64,000 nucleotides of DNA from Phaeobacter sp. J2-8 (GTDB lineage Bacteria > Pseudomonadota > Alphaproteobacteria > Rhodobacterales > Rhodobacteraceae), in contig NZ_JALIEC010000001.1 in the NCBI RefSeq assembly GCF_022867865.1, positions 62,001 to 126,000 of the forward strand, written 5' to 3'. The notes under the pieces were generated by a model. The model was not told where the DNA came from and did no database searches. It worked only from the letters and a program-made list of their open reading frames with translations. Position 1 is the stretch's first letter. Each line of letters begins with the position of its first letter. Below are positions 1-64,000 of this stretch, in pieces. Both the position numbers and the translations under genes were made by a program.

Positions 1-197
1 TGCTTCAACGCCGAGGATCTCTTGGTCAACACGACATGCGGTGCGCCATCGCGCAAAACAAAGGCACAAAGCACGCCCGCTGGCCGCAATTTTCGGCCCG
101 CGGGCAATTTGATGTCCGGGTTCAGATCGAAATCCGACGACGTCACGCTGGTGCAATGCAACGCCGCCAGAACGGGCGCGAGGGGGTCAGCCGCCAT
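1..197 (-). CDS. CoA pyrophosphatase-like NUDIX hydrolase (5' part only)
   Basis: Only the first 65 codons lie in the window; the gene runs off the left edge. The protein starts MAADPLAPVL, and residues 37-65 read LRPAGVL, then VVLTKRSSALK. That block stands just before the NUDIX box in the NudL/YeaB family, which hydrolyses coenzyme A and related pyrophosphates. The NUDIX box itself is outside, so family membership rests on the leading segment. The ATG at 195-197 overlaps the end of hslO by 11 bases, which suggests translational coupling. Confidence 0.72.
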   Translation of the reverse strand, partial: MAADPLAPVLAALHCTSVTSSDFDLNPDIKLPAGRKLRPAGVLCAFVLRDGAPHVVLTKRSSALK

Positions 198-1175
198 CAG
201 ACCCCTGTCCGACCGATTTCGGGTCCATCTCGTAATGTGCCCCGCAGAATTGGCAATCTGCGGTCACAAGCCCCTTATCCGTGGTCATCTTTTCGATGTC
301 GCGCGCGGAATAGATCGACAGGCTCTGGCGCACCCGATCTTCGGAGCAGGTACAGCCAAAGGTCACCGGCTGGGTATCGAAAACCCTTGGCCGTTCCTCG
401 TGAAACAACCGCACCAAAAGATCGTTGGGCGGGACCGTCGGCCCGATCAATTCCAGCTGTTCTACGGAATCCAGCAGGATATTCGCCCGGTTCCAGTTCT
501 CGCCCTCTTCATCATCCGCCAGCAAATCATCAACGGTCAAAAGCCCCTCATCATCCCCGAGCCGCCATCCGTGGCAACAAATGGCGAGGCCTTGGGCATA
601 TGTTGCAGCATGATGCCGCCAGCGCGCCAATGTTCCGGCTGCCCCGGTTCAATCGAGGTGCCAAAGCTGAGCGAAAACCGGGTTGGCAATTGTTCCGATT
701 GGGCAAAATAGCTTTCCGCACAGGCGCTGAGCGAGGCGCCGGCCAGCGGCGTGATCCCCTGATAGGGCTGCATGCCCTGACCCTGGTCGATCAACACGGC
801 GAAATACCCGCTGCCCAATTGGTCAAATGGGTTGGCGTCGGTCAAACGATCCTTGTCAAAACTGGCATAGGCGCGAATGCGGGCGGGGTCACCTTCGTCG
901 GTGGGACCGTAATAATCGGTGGCAATCATCCGCACCGGGCCGTTCGATTGCACCTGAAGCGACAATTTCCACCGCAATTTGATGGTTTGCCCGATCAACG
1001 CGGTCAAAAGCGCCATTTCAGCAACCAGCGCCTCGACCTGCTGCGGATAGTCATGTTGTTTCAGGATACCGCCCAATACCCCGTCAAGCCGGGCAACACG
1101 TCCCCGGATGTCAGAAGCGTCAAGCTGAAACGGCAGGACAGTATCGTCCCAGGCGATGGCATTTACGGATGTCAT
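187..1175 (-). CDS. hslO: Hsp33 redox-regulated chaperone, frameshifted in this sequence
   Basis: Hsp33 is a cytoplasmic holdase activated by oxidation of a zinc-bound cysteine cluster. Two reading frames together give the full protein of about 329 residues. The first (1175 to about 560) carries the N-terminal domain from MTSVNAIAWDD to ATDGGSG. The second (to 187) continues DDEGLLTVDDLL and carries the C-terminal redox switch, with CTC followed by CQFC, the family's CxC...CxxC pattern. The frames join at a four-C run at 555-558 (+ strand); one extra C restores the expected GGSG-DDEGLL junction. A sequencing deletion is more likely than a pseudogene. It is divergent from the NUDIX gene at 1251 and overlaps the next gene downstream. 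Confidence 0.9.
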
Positions 1176-1250
1176 GGGATTTCCTTGTTGCCCGTGGTCG
1201 GCGTAAGGCCTCTATATAGCGACGAGATCCCAAGGGCCAAGGGGGGCGAT

Positions 1251-1703
1251 ATGATCCGACGTGTGGGACAGGCACCAAAACCCGGCATTTCCTATCGGCT
1301 TCGGCCCGGTGTTTATGCCATTTTGCCGCTCGGCGGTCAGCTGTTGGTGACCCATCAGGGCGGCGCGGACGAGCCGCTTCAATTGCCCGGCGGCGGCATT
1401 GATCCCGGTGAATCGCCGATCCAGTCATTGCACCGCGAAGTGTTTGAGGAAACCGGATGGCACATTGCCCGCCCGCGGCGGATGGCAGCGGCGCGACGCT
1501 ATATTTTCATGCCCGAATACGATCTGTGGGCGGAAAAACTTTGTACGATATATATTGCCCACCCGGTGCGCCGCCACGGCCCCCCGAGTGAGGCAGATCA
1601 TTCGGTGAATTTCATTGATACCCACATGGCGCCCGACCTGCTGGACAATCCAGTAGACCGGTTGATGACCCAAAAGGCATTGCGCGCAGGGCTTATCCGT
1701 TAA
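1251..1703 (+). CDS. NUDIX hydrolase
   Basis: A 150-residue single-domain NUDIX protein starting MIRRVGQAPK. The signature is complete at about residues 46-68: GGGIDPGE, then REVFEETGW, matching Gx5Ex7REUxEExGU. It should hydrolyse a nucleoside diphosphate linked to another group; the substrate cannot be read from sequence. The N-terminus, with YRLRPGVYAIL, resembles small NUDIX proteins of Rhodobacterales. I chose the ATG at 1251 because a purine-rich GGGGGGC stretch precedes it and the upstream part of this open frame is antisense to hslO. Its stop overlaps the stop of the convergent regulator gene by four bases. Confidence 0.85.
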   Translation: MIRRVGQAPKPGISYRLRPGVYAILPLGGQLLVTHQGGADEPLQLPGGGIDPGESPIQSLHREVFEETGWHIARPRRMAAARRYIFMPEYDLWAEKLCTIYIAHPVRRHGPPSEADHSVNFIDTHMAPDLLDNPVDRLMTQKALRAGLIR

Positions 1704-2965
1704 CCGTGAAATTCCAGCAACGCGGCAGAGACATCATCCGGAAATTCGTCCTGGCCCGCCAGTTCCGCCAAATTCCACACCATGGATTTAAGAAAGTCCT
1801 GGCCTGCCAGATGCGCCATATTGTGGCAAAGGGACTTCAACCCGTCATCCTCGACAAATCCGCCATCACGCAGCGGGCATTCGGTAATGCCGTCCGAATA
1901 CAGGAACAACCGGTCACCGGGGCGGAGAAGTGTTTCAAACTGTTCAAATTTTGCCCCCTCAATCAACCCGACGGGAAGCCCCCCGGACCCGATCAGTTCC
2001 TGACTGCCATCGGCCCGCAGCACCAGCGGATGTGGATGCCCGGCCTGCGCCATGCGCACCCGCCCCGACAACAGATCCACATCAGCCAAGAGCATGGTAA
2101 AGTAATGCTCTGTGTCCATTTCCTCCAGGACCAGGGCATTCAACCGGGCAATCACCTCTGCCGGGGGAAGCATGATGAACAACCCGTCGCCGGTTTCGCG
2201 TAACGCAACATTCTGCTCCGGCGTGGTCGAAGACAGGTATCCCGCCAATCTCGCGGTCATTAGCGCCGAAGAAATGCCGTGACCAGAGACGTCAATCGCA
2301 TAGACCCCCAACCGGGTTTTGCCGACCGGAAAGAACCCAACCAGATCGCCGCCAACATGGCCGCTGGGGTGCAACAGCAACGACAGATCCGCCGTTTGAA
2401 ATTGCCGGAACCGATCGCGCACCAAAGATTGCTGAAGCTTTTTTGCTTCGATCAGGTCATTGTCGAGCGCGTCATAAAGCCCCTGAAGTTCCGCCATATT
2501 CTGGGAAATGACCCGGTTTTGATCGCTAAGCTGGCGTTGCATTCGAATGATGCGTTCGCCCGCCGTGATCCGGGCCCGCAATTCGTCACCGTTGACCGGT
2601 TTTGCCAGGAAATCATCGGCGCCATTGTCCAGACCACGCGCCACGGCACCCTTTTCACTTTTGGACGTCAACAGAATGAAATAGCCATAAGCCGCGCGTT
2701 CCATTTCGCGGAACCGCTTGCAAAATTCCAGCCCATCCATCCCCGGCATCATCCAGTCGCTCAGCACCAGATCCGGCGGCATGGTTTCACACAAGGCCAA
2801 TGCCGCCTTGCCGCTTTCGGCCTCGACAACATCATAGCCCTGCCTGCGCAGCGAAGATGACAGAATCTTGCGCTGAAGCTTGCTGTCATCGACGATCAGG
2901 ACACGAAACTGACTTGGCATTAATTTCGCATCCATTTGATCGGTTGGTCGTGTCGCCACATCCAT
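1700..2965 (-). CDS. Response regulator with PP2C-type (RsbU-like) serine phosphatase
   Basis: The 421-residue protein has an N-terminal receiver domain (about 20-135) with acidic pair D26/D27, phospho-acceptor D70 in LVLSDWMMPG and K122 in LAKPVNG. A helical linker (about 140-190) leads to a SpoIIE/PP2C phosphatase domain (about 190-420) with metal-binding aspartates in GGDLVGFF (D207), DVSGHG (D225) and a terminal DDVSAALLEF. Such proteins dephosphorylate anti-sigma-factor antagonists in partner-switching circuits; RbaY of Rhodobacter capsulatus has this architecture. No anti-sigma factor or antagonist gene is nearby. The start could instead be at Met11 or Met16. It is divergent from the Hpt gene, a plausible phosphodonor. 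Confidence 0.88.
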   Translation of the reverse strand: MDVATRPTDQMDAKLMPSQFRVLIVDDSKLQRKILSSSLRRQGYDVVEAESGKAALALCETMPPDLVLSDWMMPGMDGLEFCKRFREMERAAYGYFILLTSKSEKGAVARGLDNGADDFLAKPVNGDELRARITAGERIIRMQRQLSDQNRVISQNMAELQGLYDALDNDLIEAKKLQQSLVRDRFRQFQTADLSLLLHPSGHVGGDLVGFFPVGKTRLGVYAIDVSGHGISSALMTARLAGYLSSTTPEQNVALRETGDGLFIMLPPAEVIARLNALVLEEMDTEHYFTMLLADVDLLSGRVRMAQAGHPHPLVLRADGSQELIGSGGLPVGLIEGAKFEQFETLLRPGDRLFLYSDGITECPLRDGGFVEDDGLKSLCHNMAHLAGQDFLKSMVWNLAELAGQDEFPDDVSAALLEFHG

Positions 2966-3126
2966 TACTTGTAACCCACAGTGATTCCTTGGTTCCTTTG
3001 ATATGAACCCCCAGGATTAACCTCAGGTGAAAGTCGGCATTCTTCGAAAATTTGATCTATTTCCGAAAGAGAATCTTGACTTCGAATTGCTAGCGTAAGT
3101 CTCGGGATATTTTGAAAGGCCGAAAC

Positions 3127-3558
3127 ATGATTGACTGGGCACGGGTTTCGGAACTGCGCGAAGAAATCGGCGAAGAAGACTTTGCCGAAGTTGTCGAGCT
3201 GTTCCTGGAAGAGGTAGATGGGGTCATGGACACATTGGTGTCAGACCACGAAGATCTTGAATCGCAACTGCATTTCCTGAAGGGCAGTGCAATGAACCTG
3301 GGTTTCGACCGGTTCGCCGCACTCTGCCAATCCGGTGAAACCGCAGCCGGGGCGGGCAACGGCGCCAGCGTCGACACCAATCACATTCGCGAGGTTTATA
3401 TCGCGTCGCGGGCGGAATTTGCCTCGGGTCTGGAAACCCGGCTGGCCGGCGAGCGGCGCATCGGCGATCAGCCGATCAGGAACACCTGGACATCGGCGAC
3501 ATTGGTGCCGGTGGCCGCGGTGATCAACAAGGCCCCGGCCCGACGCAGCGCTTCGTAA
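3127..3558 (+). CDS. Histidine phosphotransfer (Hpt) domain protein
   Basis: A small helical protein starting MIDWARVSELREEIGEEDF. The phospho-accepting histidine is H49 in LHFLKGSAMNLGF, the classic Hpt pattern. It should relay phosphate between a hybrid kinase and a receiver, and the divergent receiver-PP2C gene is the obvious candidate partner. I use the ATG at 3127; an in-frame TTG at 3112 is less likely. The last 30 codons run antisense into the end of the glycerate kinase gene (91-base overlap) and look unlike an Hpt C-terminus, so the true stop may have been lost to a small indel near 3450. Confidence 0.82.
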   Translation: MIDWARVSELREEIGEEDFAEVVELFLEEVDGVMDTLVSDHEDLESQLHFLKGSAMNLGFDRFAALCQSGETAAGAGNGASVDTNHIREVYIASRAEFASGLETRLAGERRIGDQPIRNTWTSATLVPVAAVINKAPARRSAS

Positions 3559-4709
3559 CTGTCGTTATTGGCCAACAGGGTTTCTGCGTCGGCGCCGATC
3601 GCATCCGCGGTTTCGGGGCCAACAATGCCGCAGGCCGCATCGGTCGGACCATCGCGACCATCAGTGCCGCCGGACAGGAACAACCAATTTTCCGGCAGCT
3701 CATGGTTTTTCGCCGCCATTGCGACCCGCAAAGCCAGCTCTTGATTGCGACCACCACGTCCGTCACCGCGCAGAACGACCGTGGTTTCACCGCCAAAAAT
3801 CAGCGCCATCGGCCCTTTGCCCCGCGCCTGCGATGCCGCTTGCAGGACAAATTCCGCCGCATCGGCGACATCGCCCTCCAGCGCGTCAGACACGATTTCG
3901 GCTTTGCCGGTTGTCGCCGCCAACATCGCCTCAAGACTTTTGCGGTTCGAGCCGATCAAATGGTTTTGCACTGGCGGTGTGGATACAGCCACCGATTCCG
4001 CCAACAGATGGTTCCGCACATTTTCGGGGCAATCGTCCCAAACACCGGCGTTTTTCAGCACCGCAACCGCTTCTTCCTTGCTGCCGATCGGGCCGACCGT
4101 GGGGCCAGAAGCAATCGCCCGAAGATCGTCGCCAATCACGTCAGACAACAAATAGGCAGTGACCGGTGCCGGTGCCGCGCAATGCAGCAACCCGCCGCCT
4201 TTCAGCTGTGACAATTGTTGGCGCACCAGGTTCATGCGGACAATGTCCAACCCGGCGCCCAACAGCAATTTGTTCACCGCCGCCTTGTCGTCCAGCGAAA
4301 TGCCGTCCGCCGGCGCAGGCACAAGCGCCGATCCACCCCCGGACACCAAAACCACAACCGCATCCTGTGCCCCGACAGCCGCCAATCGGGTCATGATGTC
4401 CTGGCCCGCACGCAGACCCGCCGCATCCGGCACCGGATGGGCCGACCGCAGCACAGTGGCACCCGGCACATCCATTTCGTTTTCGTAATGCGTCACAGCA
4501 AGGGCCTGCACCGGGCGATCCACATGGCGCAGCGCCTCTTGCAACATGGCCGGCGCGGCCTTGCCAATGGCAATCACATGCAATTCACCGGCGGGGTCAG
4601 GCAAAGGATGCTCCCCCAAGGCATGGCGCAGGGCCAAGGCCGGATCAGCGGCTTCGACCGCTTTGGCAAACAGGTGAAGGGCAGTGTCGCGCAGGTCTTG
4701 GGATGTCAT
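3468..4709 (-). CDS. Glycerate 2-kinase (MOFRL family)
   Basis: This 413-residue protein matches the DUF4147 + MOFRL family (GckA/TtuD). These enzymes phosphorylate D-glycerate, usually to 2-phosphoglycerate, in the serine cycle, tartrate/hydroxypyruvate or glyoxylate assimilation. Visible family blocks are VIAIGKAAPAM near residue 46, the glycine-rich VLVSGGGSALVPAP near 121, LLSDVIGDDL near 188 and the C-terminal FLSGGTDGRDGPTDAACG near 343. It is the last gene of a leftward run; its ATG overlaps the phosphopantetheinyl transferase stop (ATGA). The neighbours give no pathway clue, so the carbon source is unknown. The symbols gckA and ttuD are both used for this family. Confidence 0.9.
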   Translation of the reverse strand: MTSQDLRDTALHLFAKAVEAADPALALRHALGEHPLPDPAGELHVIAIGKAAPAMLQEALRHVDRPVQALAVTHYENEMDVPGATVLRSAHPVPDAAGLRAGQDIMTRLAAVGAQDAVVVLVSGGGSALVPAPADGISLDDKAAVNKLLLGAGLDIVRMNLVRQQLSQLKGGGLLHCAAPAPVTAYLLSDVIGDDLRAIASGPTVGPIGSKEEAVAVLKNAGVWDDCPENVRNHLLAESVAVSTPPVQNHLIGSNRKSLEAMLAATTGKAEIVSDALEGDVADAAEFVLQAASQARGKGPMALIFGGETTVVLRGDGRGGRNQELALRVAMAAKNHELPENWLFLSGGTDGRDGPTDAACGIVGPETADAIGADAETLLANNDSYEALRRAGALLITAATGTNVADVQVFLIG

Positions 4710-5428
4710 ATCGGGATCTCACAGCGGCTGATGACCTTGGTGTCGTCACATTGCACGCCAATGTCAAATGTTTGCCCCACAACCAAATCCGGCGGCAGGG
4801 GTTTGGTCAACCGAAGGGTCAAACCTTCGGCGTGTTGTGTGATCACCTCGGCATGGTCGAAACCAAACAACCGGCCGACGCGCGGGAAAAGCGCCTTGTA
4901 CAGCGCCTCTTTAGCCGAAAACACTGCGGTACAGGTGGCGGATTCCGGTTCGGGGCCCAGCACCGCCAAGTCACCTTTAGTCAATACCGATTGGCGAATG
5001 GCACGTGTGGCGCGGGGGTCGGCATAAGCCTCGATATCCAACCCCAGGTCGATCTGCGCCCGCCCGAGCCAGACACCGACCGTCCCGTGACTGTGGCTGA
5101 TTGAACCGCGAAATCCCAACGGCCAGAGCGGATTGCCCTGGGCCCCGCGTCCGACCGCGCCATTTTTGACCCCAAACAGCGCAAGCGCACACCCCGCCAA
5201 AACACGCCCGGCCAGAAACTCGGCCCGCCGTTTTGGCACCGCCCGATCCAGAAACCCCGGTCGGGTCAGGCCGAAATGTGCAAAGTGTCTGTCGTGATAC
5301 TGATCAAGATCATACTGCGCCAACATCAAAACACGGGTGTCGCTTTGGCTGCGCAGCTCTGGCGGGGTTAGAAACCCCTGCCCTTCAAAGGATGGATCAG
5401 CCAGCAAAGGTGCCAAAATGCCCGCCAT
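4706..5428 (-). CDS. 4'-phosphopantetheinyl transferase (EntD/Sfp type)
   Basis: It transfers the phosphopantetheine arm of CoA to a carrier-protein serine. Visible motifs are the GSISHSHG block at about residue 107, the metal-binding LGLDIEAYAD at about 131 and the FSAKEALYKALFP block at about 170, all in the expected order. Length from the chosen ATG is 240 residues, normal for EntD-type enzymes. The frame is open further upstream, but that part lies inside the flavin reductase, so I start at MAGILAPLLADPSF (5428), a 32-base overlap with that gene. No peptide or polyketide synthase is in the window, so the target is unknown; fatty acid acyl carrier protein is possible. Confidence 0.85.
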   Translation of the reverse strand: MAGILAPLLADPSFEGQGFLTPPELRSQSDTRVLMLAQYDLDQYHDRHFAHFGLTRPGFLDRAVPKRRAEFLAGRVLAGCALALFGVKNGAVGRGAQGNPLWPLGFRGSISHSHGTVGVWLGRAQIDLGLDIEAYADPRATRAIRQSVLTKGDLAVLGPEPESATCTAVFSAKEALYKALFPRVGRLFGFDHAEVITQHAEGLTLRLTKPLPPDLVVGQTFDIGVQCDDTKVISRCEIPI

Positions 5429-5927
5429 GAAAAACCAAAGGATCGCCGTCGCGATACCGCAGATGCGCGACCTGACCCAGAATGATCGAATGATCCCCCG
5501 CCGGGACGGTTTCATGCAGCCTGCATTCAAAGCTGGCCAGCGCATCACGCAGAACCGGCACGCCCAGCGCGCCGATCTCGCTGTTGTCTTCGGTGAAATG
5601 ACCGCCGTCCTTGGCAAAGGCCATGGCCAGATCGTATTGCCCGGAATGCAGCACGTTCAACACATAGGTCTGGGCGTTGCAGAACAGATCATAGCGATGC
5701 GACCGGTCCGAGAGGCACCAAAGCACCAGCGGCGGGGTCAGGGACACCGAGGTAAAGGAATTCACCGTCATGCCGGTCGGCCCCTGATCGGTCATTGTGG
5801 TGACCACGGTAACCCCGGTCGCGAACTGGCCCAGTGCATTGCGATAAAGTCGCATATGCTCGGCATCAGGTCGAAAAGGCACAGGTGTGATCATCATATT
5901 GGTCCGAAAGGGCGTATTCATCAGCAC
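5397..5927 (-). CDS. Flavin reductase-like FMN-binding protein
   Basis: The 176-residue product carries the flavin reductase-like split-barrel domain: LGQFATGVTVVTT, GMTVNSFTSVSLTPPLV, and a C-terminal HETVPAGDHSIILGQV, all typical of NAD(P)H:flavin oxidoreductases that feed FMNH2 or FADH2 to two-component monooxygenases. No monooxygenase is adjacent, so the partner is unknown. The start is uncertain: Met1, Met3, Met11 or Met12 are all possible, and the family alignment begins near Met12 (5894). It heads the leftward operon with the transferase and glycerate kinase. The 128 bases between it and the membrane protein gene hold nothing I recognise. Confidence 0.83.
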   Translation of the reverse strand: MLMNTPFRTNMMITPVPFRPDAEHMRLYRNALGQFATGVTVVTTMTDQGPTGMTVNSFTSVSLTPPLVLWCLSDRSHRYDLFCNAQTYVLNVLHSGQYDLAMAFAKDGGHFTEDNSEIGALGVPVLRDALASFECRLHETVPAGDHSIILGQVAHLRYRDGDPLVFHGGHFGTFAG

Positions 5928-6055
5928 ATCGCATTCACTGGTTACAGGGTAAAGCGAAAACCAAACTGCCGGATCACCCCCGACTGTGCCCTGTTTTCGC
6001 TGATCTCATGCTGAAAATACCGGAATTTCGCGACGAAAATGGGGCACAAGCGGGC

Positions 6056-6798
6056 TTAATCTATGCCGCGCCCCTCGACGCAATGACCAAACACCGTGGT
6101 CAAAAGCGAAATCCCGATCATTGTGGCGAACCAGCTGACGACGATGCTGTAAATCAGGCTGATCAAGGATGACGGATCGCCGCTGACCAGGGTCGGGATC
6201 TGCAACACCAGCGACATGAGGATCATCAACCCCGCCAGCCCGAAGACGGTGCTGGCATGTTCGGCAGTGACACGCCAAGCATCGCGAAAGGTCATATTGT
6301 CACCCAAAGCAATGGCCGGAAGGATCGGCGACAGGCGGAAAAACACATAAGATCCGACCCCCACCGCCGCCGCGATCATCAGGATCGGCGCCAGAAGAAA
6401 GCCAAACACAATGATCACCGGGACGATCGCCGCACCCACGGTCAGCCCCAAAAGGATCGACCGCCACAGATAGCCCAAAATCGCGCTGCCCGGCCATTTC
6501 GGCAACCAACCGTCCGGCGTTTCCCCCAACAGGACATAGCGATGCCACGCCACCGCGATCCACAGGCTGGCGCATGTGGCGGCCAAACTCAGGATCAGCA
6601 TCATGAACCCCTCGGCAGGCGAAATCAGCGGCACCTGAACACCAAATAAATCTGTGACCATCTCGCCGCTGCTGGCATTGTGGCTATAGATCTGGGACAC
6701 GACCTGAACCGCATAAAGCACCAGCGAGATCCGCAACGCCACATCCAATTCTGCACCACCAGCCGCACAGAATGGGTGAACATCGAAAGGGCTTTCAT
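6056..6798 (-). CDS. Multi-pass membrane protein of unknown function, frameshifted
   Basis: I do not recognise a functional family. Two frames join into a protein of about 247 residues starting MKALSMFTHSVRLVVQN and continuing LDVALRISLVLYAV. One missing base in an AA pair at 6747-6748 (+ strand) explains the break. At least five hydrophobic segments are visible, including LILSLAATCASLWIAVAWH, two adjacent helices rich in Ile, Val and Ala in the middle, and SLIYSIVVSWFATMIGISLL near the end. The pattern resembles uncharacterised glycerophosphoryl-diester-type or DUF-type integral membrane proteins, without catalytic signatures. It is divergent from argG with a 166-base gap. Confidence 0.65.
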
Positions 6799-6964
6799 CG
6801 CGAACTCCTGAAACAACTGTTTGGCGGCATGGTGGGCGTTGCCGCGACCAAGGTCAACGCCACCACCTTGCCCCGAGACGCAAAAACCGCTATCGCCCGC
6901 CGCTAATACTGCTGTTATTCCCGCCGTTGTTCCAGCGTGCCGTCATTCAAAAAGGAAATCGCAC

Positions 6965-8185
6965 ATGTCCGCGCCCAAGAAAGTTGTCCTGGCCTATTCC
7001 GGCGGCCTTGATACCTCGATCATTCTGAAATGGCTGCAAACGGAATATGGCTGTGAGGTGGTGACCTTCACCGCCGATCTGGGCCAGGGCGAGGAATTGG
7101 AACCGGCCCGCAAAAAAGCCGAGATGATGGGCGCGGCCGGCATCTATGTCGAAGATCTGCGCGAAGAGTTTGTACGCGACTTCGTCTTCCCGATGTTCCG
7201 CGCCAATGCGGTATATGAGGGGCTGTATCTGCTGGGCACCTCGATCGCGCGCCCGTTGATTTCCAAACGTCTGGTCGAGATTGCCGAAGAAACCGGCGCC
7301 GATGCGGTGGCGCATGGCGCGACCGGCAAGGGCAATGATCAGGTGCGGTTCGAACTGGCCTGTTATGCGCTGAACCCCGATATCAAGGTGATCGCGCCGT
7401 GGCGGGAATGGGATCTGTCGTCGCGCACCAGATTGCTGGAATTCGCCGAAGCGCATCAAATCCCGGTCGCCAAGGACAAACGCGGCGAAGCGCCGTTTTC
7501 GGTTGATGCCAACCTTCTGCACACCTCGTCCGAGGGCAAGGTGCTGGAAGATCCGGCAGAACTGGCACCAGAGTACGTCTATCAGCGCACCGAAGACCCG
7601 ATTGGCGGACCGGATGCGCCTGAATACATCGAAGTGACCTTCGAAAAGGGTGACGCGGTTGCGATCAATGGCGTGGCAAAAAGCCCGGCAACCATCCTGA
7701 CCGAATTGAATGAATATGGCCGCCGTCATGGCATTGGGCGTCTGGATTTCGTCGAAAACCGCTTTGTCGGCATGAAATCGCGCGGCATCTATGAAACGCC
7801 CGGCGGCACCATCCTGCTTGAGGCGCATCGCGGCATCGAACAGATCACATTGGACAGCGGCGCAGGCCATCTGAAAGATTCGATCATGCCGCGCTATGCG
7901 GAACTGATCTACAACGGTTTCTGGTTCAGCCCGGAACGCGACATGTTGCAGGCGCTGATCGACAAAAGCCAGGAACATGTCACCGGCACGGTCAAACTGA
8001 TGCTGTTCAAGGGCATGGCGCGCACCGTGGCCCGCTGGTCCGATCATTCGCTCTATTCAGAGGCGCATGTGACCTTCGAAGATGACGCGGGCGCATATGA
8101 TCAGAAAGACGCAGCCGGCTTCATCCAATTGAATGCCCTGCGGCTGAAACTGTTGGCAGCGCGGAACCGTCGGCTGAAGGGCTGA
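6965..8185 (+). CDS. argG: Argininosuccinate synthase
   Basis: It condenses citrulline and aspartate with ATP to argininosuccinate, the penultimate step of arginine synthesis, in the cytoplasm. The 406-residue protein opens [18 protein letters not shown], with the ATP pyrophosphatase loop (SGGLDTS), and continues with [13 protein letters not shown] (about 118) and the conserved central and C-terminal regions. Length is normal. I start at the ATG at 6965 because AAGGAAAT precedes it and the family always begins right before the loop; the frame is open 48 codons further upstream without similarity. An inverted repeat just downstream (8210-8248) may end its transcript. Confidence 0.97.
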
Positions 8186-8209
8186 CAGCCCCGCGCACCA
8201 CTCGTTAAG

Positions 8210-8248
8210 CCAACTGCCCGGCGGCTGAGGGTTTTGCCGGGCAATTGG
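8210..8248 (+). terminator. Hairpin downstream of argG
   Basis: CCAACTGCCCGGC (8210-8222) pairs with GCCGGGCAATTGG (8236-8248), a 13-base stem with one mismatch and a 13-base loop, 24 bases after the argG stop. No clear T-run follows, so it may act as a stabilising 3' end or a Rho-dependent stop rather than a classic intrinsic terminator. Confidence 0.6.
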
Positions 8249-8289
8249 TGACGCATAAAATCGAACTCGTTAAGACATAGATCCGGCGG

Positions 8290-8706
8290 TTACTGGGCGG
8301 TGATGGTTGTCATCACCAGCTTGCCGTCGGGTTTGATCGGGCCATCTTCGGTTGCGCCAAGGGTGTATTCGAACACACCGGTTTTCATCCCGCCCGCTTC
8401 GGCGTGGATCATCAGCATCAACATGTCCCCGGATGCGACCTCTTCTTGCAGGATCGCGGCCACGTCGGTGGTTTCACCTTTGCGGATCGGGGCATAGGCC
8501 ACGACCGGGCCGGGCTTCATCTCTGCATCGGTGCGGTGCACAACCAGCCAGCCATTTTCACCCGCAGTGATTTTGGAGGCACTTACAACGCCGTTCGATA
8601 CATCCTGATCGACGGCTTCGACAGCGGGGGCCATACCGTGCCCACCCGCGAAAACGGCCGTGGCGGTCAGGGCTGCGGCGACGGTTGCAATGGCGAAACG
8701 TGTCAT
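8290..8706 (-). CDS. Secreted DUF7282-like protein
   Basis: The 138-residue product begins with a signal peptide (about residues 1-20, MTRFAIATVAAALTATAVFA) and a mature part with the pattern ENGWLVVHRTD, then GETTDVAAILQEEV and FEYTLGATEDGPI. This looks like the DUF7282 fold, a small beta-rich extracytoplasmic domain of unknown role. It probably acts in the periplasm. It is divergent from msrA with a 234-base gap that contains the msrA leader hairpin. No partner gene is evident; the family assignment is from memory of the motif and moderate. Confidence 0.68.
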   Translation of the reverse strand: MTRFAIATVAAALTATAVFAGGHGMAPAVEAVDQDVSNGVVSASKITAGENGWLVVHRTDAEMKPGPVVAYAPIRKGETTDVAAILQEEVASGDMLMLMIHAEAGGMKTGVFEYTLGATEDGPIKPDGKLVMTTITAQ

Positions 8707-8879
8707 TTGATAGTCTCCTTCGGTCTTTGGTTACAGCGGAGCATCCCCGCCATCTGAGGGAGATACGCAGCGGTTTCCGAAAAAGTTTCATTTCAGGAAA
8801 AGTTTTTTTCTCACACCGCGAATTTTCGCCCCCCGCGGTCGCCGTGGTCGGTAAACTCGGCTCACCTCTGTGTGACGTT

Positions 8880-8928
8880 TGATGTCAGGGCTTGTCCGAC
8901 GGCGCCGTCCCGGACAAGGCTGACATCA
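8880..8928 (+). promoter_or_regulatory. Long hairpin in the msrA leader, abutting the ribosome binding site
   Basis: Outer stem: TGATGTCAG (8880-8888) pairs perfectly with CTGACATCA (8920-8928). After a small GG/G internal loop, CTTGTCCG (8891-8898) pairs perfectly with CGGACAAG (8911-8918). The apical part is itself palindromic around GGCGCC. The last paired base is immediately before or part of the AGGAGGA ribosome binding site (8928-8934) of msrA at 8941. The placement suggests control of translation, but an unrelated dispersed palindrome cannot be excluded. Confidence 0.6.
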
Positions 8929-8940
8929 GGAGGACCGATC

Positions 8941-9603
8941 ATGACCCGTTTTGACATTTTTAAACCTGCGCTGTTGGCGGCGCTGATCATCGTCGGGCTA
9001 TGCGCCCAATCACAACAAGCCCAAGCGGCAGACAAACAGGTGCTGACCGTGGCTGGCGGCTGTTTCTGGTGCGTCGAAGCCGATTTTGAAAAGGTCAAAG
9101 GCGTGACAGAGGTTGTCAGCGGCTACACCGGCGGGACCAAGGCGAACCCAAGCTACAAGGATGTGACGCGCGGTGGCTCTGGCCATTACGAGGCGGTTCA
9201 GATCATGTTCGACGCCGATGTGGTCAGCCGCAGGCAGCTGCTGTCGCTGTTTTTCCGTTCTGTTGATCCGACGGACGCGGGCGGCCAGTTCTGTGACAGA
9301 GGTGACTCTTACCGCACGGCGATTTTCGCCAATGGGGCGCAGGAAAAAACACTGGCCAACGAGGCCAAGACCGCAGCCCAGGCAGAATTGGGCCGGAAAA
9401 TTGTGACACCCGTGCTGAACACATCGGCATTCTATCCCGCCGAAGACTTTCACCAGAACTACTATAAATCGACCGAGAGCACATTAACCCGGTTCGGCTA
9501 TGTCACCCGTGCCAAGGCGTACAAGAAGTATCGCGCGGCCTGTGGTCGTGATGCCAAGGTGCGGGCCCTCTGGGGTGATGCTGCGCCATTTGCTGGAAGC
9601 TGA
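8941..9603 (+). CDS. msrA: Periplasmic peptide methionine-S-sulfoxide reductase
   Basis: MsrA reduces the S epimer of methionine sulfoxide in proteins. The catalytic motif GGCFWC is at about residues 39-44, followed by EVVSGYTGG, SGHYEAVQI and the RSVDPTDAGGQFCDRGDSYRT region, all diagnostic. The protein (220 residues) starts with a hydrophobic signal sequence (about 1-30, ending QAQAA), so it is likely exported, unlike the usual cytosolic MsrA. A further cysteine in YRAACGRD near the C-terminus could be the resolving residue. AGGAGGA lies seven bases before the ATG, directly after the leader hairpin. The gene stands alone. Confidence 0.93.
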   Translation: MTRFDIFKPALLAALIIVGLCAQSQQAQAADKQVLTVAGGCFWCVEADFEKVKGVTEVVSGYTGGTKANPSYKDVTRGGSGHYEAVQIMFDADVVSRRQLLSLFFRSVDPTDAGGQFCDRGDSYRTAIFANGAQEKTLANEAKTAAQAELGRKIVTPVLNTSAFYPAEDFHQNYYKSTESTLTRFGYVTRAKAYKKYRAACGRDAKVRALWGDAAPFAGS

Positions 9604-9660
9604 CGCCGGGCTGCGCGCCGTTCGCTGACGCGCACCCCAAACCCGGGTTTCAACGCAAAA

Positions 9661-10530
9661 TCAGCGCTGGAACCCGGCCAGATCCTTCAGATCCGGGATC
9701 ACATCCGCCGTGCCCTGGCGTGTCACCATCAACGCGCCAGCCCGCTGGGCGCGTTCGATCGACGCCTCCATCGACATGCCGGCATCCAGACCCGCCACAA
9801 GATAACCGGTAAACGTATCGCCGGCCCCGGTGGTATCGACCACCTCGACCTTGATGCCGGGGAAATGCCGGTCGATCCCGGCGCCGCTGGAAATATGACG
9901 GCACCCATCACCACCCAGGGTGATGACAATATCCGCCACATCCAGAGCGGTGATCGCGCATCCCATGGCTTGCGTCAGCTGCGCGGCCTCTACCTCGTTC
10001 AACACCAACAGGTCGATACGTTCCAACACCTCGGCCACGGCGGCGGCATCAAATGGCGCGGCGGCATAGACCACGCGCATTCCTTTTTGGCGGGCCAGGC
10101 CGGCAGCATAGCTTTGCAGATTGGTCTCGTTCTGGAACATCAGGGTATCGGTTGGCCCCGCGTCGCCCAGCGCGGCGGTCACATGCCCCTGCCCCAGACC
10201 CAGATTGGCACCGCCAAACAACACAATCTGGTTTTCGCCCGCACCATCCACATAGATCACCGCATGGCCGGTGGCGGCCTCACTGCTGGCGATATGACGG
10301 GTATCAACGCCGTATTCCATAAGCCGGGCAACCGCCCATTTGCCATCCTCACCCACCGCGCCAATATGGGCGACATGGGCCGCCGCACGGGCCGCCGCCA
10401 CCGACATATTGGCCCCTTTGCCACCAAGCCCGCGATGAAACCCGGTCGAGGCCAAGGTTTCCCCCGGCCCCGGAAGATGCGGCAGCTGATAAAACAGATC
10501 GGCGTTGATTGACCCAAGATTGTAAATCAT
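9661..10530 (-). CDS. rbsK: Ribokinase-family sugar kinase (PfkB)
   Basis: This 289-residue PfkB-family kinase is most like ribokinase. It begins IYNLGSINADLFYQLP, then GGKGANMSVAAARA (about 36-49), and ends with the anion-hole and catalytic block DTTGAGDTFTGYL (about 233-245, catalytic Asp in GAGD). Ribokinase makes ribose 5-phosphate from ribose and ATP. No ribose transport genes are adjacent, so another sugar or nucleoside is possible. It follows maeB by eight bases on the same strand and may be co-transcribed with it, an odd pairing. The ribokinase name is therefore moderate while the family is certain. Confidence 0.85.
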   Translation of the reverse strand: MIYNLGSINADLFYQLPHLPGPGETLASTGFHRGLGGKGANMSVAAARAAAHVAHIGAVGEDGKWAVARLMEYGVDTRHIASSEAATGHAVIYVDGAGENQIVLFGGANLGLGQGHVTAALGDAGPTDTLMFQNETNLQSYAAGLARQKGMRVVYAAAPFDAAAVAEVLERIDLLVLNEVEAAQLTQAMGCAITALDVADIVITLGGDGCRHISSGAGIDRHFPGIKVEVVDTTGAGDTFTGYLVAGLDAGMSMEASIERAQRAGALMVTRQGTADVIPDLKDLAGFQR

Positions 10531-10538
10531 CGCGCGCC

Positions 10539-12794
10539 CTAGCCCACTTTGCAGGCTGCCAACACCGCCATGTTGAGAATGTCATTTGCGGTCGAATTGC
10601 TCGAACATATCTGGATAGAATTATCGACCCCCGCCAAAATTGGCCCGATCACCGTTGCGCCTGCCATTTCCTGAAGCAATTTGACCGAAATGCTGGCCGA
10701 ATGCCGTGCCGGCACGACCAGGATATTGGCAGGTCCGGTCAGACGCGAAAACGGATAGGCTTTTTGCGCATTGGTGTTCAGCGCCACATCGACGGTCATT
10801 TCGCCTTCGTATTCGAAATTCACCCCGCGCCGGTCCAGAACCTGGGACGCGACATGCATTTTGGTGGCGCGTTCCGACACCGGATAGCCAAAGGTTGAAA
10901 AGCTGACAAAGGCAACGCGCGGTTCCAACCCCAGATCGCGGGCCACATCGGCGCTGCGTTCGGCGATGGTGGCCAGATCTTCCTCGTCCGGCCATTCCTG
11001 CACCAATGTATCGCTGATCAGAACAATCCGCCCCTTGTGCAGCAACGCCGTGACACCCACCGCGCCATGTTCGGCATCGGCATCAAAGACATAATTCATC
11101 CGCTCCAGCACATGCGCCGATTTGCGGGTCGCCCCGGTGATAAGCCCGTCCCCATGACCATGCGCCAACATCAGCGCGGCAAAGACATGCCGGTCGCGCG
11201 CGGCGAGCCGGTGAATGTCCTTCATGTCATGGCCCTTGCGTTGCAGGCGCTGATAGAGAAAATCCTTGTAGGTATCGAGGTAACGGGAATTCGCCGCATT
11301 GATGATTTCCAGCTCGCGGGCCGCATCGCCCAGACCGGCGGCTTCAAGCTTCATGCGCACGTCGTCTTCGCGCCCCACCACCAGAGCTTTGCCCAGACCA
11401 TTGCGTTGATACATCACCGCCGCGCGCAACACGCGGGGATCATCACCTTCGGCAAAGATCATCCGCGCCTGATTGGCCCGCGCACGGGTATTGATGCCGC
11501 GCAGGATGGACGCGGTCGGATCAAGCCGGGATTTCAGGCTTTGTTCATAAGCCTCCATATCGACAATCGGCCGCCGCGCAGCGCCGGTGTCCATCCCGGC
11601 CTTGGCCACGGCGGGCGGAATACGGTGGATCAGCCGTGGGTCAAACGGCGTCGGAATGATGTAATCCCGCCCGAAGGTCAGGTTTTTGCCATAGGCCAGC
11701 GCCACTTCGTCGGGCACATCTTCGCGGGCGAGTTCGGCCAGCGCCTCGGCACAGGCGATTTTCATTTCGTCGTTGATCGCGCGGGCATGCACGTCCAGCG
11801 CCCCACGGAACAGATACGGGAACCCCAGAACGTTGTTGACCTGATTGGGGTAATCGCTGCGCCCGGTGGCGACGATGGCATCGGGGCGAACCTCATGCGC
11901 TTCTTCCGGGGTGATTTCGGGATCGGGGTTTGCCATGGCAAAAATCACCGGATTGTCGGCCATGCTGGTGACCATGTCCTGGGTCACCGCGCCCTTGGCC
12001 GACACCCCAAGGAACACATCCGCCCCTTTCATCGCTTCTTCCAGAGTGCGCAGATCGGTATTGGCGGCATGGGCCGATTTCCACTGGTTCATACCTTCGG
12101 TACGGCCCTGATAGATCACGCCCTTGGTGTCGCACATGATGCAGTTGTCCTGCTGCGCGCCCATGGATTTCACCAGCTCCAGACAGGCAATCCCCGCCGC
12201 GCCGGCCCCATTCAACACGATGCGGCAATCTTCGATCCTCTTGCCCGACAGATGCAGCGCATTGATCAACCCGGCCGCACAGATCACCGCTGTGCCGTGC
12301 TGATCATCGTGGAACACCGGGATGTCCATCTCTTCTTTCAGGCGCTGTTCGATGATGAAACATTCGGGCGCCTTGATGTCCTCAAGGTTGATGCCGCCGA
12401 ACGTCGGCCCCATCAGACGCACCGCATTGCAAAAGGCGTCCGGGTCTTCGGTATCCAGTTCGATGTCGATGGAATTGACGTCGGCAAAGCGTTTGAACAG
12501 CACCGCCTTGCCCTCCATCACCGGTTTTGATCCCAGCGCGCCAAGATTGCCAAGGCCCAGAACCGCCGTACCGTTGGAAATCACCGCCACAAGGTTGCCC
12601 TTGTTGGTGTAATCATACGCGGTTTCCGGATTGGCAGCGATTTCTTCGCAGGGGACGGCCACACCGGGGGAATAGGCCAGCGACAGATCCCGCTGGGTGG
12701 TCATCGGCACCGTGGCCGAAATTTCGAATTTGCCCGGTGTCGGCTCCAGGTGGAAGGCCAGTGCTTCTTCCCGTGTGATCTTGGCTTTTGGCAT
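10539..12794 (-). CDS. maeB: NADP-dependent malic enzyme fused to a phosphotransacetylase-like domain
   Basis: The 751-residue protein has the two-part MaeB architecture. The N-terminal malic enzyme domain shows LAYSPGVAVPCEEIA, the metal site FHDDQHGTAVICAAGLINAL and an NAD(P)-binding VLNGAGAAGIACLEL. A C-terminal phosphate acetyltransferase-like domain (about 430-751) carries ITGATRKSAHVLERM and ANILVVPARHSASI. It decarboxylates malate to pyruvate with NADP; in this architecture the C-terminal domain is usually regulatory, binding acetyl-CoA. I start at ATG 12794 because GGGAGG precedes it; a more upstream ATG at 12815 would lie before that site. Confidence 0.95.
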   Translation of the reverse strand: MPKAKITREEALAFHLEPTPGKFEISATVPMTTQRDLSLAYSPGVAVPCEEIAANPETAYDYTNKGNLVAVISNGTAVLGLGNLGALGSKPVMEGKAVLFKRFADVNSIDIELDTEDPDAFCNAVRLMGPTFGGINLEDIKAPECFIIEQRLKEEMDIPVFHDDQHGTAVICAAGLINALHLSGKRIEDCRIVLNGAGAAGIACLELVKSMGAQQDNCIMCDTKGVIYQGRTEGMNQWKSAHAANTDLRTLEEAMKGADVFLGVSAKGAVTQDMVTSMADNPVIFAMANPDPEITPEEAHEVRPDAIVATGRSDYPNQVNNVLGFPYLFRGALDVHARAINDEMKIACAEALAELAREDVPDEVALAYGKNLTFGRDYIIPTPFDPRLIHRIPPAVAKAGMDTGAARRPIVDMEAYEQSLKSRLDPTASILRGINTRARANQARMIFAEGDDPRVLRAAVMYQRNGLGKALVVGREDDVRMKLEAAGLGDAARELEIINAANSRYLDTYKDFLYQRLQRKGHDMKDIHRLAARDRHVFAALMLAHGHGDGLITGATRKSAHVLERMNYVFDADAEHGAVGVTALLHKGRIVLISDTLVQEWPDEEDLATIAERSADVARDLGLEPRVAFVSFSTFGYPVSERATKMHVASQVLDRRGVNFEYEGEMTVDVALNTNAQKAYPFSRLTGPANILVVPARHSASISVKLLQEMAGATVIGPILAGVDNSIQICSSNSTANDILNMAVLAACKVG

Positions 12795-12947
12795 TTGATG
12801 GGCCTCCCGTTCCATATGGTCCTATTGCTCTTACCGAAGCGCTGACCCGCTGCCAAGGACAGCTGTTGCAGTGTCTGGCCGATGGTGCTTTCGGCTTTTC
12901 GTGACAATGCGGGCTTTGTATGGTCCGCCGAAACCCTGGGGGACTTT

Positions 12948-15599
12948 ATGAGCCGCGAAAAATCAACCGTCACGCCAATGATGGCACAGTATCTGGAGCT
13001 GAAATCCAATCATACGGATTCACTTCTGTTTTACCGGATGGGTGATTTTTACGAAATGTTCTTTGACGACGCCCGCGCCGCAGCAGAGGCGCTGGACATT
13101 GCGTTGACCAAACGTGGCAAACATGACGGCGTGGATATTCCGATGTGCGGCGTGCCGGTGCATGCCGCCGAGGGCTATTTGCTGACGCTGATCCGCAAGG
13201 GGTTTCGCGTCGCGGTCTGTGAACAGATGGAAAACCCCGCCGAGGCCAAGAAACGCGGATCGAAATCCGTGGTGAAACGCGATGTCGTGCGGCTGGTCAC
13301 GCCGGGCACCTTGACCGAAGAGACCCTGCTGGAGGCGCGGCGACATAACTTCCTGGCCGCTTGTGCCCTGGTCCGTGACGAGGCCGCCCTGGCCTGGGTC
13401 GACATATCCACCGGGGCGTTTCACGTGATGAGCTTGCCACAGGTCCGGTTCGGCCCGGAATTGGCGCGTCTGTCACCCTCTGAGGTGCTGGTGGCCGAAG
13501 CCCATGAACGCGACATCGCGGATGTGGTGACCGATGCCGGCGCGGCGCTGACCACATTGGGCCGAGGATCGTTTGATTCCGCTTTGGCCGCCGACCGGAT
13601 CACAGAAGTGTTTGGCGTCGCCTCGCTTGAGGCCTTTGGCCATTTCGAGCGTGCCGAACTGTCGGCCATGGGGGCCTTGGTCGATTATCTGAAAATCACC
13701 CAGAAAGGCAAATTGCCGCTGCTGCGCCGGCCACAAAAGGAATCCAGCGGCGGTGTCATGCAGATCGACGCCGCCACCCGGCGCAATCTGGAGTTGACCT
13801 CGGCCTTGTCCGGCGGGCGTGCTGGATCTTTGTTGGCGACCATTGATCTGTCGGTGACGGCTGGCGGCGGGCGGTTGCTGGAACGGCGATTGTCCAGCCC
13901 GTCCCGCGATATGGCTGAAATTTCAGCACGATTGGAGGCTGTAGGCTTTGCCACGGAAAACACCGGGTTTCGATCCGCGCTGCGGGATGCGCTGCGCAAG
14001 GTGCCGGACATTGACCGCGCCCTGTCACGATTGGCGCTGGACCGGGGTGGCCCCCGCGATCTGACCGCAATGCGCAATGCGTTGGAACAGGCCGCGAGGA
14101 TCGGTGCGGATCAGCAAGACGCCGACTTGCCGGCCCGGTTGCAGGATGCCGTGGCGCGCCTGTCGGGGTATGACGCGCTTCACGACCTGTTGGATCAGGC
14201 ATTGGTGGCGGAACCGCCGCTTTTGGCGCGTGATGGTGGGTTCATCGCAGCCGGCTATCACCAAGAACTGGACGAGGCGCGCACGCTGCGCGACGAAGGC
14301 CGCAGTGTGATTGCACGGATGCAGCAGGATTATATTGCCGACACCGGCATCAATTCGCTGAAAATCAAGCATAACAACGTGTTGGGTTATTTCATCGAAA
14401 CCACGGCCACCCATGCAGAAAAGATGCTGTCGGCACCACTGTCGGAACGTTACATCCACCGCCAGACCACGGCCAATCAGGTGCGTTTCACCACCGTTGA
14501 ACTGTCCGAGCTGGAAACCCGGATCCTGAACGCCGGCAATCGCGCGCTAGAGATCGAAAAACGGCTGTTTGCGGATCTGCGGCAAAGCGTGCTCGACGCG
14601 GCCGGGCCCCTTGGCGATTTGGCACGTGCCCTGAGCGAGCTGGATGTCAGCACCGCCTTGGCAGAACTGGCCGTGCAACAGGATTGGACCAAACCAACCG
14701 TCGATTCCTCGCGGATGTTTCACGTGGAACGGGGACGCCATCCGGTGGTCGAAGCGGCATTGCGAAAATCCGGTGATGCCTTTGTCGCCAATGATTGTGA
14801 CCTGAGCGATGGCGACAGCGCGGCGGCCATCTGGTTGCTGACCGGGCCGAACATGGCGGGTAAATCGACCTTTCTGCGCCAGAACGCCCTGATCGCGGTC
14901 CTGGCGCAAATGGGGTCTTTTGTCCCGGCAGAGGTGGCGCACATCGGATTGGTCAGCCAATTGTTCAGCCGGGTCGGCGCGTCGGATGATCTGGCGCGGG
15001 GCCGATCAACCTTTATGGTCGAAATGGTCGAAACTGCTGCGATCCTCAATCAGGCGGACGACCGCGCGCTGGTGATCCTGGATGAAATCGGCCGGGGCAC
15101 AGCGACCTATGACGGGTTGTCGATTGCCTGGGCGACGCTGGAACATCTGCATGACATGAACCGCTGTCGCGGATTGTTTGCCACGCATTACCACGAAATG
15201 ACGTCACTGGCCGGGCGCATGGATGGTGTGGAAAACGCCACCGTTGCCGTCAAGGATTGGGAAAACGAGGTGATTTTCCTGCATGAGGTCAAAAAGGGCG
15301 CGGCGGATCGCAGCTATGGTGTGCAGGTCGCGCAATTGGCAGGGCTGCCGCCAGTGGTGGTCAGCCGTGCGCGGGAAATCCTGGATGCGTTGGAAAAAGG
15401 CGAGCGTGAGGGCGGCAAGCAAAAGGCCGTAATCGACGATCTGCCGTTGTTTTCTGCAGTTGCCGCCGCGCCAGCGCCCGCGCCCGCAGCAGAGACATCA
15501 CCGATCAAAGCCCGACTGGATGAAATTCATCCAGACGAGCTTTCGCCACGCGAAGCCTTGCAATTGATCTATGACTTGAAGGCACTGACCGTCCAGTGA
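12948..15599 (+). CDS. mutS: DNA mismatch repair ATPase MutS
   Basis: MutS recognises mismatches and recruits MutL. The 883-residue protein opens MSREKSTVTPMMAQYLELK and contains the mismatch-binding FYEMF motif (in MGDFYEMFFDDA, about residues 30-41). The ATPase has Walker A TGPNMAGKST at about 632, the EMVETAAIL segment, Walker B LVILDEIGRGTATYDGLS and the C-terminal helix-turn-helix near LHPDELSPREALQLIYDLK (partly as IHPDELSP). I take ATG 12948 after GGGGGA; the frame is open to 12882. A parS-like sequence lies inside the gene at 14716-14731. It converges on grpE. Confidence 0.97.
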   Translation: MSREKSTVTPMMAQYLELKSNHTDSLLFYRMGDFYEMFFDDARAAAEALDIALTKRGKHDGVDIPMCGVPVHAAEGYLLTLIRKGFRVAVCEQMENPAEAKKRGSKSVVKRDVVRLVTPGTLTEETLLEARRHNFLAACALVRDEAALAWVDISTGAFHVMSLPQVRFGPELARLSPSEVLVAEAHERDIADVVTDAGAALTTLGRGSFDSALAADRITEVFGVASLEAFGHFERAELSAMGALVDYLKITQKGKLPLLRRPQKESSGGVMQIDAATRRNLELTSALSGGRAGSLLATIDLSVTAGGGRLLERRLSSPSRDMAEISARLEAVGFATENTGFRSALRDALRKVPDIDRALSRLALDRGGPRDLTAMRNALEQAARIGADQQDADLPARLQDAVARLSGYDALHDLLDQALVAEPPLLARDGGFIAAGYHQELDEARTLRDEGRSVIARMQQDYIADTGINSLKIKHNNVLGYFIETTATHAEKMLSAPLSERYIHRQTTANQVRFTTVELSELETRILNAGNRALEIEKRLFADLRQSVLDAAGPLGDLARALSELDVSTALAELAVQQDWTKPTVDSSRMFHVERGRHPVVEAALRKSGDAFVANDCDLSDGDSAAAIWLLTGPNMAGKSTFLRQNALIAVLAQMGSFVPAEVAHIGLVSQLFSRVGASDDLARGRSTFMVEMVETAAILNQADDRALVILDEIGRGTATYDGLSIAWATLEHLHDMNRCRGLFATHYHEMTSLAGRMDGVENATVAVKDWENEVIFLHEVKKGAADRSYGVQVAQLAGLPPVVVSRAREILDALEKGEREGGKQKAVIDDLPLFSAVAAAPAPAPAAETSPIKARLDEIHPDELSPREALQLIYDLKALTVQ
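14716..14731. other. parS-like site inside mutS
   Basis: TGTTTCACGTGGAACG differs from the ParB-binding consensus TGTTYCACGTGRAACA only at the last base. It encodes part of the conserved MFHVERGRHP region of MutS, so protein constraint could partly explain it. It is about 12 kb from the predicted origin, within the range where parS sites cluster. Confidence 0.5.
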
Positions 15600-15625
15600 G
15601 GGCGGTCAAATAGAACCAGGCAGGA

Positions 15626-15655
15626 AAATGTGCGCGGCAACCGCCCCGCACATTT
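15626..15655. terminator. Bidirectional hairpin between mutS and grpE
   Basis: AAATGTGCGCGG (15626-15637) pairs with CCCCGCACATTT (15644-15655), 12 bases with one mismatch and a six-base loop, in the 60-base gap between the convergent mutS and grpE ends. Read leftward it is followed by TTTTCC. It probably serves both transcripts. Confidence 0.65.
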
Positions 15656-15659
15656 GACC

Positions 15660-16223
15660 TTAGCCGCCGGTGTTTGACGACACACCCACCTGCGCCGGGC
15701 GCAACAGCCGGTCGTGCATGATGAAACCGTCAGCAGAGACCTGAATGATCTCGCCCGCTTTGGTGCCGGGCACCGGCGCTTCGAACATCGCCTCGTGGTG
15801 CTGCGGATCGAATTTGTCACCAACCTTGGGTGCAATGGGTTCGATCCCGTGTTTTTTCAGCACAGAAACCATTTCCCGCATCGTCAATTCGACACCTTCG
15901 ATCAGGGCAGCGGCAAGTTCCTTTTGCTCCTGCGGCGCGGATTCAACAGCACGCTTCAGGTTGTCGTACACCGGCAGCAAATCCCGCGCCAAGCGCGAAC
16001 CGCCATAGCGTTCGGCATCATGACGTTCCTTTTGCGCCCGCTTGCGCGAGTTTTCGGCATCCGCCAAAGCCCGCATGAATTTGTCCTGAAGCGCATCACG
16101 TTCCGCGCGCAGCGAATCCAACTCTATCGCTTCCGGCTCCAATTCCTCAAACTCATCCGCCAATTCCTCGGCCTCGGCTTCGTCGATATCATCGAGGAAA
16201 TCGTCCTTTTCCGGCTCTGCCAT
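15660..16223 (-). CDS. grpE: Nucleotide exchange factor GrpE
   Basis: GrpE releases ADP from DnaK in the Hsp70 cycle. The 187-residue product has an acidic N-terminus (DDIDEAEAEELADEFEELE), a long coiled coil with LRAERDALQDKFMRALADAENSRKRAQKE, and the C-terminal beta domain with KHGIEPI and FDPQHHEAMFE. It lies nine bases after hrcA on the same strand, so the two form a heat-shock operon. No CIRCE inverted repeat is visible upstream of either gene. Confidence 0.95.
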   Translation of the reverse strand: MAEPEKDDFLDDIDEAEAEELADEFEELEPEAIELDSLRAERDALQDKFMRALADAENSRKRAQKERHDAERYGGSRLARDLLPVYDNLKRAVESAPQEQKELAAALIEGVELTMREMVSVLKKHGIEPIAPKVGDKFDPQHHEAMFEAPVPGTKAGEIIQVSADGFIMHDRLLRPAQVGVSSNTGG

Positions 16224-16232
16224 TCTTCACCT

Positions 16233-17297
16233 CTAACTTCGGTCGGAAATCAATTTTCCAACCAGCTGTGCCGTGTAATCCACGATCGGAACGATGCGCC
16301 CGTAGTTCAGCCGCGTGGGGCCAATCACACCGACCGCACCGATGATCTTTCGATCCGCGTTCATATATGGAGAGACCACCAAAGAGGAACCCGAAAGTGA
16401 GAAAAGTTTGTTCTCGGAGCCGATAAAAATGCGCACACCTTCGCCGGTTTCGGTCAGTTCCAGAAATTCCGCAATGTCACGTTTGCGTTCCAGGTCGTCA
16501 AACAGCACCCGGATGCGATCCAGGTCGGCCTCTTCATCCTGATCCCCCAGAAGATTCGACCGCCCCCGAACCAAAAGACGCGCCGAATCAGCGGCCTCTT
16601 CCGACCAGACGGCAAGGCCGCTTTCCACCAGATCGTGGCTGAGTTGGTCGATTTCTTGCCGGCGGTTGGCAATTTCGCGGGTAAACTGCGTGCGCAATTC
16701 GCTGAGCGTGCGGCCCCCAATCAGGGAATTCAGAAAATTCGCGGCTTCGCGCATCGAGCTGGGGGTCTGGCCCGGCGGTGGCGTGAAGATGCGATTTTCC
16801 ACATGTCCATCCGCAAAGACCAGAACCACCAACGCGCGATCCTGGGCCAGCGAGACAAATTCGATGTGGCGAATGGGCGCTTCGTGTTTCGGGGTCAGCA
16901 CCAACGACGCGCCATGCGTCACCCCCGACAAGGCCGATCCAACCCGATCCAACAGGTTCGACACATCCCGCCCATTGTCGCCAAGGGTGGAATCAATCGC
17001 CGCACGATCCTCAACCGCGAGGTCATCAACCTCTAGCAGGCCATCGACAAACATCCGCAACCCCTGTTGCGTCGGGATGCGCCCGGCCGAGATATGCGGG
17101 CTGTCGAGCAGACCAAGGTATTCCAGATCCTGCATCACATTGCGCACTGTCGCGGCGCTGACCTTTTCCGACATGCTGCGGGTCAACGTGCGAGAGCCGA
17201 CAGGCTCGCCATTGCTCAGATAACCTTCGACAACGCGACGAAACACTTCGCGCGAGCGGTCATTCATTTCTTCCAGAAGTCTGGAACCATCGCTCAT
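16233..17297 (-). CDS. hrcA: Heat-inducible transcription repressor HrcA
   Basis: HrcA represses chaperone operons by binding CIRCE elements, with GroEL as co-regulator. The 354-residue protein begins with a winged helix (about 1-90: [23 protein letters not shown]) and continues with the GAF-like HrcA domain, including [20 protein letters not shown] and the C-terminal SSLVVSPYM...[13 protein letters not shown]. Length is typical of alphaproteobacteria. It forms an operon with grpE and is divergent from rph with 117 bases between. The likely CIRCE target (groESL) is not in the window. Confidence 0.95.
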
Positions 17298-17414
17298 CTG
17301 GTTCGCTACCTTTCCTATTCCGGCGCTTTCCCCGGTTTTTCACCGGATCACGACAGGGTTGCGAAACATGCCTACCCCCCGTATCCCAACATTGAAACCA
17401 ACAAGGACAAGATC

Positions 17415-18128
17415 ATGCGACCCTCTGGACGGAATTTAAGCGAAATGCGCGCCGTTTCAATCGAAACCGGTGTGACCAAACATGCCGAGGGCTCTTGCCT
17501 GATCAAAGTTGGTGACACCCATGTGTTGTGCACCGCCACGATCGAAGACCGCGTGCCGCCCTTTATCAAGGGTTCGGGTCTTGGCTGGGTCACTGCCGAA
17601 TATGGCATGCTGCCCCGCGCCACCAACACACGGATGCGCCGCGAGGCCTCGATGGGGAAACAGGGCGGAAGAACTGTTGAAATTCAGCGACTTATCGGTC
17701 GCTCCCTGCGGGCCGGTGTCGATCGCGTGGCCCTTGGCGAACGTCAGATTACCGTCGATTGCGACGTCATTCAGGCCGATGGCGGGACGCGCTGTGCCGC
17801 AATTACCGGTGGTTGGGTGGCCTTGAAACTGGCGGTGAACAAGCTGATGAAGGTCGGCGATGTTATATCGGACCCATTGGTCGACCCGGTTGCCGCTGTC
17901 AGCTGCGGTATTTATGCCGGTCAGCCGGTGCTGGACCTCGATTATCCCGAAGACAGCGAAGCCGGCGTCGACGGCAATTTCATAATGCTGGCCAGCAAAC
18001 AATTGATCGAAGTGCAAATGTCGGCCGAGGGATCGACATATTCCCGCGCTCAGATGAACGAACTTCTGGACCTGGCCGAAAAAGGCGTGACCGAATTGGC
18101 CGAACTGCAAAGAGCGGCGGTGGCATGA
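17415..18128 (+). CDS. rph: Ribonuclease PH
   Basis: RNase PH is a phosphorolytic 3' exonuclease that trims tRNA precursors. The 237-residue protein opens [19 protein letters not shown] and shows the RNase PH core: [52 protein letters not shown] and [22 protein letters not shown]. Length is normal. The ATG at 17415 follows AAGGACAAGATC. Its stop overlaps the rdgB start (ATGA), and hemW overlaps rdgB in turn, giving a compact three-gene unit. Confidence 0.97.
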
Positions 18129-18736
18129 CCCGGAAATTTGCCGACAAGAAGCTGGTTATTGCCACCCACAACAAGGGCAAGCTGGAAGAAATTCAGGACC
18201 TGCTGAAGCCCTATGGGATCGAGGTTGTTGGCGCCGCCGAGCTGGGGCTGGCGGAACCGGACGAAACCGAAGATACCTTCGTCGGCAATGCCCGGATCAA
18301 AGCACATGCAGCAGCGCAGGCCACGGGCCTGCCTGCGCTGGCGGATGACAGTGGTATCGAGATCGAGGCGCTGGACAATGCGCCCGGTGTCTATACCGCC
18401 GATTGGGCGGAGACCCCAAATGGGCGCGATTTTGTCATGGCAATGCAGCGCAGTCATGACGCGCTGGAAGCGCGCAATGCCCCGCACCCCCGTCTGGCCC
18501 GGTTTTGCTGCACCTTGGTGCTGGCTTGGCCAGATGGCCACGACGAGGTTTTCCCCGGCGTGATGGCGGGCCAGGTTGTCTGGCCGATGCGCGGCGCGCT
18601 GGGCCATGGCTATGATCCGATTTTCATGCCGGACGGCTATGACATCACCTGTAGTGAAATGGATCGTTGGGAAAAAAACCGGATAAGCCATCGCGGCGAC
18701 GCATTTAAAAAACTTGTGGCAGGATGCTTTGACTGA
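18125..18736 (+). CDS. rdgB: XTP/dITP diphosphatase (RdgB/HAM1)
   Basis: It removes non-canonical purine nucleoside triphosphates (XTP, ITP) from the pool. The 203-residue protein has the HAM1 signature [14 protein letters not shown] (about 10-23), [14 protein letters not shown], the [17 protein letters not shown] active-site block and [14 protein letters not shown] near the end. Start ATG overlaps the rph stop. The C-terminus overlaps the hemW start by about 23 bases. Confidence 0.96.
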
Positions 18737-19889
18737 AGATTGGCAACTCGGCGGATTTGGGCTTTATCTTCATTGGCCGTTTTGCGAGGCGAAATGCCCC
18801 TATTGCGATTTTAACAGCCATGTCACCCGCCGAATTGATCATGAGACCTGGACCGCAGCCTATTTGATAGAAATCGACCGAATTGCCGCAGAGACCCCGG
18901 ACCGGGTCTTGCGGTCGGTTTATTTTGGCGGTGGGACACCGTCGTTGATGCAGGTCAGCACCGTCGGCGCCATTTTGGAACGTATCGCTGCGCGCTGGAC
19001 CCTGGCGAATGACGTTGAAATCACCCTTGAGGCCAACCCAAGTTCCGTTGAAGCAGCGCGGTTTGCCGGCTTTCGCGACGCCGGTGTCAACCGCGTGTCG
19101 CTTGGGGTTCAGGCGTTGAATGATCCGGATTTGAAACGCCTCGGCAGGTTGCATGATCTCGGCCAGGCCGAAGCGGCAATTGAAATTGCGCAAACGACGT
19201 TTGACCGGATGAGTTTCGATCTGATCTACGCCCGTCAGGACCAAAGCATTGATGATTGGCGGGCTGAGCTGCAACGTGCTTTGGACATGGGCGCAAGTCA
19301 TCTGTCGCTCTATCAATTGACAATCGAAGACGGCACCGCATTTGGGGACCGATTTCGCGCCGGAAAACTGCGGGGTCTGCCGCAAGACGACATCGCCGCT
19401 GATATGTATGAGGTGACACAGGAGATGTGTTCCGCCGCGGGATTGCCGGCCTATGAGGTGTCAAATCATGCGCGCAGCGGTCAGGAATCCCGACATAATT
19501 TGATCTATTGGCGGGGCGGAGATTACGCCGGTATCGGGCCGGGCGCACACGGGCGGCTGACGCTGCAAGGGCAACGGTGGGCCACAGAGGCCCGGCGCAA
19601 CCCCGGTGCCTGGCTCCACGCCGTCAAGGAAAACGACGCAGAGCAGCGTGATCCCCTATCACTTCAAGATATTGGGTTGGAATACCTGATGATGGGGCTT
19701 CGTACTATTGAACCACTTGATTTGGACAGGCTGGAGCGTCGCACCGGCCTATCCATCCCATCCGACAGATTGCAATCTCTCGTCTCACTTGGGGTTTTGA
19801 CCCATCAGGATCGCCAAATTGCCGTCACCGCCGCCGGACGTCCGGTACTCAATGCGGTAATCGGCGAGTTGATCAGAGATTTCAGCTGA
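18714..19889 (+). CDS. hemW: Heme chaperone HemW (radical SAM, HemN-like)
   Basis: The 391-residue radical SAM protein has its iron-sulfur cluster motif in FCEAKCPYCDF (CxxxCxxC, about residues 24-34), followed by YFGGGTPSLM, LEANPSSV and RVSLGVQALND. It belongs to the HemW group: the family inserts heme into target proteins and lacks true coproporphyrinogen dehydrogenase activity. It has no ATG at the expected place; TTG at 18714 or TTG at 18729 are the candidates, both overlapping rdgB. This placement between rdgB and the par region is common in alphaproteobacteria. Confidence 0.9.
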   Translation: MWQDALTEDWQLGGFGLYLHWPFCEAKCPYCDFNSHVTRRIDHETWTAAYLIEIDRIAAETPDRVLRSVYFGGGTPSLMQVSTVGAILERIAARWTLANDVEITLEANPSSVEAARFAGFRDAGVNRVSLGVQALNDPDLKRLGRLHDLGQAEAAIEIAQTTFDRMSFDLIYARQDQSIDDWRAELQRALDMGASHLSLYQLTIEDGTAFGDRFRAGKLRGLPQDDIAADMYEVTQEMCSAAGLPAYEVSNHARSGQESRHNLIYWRGGDYAGIGPGAHGRLTLQGQRWATEARRNPGAWLHAVKENDAEQRDPLSLQDIGLEYLMMGLRTIEPLDLDRLERRTGLSIPSDRLQSLVSLGVLTHQDRQIAVTAAGRPVLNAVIGELIRDFS

Positions 19890-19932
19890 TCAAACGTCCT
19901 ATTGTTGGCAGAATATTGCTTCGCCGTCGATT

Positions 19933-20826
19933 TCACGATCCGGCGAGCAATCGACAAATGTCATCAAGTTGCTCCAGCGAACTATAGTTCAGTACGAGCT
20001 TGCCGCCTTCGGTCCCTGCTTTGTGCTCTACACTCACTCGAAGCCCCAGATGCGCAGATAGATCGCCCTCAAGTGCGCGCGTGTCGGCGTCTTTTCCGCC
20101 GCCTGATGATGCAGCTCCACCGAACTCACTTTTCGAGGGGGCCTCTGGCTTGGGCGATTTGACAGCTTTTTCCGTATCACGGACAGAAAGGCCCTGTGAT
20201 ACGATCCGACGCGCCATGCCAATCGGATCTTCGCAGGGAACAAGCGCCCGGGCGTGTCCGGCCGAAAGATCCCCGGCGCGCAACATGTCAAGCACGTCAC
20301 CGGGCAGATTCAAAAGGCGAAGTAGGTTGGCAATGTGGCTGCGGCTTTTGCCGAGCGCACTGGCCAATTTTTCTTGGGTATGACCAAACCTATCCATCAA
20401 TTGGCGATAGCCCATCGCCTCTTCCACGGGGTTCAGATCCGCACGTTGGATGTTTTCAATGATCGCAACTTCCAACACTTCTGTGTCAGTAAACTCGCGA
20501 ACAATAACCGGAACTTCATGCAGTTGCGCCATTTGGGCGGCGCGCCAGCGGCGTTCCCCCGCAACGATTTCGAACTGATCCTCGCCTTTTGGCCGCACGA
20601 TCAGCGGCTGGATGACACCCTTGGTCGCAATGGAATTCGCCAATTCCTGCAGCGCATCCGGCAAAAATTGCCGCCGTGGCTGTTCAGGATTTGGGAAGAT
20701 CTGTTCAACCGGAATGTGACGATCCGCGCGCCGAGGTGTTTCCGCGTTTTCAGTAGGTTCAACGTCCGCCATCAACGCGGAAAGACCGCGACCCAGGCCG
20801 CGGCGCTTCTCTTTTCCTGAATTCAT
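19933..20826 (-). CDS. parB: Chromosome-partitioning protein ParB
   Basis: ParB binds parS and spreads as a CTP-dependent clamp to mark the origin region for segregation. The 297-residue protein opens MNSGKEKRRGLGRGLSALM and has the ParB/Srx domain with GERRWRAAQMA (the arginine patch, normally GERRxRA), an HTH with TQEKLASALGKSRSHIANLLRLL that reads parS, and a C-terminal dimerisation domain after a charged linker. The open frame extends 48 codons upstream into the parA end, but ATG 20826 is the family start. It follows parA by 13 bases. Two perfect parS sites lie within 4 kb. Confidence 0.96.
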   Translation of the reverse strand: MNSGKEKRRGLGRGLSALMADVEPTENAETPRRADRHIPVEQIFPNPEQPRRQFLPDALQELANSIATKGVIQPLIVRPKGEDQFEIVAGERRWRAAQMAQLHEVPVIVREFTDTEVLEVAIIENIQRADLNPVEEAMGYRQLMDRFGHTQEKLASALGKSRSHIANLLRLLNLPGDVLDMLRAGDLSAGHARALVPCEDPIGMARRIVSQGLSVRDTEKAVKSPKPEAPSKSEFGGAASSGGGKDADTRALEGDLSAHLGLRVSVEHKAGTEGGKLVLNYSSLEQLDDICRLLAGS

Positions 20827-20839
20827 AGATCGCCCCCGA

Positions 20840-21649
20840 TTATGCTGCGCGTCGTGCGTTCTTGCCGACGAGTTCTTGCGCCAAAGCGCGATATGCCATC
20901 GCGCCTTTGGAACCACTATCATATTCCAACACGGGAATGGAATAGGACGGTGCTTCGCTAACCCGAACATTTCTGGGAATCAGGGTTTGGAACACCAAAT
21001 CACCAAGATTATCCCGCGCGTCCGTTTCGACCTGTTGCGAAAGATTGTTGCGGGAATCGTACATGGTCAGCACCACGCCCTCGATCCGGAGTGCGGGGTT
21101 TGCGGTTTGGCGCACTTCCCGAATGGTCAACATCAATTGCGAGAGCCCCTCCAAGGCAAAAAATTCGCTTTGAAGTGGAACAAGAATGGAATGTGCAGCC
21201 ACCATGGCGTTCACTGTCAAAAGGTTCAGCGAAGGTGGGCAATCTATCAAGACGAAGTCGAATTTGAATTGATCAATGGCCGTTTGCCGCAAGGAATCAT
21301 GCAACAGAAAACTGCGTTTTTCGTTTGAGATCAGTTCGATATCTGCCGATGAGAGGTCCACAGTTGCCGGTATGATCGCGAGGTTTTTGACAGCCGTGGT
21401 CTTGATTGCCTCTGCAAGATCGACATCTTCCAGCAACAATTCATAGGTTGTAAGGTCCCGATCCTTCGGCACCACCCCCATTCCGGTAGATGCGTTGCCC
21501 TGAGGGTCGAGATCGACAATCAGAACATTGAACCCCTGCTCGGCCAAAGCCGCGCCGAGGTTGATTGTGGTCGTGGTTTTACCAACTCCACCTTTTTGAT
21601 TAGCGACAGCGATGATCTTTGGACCAGCGGGCCGGATCGGATCAGACAC
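20840..21649 (-). CDS. parA: Chromosome-partitioning ATPase ParA
   Basis: ParA is the ATPase that moves ParB-parS complexes along the nucleoid. The 269-residue protein shows the deviant Walker A KGGVGKTTTTINLG (about 19-32), Walker A' VDLDPQGNASTGMG and Walker B DFVLIDCPPSLNLLT. There is no N-terminal HTH, as expected for a chromosomal ParA (type Ib/Soj-like). The start overlaps the rsmG stop by eight bases, and parB follows, so rsmG-parA-parB are translationally packed. Confidence 0.96.
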   Translation of the reverse strand: MSDPIRPAGPKIIAVANQKGGVGKTTTTINLGAALAEQGFNVLIVDLDPQGNASTGMGVVPKDRDLTTYELLLEDVDLAEAIKTTAVKNLAIIPATVDLSSADIELISNEKRSFLLHDSLRQTAIDQFKFDFVLIDCPPSLNLLTVNAMVAAHSILVPLQSEFFALEGLSQLMLTIREVRQTANPALRIEGVVLTMYDSRNNLSQQVETDARDNLGDLVFQTLIPRNVRVSEAPSYSIPVLEYDSGSKGAMAYRALAQELVGKNARRAA

Positions 21650-22246
21650 GGGAAATCTCTCCTATTCGAAGAATGACGGCGCCTTCTTGGGTACGACTTT
21701 TAATTATCTCGTGCTGAAATGAAAACATGCTCTCTGCCTCTTTCAGCTCTTTTTTCCAGGTCACGCCCTTTGGAAAGAGCGCGAATCCATCGGGGTTGAG
21801 GTGTAGACTGGCGAAATCAAGCAACTTGGCCAGCGGCGCAAGTGCTCGGGCGGAAATTACGTCTGCGTTCTGGGGCGTAATCGCCTCTATTCTCTCGGCA
21901 ATAACCTCTGCCTTACATCCGGTTTCGCGAAGGACAGTTCGCAGGAAGGTCGATTTACGTAAATCGGACTCGACCATTGTGACCGTTAGATCTGGATTAG
22001 ACAACGCAATCACCAATCCAGGCAGGCCACCGCCCGAACCAAGATCAACCCATTTTTCACCCGTAGCTCCAGCTGCCTCAACAACCTGGATTAAATTGCA
22101 ATATGACGCTCCCAGACTTGATCCATCGTTGACTTGGACACAAGGTTTATGCGCGGTGACCACTTGCGAAGCAATGCCACGAATATTTCCAATCGATCAA
22201 ATGTTTCACGTGAAACATTGAGAGACTCAGGTGTTGGGTTAATCAT
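21642..22246 (-). CDS. rsmG: 16S rRNA (guanine527-N7)-methyltransferase, frameshifted in this sequence
   Basis: RsmG (GidB) methylates G527 of 16S rRNA. Frame one starts [19 protein letters not shown] at 22246 and ends in a stop at 22091 after VWERHIA. Frame two continues [21 protein letters not shown] and contains the SAM-binding GSGGGLPGL motif. One missing base near 22099 (GCA-GAT-TTA expected) restores the family's RHIxD segment and a protein of about 201 residues. The start codon overlaps the mnmG stop (ATGA). A perfect parS palindrome lies in its first 50 bases, read as NVSRETFD. Confidence 0.9.
22200..22219. other. parS site within rsmG
   Basis: A 20-base perfect palindrome, AATGTTTCACGTGAAACATT, contains the 16-base parS core TGTTTCACGTGAAACA (22202-22217), identical to the alphaproteobacterial ParB target. 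It lies inside the 5' end of rsmG, about 1.4 kb from parB and 4.8 kb from the predicted origin. Confidence 0.9.
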
Positions 22247-24114
22247 GCACTGCGCCGCTGTGAAAGTTTTCGCAACCACGAAAGGATCAATGTCAGCGCC
22301 GCCGGCGTCATACCCTCTACCCGAGACGCTTGAAGGATATTCTCTGGCCGGGCTGTGTTCAGCTTTGACTTCAATTCGTTCGACAGCCCCTGCACCAGGT
22401 CATAGGAAAAATCCGCCGGGATTGTCAGTTTCTCGTCACGTTTGAGCGCCTCAACATCACGGTTCTGCCGATCCACATAGTTTGAGTAGAGAGCATCGCG
22501 AGCCAACTGATCAACAATTTCCGGATCGAGATCGTTCAATCCGGGAACCAATGGGCCAAGTTCAGCAACGGTCACGTTGGGAAAGGATAGAAGTTGATAG
22601 GCGCTGCGGCGAACACCGTCATTGGCAACAACAATTCCAACACCCGCAACATCGCGCGGCGTGAAGGTATTGGACTGTAGCATATCCAGTCCGGTCTCGA
22701 GTTTTTCTGCCTTTTCACTATACACCGCTTTCCGCGCGTCACCCACGCAACCTATTGAGATGCCACGCGGCGTCAGTCGCTGATCTGCATTGTCAGCTCT
22801 GAGAGAAAGACGGAACTCAGCCCGAGAGGTGAACATCCGATAGGGCTCGGACACGCCTCTGCTGATCAGGTCATCGACCATCACACCAATGTAACTTTCC
22901 GAACGGCTAAACAGAACGGGATCTTTTTTCAGAGCATGCGTCGCCGCGTTCAATCCGGCAACCAGACCCTGGGCCGCAGCTTCTTCATAGCCCGTGGTGC
23001 CATTGATTTGACCAGCCAAAAAGAAGCCGCTCAACCCCTTTAGTGCAAGTTGCGAGTTCAGCGCGCGTGGGTCGACGTAATCATATTCGATTGCATACCC
23101 GGGTTGAAGAATTTCCACATTCTCCAGCCCACGGATTGACCGGACATAGTCGTGTTGAACTTCTTCTGGAAGGCTAGTGGAAATCCCATTTGGATAGACC
23201 GCGTTGGTGTTAAGTCCCTCAGGTTCCAGAAAAATTTGGTGACTGGCTTTGTCGGCAAAGCGTACGACCTTATCCTCAATCGACGGACAATACCGCGGGC
23301 CGACGCCATCAATATGACCACCGTACATCGCTGAGCGATCAAGAATTCTTGCGAATAATCTCGTGGGTGGCTTCATTCGTATGGGTAATCCCACAGGGAA
23401 GCTGTGCCAATGTCGGCCCGGTGGACAGAAAGGAAAACAACACAGGGTTCTATCGCCCGGCTGATTTTCCAATAGATCCCAATTGATGGTCTCGGAATTC
23501 AATCTCGGCGGTGTACCTGTTTTCAAGCGGCCGATCGGCAGGTCCATTGCGTACAAACGATCCGCCAGCGCGTTCGAAGCATTATCGCCCATTCGTCCGC
23601 CGGAATAAGACACATCCCCGATATGGATCAATCCGTGCAAAAACGTGCCGGTGGTCAAAACCACGGCAGTCGCACTCAGCTCAGATCCATCCGAGAGAAC
23701 GACGCCATTGACGGTCGTTCCAGTCATGCGCAGATCGGCAACCTCACCCTCGACAATCGTAAGACCGGGAAGAGACTGCATTTCCTTCAACATCTCTTGA
23801 CGATAAACCGCACGATCTACCTGCGCTCTGGGGCCTTGAACAGCGGGGCCTTTACGCCGATTGAGCAATCGAAACTGAATACCGGCACGGTCGGCAACGC
23901 GGCCGATGACGCCGTCCAGCGCATCAACTTCGCGAACCAAATGGCCTTTACCCAACCCGCCAACAGCGGGATTACAGGAAAGAACCCCTATCCCGTCGAT
24001 TTTCAGCGTAACAAGAGCGGTCTTGGCCCCCATCCGCGCCGAAGCATGCGCGGCATCACAACCAGCATGTCCACCACCCACCACGATGACGTCAAAATGT
24101 TTCACGTGAAACAC
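22243..24114 (-). CDS. mnmG: tRNA uridine-5-carboxymethylaminomethyl modification enzyme MnmG (GidA)
   Basis: With MnmE, this FAD protein makes cmnm5U at the wobble position of several tRNAs. The 623-residue frame starts [18 protein letters not shown] with the FAD-binding GxGxxG, then [25 protein letters not shown] and the C-terminal [11 protein letters not shown]...IPADFSY block. The start codon is GTG (24112-24114), overlapping a parS site. Between about 23346 and 23449 the reading frame is shifted: two compensating indels replace the conserved segment [20 protein letters not shown] by unrelated residues. That is probably a sequence error. The gene overlaps rsmG by four bases and is two bases from mnmE. 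Confidence 0.95.
24098..24113. other. parS site overlapping the mnmG start codon
   Basis: TGTTTCACGTGAAACA is a perfect match to the ParB-binding consensus. It covers the mnmG translation start, encoding the N-terminal residues FHVKH, and is about 2.9 kb from the predicted origin. The two perfect sites are 1.9 kb apart. Confidence 0.9.
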
Positions 24115-24116
24115 TC

Positions 24117-25402
24117 CTATTTTCCGACACAGAACCGAGAGAATATTTCATCAAGCAGGTCCTCGACGTCGACCCGCCCGAGCAACCCCTCTAACGCACG
24201 AATCGCGATGCGTAACTCTTCTGCAGCTATATCATATCCATCCGGTCCTTTTTGAACCCAATCTTTCGCAATCTTAAGTCCCGCCAGCGCGCGTTCCATT
24301 TCGTCACGGTGCCGCATATGCGTCGCCAAACCCGCATTTGCACTTCGATCCGTCAACACATCCGTTATGCGAGACACAAGATGGTCGATTCCTACACCAG
24401 ATTTCGCGGAAACCGACAATCCGTCTACTTGATGAAGATCGGCCTTCGCAGTCACCACAAGATCACCCGGCAAGACTTCTATATCCGGGGTATCTCCTGG
24501 AAGCAAAAGTATCATGCGCAGATCTGCCGCCAGCGCCCTTTCGCGCGCCCGCGCAACGCCCATTGCCTCAATCTGATCTTCGGTCTCACGCAGACCCGCA
24601 GTATCAAGCAAGGTCACCGGAAGGCCATTCAAATCCATGCGAACTTCAATCACATCCCGCGTTGTGCCAGCAATTTCCGATGTGATCGCCGCTTCACGAC
24701 CCGCCAGGGCATTGAGCAGCGTCGATTTTCCGACGTTGGGTTTTCCAACAATTGCGACTTCGAATCCGGATCGAATCCGTTCTGATACTGCAACCCCCGC
24801 AACCTGCCGTGCAATATCCTCTTCAACACCATCCAACAGCGACGCGACCTCTGGCGTGACATCAACCGGCACTTCTTCATCGGCAAAATCAATGACCGCC
24901 TCTAACAGCGCCGCGGCCCGGACCAAATCATTGCGCCATTTCGCAACCAATCGCCCAAGATCACCGGACAGCACGCGCAACGCCTGACGTCTCTGCGCCT
25001 CGGTCTCGGCATCAATCAAATCTACCAAGCCTTCGGTCTGGGCCAGATCCATACATTCATTGTCAAATGCACGGCGGGTAAATTCGCGGCTTGCGCCAAC
25101 CGAAGACCGGACATTGCCGTCAGCTCTGCCAGAATCTTGCGCACCACCGCAACAGAGCCATGAACTTGCAGCTCAACACTCTCTTCCCCAGTAAAGCTCG
25201 CGCCGTTGGAGAAACACAAAACCAGCGCCTGATCAATGCGGCGCCCTGCCCGATCGGTCAGGATCCGCAGGCCAGCGCGACGCGGCTCTGGCAGATCCCC
25301 GCAAAGCAATCGGCCCGCGGCAAATGCCTGCGGGCCGGAAATCCGAATGACCGACACGCCGGCCTTTCCCTGGGCCGATGCCAGGGCAAATATGGTGTCC
25401 AT
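24117..25402 (-). CDS. mnmE: tRNA modification GTPase MnmE, frameshifted in this sequence
   Basis: MnmE (TrmE) is the GTPase partner of MnmG. Two frames join to about 428 residues. The first starts [23 protein letters not shown] and ends GLRLAQA; the second continues with the expected [10 protein letters not shown], then [14 protein letters not shown], and the G domain with GKPNVGKST (G1), the [10 protein letters not shown] switch and the C-terminal catalytic cysteine in FCVGK. One missing C at about 25087 (+ strand) explains the break; GGCGAATTT restores the conserved GEFTRRAF. It lies between rho (13 bases) and mnmG (2 bases). Confidence 0.93.
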
Positions 25403-25415
25403 TGCCGCCCCCGGC

Positions 25416-26687
25416 TCAGGTGTTCATCGAATCGAAGAATTCCGAATTCGTTTTGGTCTGCTTCAATTTCGACAGCAGGAATTCCACCGCATCTGTTGTC
25501 CCCATCGGGTTCAGGATGCGCCGCAACACAAATGTCTTTTGCAGATCCAGCTTTTCGATCAACAGATCTTCTTTCCGCGTTCCGGATTTCAGAATATCGA
25601 TCGCCGGGAACACGCGTTTGTCTGCAACCTTGCGATCCAAGACAATCTCACAGTTGCCGGTCCCTTTGAATTCCTCAAAGATCACCTTATCCATCCGGCT
25701 GCCGGTGTCGATCAGTGCAGTTGAGATAATGGTAAGCGAACCACCCTCTTCGATGTTACGCGCCGCACCAAAAAACCGTTTCGGACGCTGCAGGGCGTTG
25801 GCGTCGACACCACCGGTCAGAACCTTGCCGGAGGACGGCACCACCGTGTTGAACGCCCGGCCGAGCCGCGTGATGGAATCGAGCAGGATCACCACGTCGC
25901 GTTTATGTTCAACCAGACGTTTGGCTTTCTCGATCACCATCTCCGACACTGCAACGTGACGCGCCGCAGGTTCATCAAAGGTCGACGAAATGACCTCGCC
26001 TTTGACCGACCGCTGCATGTCCGTCACTTCTTCGGGACGTTCATCAATCAGCAAAACGATCAGATAGCATTCCGGGTGATTGGATTCGATCGAATGCGCA
26101 ATATTCTGGAGCAACACGGTTTTACCGGTCCGCGGCGGCGCGACGATCAAGGCCCGCTGGCCCTTGCCAATCGGCGCAACCAGGTCGATCACCCGTGCCG
26201 AGCGGTCCTTGATGGTCGGATCTTCGATTTCCATCTTGAACCGTTCATCGGGGTAAAGCGGCGTCAGGTTATCAAAAGCAATCTTGTGCTTGGCGCGTTC
26301 AGGATCCTGGAAATTGATCGCTGTCACATTGATCAAGGCAAAATAGCGTTCGCTGTCGTCCGGCGCGCTGATTTCCCCTTCAATCGTATCCCCGGTGCGC
26401 AAGGAGAACTTGCGGATCATCGTCGGCGATACATAGATGTCATCAGGACCCGGAAGGTAATTCGCTTCGGGGGATCTCAGAAATCCAAACCCGTCCTGCA
26501 ACACCTCCAGAACACCATCACCAGAGACTTTCCATCCCTCATCCGCGCGTTCACGCAGGATTTGGAACATGATCTCACCCTTGCGCATGGTCGAGGCATT
26601 CTCGATCTCCAGCTCCTCTGCCATGGAAAGGAGGTCCTTGGGGCTCTTGGCCTTCAGGTCAGCAAGGTTCAGGTGTTCTTCTGTCAT
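25416..26687 (-). CDS. rho: Transcription termination factor Rho
   Basis: Rho is the hexameric RNA helicase that ends transcripts at C-rich sites. The 423-residue protein starts [20 protein letters not shown], has the cold-shock RNA-binding domain ([21 protein letters not shown], in two pieces), Walker [12 protein letters not shown] at about residue 178, and the R-loop region [12 protein letters not shown]. Length is typical. I start at ATG 26687; the frame is open to 26750 without similarity. Its start faces the predicted oriC. Confidence 0.97.
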
Positions 26688-27242
26688 GAAATATCCGCGC
26701 CTGCGCCGCTTCTTGGCGTTCTGGCAAGTTCTGAATGGGAAATGCGCCAACCGGACGGTAGCGTAGGCCTTAGGTAAAGAGACTGGCGACCAAAGTCAAT
26801 CTTTGCCGTTACCGATTTTCTTCGGCGGCCTGTCGTTCGTGTGGGTTCTTATTAAAATAAAGAAAAGAAAAGAAAGGATGATGAAGGTTAGTGTCGCGGT
26901 TTCTTGTGGATTATCTTGTGATCCCTAGACTTATCAACACTGTGCGAAACCTGACAGGTGCTTGGGGGAAAGATTTGGACCTCGGCAATCAGTCTTTGGA
27001 AATTTCAATTGTTTTCAGCCCGTTGACCAGGGATTTGGCCTGTTCCGGCCTGTGTGTATCTCCGGGGGTGAAATCAGGATGGATGATATCCCCCCTGCTG
27101 CGGGTTTATGCTTTTCCCGTTGTTAAAACTTTTGTGACAAGGCCACGAGATACGCGGTCTGTGGATGTATCCGGTCTCGACCTTTAAGTTTCGCTTCGGT
27201 ATTCCTTAATTCGTTCCGCCGCTTATCCACGGATTTATCCAC
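26688..27242. other. Predicted chromosomal replication origin (oriC), non-coding gap between rho and maf
   Basis: This 555-base gap between divergent rho and maf is the longest stretch without a gene outside the decayed island. It holds an AT-rich, purine-biased tract (26847-26876, TTCTTATTAAAATAAAG then AAAAGAAAAG), fit for unwinding. DnaA boxes, some degenerate, lie at 26905-26913 (TGTGGATTA), 26931-26939 (TTATCAACA), 26941-26949 (TGTGCGAAA, weak), 27160-27168 (TGTGGATGT, weak), 27223-27231 (TTATCCACG) and 27235-27243 (TTATCCACA, perfect). Genes on both sides are transcribed away, and parAB and parS are close. Roseobacter genomes commonly place the origin at this junction. An open frame of 98 codons at 26891-27187 is probably chance. 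Confidence 0.8.
27223..27231 (+). other. DnaA box (TTATCCACG)
   Basis: One mismatch from TTATCCACA. It is in the same orientation as the perfect box three bases downstream, with 12 bases from start to start, so they lie about one helical turn apart. Confidence 0.7.
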
Positions 27243-27243
27243 A
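27235..27243 (+). other. Perfect DnaA box overlapping the maf start
   Basis: TTATCCACA matches the DnaA consensus at all nine positions. Its last A is the first base of the maf ATG (27243-27245). DnaA bound here would cover the maf ribosome binding region. Confidence 0.85.
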
Positions 27244-27842
27244 TGAAAAAACCGCTTGTTTTGGCATCTGCCTCCGAAGTTCGCGCAGATTTGCTGCGGC
27301 GGGCACATGTGCAGGTTGAAACGATGCCATCACGGATTGATGAAGAATTGGTAAAGGCCGGGATGTTGGCCGAAGATGCCAGCCCACGGGATATCGCCGA
27401 TCTGCTGGCAGAGATGAAAGCAACCAAGGCCGCTGGTAAACGGCCCGATGCGCTTGTGCTTGGTTGTGATCAGGTGCTGGACCTGAACGGCAGCCTGCTG
27501 TCGAAACCAAGTTCGCCACAGGATGCGGTCCGGAAATTGCATCTAATGCGGGGTCAACGGCACAAGCTTCTGTCTGCCTGCGTCGCGGTGGAAGACGGCA
27601 AACCGGTCTGGCGACATGTCGGGGTTGTGACCCTGCAGATGCGCGACCTGTCGGATACTTATGTGGACGACTATGTCGACCGCAACTGGGACAGCATCCA
27701 ATCCAGCGTTGGCGCCTATAAATTGGAAGAAGAAGGCAGCCGCTTGTTTACATCAATCAGCGGAGATTACTTCTCTGTACTTGGCCTTCCGCTTCTGCCC
27801 CTGTTGAATTGGCTCGCGATTCGAGGAGACATTGCAACATGA
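27243..27842 (+). CDS. Maf family nucleoside triphosphate pyrophosphatase
   Basis: Maf proteins hydrolyse modified or canonical pyrimidine or methylated guanosine triphosphates to monophosphates. The 199-residue product starts MKKPLVLASASEVRADLL, the family's SASxxR opening, then VLGCDQVLDLNGSLLSKP with the catalytic aspartate, and SVGAYKLEEEGSRLF near the end. This divergent subgroup is the one found beside aroE and coaE in Rhodobacterales. There is no good Shine-Dalgarno sequence before the ATG; a perfect DnaA box ends at its first base. The stop overlaps the aroE start (ATGA). Confidence 0.92.
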   Translation: MKKPLVLASASEVRADLLRRAHVQVETMPSRIDEELVKAGMLAEDASPRDIADLLAEMKATKAAGKRPDALVLGCDQVLDLNGSLLSKPSSPQDAVRKLHLMRGQRHKLLSACVAVEDGKPVWRHVGVVTLQMRDLSDTYVDDYVDRNWDSIQSSVGAYKLEEEGSRLFTSISGDYFSVLGLPLLPLLNWLAIRGDIAT

Positions 27843-28668
27843 TTGAAAATGTGCCCCTGGCCGGGGTGATCGGACATCCGATCACACAATCAAAATCACC
27901 GGTGCTGCATGGCCATTGGCTGCGGCGGTATGGCATTCGCGGGCATTATATCCCGATGGATGTCGCATCGGCGAACCTGGACTCTGTGTTGCGGGCATTG
28001 CCAAAGATGGGGTTTGTCGGGGTCAACATCACCATCCCGCACAAGATCAAGGTGCTGGAGATCGCCGATCAGATCACAGATCGCGCCACAATTATCGGTG
28101 CGGCCAATACGCTGATCTTTCGGCGTGATGGCAAGATCATGGCCGACAACACCGACGGATACGGGTTTATCGAAAACCTTCGCCAACATGCGCCGCAATG
28201 GGCGGCGACAGATGGGCCCGCGGTGGTGTTTGGCGCGGCGGTGCCAGTCGCGCGGTGGTGTCGTCATTGATTGATGCCGGCGTGCCCAGGATACTTTTGT
28301 CCAATCGGACAAAGATCAAGGCAGAGCAACTGCAACATGATTTTGGCAAGCGAATTCAAGTGGTTGAATGGGTTCAGGTTGGCAATTACCTCGAAGAGGC
28401 TGCGCTGGTGGTCAATACCACGGCCTTGGGTATGACCGGGCAGCCAGACATGCGCGTGCCCTTGGATGGGCTGCGCCCGGGCACCTTGGTCACGGATCTG
28501 GTCTATAACCCGCTGCGCACCCATCTTCTGGAAGAAGCCGCGCAGCGCGGCTGTCACACCGTTGATGGTTTGGGAATGCTCTTGCATCAGGCGGTGCCGG
28601 GATTCGAACGCTGGTTTGGGCATCGCCCCGACGTTGATGACGCCTTGCGGGCGGCTGTCCTGTCATGA
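27839..28668 (+). CDS. aroE: Shikimate dehydrogenase, frameshifted in this sequence
   Basis: AroE reduces 3-dehydroshikimate to shikimate with NADPH in aromatic amino acid synthesis. Frame one starts MIENVPLAGVIGHPITQSKSPVLH, with the substrate-binding SKSPxxH, VNITIPHK with the catalytic lysine, and NTDGYGF. Frame two carries the nucleotide-binding GGASRAVV and the C-terminal GLGMLLHQAVPGFERWFG. One missing G at about 28237 restores the expected FGAGGASRAVV and a protein of about 276 residues. The stop overlaps the coaE start (ATGA). Confidence 0.94.
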
Positions 28669-29258
28669 CCTTCCGGCTCGGCCTGACCGGGTCAATTGGC
28701 ATGGGAAAATCCACCACGGCCGCCATGTTTGCGGAACTGGGTTGTCGTGTTTGGGATGCGGATGCGGCGGTTCATCAATTGTATGATGTCGGCGGTGCCG
28801 CGGTGGCACCAATCGCCAAGGTCTGGCCGGCGGCAATCCAGGATGGCGCTGTCTCTCGGGCAAGATTGAAGGACATCATCGCCGCCGATCCAGATGCCTT
28901 GCATCAGCTGGAAGAAATAGTGCATCCGCTGGTTGCCCAGGACCGGGGCAATTTTGCCCGCGATCCAGATGCGGACATTCTGGTGTTTGATATTCCATTG
29001 TTGTTCGAAACCGGCGGCGAGGCGATGATGGACGCCGTGGCCTGCGTGTTTGTGACCCCAGAGGTCCAGCGCAGCCGCGTCATGGCGCGTGGGACAATGA
29101 CCGCCGCTCAGTTTGAGCAAATTCTCGCGAAGCAGATGCCGATTGACGAAAAATTGGCGCGGGCCACTTTTCAGATCGAGACCGATACGCTTGAACATGC
29201 GCGGACACAGGTCAAAGATGTGGTGCAACAGATAAGATCGGGATTTGCAGATGCGTGA
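28665..29258 (+). CDS. coaE: Dephospho-CoA kinase
   Basis: CoaE phosphorylates dephospho-CoA in the last step of CoA synthesis. The 197-residue protein begins MTFRLGLTGSIGMGKSTTA with the P-loop GSIGMGKST (about 9-17), then VWDADAAVHQLY, a conserved VHPLV (substrate-binding) and DIPLLFETGGE. Length is standard. It overlaps aroE by four and dnaQ by eight bases. Confidence 0.96.
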   Translation: MTFRLGLTGSIGMGKSTTAAMFAELGCRVWDADAAVHQLYDVGGAAVAPIAKVWPAAIQDGAVSRARLKDIIAADPDALHQLEEIVHPLVAQDRGNFARDPDADILVFDIPLLFETGGEAMMDAVACVFVTPEVQRSRVMARGTMTAAQFEQILAKQMPIDEKLARATFQIETDTLEHARTQVKDVVQQIRSGFADA

Positions 29259-29940
29259 GATCGTTCTGGATACGGAAACCACCGGGTTTGAACCCGAAAG
29301 TGGCGATCGGATTGTGGAAATCGGCGCGGTGGAATTGCTGAACCACATGCCGACCGGCCGCACCTATCATCAATACATCAACCCCCAGCGGTCCATGCCA
29401 AAAGAAGCCTTCGAAGTGCATGGTTTGGGTGACGAATTTCTGGCTGACAAACCGTTGTTCAAGGCGATTGCGCAGGATTTTCTTGATTTCGTGGCCGAGG
29501 ATTCGATCCTCGTGATCCACAATGCGTCCTTTGACATGAAATTCCTCAATGCGGAACTTGGCTGGCTTAACATGCCAAAGATCCCAATGGAGAGGTCGCT
29601 GGACACGGTCGCCATGGCGCGCAAGAAATTTCCCGGCTCGCCGGCGTCGCTGGATGCGCTGTGTCGTCGGTTCAATATCGACAATTCCGCACGGACCTTG
29701 CACGGCGCGCTTCTCGACAGTGAAATTCTGGCCGAAGTCTATCTGGAACTTATTGGTGGCCGACAGCCGGGGCTTGTCCTTGCCAATGTCGAGAAAACCA
29801 ATGTTGCCAGCCAGGGCGGTGTTTGGAAACCCAAACCGCGGGCCAATCCCCTACCCCCGCGTCTGACAGAGGCCGAATTGGCCGCCCATGCCGAATTTGT
29901 CGACGCCATGGGCGATGATGCTTTATGGAAAAAAGCCTGA
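29251..29940 (+). CDS. dnaQ: DNA polymerase III epsilon subunit (3'-5' exonuclease)
   Basis: DnaQ proofreads during replication. The 229-residue protein has all DEDDh exonuclease motifs: ExoI VLDTETTGFEPESGDRI (D and E), ExoII HNASFDMKFLNAEL and ExoIII HGALLDSEILAEVY, with the catalytic His and Asp. The C-terminal tail, which normally binds the alpha subunit, is present. I start at ATG 29251. An in-frame TTG six bases upstream is less likely. It ends four bases before the convergent secB stop. Confidence 0.95.
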   Translation: MREIVLDTETTGFEPESGDRIVEIGAVELLNHMPTGRTYHQYINPQRSMPKEAFEVHGLGDEFLADKPLFKAIAQDFLDFVAEDSILVIHNASFDMKFLNAELGWLNMPKIPMERSLDTVAMARKKFPGSPASLDALCRRFNIDNSARTLHGALLDSEILAEVYLELIGGRQPGLVLANVEKTNVASQGGVWKPKPRANPLPPRLTEAELAAHAEFVDAMGDDALWKKA

Positions 29941-29944
29941 CGGC

Positions 29945-30439
29945 TTATGCGTCGGGTGTGACCTTGGCCTGTTCCGCAGCCCGGCGCGCGATTTCATTGC
30001 GATAAAGTGCAATAAAATCAATGTTTTCCAGGTTAAGCGGCGGGAAGCCACCATCGCGGGTCACATCGCTGACGATGCGGCGTGCGAATGGGAAAATCAT
30101 CCGCGGGCATTCGATCAACAGGAACGGATGCAGCTGTTCTTCTGGCACGTTTTCGATATTGAAAACGCCAGCGTAATCCATTTCCAACAGGAACAGAACC
30201 GCGTCACCTTCTTTGGCTTTCGAGGTGATTTTCAGCTTCAACACAACTTCGTATTGGTTCGGCTGCTGGCGCTTCTTGGCATCCAGATTGACCTGAACCT
30301 GAACGTCAGGCTGGACTTCTCCGGTGGCGCCTTTTTGCGACAGGATGTTTTCGAACGATAGATCGCGCACATATTGTGCCAGAACGTTCATTTTGACCGG
30401 TGCAGCTTGTTCCGCCGCGCCATTTTCGATTTCCGCCAT
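29945..30439 (-). CDS. secB: Protein-export chaperone SecB
   Basis: SecB keeps precursors unfolded and delivers them to SecA. The 164-residue protein starts MAEIENGAAEQAAPVKMNVLAQ and shows YVRDLSFENI, EVVLKLKITSKA, YAGVFNIENVPEEQL and LLIECPRMIFPFARRIVSDVTRDGGFPPL in pieces, all typical. It is in the same orientation as fxsA upstream with a 52-base gap. Confidence 0.96.
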   Translation of the reverse strand: MAEIENGAAEQAAPVKMNVLAQYVRDLSFENILSQKGATGEVQPDVQVQVNLDAKKRQQPNQYEVVLKLKITSKAKEGDAVLFLLEMDYAGVFNIENVPEEQLHPFLLIECPRMIFPFARRIVSDVTRDGGFPPLNLENIDFIALYRNEIARRAAEQAKVTPDA

Positions 30440-30491
30440 ATGTCCTCTCCGCAGGAAGTTTTTGGTGCTTTACCAGCCCCGTGTCCTATCC

Positions 30492-30980
30492 TCAATGGTT
30501 GCTCCATCCTGATGGGCCGGCTTTGTCGTCCTTTTCTGGCGGGACTTCGGAATATTCGGCGTCAATCACGGTGTCCTGGGGCCGGTGTTGGCGGGGATCA
30601 TGCGGTTGCCCCTGCCCCATCTGGAATTTCTGGACTTTGATCCGCGTGCGGGCAAATTCATAGACCGCCTGGCGCACCGGCGGCATCAACAGGGCAAACC
30701 CAACCGCATCGGTGAAAAATCCCGGTGTCAGCAGCAATGCCCCAGAGATCAGGATCATCGCCCCGTCCGCCAGTGGTTTGGTTGGATCCTGGAGTTCAGA
30801 AAACGAGCGTTGCAAACCGGCCAGCGCCTGACGTCCCTGTTGTTTGACCAGCATCGTGCCAAGGATCGCGGTGATCACCACAATTGCCAATGTCGGCCAC
30901 AGGCCAATTGCGCCACCGACCTGGATGAAAAGCGCAATCTCGATGATGGGGACGATAAGGAAGGCCAGTAGAAGATACAT
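30492..30980 (-). CDS. fxsA: FxsA family membrane protein
   Basis: FxsA is a small cytoplasmic-membrane protein; in E. coli it relieves phage T7 exclusion by F plasmid, and its native role is unclear. The 162-residue product starts MYLLLAFLIVPIIEIALFIQVGG and has the family's GLWPTLAIVVITAILGTMLVKQQG and LLLTPGFFTDAVGFALLMPP segments, giving three to four membrane helices. A hydrophilic tail rich in Pro, Asp and Glu follows. It is divergent from the Tim44-like gene with 109 bases between. Confidence 0.92.
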   Translation of the reverse strand: MYLLLAFLIVPIIEIALFIQVGGAIGLWPTLAIVVITAILGTMLVKQQGRQALAGLQRSFSELQDPTKPLADGAMILISGALLLTPGFFTDAVGFALLMPPVRQAVYEFARTRIKVQKFQMGQGQPHDPRQHRPQDTVIDAEYSEVPPEKDDKAGPSGWSNH

Positions 30981-31089
30981 TTGTTGTTATCCCGAAGGTT
31001 ACCGATGGTGTGGTGGACTTGACCCCACCTAGCGCTTACATAAGTGCAACACCAACCGCTTTCAAAGTGCGCCAATGATTAAGGTCCAG

Positions 31090-31750
31090 ATGAATTCGCC
31101 CCTGCTCCAGCTCTTAGTCCTTGCTGGGATTGCTGTTTTTCTAATTCTGCGGCTGAAATCCGTGCTCGGCACACGTGACGGTTTTGAGAAGCCGCCAGTG
31201 CCACGCGGGGCCGAGCCCAAGGATTCGCGCCGCGAGTTCGAGGTCATCGAAGGCGGGCCAGATCACGATATCGTTGATAACGTCGACGCCGACAGCGACG
31301 CCGCTGATGCGCTGGCGCGGATGAAGCGGATTGAACCGGGGTTCAGCGTTTCGGAATTCATGGGCGGCGCTCGCGGTGCCTATGAAATGATCTTGATGGG
31401 TTTTGAACGCGGTGATCTGGCAGAGATCAAGCCGTTCCTGGCCGAAGATGTGTATGAAACATTTGCCGAGGTGGTGGAGTTCTCGTGAAGAGCAGGGTCT
31501 GACCATCGAAGCCGAATTTGTCGGCGTGCGCGAATTGACCCTGCACAACGCGACATTGGACGAAGCCACAAACCGGGCCGAGATCACGATGAAGTTCATC
31601 GGCGAATTGACCCAGATTGTGCGCGACCGCAGCGGTGAGATCATCGAAGGCAGCCCGACCCAGGTCAAAAAGCAAAAAGATATCTGGACCTTTGCGCGCG
31701 ATATGGGCTCCGATGACCCGAATTGGGCGCTTGTGGCCACGGATGAGTGA
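31090..31750 (+). CDS. timA: Tim44/TimA family inner-membrane protein, frameshifted
   Basis: The protein has an N-terminal membrane anchor (LLQLLVLAGIAVFLILRLKS), a proline- and charge-rich linker, and a C-terminal Tim44-like domain (SEFMGGARGAYEMILMGFERGDL, in two parts, then AEFVGVRELTLHNATLD and KQKDIWTFARDMGSDDPNW). Bacterial members are inner-membrane proteins whose partners include assembly factors; the mitochondrial homologue recruits Hsp70 to the import channel. The frame breaks at about 31480: one extra T in GAGTTCTCG interrupts VVESREEQGL. Corrected length is about 219 residues. ATG 31090 is preceded by AAGG; ATG 31075 is an alternative. The fxsA-tim44-mltA-smr order is usual in this group. 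Confidence 0.87.
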
Positions 31751-31759
31751 TCTGTTACG

Positions 31760-32797
31760 ATGCGGAGGTTGCTGTCCCTTCTTGGCTTGATTGGCCTGAC
31801 GATGGGCGGTGCGCCGACCTCTGCTGAGACCACATATTCGGTGATGTCCTTTGACCAGCTGGACGGCTGGCAAGAGGATGATCACGATGCGGCCCTGACG
31901 GTTTTCCGCAATACCTGCATTGATATGAAGGGCCCGGACTGGAAGGCGCTTTGCGCTTTGGCGCATGACATGTCAGACGGCCGGGCGTTTTTTGAACTGA
32001 CGTTCCGGCCGGTGCTGATCGAAGATGGGCAACCGGCCCTTTTCACCGGATATTTTGAACCAGAGCTTGACGGATCACGCTATCGCACGCCGCGCTATCG
32101 TTATCCGGTCTACCGCATGCCGGGCGAAGCACGGCGCAACCAACCTTGGCTAAGCCGGCGCGACATCCTGACCACTGGGGTCATGGATGGGCGCGGGTTG
32201 GAAATTGCCTGGGTAGATGATCCGGTCGAATTGTTTTTCCTTCAGGTTCAGGGCTCTGGCCGTATTCGCATGAACGATGGATCGGTGGTCCGGGTCGGAT
32301 ATGGTGGCAAGAACGGTCATGAATACCGCTCTGTCGGGATGGAACTGGTGCGGCGCGGCGTCTATCAGGCGCATCAGGTGTCAGCGCAAGTGATCAAGAA
32401 CTGGGTGAAACGCAACGGCGATTTGGGTGAGGATCTGTTGCACCATAACCCGTCCTATGTGTTTTTCCGCGAAGTATCAGAGGTGCCTGCCGACAAGGGG
32501 CCTTTGGGGGCCATGAACAGATCGCTCACCACCATGCGCTCGATCGCGGTTGACCCTTCTATTGTGCGGTTGGGCTCGCCTGTCTGGATTGAAAAGGACG
32601 GTGCCGATCCGCTGCGCCGGTTGATGATTGCCCAGGACACAGGGTCAGCGATCAAAGGCGCACAGCGCGCGGATGTGTTTTTTGGCACCGGCGATGCCGC
32701 GGGGCGTGCGGCGGGCAAGCTGCGCGACCCCGGTCGGTTGCTGGTGCTGATGCCAATTCAACGCGCCTATGCCTTGCTGCCGGAATCGATTCAATGA
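31760..32797 (+). CDS. mltA: Membrane-bound lytic murein transglycosylase A
   Basis: MltA cleaves peptidoglycan glycan strands to 1,6-anhydro-muropeptides. The 345-residue protein has a signal peptide (about 1-23), the MltA barrel with LFTGYFEPELDGS (about 92), FFLQVQGSGRIRMNDG (about 160), and a C-terminal 3D domain with QDTGSAIKGAQRADVFFGTG holding the catalytic Asp. No lipobox cysteine is visible at the signal cleavage site, so it may be soluble in the periplasm. Nine bases separate it from timA and its stop overlaps the smr start. Confidence 0.94.
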   Translation: MRRLLSLLGLIGLTMGGAPTSAETTYSVMSFDQLDGWQEDDHDAALTVFRNTCIDMKGPDWKALCALAHDMSDGRAFFELTFRPVLIEDGQPALFTGYFEPELDGSRYRTPRYRYPVYRMPGEARRNQPWLSRRDILTTGVMDGRGLEIAWVDDPVELFFLQVQGSGRIRMNDGSVVRVGYGGKNGHEYRSVGMELVRRGVYQAHQVSAQVIKNWVKRNGDLGEDLLHHNPSYVFFREVSEVPADKGPLGAMNRSLTTMRSIAVDPSIVRLGSPVWIEKDGADPLRRLMIAQDTGSAIKGAQRADVFFGTGDAAGRAAGKLRDPGRLLVLMPIQRAYALLPESIQ

Positions 32798-33390
32798 CGC
32801 GCAAGCGCAAGCTGCGGGCCGAAGAAGTTGAACTTTGGGGGCAAGTGGCCAAGACCACCACCCCATTGGGAAAACCCCGTTCGACCCCCGCCGCGCGACC
32901 CGCGCCAAAATCACCCAGCCCAAAGTCGGCACCGGAACACCCGCAACAGATACCGGAGTTTCGGGTCGGCGAAACGGCGCGCCAGGACAGACTACCGCAT
33001 TCGCTGGCCCCTTCCCTGTCGGCGTCATTGGCCGCCGATCCAATTGCGATGGACAAAAAGGCGTTCACGCGCCTGAAGCGTGGCAAGCTGAAGCCCGAGG
33101 CCCGGTTGGACCTGCATGGTATGACCCTGGATCGGGCCTATCCGGCGTTGATCGGGTTCATTCAGCGCGCCGCCGCCCGCGATCTGCGGCTGGTTCTGGT
33201 GATCACCGGCAAAGGCAAACACAAACCCGACGAAGGCCCAATCCCGCAACGCATGGGGGTTTTGCGCCATCAAGTGCCGCAATGGCTGCGGATGCCGCCG
33301 CTTGGCCCCTTGGTGATGCAGATCAGCGAAGCGCATTTGCGCCATGGCGGTGGAGGCGCGTATTATGTGTATCTGCGCCGGCGGCGGTGA
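32794..33390 (+). CDS. Smr domain protein
   Basis: A 198-residue protein with a basic, proline-rich N-terminal half and a C-terminal Smr domain: ARLDLHGMTLDRAYPAL (LDxH signature), VLVITGKGKHKPDEGPI (TGKG) and a final HGGGGAYYVYLRRRR. Smr domains are nucleic-acid endonucleases or binders; the small stand-alone type resembles SmrA/SmrB, and SmrB acts on collided ribosomes. The ATG overlaps the mltA stop. Confidence 0.9.
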   Translation: MTRKRKLRAEEVELWGQVAKTTTPLGKPRSTPAARPAPKSPSPKSAPEHPQQIPEFRVGETARQDRLPHSLAPSLSASLAADPIAMDKKAFTRLKRGKLKPEARLDLHGMTLDRAYPALIGFIQRAAARDLRLVLVITGKGKHKPDEGPIPQRMGVLRHQVPQWLRMPPLGPLVMQISEAHLRHGGGGAYYVYLRRRR

Positions 33391-33398
33391 CGTCGATC

Positions 33399-34624
33399 TT
33401 AGCCTTTTGATCTGTCCGATTGGGTATGACCCACCTGCGCGATGCCAATTTTCATCATCACCGTGGCAAAGATGAAATAGCCGGCAACAAACAGATATTG
33501 CGTCTCGATCCCGATCCCAAGGTCGATCAAAGCGCCGGTCAGCCCCGGCCCAAGCGCAGATCCCAGCACCATGACAGCGGCGGACATCGCCTTGATCGCG
33601 CCCAGATTGGCGGTGCCGTAAAACTCGGCCCAAAAGGCGTTTGGCAATGTGGCGTTGGCCCCGGCGGTCATCGCCAGGAAGAACAATCCAACCAGCGCCG
33701 ACATTGGCGAGCCGGCAATGGCGAACCACGCAAAGGCCACAACCATCGGCAATTGGTAATATGGGATCAGACGACCGGTGCCGACACGGTCCAGCAACCA
33801 CCCCGACCCCAGCATCGCCGCAATGCCAAACCCGGTGTAGATTGGGAACAGGCTGACCAGATCAAGATGGGTCCAGCCTTTGATCTCTGCATAATGGACC
33901 TGTTGAAAGAAAAACGCTGTGATGAACGCGGCGGGCCCAATAGCGCGGGCACCATGAACCAGAACAACGGATGGCGCAGCGTCTGGCCGCGGGTCCAATG
34001 CATGTTTTTCATGCCTGTGCTTTGATCGTTTTCCGCCATGCTTTGAGGTGTACGCTCGCGGCGCAGCAACAATCGCAACAGCGGCACGCCGGCAATGGCG
34101 ATCAAAGCGGACAGAACCCAAAGCTGGCGCCAATCCCAGACCGTCAACAGGGCGACAAACAGGATTGGCATCACCGCTTCGGCCAGCGATGATCCGACCG
34201 AGGCGATCGACAGCGCCTTGCCGCGTGAGGCAACAAACCAGCGCGCCATGGAAACAGCGGCAATATGGACTGTCATCCCCTGACCTGTCAGGCGCAGGGC
34301 AAATATCACCGCCGGCAACAGCCAAACAGTGGACACAGCCATCGCCAGACATGCCAAGGCCAAAAGGATCAGAACGCCCGACCCCAGCAATCGGGACCGA
34401 AACCGATCCGTCAGCCCGCCAGACCAGACCATGACGGCGGCCGACAATGTGGTTCCAAGGGAATAAATCCCGCCCCATTGCCCATGTGTCAGGCCAAATT
34501 CCGCACGAATTTCGCCGGAAAATATCGAAATGAAATAAGTTTGGCCGAAGCTGGACAAAAAGGTCAGCAACGTCCCGGCCATCAACCAGGGCGCGTTAGC
34601 AACCAAAAAAGATCGGTCACGCAA
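33399..34624 (-). CDS. MFS transporter, frameshifted
   Basis: A major facilitator protein of about 408 residues, twelve hydrophobic segments, starting MRDRSFLVANAPWLMAGTLL. Frame one covers the first six helices and the central loop (RRERTPQSMAEND); frame two continues AAFITAFFFQQVHYAEIKGW and holds the second half. A single missing G in a GGG run at 33933-33935 (+ strand) separates them. The family block GGLTDRFRSR in the 2-3 loop is present. The substrate cannot be read; the shape suggests a monocarboxylate or nitrate/sugar-acid type porter. It is read in the same direction as the Wza-like gene but separated from it by a strong hairpin. Confidence 0.8.
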
Positions 34625-34625
34625 A

Positions 34626-34664
34626 GCGATTGCTCCTCTTGCACGTTCGTGCCGGAGCAGTCGC
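34626..34664 (-). terminator. Strong hairpin after the Wza-like gene
   Basis: GCGATTGCTCC (34626-34636) pairs with GGAGCAGTCGC (34654-34664) with one T-G wobble, and an inner GCACG (34641-34645) pairs with CGTGC (34648-34652). It lies just downstream of the Wza-like stop on the minus strand and directly before the MFS start, so it probably insulates the two genes. Only a short T-run (TTTGC) follows. Confidence 0.65.
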
Positions 34665-34677
34665 GCTGGATTACAGG

Positions 34678-35802
34678 TTAATTCGAAACCGCTGTGGCGA
34701 CCCGGGTCGTGGTGTTCAACGCCGCCCCAAACAGGGACAGAACGGTGCGCAGGGCCACAACCGGCGATTCAGTTGCCAGAACAGTGTCATTGGGATTGAT
34801 CAAGAAGTTACGTGCGGCAAACAACCCGTCTGCTGTCGTGAGATCAAGCGAAAAGATGACTTGTTGCTGGCGCGGTCCCACTTTGGGTTCGGCAACAACG
34901 GCCTTTGCCGGGTACTCCCGCAGGACCAGAATGCCTTTGGGGTCGGCCCGGTCATCTTGAATTCCGCCCATCAACGACATCGCCTCAAGCGCGGTGACAT
35001 ATTCCTTGGGGAAGTAAATCAGGCTTTCCGAACCGGATGCGCCAAGTGCGGTAAAGGCGCGTTCGTCCTGTTGAACGATAATCTTGTCATCGCCATAAAG
35101 CCGGGCGTTTTTGTCTGGGCTGGCAAACAGATCCTTGGCCGGGATCGAATATGTCGCGTTGCCACGGTGCAGGGAAACCACCGGATTGCGGAAGTTGTTA
35201 TTGATACCGCCCGCAGAGGCTATCACACTGAGAATAGAGGTATTGCGGTTCGGCAGCGGGTAACTTCCGGGTGACGCCACGCCACCAACCACAGACACCG
35301 AATTGTCGACGCCCGGTGTGGCGGTCAGCTGGACCTGGGCGTCTGGCGCGATGGTGGCCAGTTCGCTTTGAATGCGTTTGCGGGCCCCGTCCGGGGTCAA
35401 CCCGTTCACCACGACATCGCCAATGTAGGGAATGAAAATCGTGCCGGAAGGCGACACCATCAACCCGTTCAATATCGCCAAATTGTTGCCGGATTGGGTC
35501 AGCAGGGAATTTTCCTGGTTGTCCCAGATATTAAGATCGATCCGGTCGCCGGTGCGCAGCACCTGGCTCTTGGGACCACGGCTTGATTTGATCCAATGAA
35601 ACCCGCCGGTCCAACCGGTCACCGGCCATTTGGCAATCAATTCAGCATTTGCGCGGGTGACTGGCACCAAATCGAATTGGGCCGTTTCGGCGTTTGCTTC
35701 GCGGATAACTTCACGTTGCAAGGCGGCACCGCGGGGCAGGTTGCCACAAGCAGAGACCGCAAACATTAAAGCAATGGCCAGAAGGCGCGTCATCATCTTC
35801 AC
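34678..35802 (-). CDS. Wza/OPX-type polysaccharide export lipoprotein
   Basis: The 374-residue protein has a signal peptide and a lipobox-like FAVSACGN (Cys at about 19), then a polysaccharide export domain (VLRTGDRIDLNIWDN) and SLBB domains (VSVVGGVASPGSYPL; LMGGIQDDRADPKGILVLREY in pieces). OPX proteins form the outer-membrane gate for capsule or exopolysaccharide. It is divergent from the epimerase-transferase genes with about 100 bases between, and co-regulation is likely. Length is normal. No tyrosine-autokinase partner (Wzc) is in the window. Confidence 0.9.
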   Translation of the reverse strand: MKMMTRLLAIALMFAVSACGNLPRGAALQREVIREANAETAQFDLVPVTRANAELIAKWPVTGWTGGFHWIKSSRGPKSQVLRTGDRIDLNIWDNQENSLLTQSGNNLAILNGLMVSPSGTIFIPYIGDVVVNGLTPDGARKRIQSELATIAPDAQVQLTATPGVDNSVSVVGGVASPGSYPLPNRNTSILSVIASAGGINNNFRNPVVSLHRGNATYSIPAKDLFASPDKNARLYGDDKIIVQQDERAFTALGASGSESLIYFPKEYVTALEAMSLMGGIQDDRADPKGILVLREYPAKAVVAEPKVGPRQQQVIFSLDLTTADGLFAARNFLINPNDTVLATESPVVALRTVLSLFGAALNTTTRVATAVSN

Positions 35803-35906
35803 GAAGATATTCTCCTGATCACCGTCGCATCGTCCAAGCGCTTTCTAGCGGCTCTTGGCGATGATAAACAGAGTGTGAGGTGAAGAAAATTCAGAGTATT
35901 GCTTGT

Positions 35907-36752
35907 ATGACTCAAACGACGACGAAAAAGACGGTTTTGGTCTTGGGCGCATCCGGGCGGGTTGCCGCAATGCTGGCCAAGGTCTGGCTGGAAAAACCAT
36001 CCGAAAACATAATCTTTGTCCGGGTCGCGCGCAAAGCGGGCCGCGGCGTGGACTGTCAATGGGCACCGGGTGACAATGTGGCCAAATTGCCACGGGCCGA
36101 TGCCGTCGTTGCGTTGTGGGGTGTGGTGCCAGGCGGAGGCGCGCCGGTCGAAGAAAACATTGATTTGGCCCGCATTGCCCAACAAATTGGCACATCTTGT
36201 GGTGCTGACCGCGTCATTCATGCGTCAAGCGTTGCGGTCTATACGCCATCCGATCAGGTTTTGGATAAATCCGCGCCTTGCGTGCCCCGCAACGCCTATG
36301 GGCGGGCAAAATTGCAAATGGAGACGGCGGTTTCCAAATCCTCGCCCCGATCTGTGTGTTTGCGGATTGCCAATGTCGCGGGCGCTGATGGGGTGTTTTC
36401 TGCCTTGGCCGGTGATGGGCCTATCACCCTGGATCAATTTGCCGATGGCACCGGGCCCCGGCGCAGCTACGTGCAGCCGTCAACCTTGGCTCAGGTGATA
36501 GAAACACTGGTGTCCTTGCCGACAGAGCACCTGCCGCAGGTGATCAATGTGGCCGGGAAAACGCCGGTTGCCATGCAGGATATTGTGGTCGCGGCGGATC
36601 GGCCAGTGTTATGGCGCGCCGCCCCGCAAGAGGCCCTGCCGGTTATGGCGGTGGATGTCGGACGATTGAACGCCTTGGTTGACTTGGGGGCGCAAAGCAC
36701 AGATGCCGTTGAGCTGGTTCAGGAATGGCGCAAATACGGGGGTGGGGCGTGA
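35907..36752 (+). CDS. NAD-dependent epimerase/dehydratase family protein
   Basis: The extended-SDR fold is visible: a nucleotide-binding VLVLGASGRVAAML (about residues 9-22), IHASSVAVYTPSD with the catalytic Ser region, and a YGRAKLQME with Tyr and Lys three residues apart (YxxxK). The protein (about 281 residues) is shorter than UDP-glucose epimerases and diverged in the substrate domain. It sits between the OPX lipoprotein and a sugar transferase, so a nucleotide-sugar role in polysaccharide synthesis is likely. ATG 35907 is my start; a GTG nine codons upstream is possible. Its stop overlaps the next gene. Confidence 0.8.
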   Translation: MTQTTTKKTVLVLGASGRVAAMLAKVWLEKPSENIIFVRVARKAGRGVDCQWAPGDNVAKLPRADAVVALWGVVPGGGAPVEENIDLARIAQQIGTSCGADRVIHASSVAVYTPSDQVLDKSAPCVPRNAYGRAKLQMETAVSKSSPRSVCLRIANVAGADGVFSALAGDGPITLDQFADGTGPRRSYVQPSTLAQVIETLVSLPTEHLPQVINVAGKTPVAMQDIVVAADRPVLWRAAPQEALPVMAVDVGRLNALVDLGAQSTDAVELVQEWRKYGGGA

Positions 36753-37393
36753 CACCACAGAAACGTTTGTTTGATATTGCCAGTGCTTTGTTTCTGCTGG
36801 TCGTGCTGAGCCCCCTTATCCTTTGGGTGGCGTTTTTGATTTATTGGCGGGATGGCGCGCCGGTTCTGTACGTGTCGGAGCGGATGAAAGCACCGGGGGT
36901 GCCATTCAATTTGTACAAATTCCGCACAATGACCAAAACCGACCAGAACACCGGTGTCTCTGGCGGTGACAAATCCGGGCGCATCACCAAGACGGGCAAG
37001 TTTCTGCGCGCCAAGCGATTGGATGAATTGCCGCAACTTCTGAATATCCTGAAAGGTGATCTGAGCTTTGTCGGCCCGCGCCCGCCGCTGCAGATGTATG
37101 TGGAACGGTTTCCAGAATATTATTCCAAGGTGCTGCAGTCGCGGCCAGGTGTGACCGGTCTCGCGACCTTGGTCTTTCATCGCCACGAAGAAATGCTCTT
37201 GCGTCCCTGTCAGTCGTCGGAAGAAACCGATGCGGTTTATGCCCGCCGCTGTGTGCCCCGCAAAGCCCGACTGGATTTGATCTATGCCGCACATCAATCG
37301 GTGTTTTTCGACCTTAGGTTGATGTTTGCCACTGTGTTTCGCGCAATTCCTGTAAGAACGTCGCGTAAATCAGCCGGTTTGCCGGGCAAATAG
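36749..37393 (+). CDS. Undecaprenyl-phosphate sugar (phospho)transferase
   Basis: A 214-residue bacterial sugar transferase of the monotopic PglC/WcaJ-C type: it moves a phospho-sugar from a nucleotide to undecaprenyl phosphate, starting glycan assembly. It begins with one hydrophobic segment (ALFLLVVLSPLILWVAFLIY), then the family blocks LYKFRTMT, KTGKFLRAKRLDELPQLLN and LKGDLSFVGPRPPL. The catalytic Asp-Glu pair lies in RLDELPQL. I choose GTG 36749, overlapping the previous stop (GTGA); ATG 36725 is an alternative. The short form suits a small committing transferase next to the CapD-like gene. Confidence 0.9.
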   Translation: MTPQKRLFDIASALFLLVVLSPLILWVAFLIYWRDGAPVLYVSERMKAPGVPFNLYKFRTMTKTDQNTGVSGGDKSGRITKTGKFLRAKRLDELPQLLNILKGDLSFVGPRPPLQMYVERFPEYYSKVLQSRPGVTGLATLVFHRHEEMLLRPCQSSEETDAVYARRCVPRKARLDLIYAAHQSVFFDLRLMFATVFRAIPVRTSRKSAGLPGK

Positions 37394-37542
37394 GCGGAAA
37401 ATTGCCATATGTGGCGCTAATGCTGCACCCGCGAGAACGAATTTAGCCCGAATAGACCTGTCACGATACAGTGACTAATACGCCGATATGTAAGTCTGCG
37501 CTGTCCTTGCTGATCGGTGTCGCAACTGCCTGGGGAATGCCA

Positions 37543-39426
37543 ATGCTATACAGTCTATTGGTTCGGATGAGCCGTGGCCAGAAGGCTGTGATCATTGCAA
37601 CGATCGATTTTTGTCTTGTTGTGCTTTCCTTTGTGGGGGCCAATTCGCTTTTGGTGGGCCAGGTTCCGTCTTTCGAGGTCTTGCGCGCAAGTCTGCCTTA
37701 TTTGGCTGTGATGGGTCCGGTTGCCTTGGCCGTGGTCCTTTATTTCGACCTGCACCGAACCAAACTTATCTCATATGAGCTTAAGGGTGTCTTACAGACC
37801 GCCCTGGTTGCGGCGGCTGTTGGCGTGTCCGGGCTTTTGACCTCAGTGATGATTGGCTCGCGTATCTCACCCCAGCTTTTTGTCATCGCATCCATGATCC
37901 TGCTGATTTCCTCTGCCAGCATTCGCCTGATCCTGCGCGAGGTGGTGATCCGGATCTATCGTCGCGGCAAGTCTTTGAAACGGGTGTTGATTTACGGTGC
38001 CGGGCGCACAGGGCAACAGCTGGCATCAGCGTTGCTGACCGATATTGAATTGTCGCTTGTCGGGTTTGTCGATGACAATCCGGCGATGCACGGGCTGACA
38101 ATTGCGGGCTTCAAGGTGGCCCCGTCCAGCCGGGTGGAGCGTATGGTTGAAAACCTGCGAATTGACCGGATTATTTTGGCGATGCCCTCCGCAAGCGAGG
38201 CTGACAAGGCGCGCATCGCGCATCAGCTCAGCCATCTGTCCTGCGAAGTGCATATCATGCCGTCCTTTGCCCAGATGTTGATCACGCAAAGCGGCCCGGT
38301 GTCGACCACACCGCTGGATTTCTCCAAACTGCTGGGGCGCAACCACCTGGAGGCAGAATTGCCCGGGGTGAGCGGCGCCTATGAAGGCAAATGTGTGATG
38401 GTCACCGGGGCAGGGGGATCAATCGGATCGGAACTCTGCCGTCAGATCGCAAGCTGCCAGCCATCAAAAGTTATCCTTTTCGATCACTCGGAGCTGCTGC
38501 TGTATAATATCCAGCGGCGGTTGGCGTCGATCAATCCCGGTGTGGAAATCGTCACGGTGCTGGGCTCGATCTGTGAACAGGGTCTTGTGGACCGGGTGTT
38601 TGGCGATCACGACATTGATGTGGTGTTGCACGCAGCGGCCTATAAACACCTGCCGTTGCTAGAGCTGAACACCATCGAAGGCATGCGTAACAATGTCATT
38701 GGCACCAAATTGCTGGCGGATGCTGCGCGGCGAAATCACGTGGAACGGTTCATCCTGATTTCCACGGACAAGGCTGTGCGCCCGACCAGTGTTCTGGGCG
38801 TGACAAAGCGGCTGGCAGAGATGTTGATCCAGGATCTTGCCACCCGGTCTGAACATACGATGTATTCGATGGTGCGGTTTGGCAATGTGCTTGGCTCTTC
38901 CGGGTCGGTCATCCCGCTGTTTCAGGATCAGATCGCCAAAGGCGGGCCGGTCACGGTGACGCATTCCGATGTGACCCGCTATTTCATGACCGTCAGCGAA
39001 GCTGTGCGTTTGGTGCTTTTGGCCGGGTCGTTTGCCCGCGGCGGTGATGTCTTTGTGCTGGACATGGGCAAGCCGATTTCGATCTGGCAAATTGCCCGCA
39101 AGCTGATCGAAAATGCCGGCGACAAGGTGCGGGATGCCGCCAATCCTAATGGTGATATCGAGATCATGTTTACCGGTTTGCGCCCCGGTGAAAAGCTTGA
39201 GGAAGAATTGTTGATTGGCACCGACATGCTGACAACACCGCACCCGAAAATTCTGCGTGCGCAGGAAACCCATTTGTCCGAGCTGGAAATGGCGAATGTC
39301 ATGGCCGAAGTGCGCAAGGCGGTGGCGGCGCATGATTGTGATGCGGCAAATGAAATTGCTACCCGCTGGGTCGAGCGTCGGCGAGACAAAAATCAGCAGT
39401 CCGAAGGAACGCTGGAGGTCATCTGA
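37543..39426 (+). CDS. CapD/WbpM-type UDP-sugar 4,6-dehydratase
   Basis: This about 627-residue membrane protein has four hydrophobic segments in the first 130 residues, a Rossmann CoA-binding-like region (VLIYGAGRTGQQL) and a C-terminal dehydratase domain with VTGAGGSIGSELCRQ, DVVLHAAAYKHLPLLE and ISTDKAVRPTSVLGVTKRLAE. The family makes 4-keto-6-deoxy UDP-sugars for capsule or O-antigen. The position that is Met in the SMK triad of large dehydratases, or Tyr in classical ones, is Leu here (LGVTK). ATG 37543 follows TGGGGA; the frame is open back to a GTG at 37471. Confidence 0.88.
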   Translation: MLYSLLVRMSRGQKAVIIATIDFCLVVLSFVGANSLLVGQVPSFEVLRASLPYLAVMGPVALAVVLYFDLHRTKLISYELKGVLQTALVAAAVGVSGLLTSVMIGSRISPQLFVIASMILLISSASIRLILREVVIRIYRRGKSLKRVLIYGAGRTGQQLASALLTDIELSLVGFVDDNPAMHGLTIAGFKVAPSSRVERMVENLRIDRIILAMPSASEADKARIAHQLSHLSCEVHIMPSFAQMLITQSGPVSTTPLDFSKLLGRNHLEAELPGVSGAYEGKCVMVTGAGGSIGSELCRQIASCQPSKVILFDHSELLLYNIQRRLASINPGVEIVTVLGSICEQGLVDRVFGDHDIDVVLHAAAYKHLPLLELNTIEGMRNNVIGTKLLADAARRNHVERFILISTDKAVRPTSVLGVTKRLAEMLIQDLATRSEHTMYSMVRFGNVLGSSGSVIPLFQDQIAKGGPVTVTHSDVTRYFMTVSEAVRLVLLAGSFARGGDVFVLDMGKPISIWQIARKLIENAGDKVRDAANPNGDIEIMFTGLRPGEKLEEELLIGTDMLTTPHPKILRAQETHLSELEMANVMAEVRKAVAAHDCDAANEIATRWVERRRDKNQQSEGTLEVI

Positions 39427-39445
39427 GGATTTTGTAGATCCTCAG
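39423..39445. terminator. Inverted repeat at the end of the CapD-like gene
   Basis: CTGAGGAT (39423-39430) and ATCCTCAG (39438-39445) form a perfect eight-base stem with a seven-base loop. The left arm contains the stop codon of the dehydratase gene. Confidence 0.55.
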
Positions 39446-39450
39446 CCCCG

Positions 39451-39487
39451 CATAATGCCGTGCCAGATGTGTTGGGCGGGCATTATG
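39451..39487. terminator. Second inverted repeat in the CapD-YjbF gap
   Basis: CATAATGCC (39451-39459) and GGCATTATG (39479-39487) are perfectly complementary, with a 19-base loop. Confidence 0.5.
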
Positions 39488-39503
39488 ATCTATCGGTGAA
39501 ATG

Positions 39504-39549
39504 GTGGTCTTTGCCTCGACCACTCTCACATAGTTAAGCAGTGAGAGTG
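39504..39549. terminator. Two overlapping inverted repeats before the YjbF stop
   Basis: CACTCTCAC (39521-39529) pairs perfectly with GTGAGAGTG (39541-39549), loop 11. A second stem, GTGGTC (39504-39509) with GACCAC (39518-39523), uses some of the same bases, so the two hairpins exclude each other on one strand. Confidence 0.5.
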
Positions 39550-39559
39550 ATCCAGGCGA

Positions 39560-40237
39560 TCAAAAGCGCAGTTGCTGAATCTTGACCTGGCCCAGATAGT
39601 TGCTGGCCCATTGATCAGAGCTGACAACACGGCCCTGACCATCCACGTCATAGGTATTGGTAAAGCGGATGTTGCCGTTCTGTTGGGTGCAGTTTTCGGT
39701 CATTGTGGTCACGCGCGGCGCGCCACCGGTCCCGGTCACAGCCACGTCGCAGCTGAACTGCTGCCGCACGGTGATGTCTTCGCCGTTCAGAATCCGCACT
39801 TCCCGCTGTGTCGACCCGGATTGCCGACGGGCGATCAGCTGTGGCAACCGACCAAGATCAGCTGACATCAAATCACCGCCCATACCGCGGGTGCCGCGCA
39901 ACAGACCATTTTCCATGGACAAGGTCTGGCGGGCGGCTGTGGCATAGGTTTCCACAGACCGGTTTTGGCCAATACGGACCAGAACGGCATTCGACTGGGT
40001 CTTGGGAAAGTCGATCAAGATCAACGCATTGGTCGCTCTTGCGGTCAATTGCTGAACCTGGGCGGGGGTAACACGCACGGGCCCACGACCGTTGGGACCA
40101 AACCGTTCCACAACGGCGTTACGAATGAGTTCCGGGCCATCTCGGCCTTCGCCGCCACCGCTACAGGCCGCGAGCAAGGCCGTCGCGCACAACGCGGCCA
40201 CGGGGGCGAAACCACTCCGCCGGATCTTTTGTTTCAC
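39560..40237 (-). CDS. YjbF/GfcB family lipoprotein
   Basis: The 225-residue protein begins with a signal peptide and lipobox (ATALLAACSGGG, Cys at about 25). The mature part matches YjbF/GfcB, part of the yjbEFGH and group 4 capsule operons: RVTPAQVQQLTARATNALILIDFP, ENGLLRGTRGMGGDLMSAD and RFTNTYDVDGQGRVVSSDQW, each in the family order. Its role is probably in outer-membrane assembly or export of an exopolysaccharide. The start overlaps the yjbH stop (ATGA). YjbE and YjbG homologues are missing here. Confidence 0.85.
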   Translation of the reverse strand: MKQKIRRSGFAPVAALCATALLAACSGGGEGRDGPELIRNAVVERFGPNGRGPVRVTPAQVQQLTARATNALILIDFPKTQSNAVLVRIGQNRSVETYATAARQTLSMENGLLRGTRGMGGDLMSADLGRLPQLIARRQSGSTQREVRILNGEDITVRQQFSCDVAVTGTGGAPRVTTMTENCTQQNGNIRFTNTYDVDGQGRVVSSDQWASNYLGQVKIQQLRF

Positions 40238-42360
40238 GCTGATCTCCAGAACTTGCCCCAGGTCTTGGCCATTTGTGGTTGGTGATAGTCGCGAACCTGT
40301 TCATAAAGTCGCCCATCAACAAGCACCTTGGCCCCGCCATCACGCGTCAGCGATTGAATGTCAAAAGTGGTTCTGTCGGTCGATGGCGAACCGGACACGC
40401 TTCCAAGCGGAATGGTTACGCGGATGCCTTTGTCAAACGACCCTTCGCCAAAGTCATCGTAATCAACGTTGGTAAAGGTGGCATAGGCCCCGACGCGCCA
40501 GCCATTGGCAAATTCGCGATCCAGAGTCACTGTCGCACCATAATCGCCGGCAAGGTAACGGCCGACATCAAGCTGGCCGTGGAACCCGTTGCCAATGTCG
40601 TAATAGGCCGACACATGGCCGTTGAAATCCGGGATCACGCCAGCGCGGGTTTCCGAAGACCGCAGGCCGAACAGCTGATCGTAGTCGCGTGGTTTGACGT
40701 AATTCATTTCGACGCCAAGGGCCAAACGGCTGTTTACTGGTTTCCACAACAATTCGCCGGACACCCCGGCATACATTGATTCAAGGTAACCCGCGGTCAC
40801 GCGGCTATACAGATTTGTTCCGGGACGGGCATAATGTGCGACGGTCAGCCGCTCGATGGCGGGATCGCCCTCTTGTGAATACCGGGCCTTTTCCGTGCGT
40901 ACCGACGGCAGAGCCGATCCGGTGTTCCGGCTGGATTCGTCCAGGTTGCCGGCGAGCTTTTTGGTGATCGATCCGGAAAACACCAAATTCGCGGTCGGCC
41001 GGAAACTTGCGCTGGCCCGAATGCCAAGGTCAGCCCGTGCCGGGTTATCCGGGTCAAAAACCGAAAATTGCGTGTAAGGTGCAATCGCCCAACCGAACCG
41101 TGGGTATACTTCGTCAAAAGCCGAAGGCGCGCGACCGAAACCATCGGTGATCGACGCGCGTGCCAGAATTTCGGCATTGTCGGAATGTTCCAAAGCTTCA
41201 AGATCGGACCGGCGCACCGTGACCGCAGAAAGCGCCATACCTTCGACCACTGGCACAATGACAAAGGTTTCCACCGATGCGGGCAGAACACGTGTCATGG
41301 CGCGGGCCGTGCGACCAATGGCCTGTGGCACCTGGCCGTAACGCGGATTGCGCAGACGCACGGTGGCCTGACGGGGCTCTAGGGTCAGCCCCTCAAGCAC
41401 CAATTCATCATTTTCCAGCGCAGCGGTCAGAGTCTGCCGATAGCTGTTTGTGGGCAGAGCCGTCCAGCCGAGGTCATTTGCCGCGCCGGGCCGTCGCACC
41501 GATACCGGGACCGGGGCGGTTTCGCGTCCGCCCGGGGTCGCCGCAGATTTCGGATTGGTGTGGAAAGAAATCTGCGCGCCAAAGGTGTTGCCAAAGGTAT
41601 GGTAAAGCGAAAGCTGCGTGCCATCGCGGAACCGGTAATCCACGCCAAAGTTCCATGGCGAATCGTCGTCATGCTCGCCGCGTTGCTGTTCCTGGGCATA
41701 GGTATCGGAGGAATATTCCGCCGAGAATGTCAGGAATTCGGTGGGTGAATAGCTGACCCCGCCAAAGCCGGCGGCATCGCCGCGAAACCATTGGTCATAG
41801 GTCGGCGTTCCGCCCGTGCCGATGTCTACATTCGGGCGTGTGCCCGTCGACCCAAAGGGATTGCGAGAGCCCAATCGGCCCCACCCAATCCCGCCAGTCA
41901 GCTCAAGACCCGGCAGCACCTCTTTGGTCGCGACCAGATACTCCCCACCATAAATGCCGGTGCCGATGAAATCCTGTAACCCGACCACAACGCTGGGCAG
42001 GTAGTCAGTTTCCTTAAGCAATTGGTAGCGCAGGTCGAAACTGCGGTCGTAATAGACGCCATCAACCGACCCACCGATCGGAAATTCGGAAATCCCGGAA
42101 TAGCGGAAACTGCCGGACAGGCGCGGCGTGATCTGAAAGCTCAGCGTGCCGCGCGTGTGGTTTCCGGCATTGGCCGCCGTGATGCTCAGCGTGGCATCCG
42201 GCGATACATTGGCCGTCGGCATGTCGATCAGACCGGGCACACCATACAGATTGTATGATGGGATGCCTTCGGCCAGACCGGCCGGCGCGGCAAACAGGCT
42301 TGCGCCCGCCAGCATCACAGCTGCACTGCCCTTCAGGGTAGCTTTCAAAGTATTTGGCAT
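40234..42360 (-). CDS. YjbH family outer-membrane protein
   Basis: This 708-residue protein has a signal peptide (about 1-30), then the DUF940/YjbH family's beta-barrel-rich sequence with the opening YGVPGLIDMPTANVSPD and many alternating hydrophobic/aromatic strands, ending in DGRLYEQVRDYHQPQMAK. YjbH is thought to export or assemble an exopolysaccharide with GfcD. I start at ATG 42360, since the long upstream open frame lacks similarity. It is co-transcribed with yjbF downstream and divergent from motB, 204 bases away, where a CtrA-like box sits. Confidence 0.87.
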   Translation of the reverse strand: MPNTLKATLKGSAAVMLAGASLFAAPAGLAEGIPSYNLYGVPGLIDMPTANVSPDATLSITAANAGNHTRGTLSFQITPRLSGSFRYSGISEFPIGGSVDGVYYDRSFDLRYQLLKETDYLPSVVVGLQDFIGTGIYGGEYLVATKEVLPGLELTGGIGWGRLGSRNPFGSTGTRPNVDIGTGGTPTYDQWFRGDAAGFGGVSYSPTEFLTFSAEYSSDTYAQEQQRGEHDDDSPWNFGVDYRFRDGTQLSLYHTFGNTFGAQISFHTNPKSAATPGGRETAPVPVSVRRPGAANDLGWTALPTNSYRQTLTAALENDELVLEGLTLEPRQATVRLRNPRYGQVPQAIGRTARAMTRVLPASVETFVIVPVVEGMALSAVTVRRSDLEALEHSDNAEILARASITDGFGRAPSAFDEVYPRFGWAIAPYTQFSVFDPDNPARADLGIRASASFRPTANLVFSGSITKKLAGNLDESSRNTGSALPSVRTEKARYSQEGDPAIERLTVAHYARPGTNLYSRVTAGYLESMYAGVSGELLWKPVNSRLALGVEMNYVKPRDYDQLFGLRSSETRAGVIPDFNGHVSAYYDIGNGFHGQLDVGRYLAGDYGATVTLDREFANGWRVGAYATFTNVDYDDFGEGSFDKGIRVTIPLGSVSGSPSTDRTTFDIQSLTRDGGAKVLVDGRLYEQVRDYHQPQMAKTWGKFWRSA

Positions 42361-42502
42361 CAATACGTCCCGCCCGCTGAAACTCTCTGGATTACTACGG
42401 GTAATGTCGGGACAAGTCCATCGTGCTGCCAAGGGAAACCCAGGATTGTGGCAAATACCGAACGCCGATCTGCCAGGGCGAAAAAAGTTCCAATTGTAAG
42501 TG

Positions 42503-42518
42503 TTAAGGCAGCGGTAAC
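42503..42518 (+). promoter_or_regulatory. CtrA-like box upstream of motB
   Basis: TTAA, seven bases, then GTAAC: one mismatch from the CtrA consensus TTAA-N7-TTAAC. It lies about 50 bases before the motB ATG. Similar boxes precede flgE and the fliF/fliL pair. Confidence 0.5.
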
Positions 42519-42564
42519 AGCTGGCCTGATATTGCAAAAGGTGGGTGAAAATAGGTGGTGAAAA

Positions 42565-43422
42565 ATGGCTGTAGACGGAAACGTCGCGCCAGTGATCATC
42601 AAAAGGAAAAAAGTTGTTGCCAGTGATGCGCACCATGGCGGTGCTTGGAAGGTCGCATATGCGGACTTTGTCACGGCGATGATGGCGTTTTTCCTTTTGA
42701 TGTGGCTGTTGAACGCGACAACGGAAAAACAAAGAAAGGGTTTGGCGGATTATTTTGCGCCAACCATTCCGGTCAACCGGGTGTCCGGCGGCGGCACGGG
42801 GGCCTTTGGCGGTGACAGCGTGTTTTCCGAGGAAACCCTGCCGCAAAACGGCACCGGCGCGTCAAGCCGACACCCGACCAACAGCGCCCAGGCGCGGGGG
42901 GATACCGGGATCAATCCCCAGGGCGAAAACAATGGCCAGGGCGATGACGATGCATTTCAAGAGCGGGCAAATACCATCAAAGAGGCGCTTTATGGCCATG
43001 GTGGTGAAAGCATGGTTATCGAAAACGCCCTGAAACATGTTGTGCTGAAAAGCACGGATGAGGGGCTTGTGGTTGAATTGTTCGAACTGCCGGACAGCCG
43101 GTTGTTTGACGATCTTGGCAATCCGACAGAGACACTTTCCGTGCTGGCCGATGCGCTGGCCGAGGCTGCGAAAACGGTGTCAAACCCGGTTGCAATCGAG
43201 GGTCATGTGCCCACAAGCCCGATTGTCGTGCGCCGAAATGTCAGTTGGGATCAATCGGTTCAGCGGGCCCAGGCCTTTCGTAACCTGATGGAGCAAGAGG
43301 GCCTGCCCAAGGGGGATGTGGCGCGGGTGACCGGCCATGCCGACCGGGAACTGGCAGAGGTAAATCCGCTTTCCCTGCGCAACAGCCGGTTGGAAGTGAT
43401 TTTTCTGCGGAACCAAAACTAG
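42565..43422 (+). CDS. motB: Flagellar motor stator protein MotB
   Basis: MotB anchors the stator to peptidoglycan and carries the proton-channel aspartate. The 285-residue protein has one membrane segment (YADFVTAMMAFFLLMWLLNAT), with the critical Asp at residue 34, a Gly/Asn-rich linker, and an OmpA-like peptidoglycan-binding domain with VTGHADRELAEVNPLSLRN (in pieces) and SRLEVIFLRN. MotA is 14 kb away (56235). It is the first gene of the motB-flgE-flgK-flgL-flgI run; flgE starts 83 bases downstream. Confidence 0.95.
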   Translation: MAVDGNVAPVIIKRKKVVASDAHHGGAWKVAYADFVTAMMAFFLLMWLLNATTEKQRKGLADYFAPTIPVNRVSGGGTGAFGGDSVFSEETLPQNGTGASSRHPTNSAQARGDTGINPQGENNGQGDDDAFQERANTIKEALYGHGGESMVIENALKHVVLKSTDEGLVVELFELPDSRLFDDLGNPTETLSVLADALAEAAKTVSNPVAIEGHVPTSPIVVRRNVSWDQSVQRAQAFRNLMEQEGLPKGDVARVTGHADRELAEVNPLSLRNSRLEVIFLRNQN

Positions 43423-43437
43423 AGCGCATTTTAGCTG

Positions 43438-43452
43438 TTAGGTCAGCGTTAA
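43438..43452 (+). promoter_or_regulatory. CtrA-like box upstream of flgE
   Basis: TTAG, seven bases, TTAA; on the opposite strand TTAA-N7-CTAAC, one mismatch from the CtrA consensus. It lies in the 83-base gap between motB and flgE, about 55 bases before the flgE ATG. Confidence 0.5.
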
Positions 43453-43505
43453 GGGGCGATGTCTATCTGTTGCATCTAAGTTTGATGCAGCAGAAAGGCG
43501 TGTCC

Positions 43506-44804
43506 ATGACGATTTCCTCCTCCCTGAATGCGGGCGTTGCGGGGTTAACCGCAAATGCCACCCGATTGGCAGGTATTTCCGACAATATCGCGAATTCTTC
43601 GACCTATGGATATAAACGGGTTGAAACGGATTTTCATTCCCTGGTCCTTAACCAATCTTCGCGCACCTATACCGCCGGGGGCGTCCGCACCAGCACACAA
43701 AGGATGATTGATCAGGGCGGGTCGTTGGTCACCACCTCCAATCCAACCGATCTTGCGGTGCGTGGGCGTGGCATGTTGCCGGTTGCCGCCGGGGGGGACG
43801 TGCGGTCCAACGGCGTTGATGCGGAAATGCTGCTGACCACAACCGGGTCTTTCCGCATTGACGAAGATGGCTACCTCAGCACCCCATCCGGGCTGGTGTT
43901 GATGGGCTGGCCTGCCGGCATTGATGGGACGATCCCGGCGTTTTCCCGCGATACGGCCGATGGGTTGGAACCAATTCAGTTTTCGCAGAACCTGACCGGA
44001 GATCCGACAACCACAGTTGATATGAGCCTCAATCTGCCGGCCACGGCAACCGATGCCGGGTCATCTGGCGATCCATATTCGCTTTCGGTCGAATATTTTG
44101 ACAATCTCGGCACATCGCAGACGATTTCAATGTCGTTCACACCAACGGTTCCGGCCACCGGGTCATCAAATGAATGGACGATGGTGATGACCGATTCCGC
44201 CCAGGATGATGCTGTGGTTGGGGAATACACTGTCGCCTTTGACAACAGCCGCGCCACTGGCGGCACGATTGCATCGGTCACCACGGTGTCCGGCGGCGCC
44301 TATGATCCCGCCACCGGATCGGTTGAGGTAACCGTCGCCGGCGGGCCGATCAATTTCAACATTGGTACGGTTGGGGACACGCGCGGATTGTCGCAATTGT
44401 CCGACAGTTTTGCACCAATTTCGATCACCAAAGACGGCTCTTCGGTTGGCAATATGACCTCGGTCGAAGTGGATGAAAACGGCTTTGTTTACGCGATTTA
44501 TGACAGTGGCGAAACTCAGCGGCTATACCAGGTGCCGCTTGCCGATATGCCGAATCCTAACGGGTTGCAGGCGCTTGATCAGCAGACCTATCGTGCCTCG
44601 CCAGAAAGCGGGTCTTACTTCCTGTGGGATTCAGGTGAGGGTCCAACCGGCGACATCAAATCCTTCTCGCGCGAGGAATCGACCACCGACGTGGCGACAG
44701 AGCTGACCTCGATGATCAAGACCCAGCGGGCCTATTCATCCAATGCCAAGGTTATTCAAACCGTGGATGAGATGCTTCAGGAAACCACCAACATCAAACG
44801 TTAA
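43506..44804 (+). CDS. flgE: Flagellar hook protein FlgE
   Basis: FlgE polymerises into the hook. The 432-residue protein starts MTISSSLNAGVAGLTANATRL and contains the rod/hook N-terminal signature NIANSSTYGYKRVE, the DLAVRGRGMLPV block and the FlgE/F/G C-terminal domain (STDVATELTSMIKTQRAYSSNAK, in pieces). Size is in the normal range for short FlgE. I use ATG 43506 after AAAGGCG; a start at 43470 is open but lacks similarity. flgK follows 28 bases on. Confidence 0.94.
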   Translation: MTISSSLNAGVAGLTANATRLAGISDNIANSSTYGYKRVETDFHSLVLNQSSRTYTAGGVRTSTQRMIDQGGSLVTTSNPTDLAVRGRGMLPVAAGGDVRSNGVDAEMLLTTTGSFRIDEDGYLSTPSGLVLMGWPAGIDGTIPAFSRDTADGLEPIQFSQNLTGDPTTTVDMSLNLPATATDAGSSGDPYSLSVEYFDNLGTSQTISMSFTPTVPATGSSNEWTMVMTDSAQDDAVVGEYTVAFDNSRATGGTIASVTTVSGGAYDPATGSVEVTVAGGPINFNIGTVGDTRGLSQLSDSFAPISITKDGSSVGNMTSVEVDENGFVYAIYDSGETQRLYQVPLADMPNPNGLQALDQQTYRASPESGSYFLWDSGEGPTGDIKSFSREESTTDVATELTSMIKTQRAYSSNAKVIQTVDEMLQETTNIKR

Positions 44805-44832
44805 CGGCCGTCGCGCCGATTTGAGGTGATCC

Positions 44833-46290
44833 ATGTCCTTCACCGGTTCAATATCCAATGCACTTTCGGGGTTGCGCGCCTCTTCCCTGGCGGCCGAATT
44901 GGTGTCTTCCAATTTGGCCAACGCCACGAACGAGAATTACGCAACGCGCAATATCGAAGTTTCCTCCCGCGTGAATGGCACGTCCGGCGGGGTCAGAATT
45001 GACGGAATTACACGTTCCGTCGATCCGACCCTGCTGGACGAATGGCGCCGCGCCAGCGCCAGCACATCAGAGCTCGATACCACCACCAGCTATCTGTCAC
45101 GGGTGGAAGAATTGTTCGGCGCGCCGGATGATGCGGGATCACTGGCGGATTTGATGACACGGTTTGAATCCGCGCTGGTGTCCGCGGCGAGCAGGCCGGA
45201 TCTGACGAACAGGTTGCAGGATGTCTATTCCCAGGCAAATGATCTTGTGACTGCTTTTTCCCAGGCGTCTTCGGGCGTGCAGAGCTTGCGCACCGAAATT
45301 GACCAGGGGATTGGCCGTATGGTTGCGGACTTGAACAGTCATCTAAGTAATATTGTCGAGCTGAACACCCGGATTTCCCGCGCAGAGTTGACCGGTGACA
45401 ATACGCAGGCGCTTTATGATATTCGACAAGAAGCCATTGATAAGGTTTCTGAAATCGTACCATTGCGTGTCCTGCCCCGTGATCGGGGGGCGGTTGCCTT
45501 GGTCACAACGTCCGGCGCTGTTTTGTTGGACGGAAACGCAGCCGAAATTGAGTTTACTGCCGCCACTATGGTGACTGAATTCAAGTCGTTGGAAAATGGT
45601 GCGCTATCTGGCCTGACCATTGATGGCATCGACATTCCGGTGGGATCCGAAAACAGCAGGGTCAAAGGCGGTCGCATGGCGGCCTTGTTTGAACTGCGGG
45701 ATGATACTTTGGTCACTTATCAGGCCGAAGTTGATGCGCTGGCGCGAAATCTGGTCGAGCGGTTCCAGAGTTCGGGATTGGACCCGACGATCGGGGTGAA
45801 TGATCCGGGTTTGTTTACCGATAATGGCCAGGCGTTTGACACCACAGAAGAGGTTGGCCTTGCCCGTCGTCTATCGTTGAATGATCAGGTGAACACGGAT
45901 GCGGGTGGTGCGTTGTGGCGGTTGCGCGATGGTCTTTATGCCACGATACCCGGGCCGCCGGGACAGGGTGATCTCATTTTGTCGATGATCGACCGATTGA
46001 ACGAGGATTTGACCGTCGCATCTGGTGATCAGGCCGGGCTGGCTGCTACCGCCTCTGAATTGACGACAACCCTGTTCTCCAAGATTGGCGCAGATCTTTC
46101 CAGAACCGAAGACCGCCTGAGCTTTGCAGCCGCCCGCAGCAGCGAGCTGACCGAACAGAAATTGCGATCCGGTGTCGATACCGACACGGAACTTCAGAAA
46201 CTTCTGCAAATCGAAAAAGCCTATGCCGCCAATGCACAGGTTTTGAAAACTGTCGATGAGATGTACGATCTTCTCTTGGGGATTACCTGA
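44833..46290 (+). CDS. flgK: Flagellar hook-associated protein 1 FlgK
   Basis: FlgK forms the first hook-filament junction. The 485-residue protein opens MSFTGSISNALSGLRASSLAA with VSSNLANATNENYATRN (the rod/hook motif), has a central region of coiled segments and ends with LLQIEKAYAANAQVLKTVDEMYDLLL, the FlgK C-terminus. The ATG at 44833 follows TGAGGTGATCC. Its stop overlaps the flgL start (TGATG). Confidence 0.95.
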   Translation: MSFTGSISNALSGLRASSLAAELVSSNLANATNENYATRNIEVSSRVNGTSGGVRIDGITRSVDPTLLDEWRRASASTSELDTTTSYLSRVEELFGAPDDAGSLADLMTRFESALVSAASRPDLTNRLQDVYSQANDLVTAFSQASSGVQSLRTEIDQGIGRMVADLNSHLSNIVELNTRISRAELTGDNTQALYDIRQEAIDKVSEIVPLRVLPRDRGAVALVTTSGAVLLDGNAAEIEFTAATMVTEFKSLENGALSGLTIDGIDIPVGSENSRVKGGRMAALFELRDDTLVTYQAEVDALARNLVERFQSSGLDPTIGVNDPGLFTDNGQAFDTTEEVGLARRLSLNDQVNTDAGGALWRLRDGLYATIPGPPGQGDLILSMIDRLNEDLTVASGDQAGLAATASELTTTLFSKIGADLSRTEDRLSFAAARSSELTEQKLRSGVDTDTELQKLLQIEKAYAANAQVLKTVDEMYDLLLGIT

Positions 46291-47301
46291 TGAACCTGAC
46301 AACACTTGGCGACCTGTCCCATAGTTTCGCGCTGCGCAAGCGTCAATTCGACCTGAAAACAGAATCTCAGAAGCTGCAAATGGAGCTTACCACCGGATTG
46401 GCCGCGGACACCCGCAGCCACCTTCAGGGTGATTACGCGCATCTGAACGACATCGAGCGCAGCTTGAAAATGTTGGACAGCTATCGCTTTGCCATCACAG
46501 AGAGTGACACGACAACCCTGGCGATGCAGAGTTCGCTCGGTGTTATCCAGGACGTGACGGTAGAGCTTTCCTCAGCTTTGTTTCTGGCGGCGCAACCGGG
46601 GGGACAACAGGGGTTGAAAACCGCATCGGCCCAGGCGGAACAGTCCTTTGCCACGATCGTCGGCCAATTGAATACCAATGCAGCAAACAGATCTTTGTTT
46701 GCAGGCGCGTCTTTTGATACCAGCGCATTGGCGCCGGCCTCGGAACTGATGTCGGGGTTGCGCGCGGCGGTCGCTGGTGAAACCACTTTGACTGGTGTTC
46801 AATCTGCGCTCGACGCTTGGTTTGACACCCCCGGTGGTGATTTCGAAACCTTGGGATATGTTGGATCCACGGTGGATGGCACGCCATTGCAACTGTCAGA
46901 AGATGTTCGGGTTGGCCTGTCGATCCGTGCGGATGATCCGATTTTTCGAGAAATCGCTGAAATCCGTGGCAATGGCGGCGCTCGCAGGGGATCAAACCCT
47001 TGGATTCAGCCAGGATTTGCAGGTGGTCATGGTCAATCAGGCGGGCAATGCACTGTTGGAATTGCAACCGGAATTGACCGACACCATTGCTGGTCTGGGG
47101 CTTGTTCAGTCACAGATTGAACAGAGCCGGACCAGAAATGAATCTGCCGCCCTCGCGCTGGAGGTGTCGCGCAACGCCTTGCTTTCGGTCGATCCGTTTG
47201 AATCCGCGACCCGATTGGAACAGGTCCAAACCCAGATCGAGACTTTGTATGCGGTGACCGTGCGGGCATCGCGATTGACCATGCTGGATTTCATGAGGTG
47301 A
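46290..47301 (+). CDS. flgL: Flagellar hook-associated protein 3 FlgL, frameshifted
   Basis: FlgL is the second junction protein, of flagellin fold. Frame one runs from MNLTTLGDLSHSFALRKRQFDLK to EIAEIRG; frame two continues MAALAGDQTLGFSQDLQVVM and contains the flagellin-like C-terminal helix NALLSVDPFESATRLEQVQTQIETLYAVT, split across two reads here, ending TMLDFMR. One extra G in CGTGGCAATGG at about 46968 explains the break. Corrected length about 336 residues. The stop is four bases before flgI. Confidence 0.92.
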
Positions 47302-47305
47302 CTTT

Positions 47306-48409
47306 GTGCGTTTAAAACTTCTCTTCGCGGCCTTTTTTCTGATCCTGCCATCGGTTCTCACGGCAAGCCCGATCCGGATCAAGGATCTGGTGGAATTTGA
47401 TGGCGTGCGGGGCAATGACCTTGTTGGTTACGGCTTGGTTGTCGGGCTGGATGGATCTGGCGACGGGCTGCGCAACGCGCCATTTACCGAAGAAATCATG
47501 ACCAACATCCTCGAACGGTTGGGTGTGAACGTCACGGGTGAACAGTTTCGGCCGAAAAACGTGGCCGCCGTGTTTGTCACCGCCACCTTGCCGCCCTTTG
47601 CCCGGTCCGGCAGTATGATTGATGTCACTGTTTCGGCGATTGGTGATGCCAAAAGTCTTTTGGGTGGCACGTTGATCATGACGCCGCTGAATGCCGCCGA
47701 TGGCGAGATCTATGCCGTTGCACAAGGCACGGTGATTTCCGGAGGCGCCAAGGCCGAAGGCGATGCCGCGCAGGTCACATTTGGTGTGCCGACGGCGGGC
47801 GTCATTCCCGCGGGTGCACGGATCGAACGGGAGGTCGATTTCGATCTTTCTTCGCTGGATGTGATGCGCTTGGCGTTGCGCGAACCGGATTTCACCACCG
47901 CAGCCCGTATCGAAACCGCCATCAATCGGAATTTTGGGCGGCAGGTTGCATTGATGTTGGATTCCGGCACGGTGCGGCTCGACATCGGGGCGACGCGGAT
48001 GCCGTCGACCGCCCACGCATTGGGACGTATCGAAAACCTGCTGGTCGAGCCGGAGCGAAAGGCCCGCGTCGTGGTTGATCAGAGATCCGGCACCATTGTC
48101 ATGGGCGAAGATGTGCGAATTTCGCGGGTGGCTGTCAGCCAGGGCAATTTGACCTTACGGATCGAAGAGGCCCCGGTCGCGGTGCAACCCAATCCTTTTT
48201 CCGAGGGTGAAACGGTTGTTGTGCCCCGTACCCGTGCCGAGATTGAGGAAGAGCCGGGCATCAATCTTGCGGAGGTGCCGGATGGCACATCCCTGTCTGA
48301 GGTGGTCGCAGGCCTGAATGCCCTGGGGGTGTCCCCGCGTGACATGATCGACATCCTCAAGGCGATCAAAGCCGCCGGCGCGCTTCATGCAGAGTTTGTG
48401 GTGCGTTAG
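47306..48409 (+). CDS. flgI: Flagellar P-ring protein FlgI
   Basis: FlgI forms the periplasmic P ring around the rod. The 367-residue protein has a signal peptide (about 1-20, ending LTA-S) and the family blocks IRIKDLVEFDGVRGNDLVGYGLVVGL (in parts), GTLIMTPLNAADG, ATRMPSTAHALGRIENLLVEP and the C-terminal NALGVSPRDMIDILKAIKAAGALHAE. The start is GTG at 47306, after GAGGTG. It ends the intact + strand flagellar run; a decayed island follows. Confidence 0.95.
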   Translation: MRLKLLFAAFFLILPSVLTASPIRIKDLVEFDGVRGNDLVGYGLVVGLDGSGDGLRNAPFTEEIMTNILERLGVNVTGEQFRPKNVAAVFVTATLPPFARSGSMIDVTVSAIGDAKSLLGGTLIMTPLNAADGEIYAVAQGTVISGGAKAEGDAAQVTFGVPTAGVIPAGARIEREVDFDLSSLDVMRLALREPDFTTAARIETAINRNFGRQVALMLDSGTVRLDIGATRMPSTAHALGRIENLLVEPERKARVVVDQRSGTIVMGEDVRISRVAVSQGNLTLRIEEAPVAVQPNPFSEGETVVVPRTRAEIEEEPGINLAEVPDGTSLSEVVAGLNALGVSPRDMIDILKAIKAAGALHAEFVVR

Positions 48410-48712
48410 CGCATCGCAAGAAGCATTGAGAACATCAGTCATCATCTGGCTGGTGTGTATAATTTCAGTGGCTTAGGTGGCCGATCCGGTGGCGCGCATG
48501 CCGTTTGCCGTTGCTTTGGGTGTCTCGGGCGCCAATAATTTTCTTTCGGCTTTGCGACACTCGGTGCGACCACCGACGATCTGCATAGAATTCCGGTATG
48601 ACGACATGCTTCATTGGTATTTTCCAATTGAGGGCAGCGGTGAGCATATTTGGGGCGATTGACGGCGTTGTGCCCAATCCATGTTCCAAAACACAGAAAG
48701 CTGCGTGAACCG
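48410..48712. other. Non-coding stretch after flgI, nothing recognised
   Basis: These 303 bases hold only short overlapping open frames on both strands without recognisable motifs. It is the flank of the decayed island and may contain remnants too diverged to identify. Confidence 0.6.
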
Positions 48713-48966
48713 ATGAATCTTGCCGCCGTCACCAACGAAGTTGCCCCACTTACATCGCCGGGAAGTTTGGATAGTATTTTCCGCACCGCCGTAGAGCATG
48801 GCATTACCACTTTTGAGGCACGCACCGTCGAAGGGCGACATCCGATCCGGCAGAGTTTTCACGCGTCGCGGATCTGTTGGGTGAGATCGTTGCCACGGCG
48901 GAGGCCCGCGGTTTTGATGTCCAACTTGAAAATCTGCCCGGCACATGGGCCGATACCAGCGCGGGT
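48713..48966 (+). pseudogene. Remnant of a sugar phosphate isomerase/epimerase (TIM-barrel) gene
   Basis: A plausible start MNLAAVTNEVAPL leads to VEHGITTFEARTVEGR, the opening of the AP-endonuclease-2/xylose isomerase-like family. At about 48854 the frame changes to FSRVADLLGEIVATAEARGF and VQLENLPGTWADTSA, a segment that belongs much further along in this family. About 100 codons are missing between, and the protein then ends. This is a true deletion remnant, not a single-base error. The 3' side abuts a LysR-like remnant on the other strand. Confidence 0.6.
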
Positions 48967-49134
48967 TGCGGCGGTTTCAATCACCTGGCGTATGGTGTGA
49001 AGTTCGCTGTTCACGCCGCCTATATCCTTGTTGTTAAGCAGGACAATGCTGAAATACGTTTCGAGGTAAGCGATCTGTTGGCTGAGCGTCGGTTGCGCGA
49101 TATGCAGGATTGACGACGCCCGTGACATTGCTTT
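48966..49134 (-). pseudogene. Remnant of a LysR-type regulator N-terminus
   Basis: On the minus strand the reading SRASSILHIAQPTLSQQIAYLE followed by VLLNN resembles the helix-turn-helix of LysR regulators (the usual form is AAxxLHIAQPALSxQIxxLE). It lacks an effector-binding domain and a clean start. It lies upstream of and divergent from the AEC transporter gene, an arrangement typical of a regulator with its target, so it may once have controlled it. Confidence 0.5.
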
Positions 49135-49183
49135 TGTGCGGTTCTAAAGAAAAGGGATCTGTCCGAATTTCCGGTGACACAAC

Positions 49184-50092
49184 GTGCTTTTCTTTACAAT
49201 ATGGCCGCTTTTTGCGCTGATTGGTCTGGGGTTCTGGCTGGCACGGTCCGGGTTTCCGCATCCTGATTTCTGGGTCGGTGCCGAGAGACTGACCTATTTC
49301 ATTTTCTTTCCCGCGCTGCTGTTTACCAGTCTGTCGCGTGCGCCATTAAGTGACCCGGCGCTGGCCCGCATGGGTGCTGCGGCCGTGGCCACGATCCTGG
49401 TTGCCGCTGGGGGGCTGTGGCTGGCGCGCCGGATGCGGCCAACCCCAGCCGCCCGCTTTGGGCCGGCATTTCAGGGGGTTGTCCGCTTCAATACCTATCT
49501 TGGATTTGCTGTCATCGGCAGCCTTGGCGGTGCCGAGGCGGTTGGCCGCGCGGCGGTCTACCTTGCGATTGCGGTGCCGCTGGTCAACCTGTTGTCGATC
49601 CTGGCCTTGACCGAGGCCGGTCCGGCCCGTCGGCCTGTGGCCTTGCTGAAGACAATTTTCGGCAACCCGCTGATCCTGGCCTGTATCGGCGGATTTGCCG
49701 TGGCGCTGACGGGGTTTGGCCTGCCCTATGGCACGGGCAGCTTTCTGAATCTTCTGGCACGGGCCAGCCTGCCGCTTGGGCTTCTGTGTGTGGGGGCGGC
49801 CCTGCAACCCGCGGCGCTGCGGCGCGATCTTTTGGTTTTGGCGGGCAATACGGTGCTGCGCTTGTTTGGCATGCCGATGCTGGCCTGGCTGGTTGCCTTG
49901 GCTTTTGGTCTCGACGTCGGCACGGCGCTGGTCTTGGTGGTGTTTTCGGCGGTGTCGACGGCGCCAACGTCCTATGTCCTTACGCGGCAATTGGGCGGTG
50001 ACGGCGCGTTGATGGCGGGGCTTGTGACCTGTCAGACATTGTTGGCAGCGATCACAATACCTCTGGTCCTGATGATTTTTGCCCCCGGCTAA
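49184..50092 (+). CDS. AEC family (auxin efflux carrier-like) transporter
   Basis: The 302-residue protein has about ten hydrophobic segments, beginning FFTIWPLFALIGLGFWLA, with a conserved FRxNTY-like VVRFNTYLGFAVIG in the first half and GLPYGTGSFLNLLARASLPLGLLCVGAAL, in parts, in the second, as in AEC permeases. Bacterial members export or exchange organic acids such as malate or malonate; the substrate is unknown. The start is GTG 49184 with a weak ribosome binding site. It is the only intact gene in the island between flgI and fliP. Confidence 0.83.
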   Translation: MLFFTIWPLFALIGLGFWLARSGFPHPDFWVGAERLTYFIFFPALLFTSLSRAPLSDPALARMGAAAVATILVAAGGLWLARRMRPTPAARFGPAFQGVVRFNTYLGFAVIGSLGGAEAVGRAAVYLAIAVPLVNLLSILALTEAGPARRPVALLKTIFGNPLILACIGGFAVALTGFGLPYGTGSFLNLLARASLPLGLLCVGAALQPAALRRDLLVLAGNTVLRLFGMPMLAWLVALAFGLDVGTALVLVVFSAVSTAPTSYVLTRQLGGDGALMAGLVTCQTLLAAITIPLVLMIFAPG

Positions 50093-50161
50093 TACGGGTG
50101 GCCCCGTATGGAAAAATGGCCGGATCCTGGGAACCCGGCCGTCGTCTGCAATGCGTGTCGC

Positions 50162-50419
50162 TTATTTGTTGCCGGTCAAAACCACCTCGTCACCGACCCG
50201 TTTGCCGGTGCGCAATCCACCCGGCACTTGCAAGGTCGGCAGAAGCTCGATCAAGCCGATATTGACATATTGCGGCGTATCAACGGCGTATTCCACGGCG
50301 TCGGCAATGTCGGACACCTGCGGCATCTCGAAGCCTTCGAAATACTTGCGTTTTGCTTCTTCGGGGCTGATGTTTTCAAGATGCGCGAAAATGTCGGTTT
50401 CTACGCATCCGGGGTGTGC
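50162..50419 (-). pseudogene. C-terminal remnant of a short-chain dehydrogenase
   Basis: An 85-codon minus-strand frame, from AHPGCVETDIFAHLENI to EVVLTGNK and a stop, matches the C-terminal third of NAD(P)-dependent short-chain dehydrogenases (PGxVxT, then SDIADAVEYAVDTPQYVNIGLIELLPT in pieces). The N-terminal Rossmann part is absent; upstream sequence is in other frames without the TGxxxGxG motif. Confidence 0.65.
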
Positions 50420-50532
50420 ACCCGTCGGCCAAGTGCATCGACCCGCAGCTGTCGCGATCCCACATGTATGGTCGGCCTGAGATGGATGTCGCCCTTGACC
50501 GGATCTGTGTGGGCGGTGGTCTTTAACAGATC

Positions 50533-51012
50533 TTGTTTTTGGTCGCGCTGGGTGAGGTGTTGAAGACCCCCCCGCAGGTGTTTGTGTTCTGCGAAGAGAT
50601 TTACGACCGTATTTGGTGCGCCGACTACACCGTTACCGCGATTGCGTCTGCGGTGCCGGAACCATTTTCGATGACTGGTTTGTTGATCGGCGCGTTCAAC
50701 AAACTGCAATCGTAATCATTCTCTTGTTCCGCTTCGATCAGTCAAGCGGCGGCAGTCGAGGGGTTGCCCGGCAAGATCACACCCGAAAGCAGGACAATCG
50801 AAACCGATCTGGATTTCGTGATCTATCTGTTGGAAAGCGTCGGCGTGGCCTCGATCCATGGTGCAGCTTACGGCATGGAACCGCATATTTCGATTTCCAC
50901 GGCCACCTCGATGGAGGTTCTGGAGGATGGTTGCGACCGGATCGAAGCGGCGTGCAAAGACCTGCCAGAAAGCAACGGCTGGCGGCGGGTTAACCTGCAA
51001 ACGTGCCGTTGA
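50533..51012 (+). pseudogene. Remnant of a class I aspartate/tyrosine-type aminotransferase
   Basis: Two pieces in the same frame: VFVFCEEIYDRIW (similar to the D/N-EIY segment of aminotransferases) to FSMTGLLIGAF, then a stop; and from 50764, GKITPESRTIETDLDFVIYLLES, GAAYGME, ISTATSMEVLEDGCDRIEAAC (the C-terminus of the family, with ISxAT in place of the usual FRISxAT). The pyridoxal lysine block and N-terminal half are missing, so it cannot be functional. The pieces are in order but with gaps, so whole segments were deleted. Confidence 0.62.
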
Positions 51013-51054
51013 TTTCGAGTGTTGATGCACGCTCTCCCGGTTTCGATGTTCCGA

Positions 51055-51161
51055 ACGGCATCAACCACCAGAATGCGGTGACACAGGTTGGCGATGGTAT
51101 CAAGATCATGGATGATAACGATGATTGCCATGCTGCCGGACATTTCGCTGGGATCAGCCCC
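51055..51161 (-). pseudogene. Possible remnant of an ABC transporter ATPase
   Basis: Minus-strand reading DPSEMSGSM resembles the ABC signature (ELSGGM), running directly into IIVIIHDLDTIANLCHRILVV, the region around the H-loop histidine, as in MlaF-like proteins. Walker A and Walker B are absent, and the segments normally lie some 30 residues apart. Weak but consistent with the other deletion remnants in this island. Confidence 0.35.
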
Positions 51162-51238
51162 AGCGTGGAAAGATGACCTGAGAAACCCAGTTTTGCGCTA
51201 GATCAGCCGCCAGTGTAACTGGCATCCGGTTGGAATTT

Positions 51239-51982
51239 CTACTCCAGATAGCCGCGCACCAGACTGCTGGTGACCAAGGCCCAGCCATCCGCGACCACAA
51301 AAAACGCCAGTTTGAACGGCAGGGACACAATGGCCGGCGGCACCATCATCATGCCCATCGACATCAGGATCGCCGCAACCACCAGATCGATAATGAGGAA
51401 GGGTAGGAAAATCAGGAACCCGACCTGAAATGCCCGGGAAATTTCGGATAACAGAAAAGAGGGGATCAGCACGCTCAACGGCGCCTCGGGCGACACCTCT
51501 GCCTCGACATCGGGGCGCAAGGCGGCCATGGCATCAAACGTATCAGAATCAAGCCGGGCAGCCATGAAGGCGCGAAAAGGATTGAGTGCCCGTTTGAAAC
51601 CATCTTCCAACGGCAGGGATTCTTCAAAAACCGGCTGAATTCCCTGTTCCCACGCGGCGGTAAACACCGGATCCATGACGTAATAGGTCAGGAACATGGC
51701 CAGCGTCACAATCAACATGTTCGGCGGCGCCTGTTGCAGGCCCAGAGCCTGGCGCAAAATGGATAACACCGTGACAATAAACGGAAAACACGTGACCATG
51801 ATGGCGATGCCCGGCGCAAGGCTGAGCACCGTGATCAATAGGATCAACTGAATCGACCGCACGGTGATTGACCCGCCATCGCCAAGATCCAGCGACAATT
51901 CCTGAGCCTGGATTTCTGTTCCGGTGAGCGCAAGAAAGACGATCAAAACAACCGGGACAACGCGCGTAAGACAGGCCGACAT
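51239..51982 (-). CDS. fliP: Flagellar export apparatus protein FliP
   Basis: FliP is a core pore protein of the type III export gate. The 247-residue product has a signal sequence (about 1-27), LILLITVLSLAPGIAIMVTCFPFIVTVLSILRQALG, here in pieces, the FliP hallmark PPNMLIVTLAMFLTYYVM, and a C-terminal FLPFLIIDLVVAAILMSMGMMMVPP. Its neighbours FliQ, FliE, FlgB and FlgC are not in the window. The start overlaps the fliN stop (TGATG), the last of the fliF-fliH-fliN-fliP series. It converges on the decayed island. Confidence 0.94.
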   Translation of the reverse strand: MSACLTRVVPVVLIVFLALTGTEIQAQELSLDLGDGGSITVRSIQLILLITVLSLAPGIAIMVTCFPFIVTVLSILRQALGLQQAPPNMLIVTLAMFLTYYVMDPVFTAAWEQGIQPVFEESLPLEDGFKRALNPFRAFMAARLDSDTFDAMAALRPDVEAEVSPEAPLSVLIPSFLLSEISRAFQVGFLIFLPFLIIDLVVAAILMSMGMMMVPPAIVSLPFKLAFFVVADGWALVTSSLVRGYLE

Positions 51983-52272
51983 CAGCCTTCTTCCAGGTTG
52001 TCTCGCAGGTCTGCGACCTCGGTCAGGCGAACGGCCAATTGCCCGGGCATATCTTCCCCGGCCTCCATCAATTCGCCGCGCGCAATCAGGCGTGTCCCAA
52101 CATAAAGTTCGACAGGGTCATCGACCCGTTTGTCGAGCGTCAGCACAGATTCCGGCCCAAGACGCAGAAGGTCACGGACGGTGGGCCGGGCTTTGCCGAC
52201 GGAAATCGTAATTTCGATCGGGACCGAGGTGAACGGACTTTTGGTGGTATCAAACGGCGTGTTGTCGCCCAT
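51982..52272 (-). CDS. fliN: Flagellar motor switch protein FliN
   Basis: FliN is a C-ring component that supports switching and export. The short 96-residue protein consists of one SpoA domain: PIEITISVGKARPTVRDLLRLGPESVL, in parts, then DDPVELYVGTRLIARGEL and LAVRLTEV. It lies in an operon between fliH (23-base overlap) and fliP. Confidence 0.93.
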   Translation of the reverse strand: MGDNTPFDTTKSPFTSVPIEITISVGKARPTVRDLLRLGPESVLTLDKRVDDPVELYVGTRLIARGELMEAGEDMPGQLAVRLTEVADLRDNLEEG

Positions 52273-52864
52273 GGCTGTCTTCCTTCTGAAGATCGAGGGT
52301 GAATGCGTCCAGCGCGGCGGAAATTTCCGAAATCACGTCATCCAGATTGATTTCGATTTCGCGGTCAGCGAGAGAAAGCTGCGCCTGACCCTCGGCCATT
52401 TTCACATCGCCACGGATCAGGACCGGAAAGCTGTCTTCGCGTTCGATCAGGGATTCAACCGTTTCGACCAAACCGGGATGGACCAGGATATGGGCATCGC
52501 AGGCAAGATTTTCGCTGGCGGCATTTTGAAGCTCTTCGACAATCCGGGGTCCAATAGAGCGGCGCATGACTTCTGGTAAGAGTTTGTCAATAATTTCAAT
52601 CAGAAGGGGCCGCATTTCGCGCAGCAGATGGCTATAGGCCTCATTGTAGGTAAAGGAGAGATCCAAGAGATTCTGAGCCAAATCAGAGGTCAATCTGATC
52701 TTGTCCTTTGCGTGGGCCTGAACCGCGTCATCCCAACCCGCTTGATACCCCTCTTCAAACGCAGCAAGGCGACGCGTTTCTATCTCTTCATCATCTTGCA
52801 GTACGGGCGTTGTCGCGGCGGCGCGGGTGCCGCCAAAATCCTCTAACAAATGACCGATTGTCAT
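52250..52864 (-). CDS. fliH: FliH-like flagellar export regulator
   Basis: FliH regulates the export ATPase FliI. The 204-residue product lies between fliF and fliN, the normal place for fliH, and shows an N-terminal acidic region, the EEGYQAGWDDAVQAHA segment (typical of FliH/YscL), and a C-terminal globular part with DAHILVHPGLVETVESLI. The family is poorly conserved, so context weighs heavily. The start overlaps the fliF stop (ATGA). FliI is not in the window. Confidence 0.82.
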   Translation of the reverse strand: MTIGHLLEDFGGTRAAATTPVLQDDEEIETRRLAAFEEGYQAGWDDAVQAHAKDKIRLTSDLAQNLLDLSFTYNEAYSHLLREMRPLLIEIIDKLLPEVMRRSIGPRIVEELQNAASENLACDAHILVHPGLVETVESLIEREDSFPVLIRGDVKMAEGQAQLSLADREIEINLDDVISEISAALDAFTLDLQKEDSHGRQHAV

Positions 52865-54498
52865 TGGGCCTTCTCCTCGGTGTCATCCAGCCATCCGCGC
52901 AGAATTTCGACCGTTTCTTCCTGTCGTTCGCCGATCAGATTGCGCAGCCGTTCCACCGGGTCAGTTGGGGTATCCAGTGGAAAGGCATCCGTGTTCGCCA
53001 TCCCGGTTGGTGCAAGTGGCATGAAGCCGCCCCGGCCATCGTCGATTTCGCCATCCAGCGGTTCAAATTCCGCGGCGGTGTCGTCAAAGCTCAATTCCGC
53101 GGGGCTGGATTCGGGGTCATTCGCGCGGGGCGGCAGCGCGAGAACGTCCGGCGCGGGTGGGTTGTTAAAGATCGGACGAACGACAAACAGCCCCAGGATC
53201 AAGGCCACCAGACCCAAAACCGCCATTTGAATCAAAGTGCCCAGATCAAGTGGCAATTGCGCCAACAGCCCCGGCACCGCTTCGGTCCCGGCCTCGGAAA
53301 TTGGTTCAAAGGCCATGGATCGGATGGTGATGACATCGCCACGGGCGGCATCGAATCCGACGGCCGATGACACCAGGTCCCGCAGCCCCTCGATCTCTTC
53401 TTCGGGCAGCGCGGTGAACACCTCTGCGCCATTGGCATCAAGGGCTGTTGTGCCATTAACCAAAACCGCAACGGTCAGGCGGCGAATGGCCCCCGGACCA
53501 CGCACCAATTCCCGTTCGGTTTCGGAAATTTCATAGTTAATACGTTCGCGGGTTTCATTGCCCTGAGAGTTCGATTCGCCCCCCGTGCCATCCCCGTCAG
53601 GCAGATTCGACGCCACGGTGACATCGCCGCCGCCGCTGCCAGCCTCTTGGGAATTGTTCGACCGTTCTTCTGTATCGGTGCTGATGGCGACCCGGCTTTC
53701 GGGGTCAATGCGGCGCTCCCGGATCAATTCGCTTTCGGTGACTGTATCAACGCTGACCTCGACAACGGCATTGCCAAATCCGACCCGAGCCTCGACTAGT
53801 CGCATGACGGCCTCGCGCAATGTGGCAGAACGTTCATCGCCGACAGTTGCAGGCGCGTCTTCCTCGCTTGCGGCGATCAAGCCAGCGGCACTGTCAATCA
53901 CGGCCACATTTTCCGGCGACAAACCGGGCACGGCAGAAGATACTAGATATTTCAATGCCTTGGCCTGTTGTGGCGACATGCCAGACCCGGACGCGGTCAC
54001 AAAGACCGACGCAGAGCCATCTGAATCCCGGCGAAACGGATTGGACGACGCGTTTGCAATATGCACGCGCGCCGCGGCAATCGCGGGGCTGGCTAGGATA
54101 GTTCTGGCCAATTCGCCCTCTTTCGCGCGCCAGTAAGCAGCATCGAACATCTGTGAGGTCGTGCCAAATCCGGTCAGCGAATTGAGCAGTTCATAGCCCT
54201 TGGTATTGTTCGCCGGCAGGCCCTCGCTGGCCAGGGTAAGGCGCAATTCATCCCGTTTGTTCGACGCGACGAAAATCGATCCGCCGCGAATATCATACTC
54301 CATTCCGCGCTGTTCCAGGGCGCGCACAACCTCGCCCGCGGCACCGTTTTCAAGACCGGCATATAACAACGCCATACTTGGGGTTGCGGCCATGCGGCTC
54401 ATGAAGAAGACGGCGATAAACATGCCGAGACCGGCGGCAACCGCACCGATTTTTTTCTGCAAACTCAAGGCTGCCCATGTTTTGGCAATTTGATCCAC
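52861..54498 (-). CDS. fliF: Flagellar MS-ring protein FliF
   Basis: FliF forms the MS ring in the cytoplasmic membrane. The 545-residue protein has an N-terminal membrane segment (about 18-36, GAVAAGLGMFIAVFFMSRM), ring-building motifs SMALLYAGLENGAAGEVVRALE and ARVHIANASSNPFRRD, a Gly/Ser/Asn-rich low-complexity region at about 285-320, a second membrane segment (AVLGLVALILGLFVVRPIF) and a C-terminal FliG-binding tail with VERLRNLIGERQEETVEILRGWL. It is the first gene of the minus-strand flagellar operon, divergent from fliL with a CtrA-like box between. Confidence 0.95.
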   Translation of the reverse strand: MDQIAKTWAALSLQKKIGAVAAGLGMFIAVFFMSRMAATPSMALLYAGLENGAAGEVVRALEQRGMEYDIRGGSIFVASNKRDELRLTLASEGLPANNTKGYELLNSLTGFGTTSQMFDAAYWRAKEGELARTILASPAIAAARVHIANASSNPFRRDSDGSASVFVTASGSGMSPQQAKALKYLVSSAVPGLSPENVAVIDSAAGLIAASEEDAPATVGDERSATLREAVMRLVEARVGFGNAVVEVSVDTVTESELIRERRIDPESRVAISTDTEERSNNSQEAGSGGGDVTVASNLPDGDGTGGESNSQGNETRERINYEISETERELVRGPGAIRRLTVAVLVNGTTALDANGAEVFTALPEEEIEGLRDLVSSAVGFDAARGDVITIRSMAFEPISEAGTEAVPGLLAQLPLDLGTLIQMAVLGLVALILGLFVVRPIFNNPPAPDVLALPPRANDPESSPAELSFDDTAAEFEPLDGEIDDGRGGFMPLAPTGMANTDAFPLDTPTDPVERLRNLIGERQEETVEILRGWLDDTEEKAQ

Positions 54499-54558
54499 GG
54501 TGTCCTCCGTCGGGTCGGCGTTCTGCGCGACTTGTCCTAACGGTTTCGCCGATCAGCC

Positions 54559-54573
54559 TTAACAATCGGTTAG
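54559..54573. promoter_or_regulatory. CtrA-like box between fliF and fliL
   Basis: TTAA, seven bases, TTAG: one mismatch from TTAA-N7-TTAA. It lies 45 bases before the fliL ATG and 61 before the fliF start, so it could serve both divergent units. Confidence 0.55.
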
Positions 54574-54617
54574 TTCCTCTGCGGTTATAGATTGGTCAGC
54601 GAGTAAATAGGTGGCGC

Positions 54618-55130
54618 ATGGCACTATCCGACGAAGTTGAGGAAAAACCGGCTAAGAAGAAGTCGAAACTGCCCCTGATCATCGGCCTTGTCCTGGCAAT
54701 TGCCGGCGGGGTGGCGGTTTTTATGCGGTGTATTCCGGATTGATCCTGGGTTCTGGCGAAAGCCACGCCAGTGACGCGGGCCAAAATAACAAAGACGAAG
54801 GCGCTTCCGGCACACATATGGCGATGCCGGATGTGGCGTTTGTTCCATTGGATCCGATGGTTATTTCTTTGCCGACGTCCGGCGGGGCACGCCACTTGCG
54901 GTTTACTGCGCAGCTGGAGGTCCCTTCGAGCGTGAAGGCAGACGTGGAAACGCTGCGCCCGAGGGTCGTGGATGTATTCAACAGCTATCTTCGCGCTGTG
55001 GAGGTCGCTGATCTGGAAGAGCCAACGGCGCTTTTGAAATACCGGTCACATCTGTTGCGCCGGGCCCAGTTGGTGCTGGGGGATGAAGCGGGTGAACAAC
55101 CTGCTTGTCATGGAATTTGTGGTGAATTGA
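54618..55130 (+). CDS. fliL: Flagellar basal body-associated protein FliL, with two frameshifts
   Basis: FliL supports stator function at the basal body. The ATG at 54618 gives MALSDEVEEKPAKKKSKLPL, a membrane helix (LIIGLVLAIAGGVAVF), then AVYSGLILG after a frame change in a T-run at 54718-54722 (one T missing). The periplasmic domain contains ISLPTSGGARHLRFTAQLEV and ALLKYRSHLLRRAQLVLG. A second change at about 55087 (one base extra) leads to VNNLLVMEFVVN and a stop at 55130. The corrected protein is about 170 residues. It begins the + strand run to flhB. Confidence 0.88.
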
Positions 55131-55139
55131 CGGGGCAAC

Positions 55140-55523
55140 ATGATGGAAATGATTGCGGATGTGCTGCTTGTCGCCGGGGCGCTTGGGGCGGGCATGTATT
55201 GTTATGTTCTTGCGCGGCGATTGAGCCGGTTCAACGATCTTGAAAACGGTGTTGGTGGGGCCGTGGCCGTTCTGTCCGCTCAGGTGGATGACCTGACCAA
55301 AACACTGCAGTCCGCGCAAGCGGCGGCAAATGGGTCAAGTAAGTCGCTGGAGGATCTGACAGGCAGAGCTGAATCTGTGTCCCGAAAGCTGGAACTATTG
55401 GTTGCCTCAATGCACGACATTCCAGATCAGGAAGAAAATGCCCCCCTGAACGAAAAGGAACCGTCGGTTGAGGCCGCCCCGGTATTTGCCCGGCATTCTC
55501 GGGAACCCGGAAGGGCAGGGTGA
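55140..55523 (+). CDS. Small membrane-anchored coiled-coil protein (possible DUF6468)
   Basis: A 127-residue protein with one N-terminal membrane segment (ADVLLVAGALGAGMYCYVLA) and a long amphipathic region with AVLSAQVDDLTKTLQSA and KSLEDLTGRAESVSRKLELLVASM, then a disordered tail. It is placed between fliL and motE as in many alphaproteobacterial flagellar loci. I recall a DUF6468 family with this profile but cannot confirm it. No known function. The stop overlaps the motE start region. Confidence 0.75.
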   Translation: MMEMIADVLLVAGALGAGMYCYVLARRLSRFNDLENGVGGAVAVLSAQVDDLTKTLQSAQAAANGSSKSLEDLTGRAESVSRKLELLVASMHDIPDQEENAPLNEKEPSVEAAPVFARHSREPGRAG

Positions 55524-56174
55524 TGAACAGAAATCTGAAACCCGGCGCAAAACCAAAGACCAAGGACGGATCCGCGACCAAGACCACACGGCCGCGCCGA
55601 CCGGGGCGGGGAACGTTAACCGTGATTGCCGCTTTATTGTTGGGCTCTGCGATTTCTGCGCATCGGTCTGCAAGCAACAGAGGCGATCGCGCGCGAGGCA
55701 AGCCCGGAAGAAATGGTCGCTGAGGTTACAGACAACCTGCCCGAACCCCTGCAATGCGAGACAGACCCTGATCTGCTGCCACTGCTCAACGCGATGGAAG
55801 ACCGGGAATCACGTATTCTGGAACGTGAGGAACGGATCATCATGCGGATGCGGGCGCTTAGGGTCGCAGACGATCAAATTAGTGCCAAATTGAAAGAACT
55901 GAAGGCGGCAGAAACCGCCCTGCGGGCCACTATTTCTCTGGCGGACGAGGCTGCCGAATCTGACCTGGCGCGGCTGACCGCGGTCTATGAAAACATGAAA
56001 CCCAAGGATGCGGCGGCCCTGTTTGAAACCATGGCGCCCGAGTTTGCGGCCGGGTTTCTTGGCCGTATGCGGTCGGAATCGGCGGCTGGCATCATGACCG
56101 GTCTGACACCGGAAACCGCTTACACGATTAGTGTGGTTCTTGCAGGACGCAATGCCGAAGTTCCAAAGCAATAA
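55523..56174 (+). CDS. motE: MotE-family protein, frameshifted
   Basis: In rhizobia, MotE is a periplasmic chaperone for the motility protein MotC. The first frame (ATG 55523, MNRNLKPGAKPK) has a membrane segment TLTVIAALLLGSAI; the second, from LRIGLQATEAIAREA, has a coiled coil (RILEREERIIMRMRALRVADD, two pieces) and the MgtE-N-like C-terminal MAPEFAAGFLGRMRSESAAGIM. One extra T at about 55653-55655 (GATTTCTGCG) breaks the frame. Corrected size is about 216 residues. It lies between the small coiled-coil protein and motA. Confidence 0.85.
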
Positions 56175-56234
56175 TCGAACGAAATCTTCAGAAATTTATG
56201 CGACTTCGATGCAAGGTTTGCAAAAGGTATCAAG

Positions 56235-57104
56235 ATGATTGGCTTTGTCGGAATTTCTATTGTCTTTGTCATGGTCTTCGGTGGCTATCTTCTCGCCGGG
56301 GGGAAACTGGCAATAATTATGAAGTCCCTGCCGTTCGAAATGATAATGATCGGGGGCGCCGCATTGGGGGCCTTCCTTATCAGTAACGATGCCGGGGGCG
56401 CGAAACACACAATAAAAGATATTGGAAAAGTGTTTAAAGGCCCGAAGTGGAAACAAGAGGATTACCGGGACCTTCTGTGTTTGCTTTTTGAACTGATACG
56501 GATTGCGAAACAAAATCCGGTGCAGTTGGAAGAGCATATTGAAACGCCCCAAGAGAGTTCCATATTTGCACGATATCCCAAAATACAAGGCGACAAAGAA
56601 TCTGTTGAACTGATTTGTGATACCTTGCGCGCCGCGACCATGAATTACGATGACCCACATCAGGTTGAAGAAGTGCTGGAAAAACGCATGGAGGCGGCCC
56701 TGCACCATAAAATGCATTCCAGCCATGCGCTGCAAACTGTGGCCGATGGCCTTCCTGCCTTGGGTATTGTTGCAGCGGTTTTGGGTGTTATCAAAACGAT
56801 GGGATCGATTGACCAACCTCCCGAAGTATTGGGGAAAATGATTGGTGGTGCTCTTGTCGGGACGTTCCTCGGTGTGTTCCTGGCCTATGGGTTGGTTGGC
56901 CCCTTTGCTGCGCGGGTCAAATCCGTTGTCGAAGATGACTCTCACTTTCACCAACTAATACGTGAAGTATTGGTGGCGAATCTACATTCCCATCCAACCA
57001 ATATTTGCATCGAAGTGGGGCGCCAGAATACACCCTCGCATTTCCGGCCAGATTTTAATGATTTGGAAGAGGCACTCAAATCCCTGAAACAGGATGCCGC
57101 ATGA
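56235..57104 (+). CDS. motA: Flagellar motor stator protein MotA
   Basis: MotA forms the proton channel with MotB. The 289-residue protein begins FVGISIVFVMVFGGYLLAGG, has the cytoplasmic loop with EEHIETPQESS and RAATM, and the second pair of helices with VADGLPALGIVAAVLGVIKTMGSID (in pieces) and GGALVGTFLGVFLAYGLVGPFA. The Pro and Glu residues that face FliG are in the expected loops. AAGGTATCAAG precedes ATG 56235. The stop overlaps the next gene. Confidence 0.95.
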   Translation: MIGFVGISIVFVMVFGGYLLAGGKLAIIMKSLPFEMIMIGGAALGAFLISNDAGGAKHTIKDIGKVFKGPKWKQEDYRDLLCLLFELIRIAKQNPVQLEEHIETPQESSIFARYPKIQGDKESVELICDTLRAATMNYDDPHQVEEVLEKRMEAALHHKMHSSHALQTVADGLPALGIVAAVLGVIKTMGSIDQPPEVLGKMIGGALVGTFLGVFLAYGLVGPFAARVKSVVEDDSHFHQLIREVLVANLHSHPTNICIEVGRQNTPSHFRPDFNDLEEALKSLKQDAA

Positions 57105-59179
57105 AACGCCTAATCGCCATACTTTCATTTCTCGTTTCATCTTTCCCAGCGAGTGCCGATACCGTGGTATTGCGATCAGGAGAACACGATAATTTCACGC
57201 GCATTGTCGCCTTTCTACCTGATGAGACCGATTGGCAAGTGGTGCAAAATGACCGACAGGTTGAGGTTATTATTACTGGTAAAACAGATCATAAATTCGA
57301 CAGTGGGACCGTTTTCGACCGCATTCCGCGTACCCGTATCTCGGATGTGAAGACAGTCGAGGACAATCAGCTTACTATTGAATTGGCTTGCCATTGTCGG
57401 GCTAAATCGTTTTTTCAAGCACCCAATATGCTGGTCTTTGATGTGTCGGAGACTGATCAAGCATTGCCCTCTCGGGAGGAGAGTGCATCTTCTCCGGATT
57501 CAAGACAGACCGATATGATAAATCAAGAGGGCGCGCCGATCGACCTACGCGATGCTTTAAAGCTCCCTACACAAGAACGACAGGTTTATTCCACCTCCAG
57601 CGTGTCGCAATTCGCGCAGGCCCTAGCGAACCGCACCACCAGGCAAGTTCTTGAAATTGGCGCTCCAAATTCAACCGTGCCGACGGAAAACGTTGTTGTT
57701 GGCACCGAGTTTCGCAATATCGCCGTACCAAATATTGCCCTGCCGGAAGCCCCCGGTTCCCGAGCTGCCAGTGGGCTGAGGGACCTGACCAAAGCAAATT
57801 GCACAGCGTTAAGCCGTGCACCGATTGATGAGTTCCTGGAAGTCGATGATTTCTATAAACTCAAAAATCAATTTCTCGCAGCGCTCTACACGGACGGGCT
57901 GCAATTGGACCGCAAGGTAGCAACGAAGCTGGCGCAATTGTACCTTTCACAGGGACTTGGTGCCGAGGCGGCACAACTTCTTGACCTGGCTGGTTTCAAT
58001 GGTGAAGGGCACGAATTTTTACGAAATTTGGCTGAGGTGATTGAAGTATCTGACGAGATTCCGCGCATTGAGTTCGAGAAATTTGAACATTGTAGCTCGG
58101 ACAACGTACTTTGGTCAAACCTGGCGGCCGCCAAAAAACCGATGACCGACGAAGAAGGGCTCGCCGTTGTGCGAATTGCAGAGGGCATGCCACGCCCGCT
58201 CCTTCGTACCATTTCGCCGAGGTTGATAACAAATCTGTTTTCGGCGGGCCAACCGGAAGCTGCCAATCTAATTTCCAAAATTGTTGATCGTTCCGGGATG
58301 TCCAGCCCCGCATCAATGGCAGAGGTCCTGCTCTCGGAAACCGAGACTGAGCAAGACAAGTTATTGGAATCCATATCGCAATCCAATGGGGAAGAAGCCG
58401 CTGAGGCAGCTGCCTTGCTCGTCGCCCGACACGTCGAGTCCGGTGAAGTCGTCCCCGCCCCTCTTGCCGATTTGGTGGCCAGTCACGCGGTGGAAAATCG
58501 CCACAGGGAGAATTCCGGCATGTTGCGCAAGGCTGAAGCATACTCTTTGATCTCACGCGGCGACTTTGATTTGGCTCTCGACAAGATCAAAACCGAAACC
58601 TTCGCGCCAGAAGATACATTTGACGTAAGGTCGAAGTTCTTTAAATCTTTAACCGCATCGGATGACACGGTTACGTTTTTACGCATTGTACATTCCGAGC
58701 TCCCCTTGATTTTGGACGTCGCACCAGAGGTCCGTCGCGCGGTCGCGGCGCGGCTATATCAAAATCAATTTCCCCAAACCGCCGCGCGGCTCATCGAGAC
58801 TGCCGAACCTTTGAGCGGCGAGCTATTGGCCCAAGCACTGTCTGCACGCACATCAGGTGAGATTGGTATTTCGGATGATCGGCTTTTTGACGCTGAGTCA
58901 TCCGATCAAAGAGGTATAGATGAGGCTCGTTATCATGCGTTGCTCGCTGCTGGCGAGCTAGTAGAAGCCAAGAAAACGGCGTCCACGTTGGGTCGCATGG
59001 ACCCAGTGGACACCATGATAGCCGCAATCGACCCGTTGCTTGCCCCAGATGCTTTTAATCCCGCCACATCAGGTCTTATCACATTGAAAGATGCCAATGA
59101 ACTGGCCGATGCAACTGCGTCGTTAGCCGATTCCGTGACATCAGTTTTAAACGACCCGGGCTTGGGGGTGTTGCCGTAA
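57101..59179 (+). CDS. Large periplasmic flagellar-locus protein (MotC-like position), unknown function
   Basis: This 692-residue protein is not one I can name. It has a signal peptide (about 1-19, ending PASA), then a beta-rich region with RSGEHDNFTRIVAFLPDETDW, a disordered stretch (about 120-160), and a long alpha-helical region from about 250 to the end, with repeated helix pairs such as LYLSQGLGAEAAQLLDLAG and KAEAYSLISRGDFDLALDKI that resemble TPR-like solenoids. It overlaps motA by four bases and lies before flhA. By position it is the counterpart of rhizobial MotC, the periplasmic motility protein that works with MotE and MotB; this is an inference. Its base composition is AT-rich like motA and flhA. 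Confidence 0.75.
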   Translation: MKRLIAILSFLVSSFPASADTVVLRSGEHDNFTRIVAFLPDETDWQVVQNDRQVEVIITGKTDHKFDSGTVFDRIPRTRISDVKTVEDNQLTIELACHCRAKSFFQAPNMLVFDVSETDQALPSREESASSPDSRQTDMINQEGAPIDLRDALKLPTQERQVYSTSSVSQFAQALANRTTRQVLEIGAPNSTVPTENVVVGTEFRNIAVPNIALPEAPGSRAASGLRDLTKANCTALSRAPIDEFLEVDDFYKLKNQFLAALYTDGLQLDRKVATKLAQLYLSQGLGAEAAQLLDLAGFNGEGHEFLRNLAEVIEVSDEIPRIEFEKFEHCSSDNVLWSNLAAAKKPMTDEEGLAVVRIAEGMPRPLLRTISPRLITNLFSAGQPEAANLISKIVDRSGMSSPASMAEVLLSETETEQDKLLESISQSNGEEAAEAAALLVARHVESGEVVPAPLADLVASHAVENRHRENSGMLRKAEAYSLISRGDFDLALDKIKTETFAPEDTFDVRSKFFKSLTASDDTVTFLRIVHSELPLILDVAPEVRRAVAARLYQNQFPQTAARLIETAEPLSGELLAQALSARTSGEIGISDDRLFDAESSDQRGIDEARYHALLAAGELVEAKKTASTLGRMDPVDTMIAAIDPLLAPDAFNPATSGLITLKDANELADATASLADSVTSVLNDPGLGVLP

Positions 59180-59239
59180 TTTCGTCCAGTTGGGTCGGAG
59201 TTTTTGGGGTAATTAGATCAAAGTTTGGCGGAAGAAATC

Positions 59240-61333
59240 ATGATGAAAAAAGTCAATCTAATTTCGACAATGGTCCTCAATCACACGGTTCTGCTTGCTT
59301 TGGGGCTGCTGGGAATCATTGCGATGATGATTTTTCCCGTGCCGGCGGTCATATTGGATCTTGGTTTATCGCTATCCTTTGCGCTCGCAATTCTGGTATT
59401 TGTCATTGTGCTTTTTATTGAGGAGCCGCTGGAATTTTCTTCGTTTCCAACCATTCTCCTGGCGGGGTTAATGCTGCGTCTTGCTTTGAACGTATCCTCC
59501 ACAAAACTAATAATTGGCCAAGGGCACACTGGCACGCAGGCTGCGGGAAATGTCATTGATGGGTTCGCTGGTTTCATAATGGGCGGTAATTTTGTAATTG
59601 GGTTAGTTACATTTTGTGTCATCCTTATTGTCAATTTTATGGTAATTACAAAGGGTGCTGCCAGAATGGCAGAGGTTGGAGCGCGATTTGCGCTCGACGG
59701 AATGCCCGGGAAGCAATTGGCCATTGATAGCGACGTATCGGCCGGTGCGATAGATCATGAAACCGCCAAAAAACGCCGTGAGCACGACCAAAGTGAAACA
59801 ACGTTTCTTGGCTCCCTAGATGGCGTTTCCAAGTTTGTAAAGGGCGACGCCATTGCAGGCCTCCTAATTACCATTCTGAATTTGGTGGTTGGGACATCAA
59901 ATGGCGTCATAGCACATGGAATGGAGTTTGGTGTCGCTCTCGAAACCTATGCCATTCTGACCGTTGGGGATGGTCTGGTCACGCAAATTCCGGCGGTCAT
60001 TGTTTCAATAGCTTCCGCGTTATTACTGGCCAAAGGCGGCAACTCTGGAACCGCGGATGTTGCGCTAATCAGACAATTGGGTAACCATCCGTCAGCGCTC
60101 ATGGCGGTTGCTGCATTGCAATTCTCTTTTGCAATTCTACCGGGCTTGCCGTTTGCCCCTTTCGCCTTGGGTGCGATCGTTTTTGCGGGGATGGGTGTTC
60201 ATCAATACAAGAAATCATCTCGGCTAGCTCAAGAACCAATTGACTCAGATATGCCGCTAGAGCCGCGAGTAAAACCTATTGGTGACCTCCTTTCGCTAGA
60301 CGACATCCATTTGGAGTTTGCAAGCGATTTGGTTGATATGGTTTTAGATCCCGCATCGGGACTAGATGCACGGATATCCAATATGCGAACCCATATTGCG
60401 ACGTCATTTGGTTTGATATTGCCTGAGATTCGTCTGACGGACAATGTATCTGTCGATCCCGGCACTTACATCATTCATATACAAGGCGTCGAACAGGCGC
60501 ACGCGCAAGTGCATCCTGATTTGGTTTTGGCTCTCATCCCCCAAGGGTCAGAGAATCTGCCGGAAGGTAAGGATGTAGATGAACCAGTTTATGGGGCTCC
60601 GGCAAGATGGATAAAAGCGGATCAGCAGGAGGATTTGGCACTACAAGGTTTGACCATTGTCACGCCTAACGAGGTTCTGGCGACGCATCTATTGGAGGTA
60701 ATCAAAGCAAATTTCAGTCGGTTGTTTACGTATAAGGCGCTTACTCGACTCCTGGACGAAATGGTGAATTTGACAGAGCCTGAACGAGCAGAAGCGAACC
60801 GGAAATTGTTGAACGAGATGATTCCGGACCAAGTCCCAATGGATTTGTTGCACCAAGTCTTGAAACATTTGTTGGACGAACAGGTTTCAATACGTAACCT
60901 TCCGGTCATTTTGGAGGCGATCGGTGAAGCGCGCAAGTTCACGAATCAACCCGAAGGCATCTGTGAACATGTTCGGCAGCGGCTTGGATTTCAGATAGTT
61001 TCCGGATTGAAGCGACCTGATGGAACTATTCCGTTAATTCAGCTCGCTCCGGAATGGGAAGAGATATTTGCAACATATCAGGTTGATACGGATCAAAACG
61101 CTGTTGATGTGGCGTTACCACCCGAAGTTTTTGCCAGGTTGGCTGGATCTATGGCAGATCAGATCGAGCAAAGCAGTGAAAATGGATTTTCCGCCTCTAT
61201 CGTCACGTCATCGCGTCGCCGCCGATTTCTGCGACGAATTACTCGAGCCAAGGGATTTCAAACACCAATCCTGTCGTTTGAAGAGTTGGGATTGGAAGCT
61301 CGTCCGATGTTGGTTGGAACCGTGGCTGCATGA
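59240..61333 (+). CDS. flhA: Flagellar export gate protein FlhA
   Basis: FlhA is the large gate protein of the export apparatus. The 697-residue product has an N-terminal membrane half of about eight helices with VILDLGLSLSFALAILVFVIVLF (two parts), the FHIPEP-family AGLMLRLALNVSSTKLI and ATKGAARMAEVGARFALDGMPGKQ-type loops (GAARMAEVGARFALDGMPGK), DGVSKFVKGDAIAGLLI, and a C-terminal cytoplasmic domain (about 360-697). ATG 59240 follows GGCGGAAG. The frame also opens at TTG 59225. It is notably AT-rich. fliR overlaps its end. Confidence 0.95.
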   Translation: MMKKVNLISTMVLNHTVLLALGLLGIIAMMIFPVPAVILDLGLSLSFALAILVFVIVLFIEEPLEFSSFPTILLAGLMLRLALNVSSTKLIIGQGHTGTQAAGNVIDGFAGFIMGGNFVIGLVTFCVILIVNFMVITKGAARMAEVGARFALDGMPGKQLAIDSDVSAGAIDHETAKKRREHDQSETTFLGSLDGVSKFVKGDAIAGLLITILNLVVGTSNGVIAHGMEFGVALETYAILTVGDGLVTQIPAVIVSIASALLLAKGGNSGTADVALIRQLGNHPSALMAVAALQFSFAILPGLPFAPFALGAIVFAGMGVHQYKKSSRLAQEPIDSDMPLEPRVKPIGDLLSLDDIHLEFASDLVDMVLDPASGLDARISNMRTHIATSFGLILPEIRLTDNVSVDPGTYIIHIQGVEQAHAQVHPDLVLALIPQGSENLPEGKDVDEPVYGAPARWIKADQQEDLALQGLTIVTPNEVLATHLLEVIKANFSRLFTYKALTRLLDEMVNLTEPERAEANRKLLNEMIPDQVPMDLLHQVLKHLLDEQVSIRNLPVILEAIGEARKFTNQPEGICEHVRQRLGFQIVSGLKRPDGTIPLIQLAPEWEEIFATYQVDTDQNAVDVALPPEVFARLAGSMADQIEQSSENGFSASIVTSSRRRRFLRRITRAKGFQTPILSFEELGLEARPMLVGTVAA

Positions 61334-62091
61334 CACTTGCTGATATTTACAGCGAGTTGAGCGGTTCGAGTGCTCTTGCGACGCTCATTTTTTTTCGTAT
61401 CGGTGCTGCCATGTCCGTAATGCCAGGAATAGGGACGCAAAGCGTTCCAGCAAGAATTAAACTGTCGCTTTCAATTTCGATCAGTCTGTTTATTTCATCG
61501 CTGTTTCTTGACTCTGCGCATTTGGTGCCATCCTTGACCGTCGTGGTTCTGGTGAGTGAGTCTGTTATTGGGTTGGCGGTTGGTCTGGCTTTTAGATTTA
61601 TGGTCTTTGCATTACAGATAGCCGGAACAATTGCGGCGCAATCGACATCCCTTAGTCAGATTTTGGGAAATTCGGGAGTCGAGCCGATGCCGGCCATGGG
61701 TCACATTTTGGTGGTTGGTGGTCTTGCTCTGTTGTTCTTGTCCGGGTTTCATTTAGAATTTCTGTCTACAATAGTTCGATTGTATGAAATCTGGCCTATT
61801 GGTGCAAAGCCCGAACCGGGCGAATTTGCGATGTGGATGACCCAACAGGCGAGCGATGTTTTTGTATTGTCATTTCGGATGGCTGTGCCCTTCGTGATCC
61901 TGTCCATGCTTTATAATGTGACACTTGGAGTTATAAACAAGGCGATGCCGCAGTTAATGGTATCATTTGTGGGTGCCCCAATTATCACCTTGGGTGGGAT
62001 GATTTTTCTGGCTCTTAGTGCGCCTTATATGCTGAGTTTGTGGAAAACCGCGGTTGAAAGCTTTGTTGCCAACCCAATAGGAGGCGTGTGA
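61330..62091 (+). CDS. fliR: Flagellar export apparatus protein FliR
   Basis: FliR is part of the export pore with FliP and FliQ. The 253-residue protein has six hydrophobic segments, with VPARIKLSLSISISLFISSL, the family's LGLAVGLAFRFMVFALQIAGTIAAQ (in part) and a C-terminal FVGAPIITLGGMIFLALS. It overlaps flhA (ATGA) and its stop overlaps the flhB ATG by one base, with the AGGAGG of flhB inside its last codons. Confidence 0.94.
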   Translation: MTLADIYSELSGSSALATLIFFRIGAAMSVMPGIGTQSVPARIKLSLSISISLFISSLFLDSAHLVPSLTVVVLVSESVIGLAVGLAFRFMVFALQIAGTIAAQSTSLSQILGNSGVEPMPAMGHILVVGGLALLFLSGFHLEFLSTIVRLYEIWPIGAKPEPGEFAMWMTQQASDVFVLSFRMAVPFVILSMLYNVTLGVINKAMPQLMVSFVGAPIITLGGMIFLALSAPYMLSLWKTAVESFVANPIGGV

Positions 62092-63176
62092 TGGCCTCAG
62101 AAACGGAAAGTGGTGACAAACCTCATGAACCTACGCCCAAAAAACTAGAGGATGCTCGAAAAAAGGGTGAGTTGGTTAAATCTGCCGAGGTCAACACCGC
62201 TGCGATGTATTTCGGGTTTCTTATTGCGGCTACAATATTCGGCGGTTCGATGCTCAATGGTCTTGGAACGACTATGACACCGCTGCTGTCACATTCTGAA
62301 GATCTTGCAAATGGGATATTCCGTGGGGATGGACGCGAGTTTGGCGGATATTTAATTGGCGCCGTTGCGATGGCGGTGGCGCCCTGGGTTCTTTTGCCCT
62401 TCTTGACGGTACTGACATCGGTGCTTGGTCAGCGCAGTATGGTTTTTGCACCAGATAAGCTGAAATTTAAAACTTCACGAATTTCGCCAGTTGCCAATTT
62501 CAAAAACAAATTTGGTTGGAATGGGCTGTTTGAGTTTTTCAAGAGTGCTGTGAAACTGGTGATCTATGCCGTGATCTTGGCGATGTTCCTCAATGGAAAA
62601 CAAGAAGTCATTCTTGGCGCGATGCAGCTGGAGGCCTCTGAAGCCATATTGATTTGGCTGAACCTGTCTATTTCTTTGTTGGCAATTGTTCTGGGTATTG
62701 CAACCTCGATTGGTGTTATTGACTATCTTTGGCAATTTCGAACGCATGTGGCCAAAAACCGCATGTCTGACAAGGAGATCAGGGACGAAGTCAAAGAGGC
62801 TGAGGGCGATCCGCATCTTAAAGCATCCCGCCGAAATAAGGCGCAGGAAATTGCGTTTAACCAGATGTTGAAACAGGTTCCGGAGGCGGATGTGGTGATC
62901 GTCAACCCAAGCCATTTTGCTGTGGCGCTGAAATGGAGCCGCGCGGCGGGGGAGGCCCCGGTTTGCATCGCCAAGGGCGTCGATGAGATTGCGTTGAAGA
63001 TCAAGGAGATAGCGCGGGAAGAGGGTGTGGCGATATATAGTGACCCGCCTACCGCGCGTGCGCTCTATGCCGATGTGAAACTGGATCAGCAGATTTGGTC
63101 GCAACATTTCGAGGCCGTCGCCGTTGCCATTCGCTACGCCGAAGCACTACGCCGAAAGAGCCGCGCATGGACATAA
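62091..63176 (+). CDS. flhB: Flagellar export switch protein FlhB (NPSH variant)
   Basis: FlhB switches export specificity by self-cleavage. The 361-residue protein begins with a basic segment (PTPKKLEDARKKGELVKSAEV), has four membrane segments in the first two thirds, and a cytoplasmic domain with KEIRDEVKEAEGDPHLKASRR and the autocleavage loop VIVNPSHFAVALKW. Most FlhB proteins have NPTH; here Ser replaces Thr, which is chemically mild. The ATG follows AGGAGG at 62079-62084. It overlaps the next gene by 10 bases. Confidence 0.95.
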   Translation: MASETESGDKPHEPTPKKLEDARKKGELVKSAEVNTAAMYFGFLIAATIFGGSMLNGLGTTMTPLLSHSEDLANGIFRGDGREFGGYLIGAVAMAVAPWVLLPFLTVLTSVLGQRSMVFAPDKLKFKTSRISPVANFKNKFGWNGLFEFFKSAVKLVIYAVILAMFLNGKQEVILGAMQLEASEAILIWLNLSISLLAIVLGIATSIGVIDYLWQFRTHVAKNRMSDKEIRDEVKEAEGDPHLKASRRNKAQEIAFNQMLKQVPEADVVIVNPSHFAVALKWSRAAGEAPVCIAKGVDEIALKIKEIAREEGVAIYSDPPTARALYADVKLDQQIWSQHFEAVAVAIRYAEALRRKSRAWT

Positions 63177-63613
63177 ATCAACTGTCGGAATTGAACCAGG
63201 TCGCCCGCGCCCAATTTGATCGGGATGCATTGAATTTGCGCGAGGCAATGGCCAAGGAGGCCGCGCTTCGCGCCGAGTTAGAGGCGCTTGTATCGTCAGA
63301 AGACAAGCGGGTTGTGGCTCAGCAGGGGGGGCTGGAGGTTGCTTTTGCCCAAACCGGCGAGGCGCTGTGGCAACATTGGGCGGACATGCGTCGCCGCGAG
63401 TTGCTGGCCAGACTGGCGCATCAACTCGCGGAAAAGGATGTTCTGAGGGCGCGTGCGCGACGGTCATTCGGGCGCCATACGGCACTGACATCGCTGGAAA
63501 ATGAGTCCCGCGCGGAACGTCTGGATCAGGCCGGAAAACGTGACTTGCAGGATCTTCTCGATCTGGAGATTTGCCGGGAATGGGGAACCGGGTCAATGGC
63601 CCCGAAACGGTAA
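63167..63613 (+). CDS. Small coiled-coil flagellar-locus protein, FliJ-like
   Basis: A 148-residue, highly charged, mostly helical protein starting MDINQLSELNQVARAQFDRDAL, rich in Ala, Glu, Arg and Leu, with no signal or membrane segment. Its shape and position after flhB resemble FliJ, a small coiled-coil export chaperone, but I see no diagnostic motif. The ATG overlaps flhB by 10 bases. It is convergent with the FliL-like gene; 12 bases separate the stops. Confidence 0.72.
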   Translation: MDINQLSELNQVARAQFDRDALNLREAMAKEAALRAELEALVSSEDKRVVAQQGGLEVAFAQTGEALWQHWADMRRRELLARLAHQLAEKDVLRARARRSFGRHTALTSLENESRAERLDQAGKRDLQDLLDLEICREWGTGSMAPKR

Positions 63614-63625
63614 TGGGGCCCGACC

Positions 63626-64000
63626 CTAGGTATCCTGGCGTGCGATGTCGGTTATCAAGACGTCTTGGACCAGATCGCCGAAATGGCTTTGCGCGGTTTC
63701 GCGCAGCGCACGTCGCAAGACATCAAGGTTTCTGGAGCTGGTAAAAGTGCCGGTAAATCCACCCAGGTTGGCGTGATCAAAAAACACCTGAAGGAATGCG
63801 TCGCGGAGCTTTGGTTCGCGCAGGTAGACCTTATCCGAGCGTCCGGTTGGTATTTCAACGCTGAGGGCAATGACCATCATCGAAGCCACGCGCGCCTCTG
63901 TGACCACTGGGACGACGAATTGGTTGTTTAATTTGATGTATTCGACGTCGGTCGGGGCGGTTTCGGTGGTGTGGTCACTTGCCATTTTAGTCGGCATCTC
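63626..64000 (-). CDS. FliL-family protein (5' end outside window)
   Basis: The frame is open to the right edge. The readable part shows YIKLNNQFVVPVVTEARVASMMVIALSVEIPTG (in two pieces), then REPKLRDAFLQVFFDHANLGGF and a C-terminal LGDLVQDVLITDIARQD, recognisable as the FliL-like family in Rhodobacterales, whose members begin with a membrane anchor. The Met at 63997 or 63985 may be internal, so I treat the gene as truncated by the window. It is a second FliL homologue besides the one at 54618. Confidence 0.75.
   Translation of the reverse strand, partial: EMPTKMASDHTTETAPTDVEYIKLNNQFVVPVVTEARVASMMVIALSVEIPTGRSDKVYLREPKLRDAFLQVFFDHANLGGFTGTFTSSRNLDVLRRALRETAQSHFGDLVQDVLITDIARQDT

What the first reader, a model, noticed from the sequence alone, without database searches (positions are those of the whole stretch)
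26688..27243. Predicted chromosomal replication origin (oriC) between rho and maf
The 555-base gap between divergent genes holds an AT-rich tract (26847-26876) and a set of DnaA-box-like 9-mers, one perfect (TTATCCACA, 27235-27243) and several with one mismatch. The flanking par/rsmG/mnmG/mnmE/rho and maf/aroE/coaE/dnaQ order is the one seen at origin regions of Roseobacter-type chromosomes, and perfect parS sites are within 5 kb.
Basis: partly seen in the sequence, partly recalled or inferred. Interest (0 to 1): 0.75.

Follow-up and report, generated by a model that had tools for sequence, protein, structure and literature searches.

The report
Chromosome replication origin next to maf
The gap between the rho and maf genes is almost certainly where this alphaproteobacterium starts copying its chromosome; it is an ordinary member of an origin type already reported for the Rhodobacteraceae.

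Summary
The finding is right. The 555-bp gap between rho (-) and maf (+) holds an AT-rich tract and four DnaA boxes with at most one mismatch, one perfect: the densest box cluster in 624 kb sampled of this genome. Cumulative GC skew over C1:1-160000 is lowest 66 bp from the gap. To the right, 23 of 23 pieces out to 1.12 Mb are positive; to the left, 3 of 4 are negative. In two relatives the sampled skew changes sign at the same locus. The genome's only parS sites at up to one mismatch lie 2.6 and 4.5 kb away. Across 40 rho-maf gaps, boxes and AT tracts cluster at fixed distances from maf: 96 boxes against 4.3 in shuffles. An oriC next to maf is already reported as conserved in Rhodobacteraceae (PMC4793288, passages), so this is a new member of a known kind. 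Extra details: in 16 of 40 loci a box ends on the A of a maf ATG, and a hemJ-family gene usually lying between origin and rho is missing here. Initiation itself was not measured.

The parts
26688..27243 (.). oriC region (rho-maf intergenic gap plus first base of the maf start codon)
26847..26876 (.). AT-rich tract, proposed DNA unwinding element
   Evidence: at this distance from maf mean AT is 0.73 over 40 loci (bin -380 to -361)
26877..26891 (.). short motif GATGATG...TAG between AT tract and first DnaA box, well conserved in the family alignment; possible DnaA-trio-like element that does not meet the published pattern
26905..26913 (-). DnaA box TAATCCACA (1 mismatch), unchanged in the 4 same-genus loci
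26931..26939 (+). DnaA box TTATCAACA (1 mismatch), kept in 3 of the 4 same-genus loci
27003..27025 (.). site of a second AT-rich stretch in the family (mean AT 0.75); weak here (own AT 0.60); the family consensus resembles an IHF site, own copy has 2 mismatches
27223..27231 (+). DnaA box TTATCCACG (1 mismatch)
27235..27243 (+). perfect DnaA box TTATCCACA; its last base is the A of the maf ATG
25416..26687 (-). rho, transcription termination factor (flank)
27243..27842 (+). maf, Maf-like nucleotide pyrophosphatase family (flank)
24098..24113 (.). parS site, perfect palindrome
22202..22217 (.). parS site, perfect palindrome
20840..21649 (-). parA
19933..20970 (-). parB

Best explanation
This is the chromosomal replication origin, oriC. 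Inferred mechanism: DnaA binds the boxes at 26905, 26931, 27223 and 27235, probably with weaker sites between them; the oligomer melts the AT tract at 26847-26876; helicase is loaded and two forks leave in opposite directions (maf and dnaA side to the right, rho and par side to the left). ParB on the two parS sites then helps to move the new origins apart. Shown here: boxes, AT tract, skew switch, parS sites, family conservation. Inferred from established knowledge of oriC: DnaA binding, melting, helicase loading, initiation.
For: Box cluster unmatched in 624 kb sampled. Cumulative skew minimum 66 bp from the gap over 160 kb contiguous. Skew positive in 23 of 23 pieces to the right, negative in 3 of 4 to the left. 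Sampled skew of G016 and G006 changes sign at the same locus. In 40 rho-maf gaps there are 96 boxes with at most 1 mismatch in the last 400 bp against 4.3 +/- 2.0 in 100 shuffle sets (max 10), and 39 of 40 loci have at least one (boxes that need the A of the start codon are not counted there). Boxes and AT tracts cluster at fixed places. Only two parS sites in the genome at up to one mismatch, both within 4.5 kb; parAB beside it. The dnaA gene is about 56 kb away and has no box with at most 1 mismatch in the 3.5 kb around its DnaA domain. Published: oriC next to maf conserved in Rhodobacteraceae (PMC4793288, passages).
Against: Only four boxes with at most one mismatch, one of them perfect; own sequence departs from the family consensus at the inner box groups. 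No perfect IHF site and no TTAA-N7-TTAA CtrA site. The outermost 20 kb of C1 has slightly positive skew, +0.0044. The left side could be followed for only 88 kb and the assembly is in 17 contigs. In the relatives 1 of 9 and 2 of 10 stretches on the positive side and 0 of 11 and 1 of 10 on the negative side have the wrong sign. No experiment.
Confidence: 0.96

Rival explanations
1. The box cluster is only a DnaA-controlled promoter region of maf or rho, and the true origin is elsewhere, for example beside dnaA.
For: Small DnaA-box groups also sit between ftsA and ftsZ and between a DUF484 gene and priA in this genome, so they are not unique to origins. A sigma-70-like promoter match toward rho overlaps the left boxes (1 found, 0.4 expected).
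Against: Skew changes sign here and stays positive past dnaA out to 1.12 Mb; no box with at most one mismatch in the 3.5 kb around the DnaA domain; relatives change sign here too; parS sites are only here.
Confidence: 0.02
2. Right locus, but the working origin is wider than the gap and reaches into rho or maf coding sequence.
For: The last box shares a base with the maf start codon, and the base-level skew minimum falls 66 bp inside rho.
Against: The conserved box groups and AT tracts lie within about 400 bp upstream of maf; skew cannot resolve tens of bases.
Confidence: 0.02

Closest known systems
Rhodobacteraceae oriC next to maf (Ketogulonicigenium vulgare and DoriC, PMC4793288; Ori-Finder set of 101 strains, PMC6699656; passages of both seen)
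   Same: Predicted origin directly beside maf (PMC4793288); DnaA boxes, GC disparity minimum and nearby parAB used as criteria (PMC6699656).
   Different: Nothing of principle. Here rho adjoins the origin directly, because the hemJ-family gene that lies between them in many relatives is missing.
Caulobacter crescentus Cori (as described in PMC1914354, passages seen)
   Same: About 40-bp AT-rich region, several DnaA boxes, alphaproteobacterial chromosome.
   Different: Cori lies between hemE and a DUF299 gene, with five CtrA sites and an IHF site. Here the flanks are rho and maf; no TTAA-N7-TTAA site and only imperfect IHF-like matches.
DnaA-trio basal unwinding system (PMC8287927, passages seen)
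   Same: A conserved TAG (3'-GAT-5' read backwards) lies 13 bp from the box at 26905, then GATGATG and an A-rich tract.
   Different: At least three consecutive xAx trios within 16 bp of a box were not found on the strand I took as expected.

Membership tests
bacterial oriC (DnaA-dependent) | cluster of DnaA boxes | tested here: met
   4 boxes in 556 bp, top of 624 kb sampled; 96 against 4.3 expected over 40 family loci
bacterial oriC (DnaA-dependent) | AT-rich unwinding element | tested here: met
   26847-26876; AT peak at the same distance from maf in the family. Melting itself not tested
bacterial oriC (DnaA-dependent) | GC-skew switch at the site | tested here: met
   for this genome (contig C1 only, 1.16 of 4.80 Mb, sampled); for two relatives, sampled
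bacterial oriC (DnaA-dependent) | DnaA-dependent initiation in the cell | not testable with these tools
   needs marker frequency or plasmid replication
Rhodobacteraceae-type oriC next to maf | origin directly upstream of maf, parAB nearby | tested here: met
   rho found upstream of and divergent from maf in 41 of 44 loci examined
Caulobacter-type CtrA-controlled origin | CtrA sites TTAA-N7-TTAA in the origin | tested here: not met
   0 in the whole window; 3 of 40 family loci have one, 0.3 sites expected
Caulobacter-type origin | IHF site WATCAANNNNTTR | tested here: inconclusive
   none perfect in own gap; best own match has 1 mismatch and overlaps a DnaA box; 5 of 40 family loci have a perfect one, 1.0 expected
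DnaA-trio basal unwinding system | three or more xAx trios within 16 bp of a DnaA box | tested here: inconclusive
   own sequence: none on the strand taken as expected, one three-trio match on the other reading, not tested against chance (strand convention partly recalled); conserved TAG/GATGATG motif present

The most novel reading that the evidence does not exclude
The right edge of this origin is built into the start of maf. In 16 of 40 family loci a DnaA box (at most one mismatch) ends on the A of an in-frame maf ATG, and 29 of 40 have a box in the last 30 bp. DnaA loading at the origin could therefore shut off maf and the genes behind it (aroE, coaE, dnaQ), tying initiation directly to a septation-linked protein and the polymerase proofreading subunit.
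Probability: 0.2. Interest if true: 0.45.

Novelty: new member of a known kind. Interest (0 to 1): 0.2.

Why it matters
It gives a well-supported origin for this genome and a family-wide map of origin parts (two AT tracts, box groups at fixed distances from maf) that can guide minimal-origin plasmids. It does not change the understanding of replication origins.

Tried and rejected
Origin beside dnaA: rejected, because no box with at most one mismatch lies in the 3.5 kb fetched around the DnaA domain and skew does not change sign there.

Other places with double boxes (3 besides the gap): L005 boxes lie inside coding sequence (metalloenzyme and adenosine deaminase genes); L006 is the ftsA-ftsZ gap; L007, with three boxes in 96 bp, is the gap between a DUF484 gene and priA and was not part of the 624-kb sample. 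None is near parS; they look like possible DnaA-regulated promoters.

RNA element: no Rfam match at gathering score in 25000-29000. CcrM sites: no GANTC in the gap, but over 40 loci GANTC is 61 against 72.0 +/- 8.6 in shuffles, not unusual. DnaA-trio: inconclusive. 12-bp box pairs as a family rule: only 5 of 40 loci have one at up to two mismatches per box, so not claimed. Shine-Dalgarno loss at maf: 12 of 40 loci have an SD-like tetramer, own does not; no conclusion.

Correction made on re-checking: appended ATG to each gap instead of the real bases, with the maf start extrapolated from BLAST. One search repeated it with real bases: the codon is ATG in 31 of 40 loci; a box with at most one mismatch ends on its first base in 17, of which 15 are ATG; one more (L022) ends on an ATG one codon on, giving 16. 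Distances in 9 loci may thus be off by a few bases.

Full report
Check of the observation. The gap 26688-27242 lies between rho (25416-26687, -) and maf (27243-27842, +). It holds the AT-rich tract at 26847-26876 and four DnaA boxes with at most one mismatch to TTATCCACA: 26905-26913 (-), 26931-26939 (+), 27223-27231 (+) and the perfect one at 27235-27243 (+). In the window as a whole such boxes are only mildly frequent (13 against 8.1 expected, 5 of 100 shuffles reach 13). In 624 kb sampled of this genome there are 68, and no other 555-bp stretch has four; the next best separate cluster has three and lies in coding sequence (L076/L005). The order parB-parA-rsmG-mnmG-mnmE-rho-gap-maf-aroE-coaE-dnaQ is confirmed. 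The only two parS sites in the genome with at most one mismatch are at 22202-22217 and 24098-24113.

GC skew. The window is C1:62001-126000 of a 4.80-Mb genome in 17 contigs, and C1 is 1.163 Mb. Over the contiguous C1:1-160000 the cumulative minimum is at C1:88622, window 26622, 66 bp inside rho. To the right, 23 of 23 measured pieces up to 1.12 Mb are positive (0.009 to 0.090); to the left, 3 of 4 are negative, the outermost being +0.0044. The single stretches of C2, C3, C10 and C11 have unknown orientation and say nothing. In relative G016 (main contig 4.33 Mb) and G006 (one contig, 3.56 Mb) I split the 20 sampled stretches at maf and at the point half the contig away. G016: negative in 11 of 11 on one side, positive in 8 of 9 on the other. 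G006: positive in 8 of 10, negative in 9 of 10. In both, the nearest stretches on the two sides of maf have opposite signs.

Family comparison. A Maf-family match was found in 57 of 61 genomes, paralogues included, and 14 loci with record titles were fetched. Of 44 loci examined, 41 have rho upstream and divergent; one duplicate removed leaves 40, own included. In the last 400 bp before maf there are 96 boxes with at most one mismatch against 4.3 +/- 2.0 in dinucleotide shuffles; 39 of 40 loci have at least one; perfect boxes are 9 against 0.1 (which leaves out boxes that need the A of the start codon). The boxes group at about -340 (-), -310 (+), -200 (-), -160 (+), -20 (+) and -8 (+), and mean AT peaks at -380 and -240 (0.73 and 0.75). 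The alignment consensus carries TGTGGATTA, a TTATCC...TTaTCCACA pair, CTGTGGATAA, TTaTCCACA and TTaTCCACAGaGTTATCCACATG. Own sequence keeps the outer groups; the inner ones are degenerate. The four same-genus loci keep TGTGGATTA and ATCCACATG unchanged. The loci are related, so the counts are not independent.

Mechanism. The anatomy fits a DnaA-dependent origin: DnaA on the box groups, melting of the AT tract beside the leftmost box, then two forks. The conserved short motif between tract and first box recalls DnaA-trios (PMC8287927, passages), but the published pattern was not found on the strand I took as expected, so that step is open. No CtrA site and no perfect IHF site were found in own sequence. 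[quoted passage not shown] lack of a consensus site here does not exclude such an influence.

Known or new. PMC4793288 (passages) places the predicted K. vulgare origin next to maf and states that DoriC shows this to be conserved in Rhodobacteraceae. PMC6699656 (passages) pinpointed oriC in 101 of 109 strains from Ori-Finder (skew, boxes), local GC and parAB. So this is a new member of a known kind. The Caulobacter origin has other flanks (hemE and a DUF299 gene) and CtrA sites (PMC1914354, passages).

Two details beyond the prediction. First, with real bases a box with at most one mismatch ends on the A of an in-frame maf ATG in 16 of 40 loci, and 29 of 40 have a box in the last 30 bp. This might let DnaA repress maf; untested, and shared ancestry alone could keep the register. 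Second, 28 of 40 gaps are about 1 kb and 12 about 0.5 kb. A hemJ-family gene (UPF0093) lies between origin and rho in L020, and in 16 of the 17 long-gap or unclassified same-family genomes a high-scoring UPF0093 gene (135-205 bits) lies within 2.5 kb upstream of maf on the same contig (positions; G011 is on another contig). The eight short-gap genomes (G000-G003, G005, G012, G014, G023; G014's 493-bp gap) have none there but low-scoring homologues elsewhere (best 70-85 bits). This suggests, but does not prove, that a different hemJ replaced the origin-linked one. The papers listed by one search with oriC, hemJ, Rhodobacteraceae, HemE and Maf (listing only) did not show it in their titles.

Limits. 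The assembly is fragmented and two neighbouring genes show frame breaks, so single-base errors in the boxes cannot be excluded.

Noticed in passing
G000:C10:688246-688266 (L006 1501-1521): Two perfect DnaA boxes 12 bp apart in the ftsA-ftsZ gap, about 180 bp before ftsZ; no match at one mismatch in the three same-genus genomes. The Caulobacter ftsZ promoter is reported to have two DnaA boxes (PMC3193534, passage).
   Followed up: partly
G000:C11, L007 1426-1521: Three DnaA boxes (one perfect) in 96 bp between a DUF484 gene and priA; possible DnaA-regulated promoter or DnaA-binding site.
   Followed up: partly
rho-maf gap across the family; own UPF0093 homologue at G000:C2:93209-93619: The origin-linked hemJ-family gene is absent in the short-gap genomes (8 of 8 covered), which carry a divergent homologue elsewhere: possible gene replacement.
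   Followed up: partly
window 28237 and 25079-25085: aroE and mnmE each change reading frame once, while L020 has an unbroken aroE and an unbroken mnmE part. Assembly errors or recent breaks.
   Followed up: partly
window 24098-24114: One parS site lies at the listed start of mnmG (22243-24114, -; start chosen mechanically), so the same bases may serve ParB binding and the protein start.
   Followed up: no
window 21642-22163: rsmG matches its NCBIfam profile only from position 34 of 183 and scores 89.7 against a cut-off of 99.5: start may be mis-set or the gene broken.
   Followed up: no
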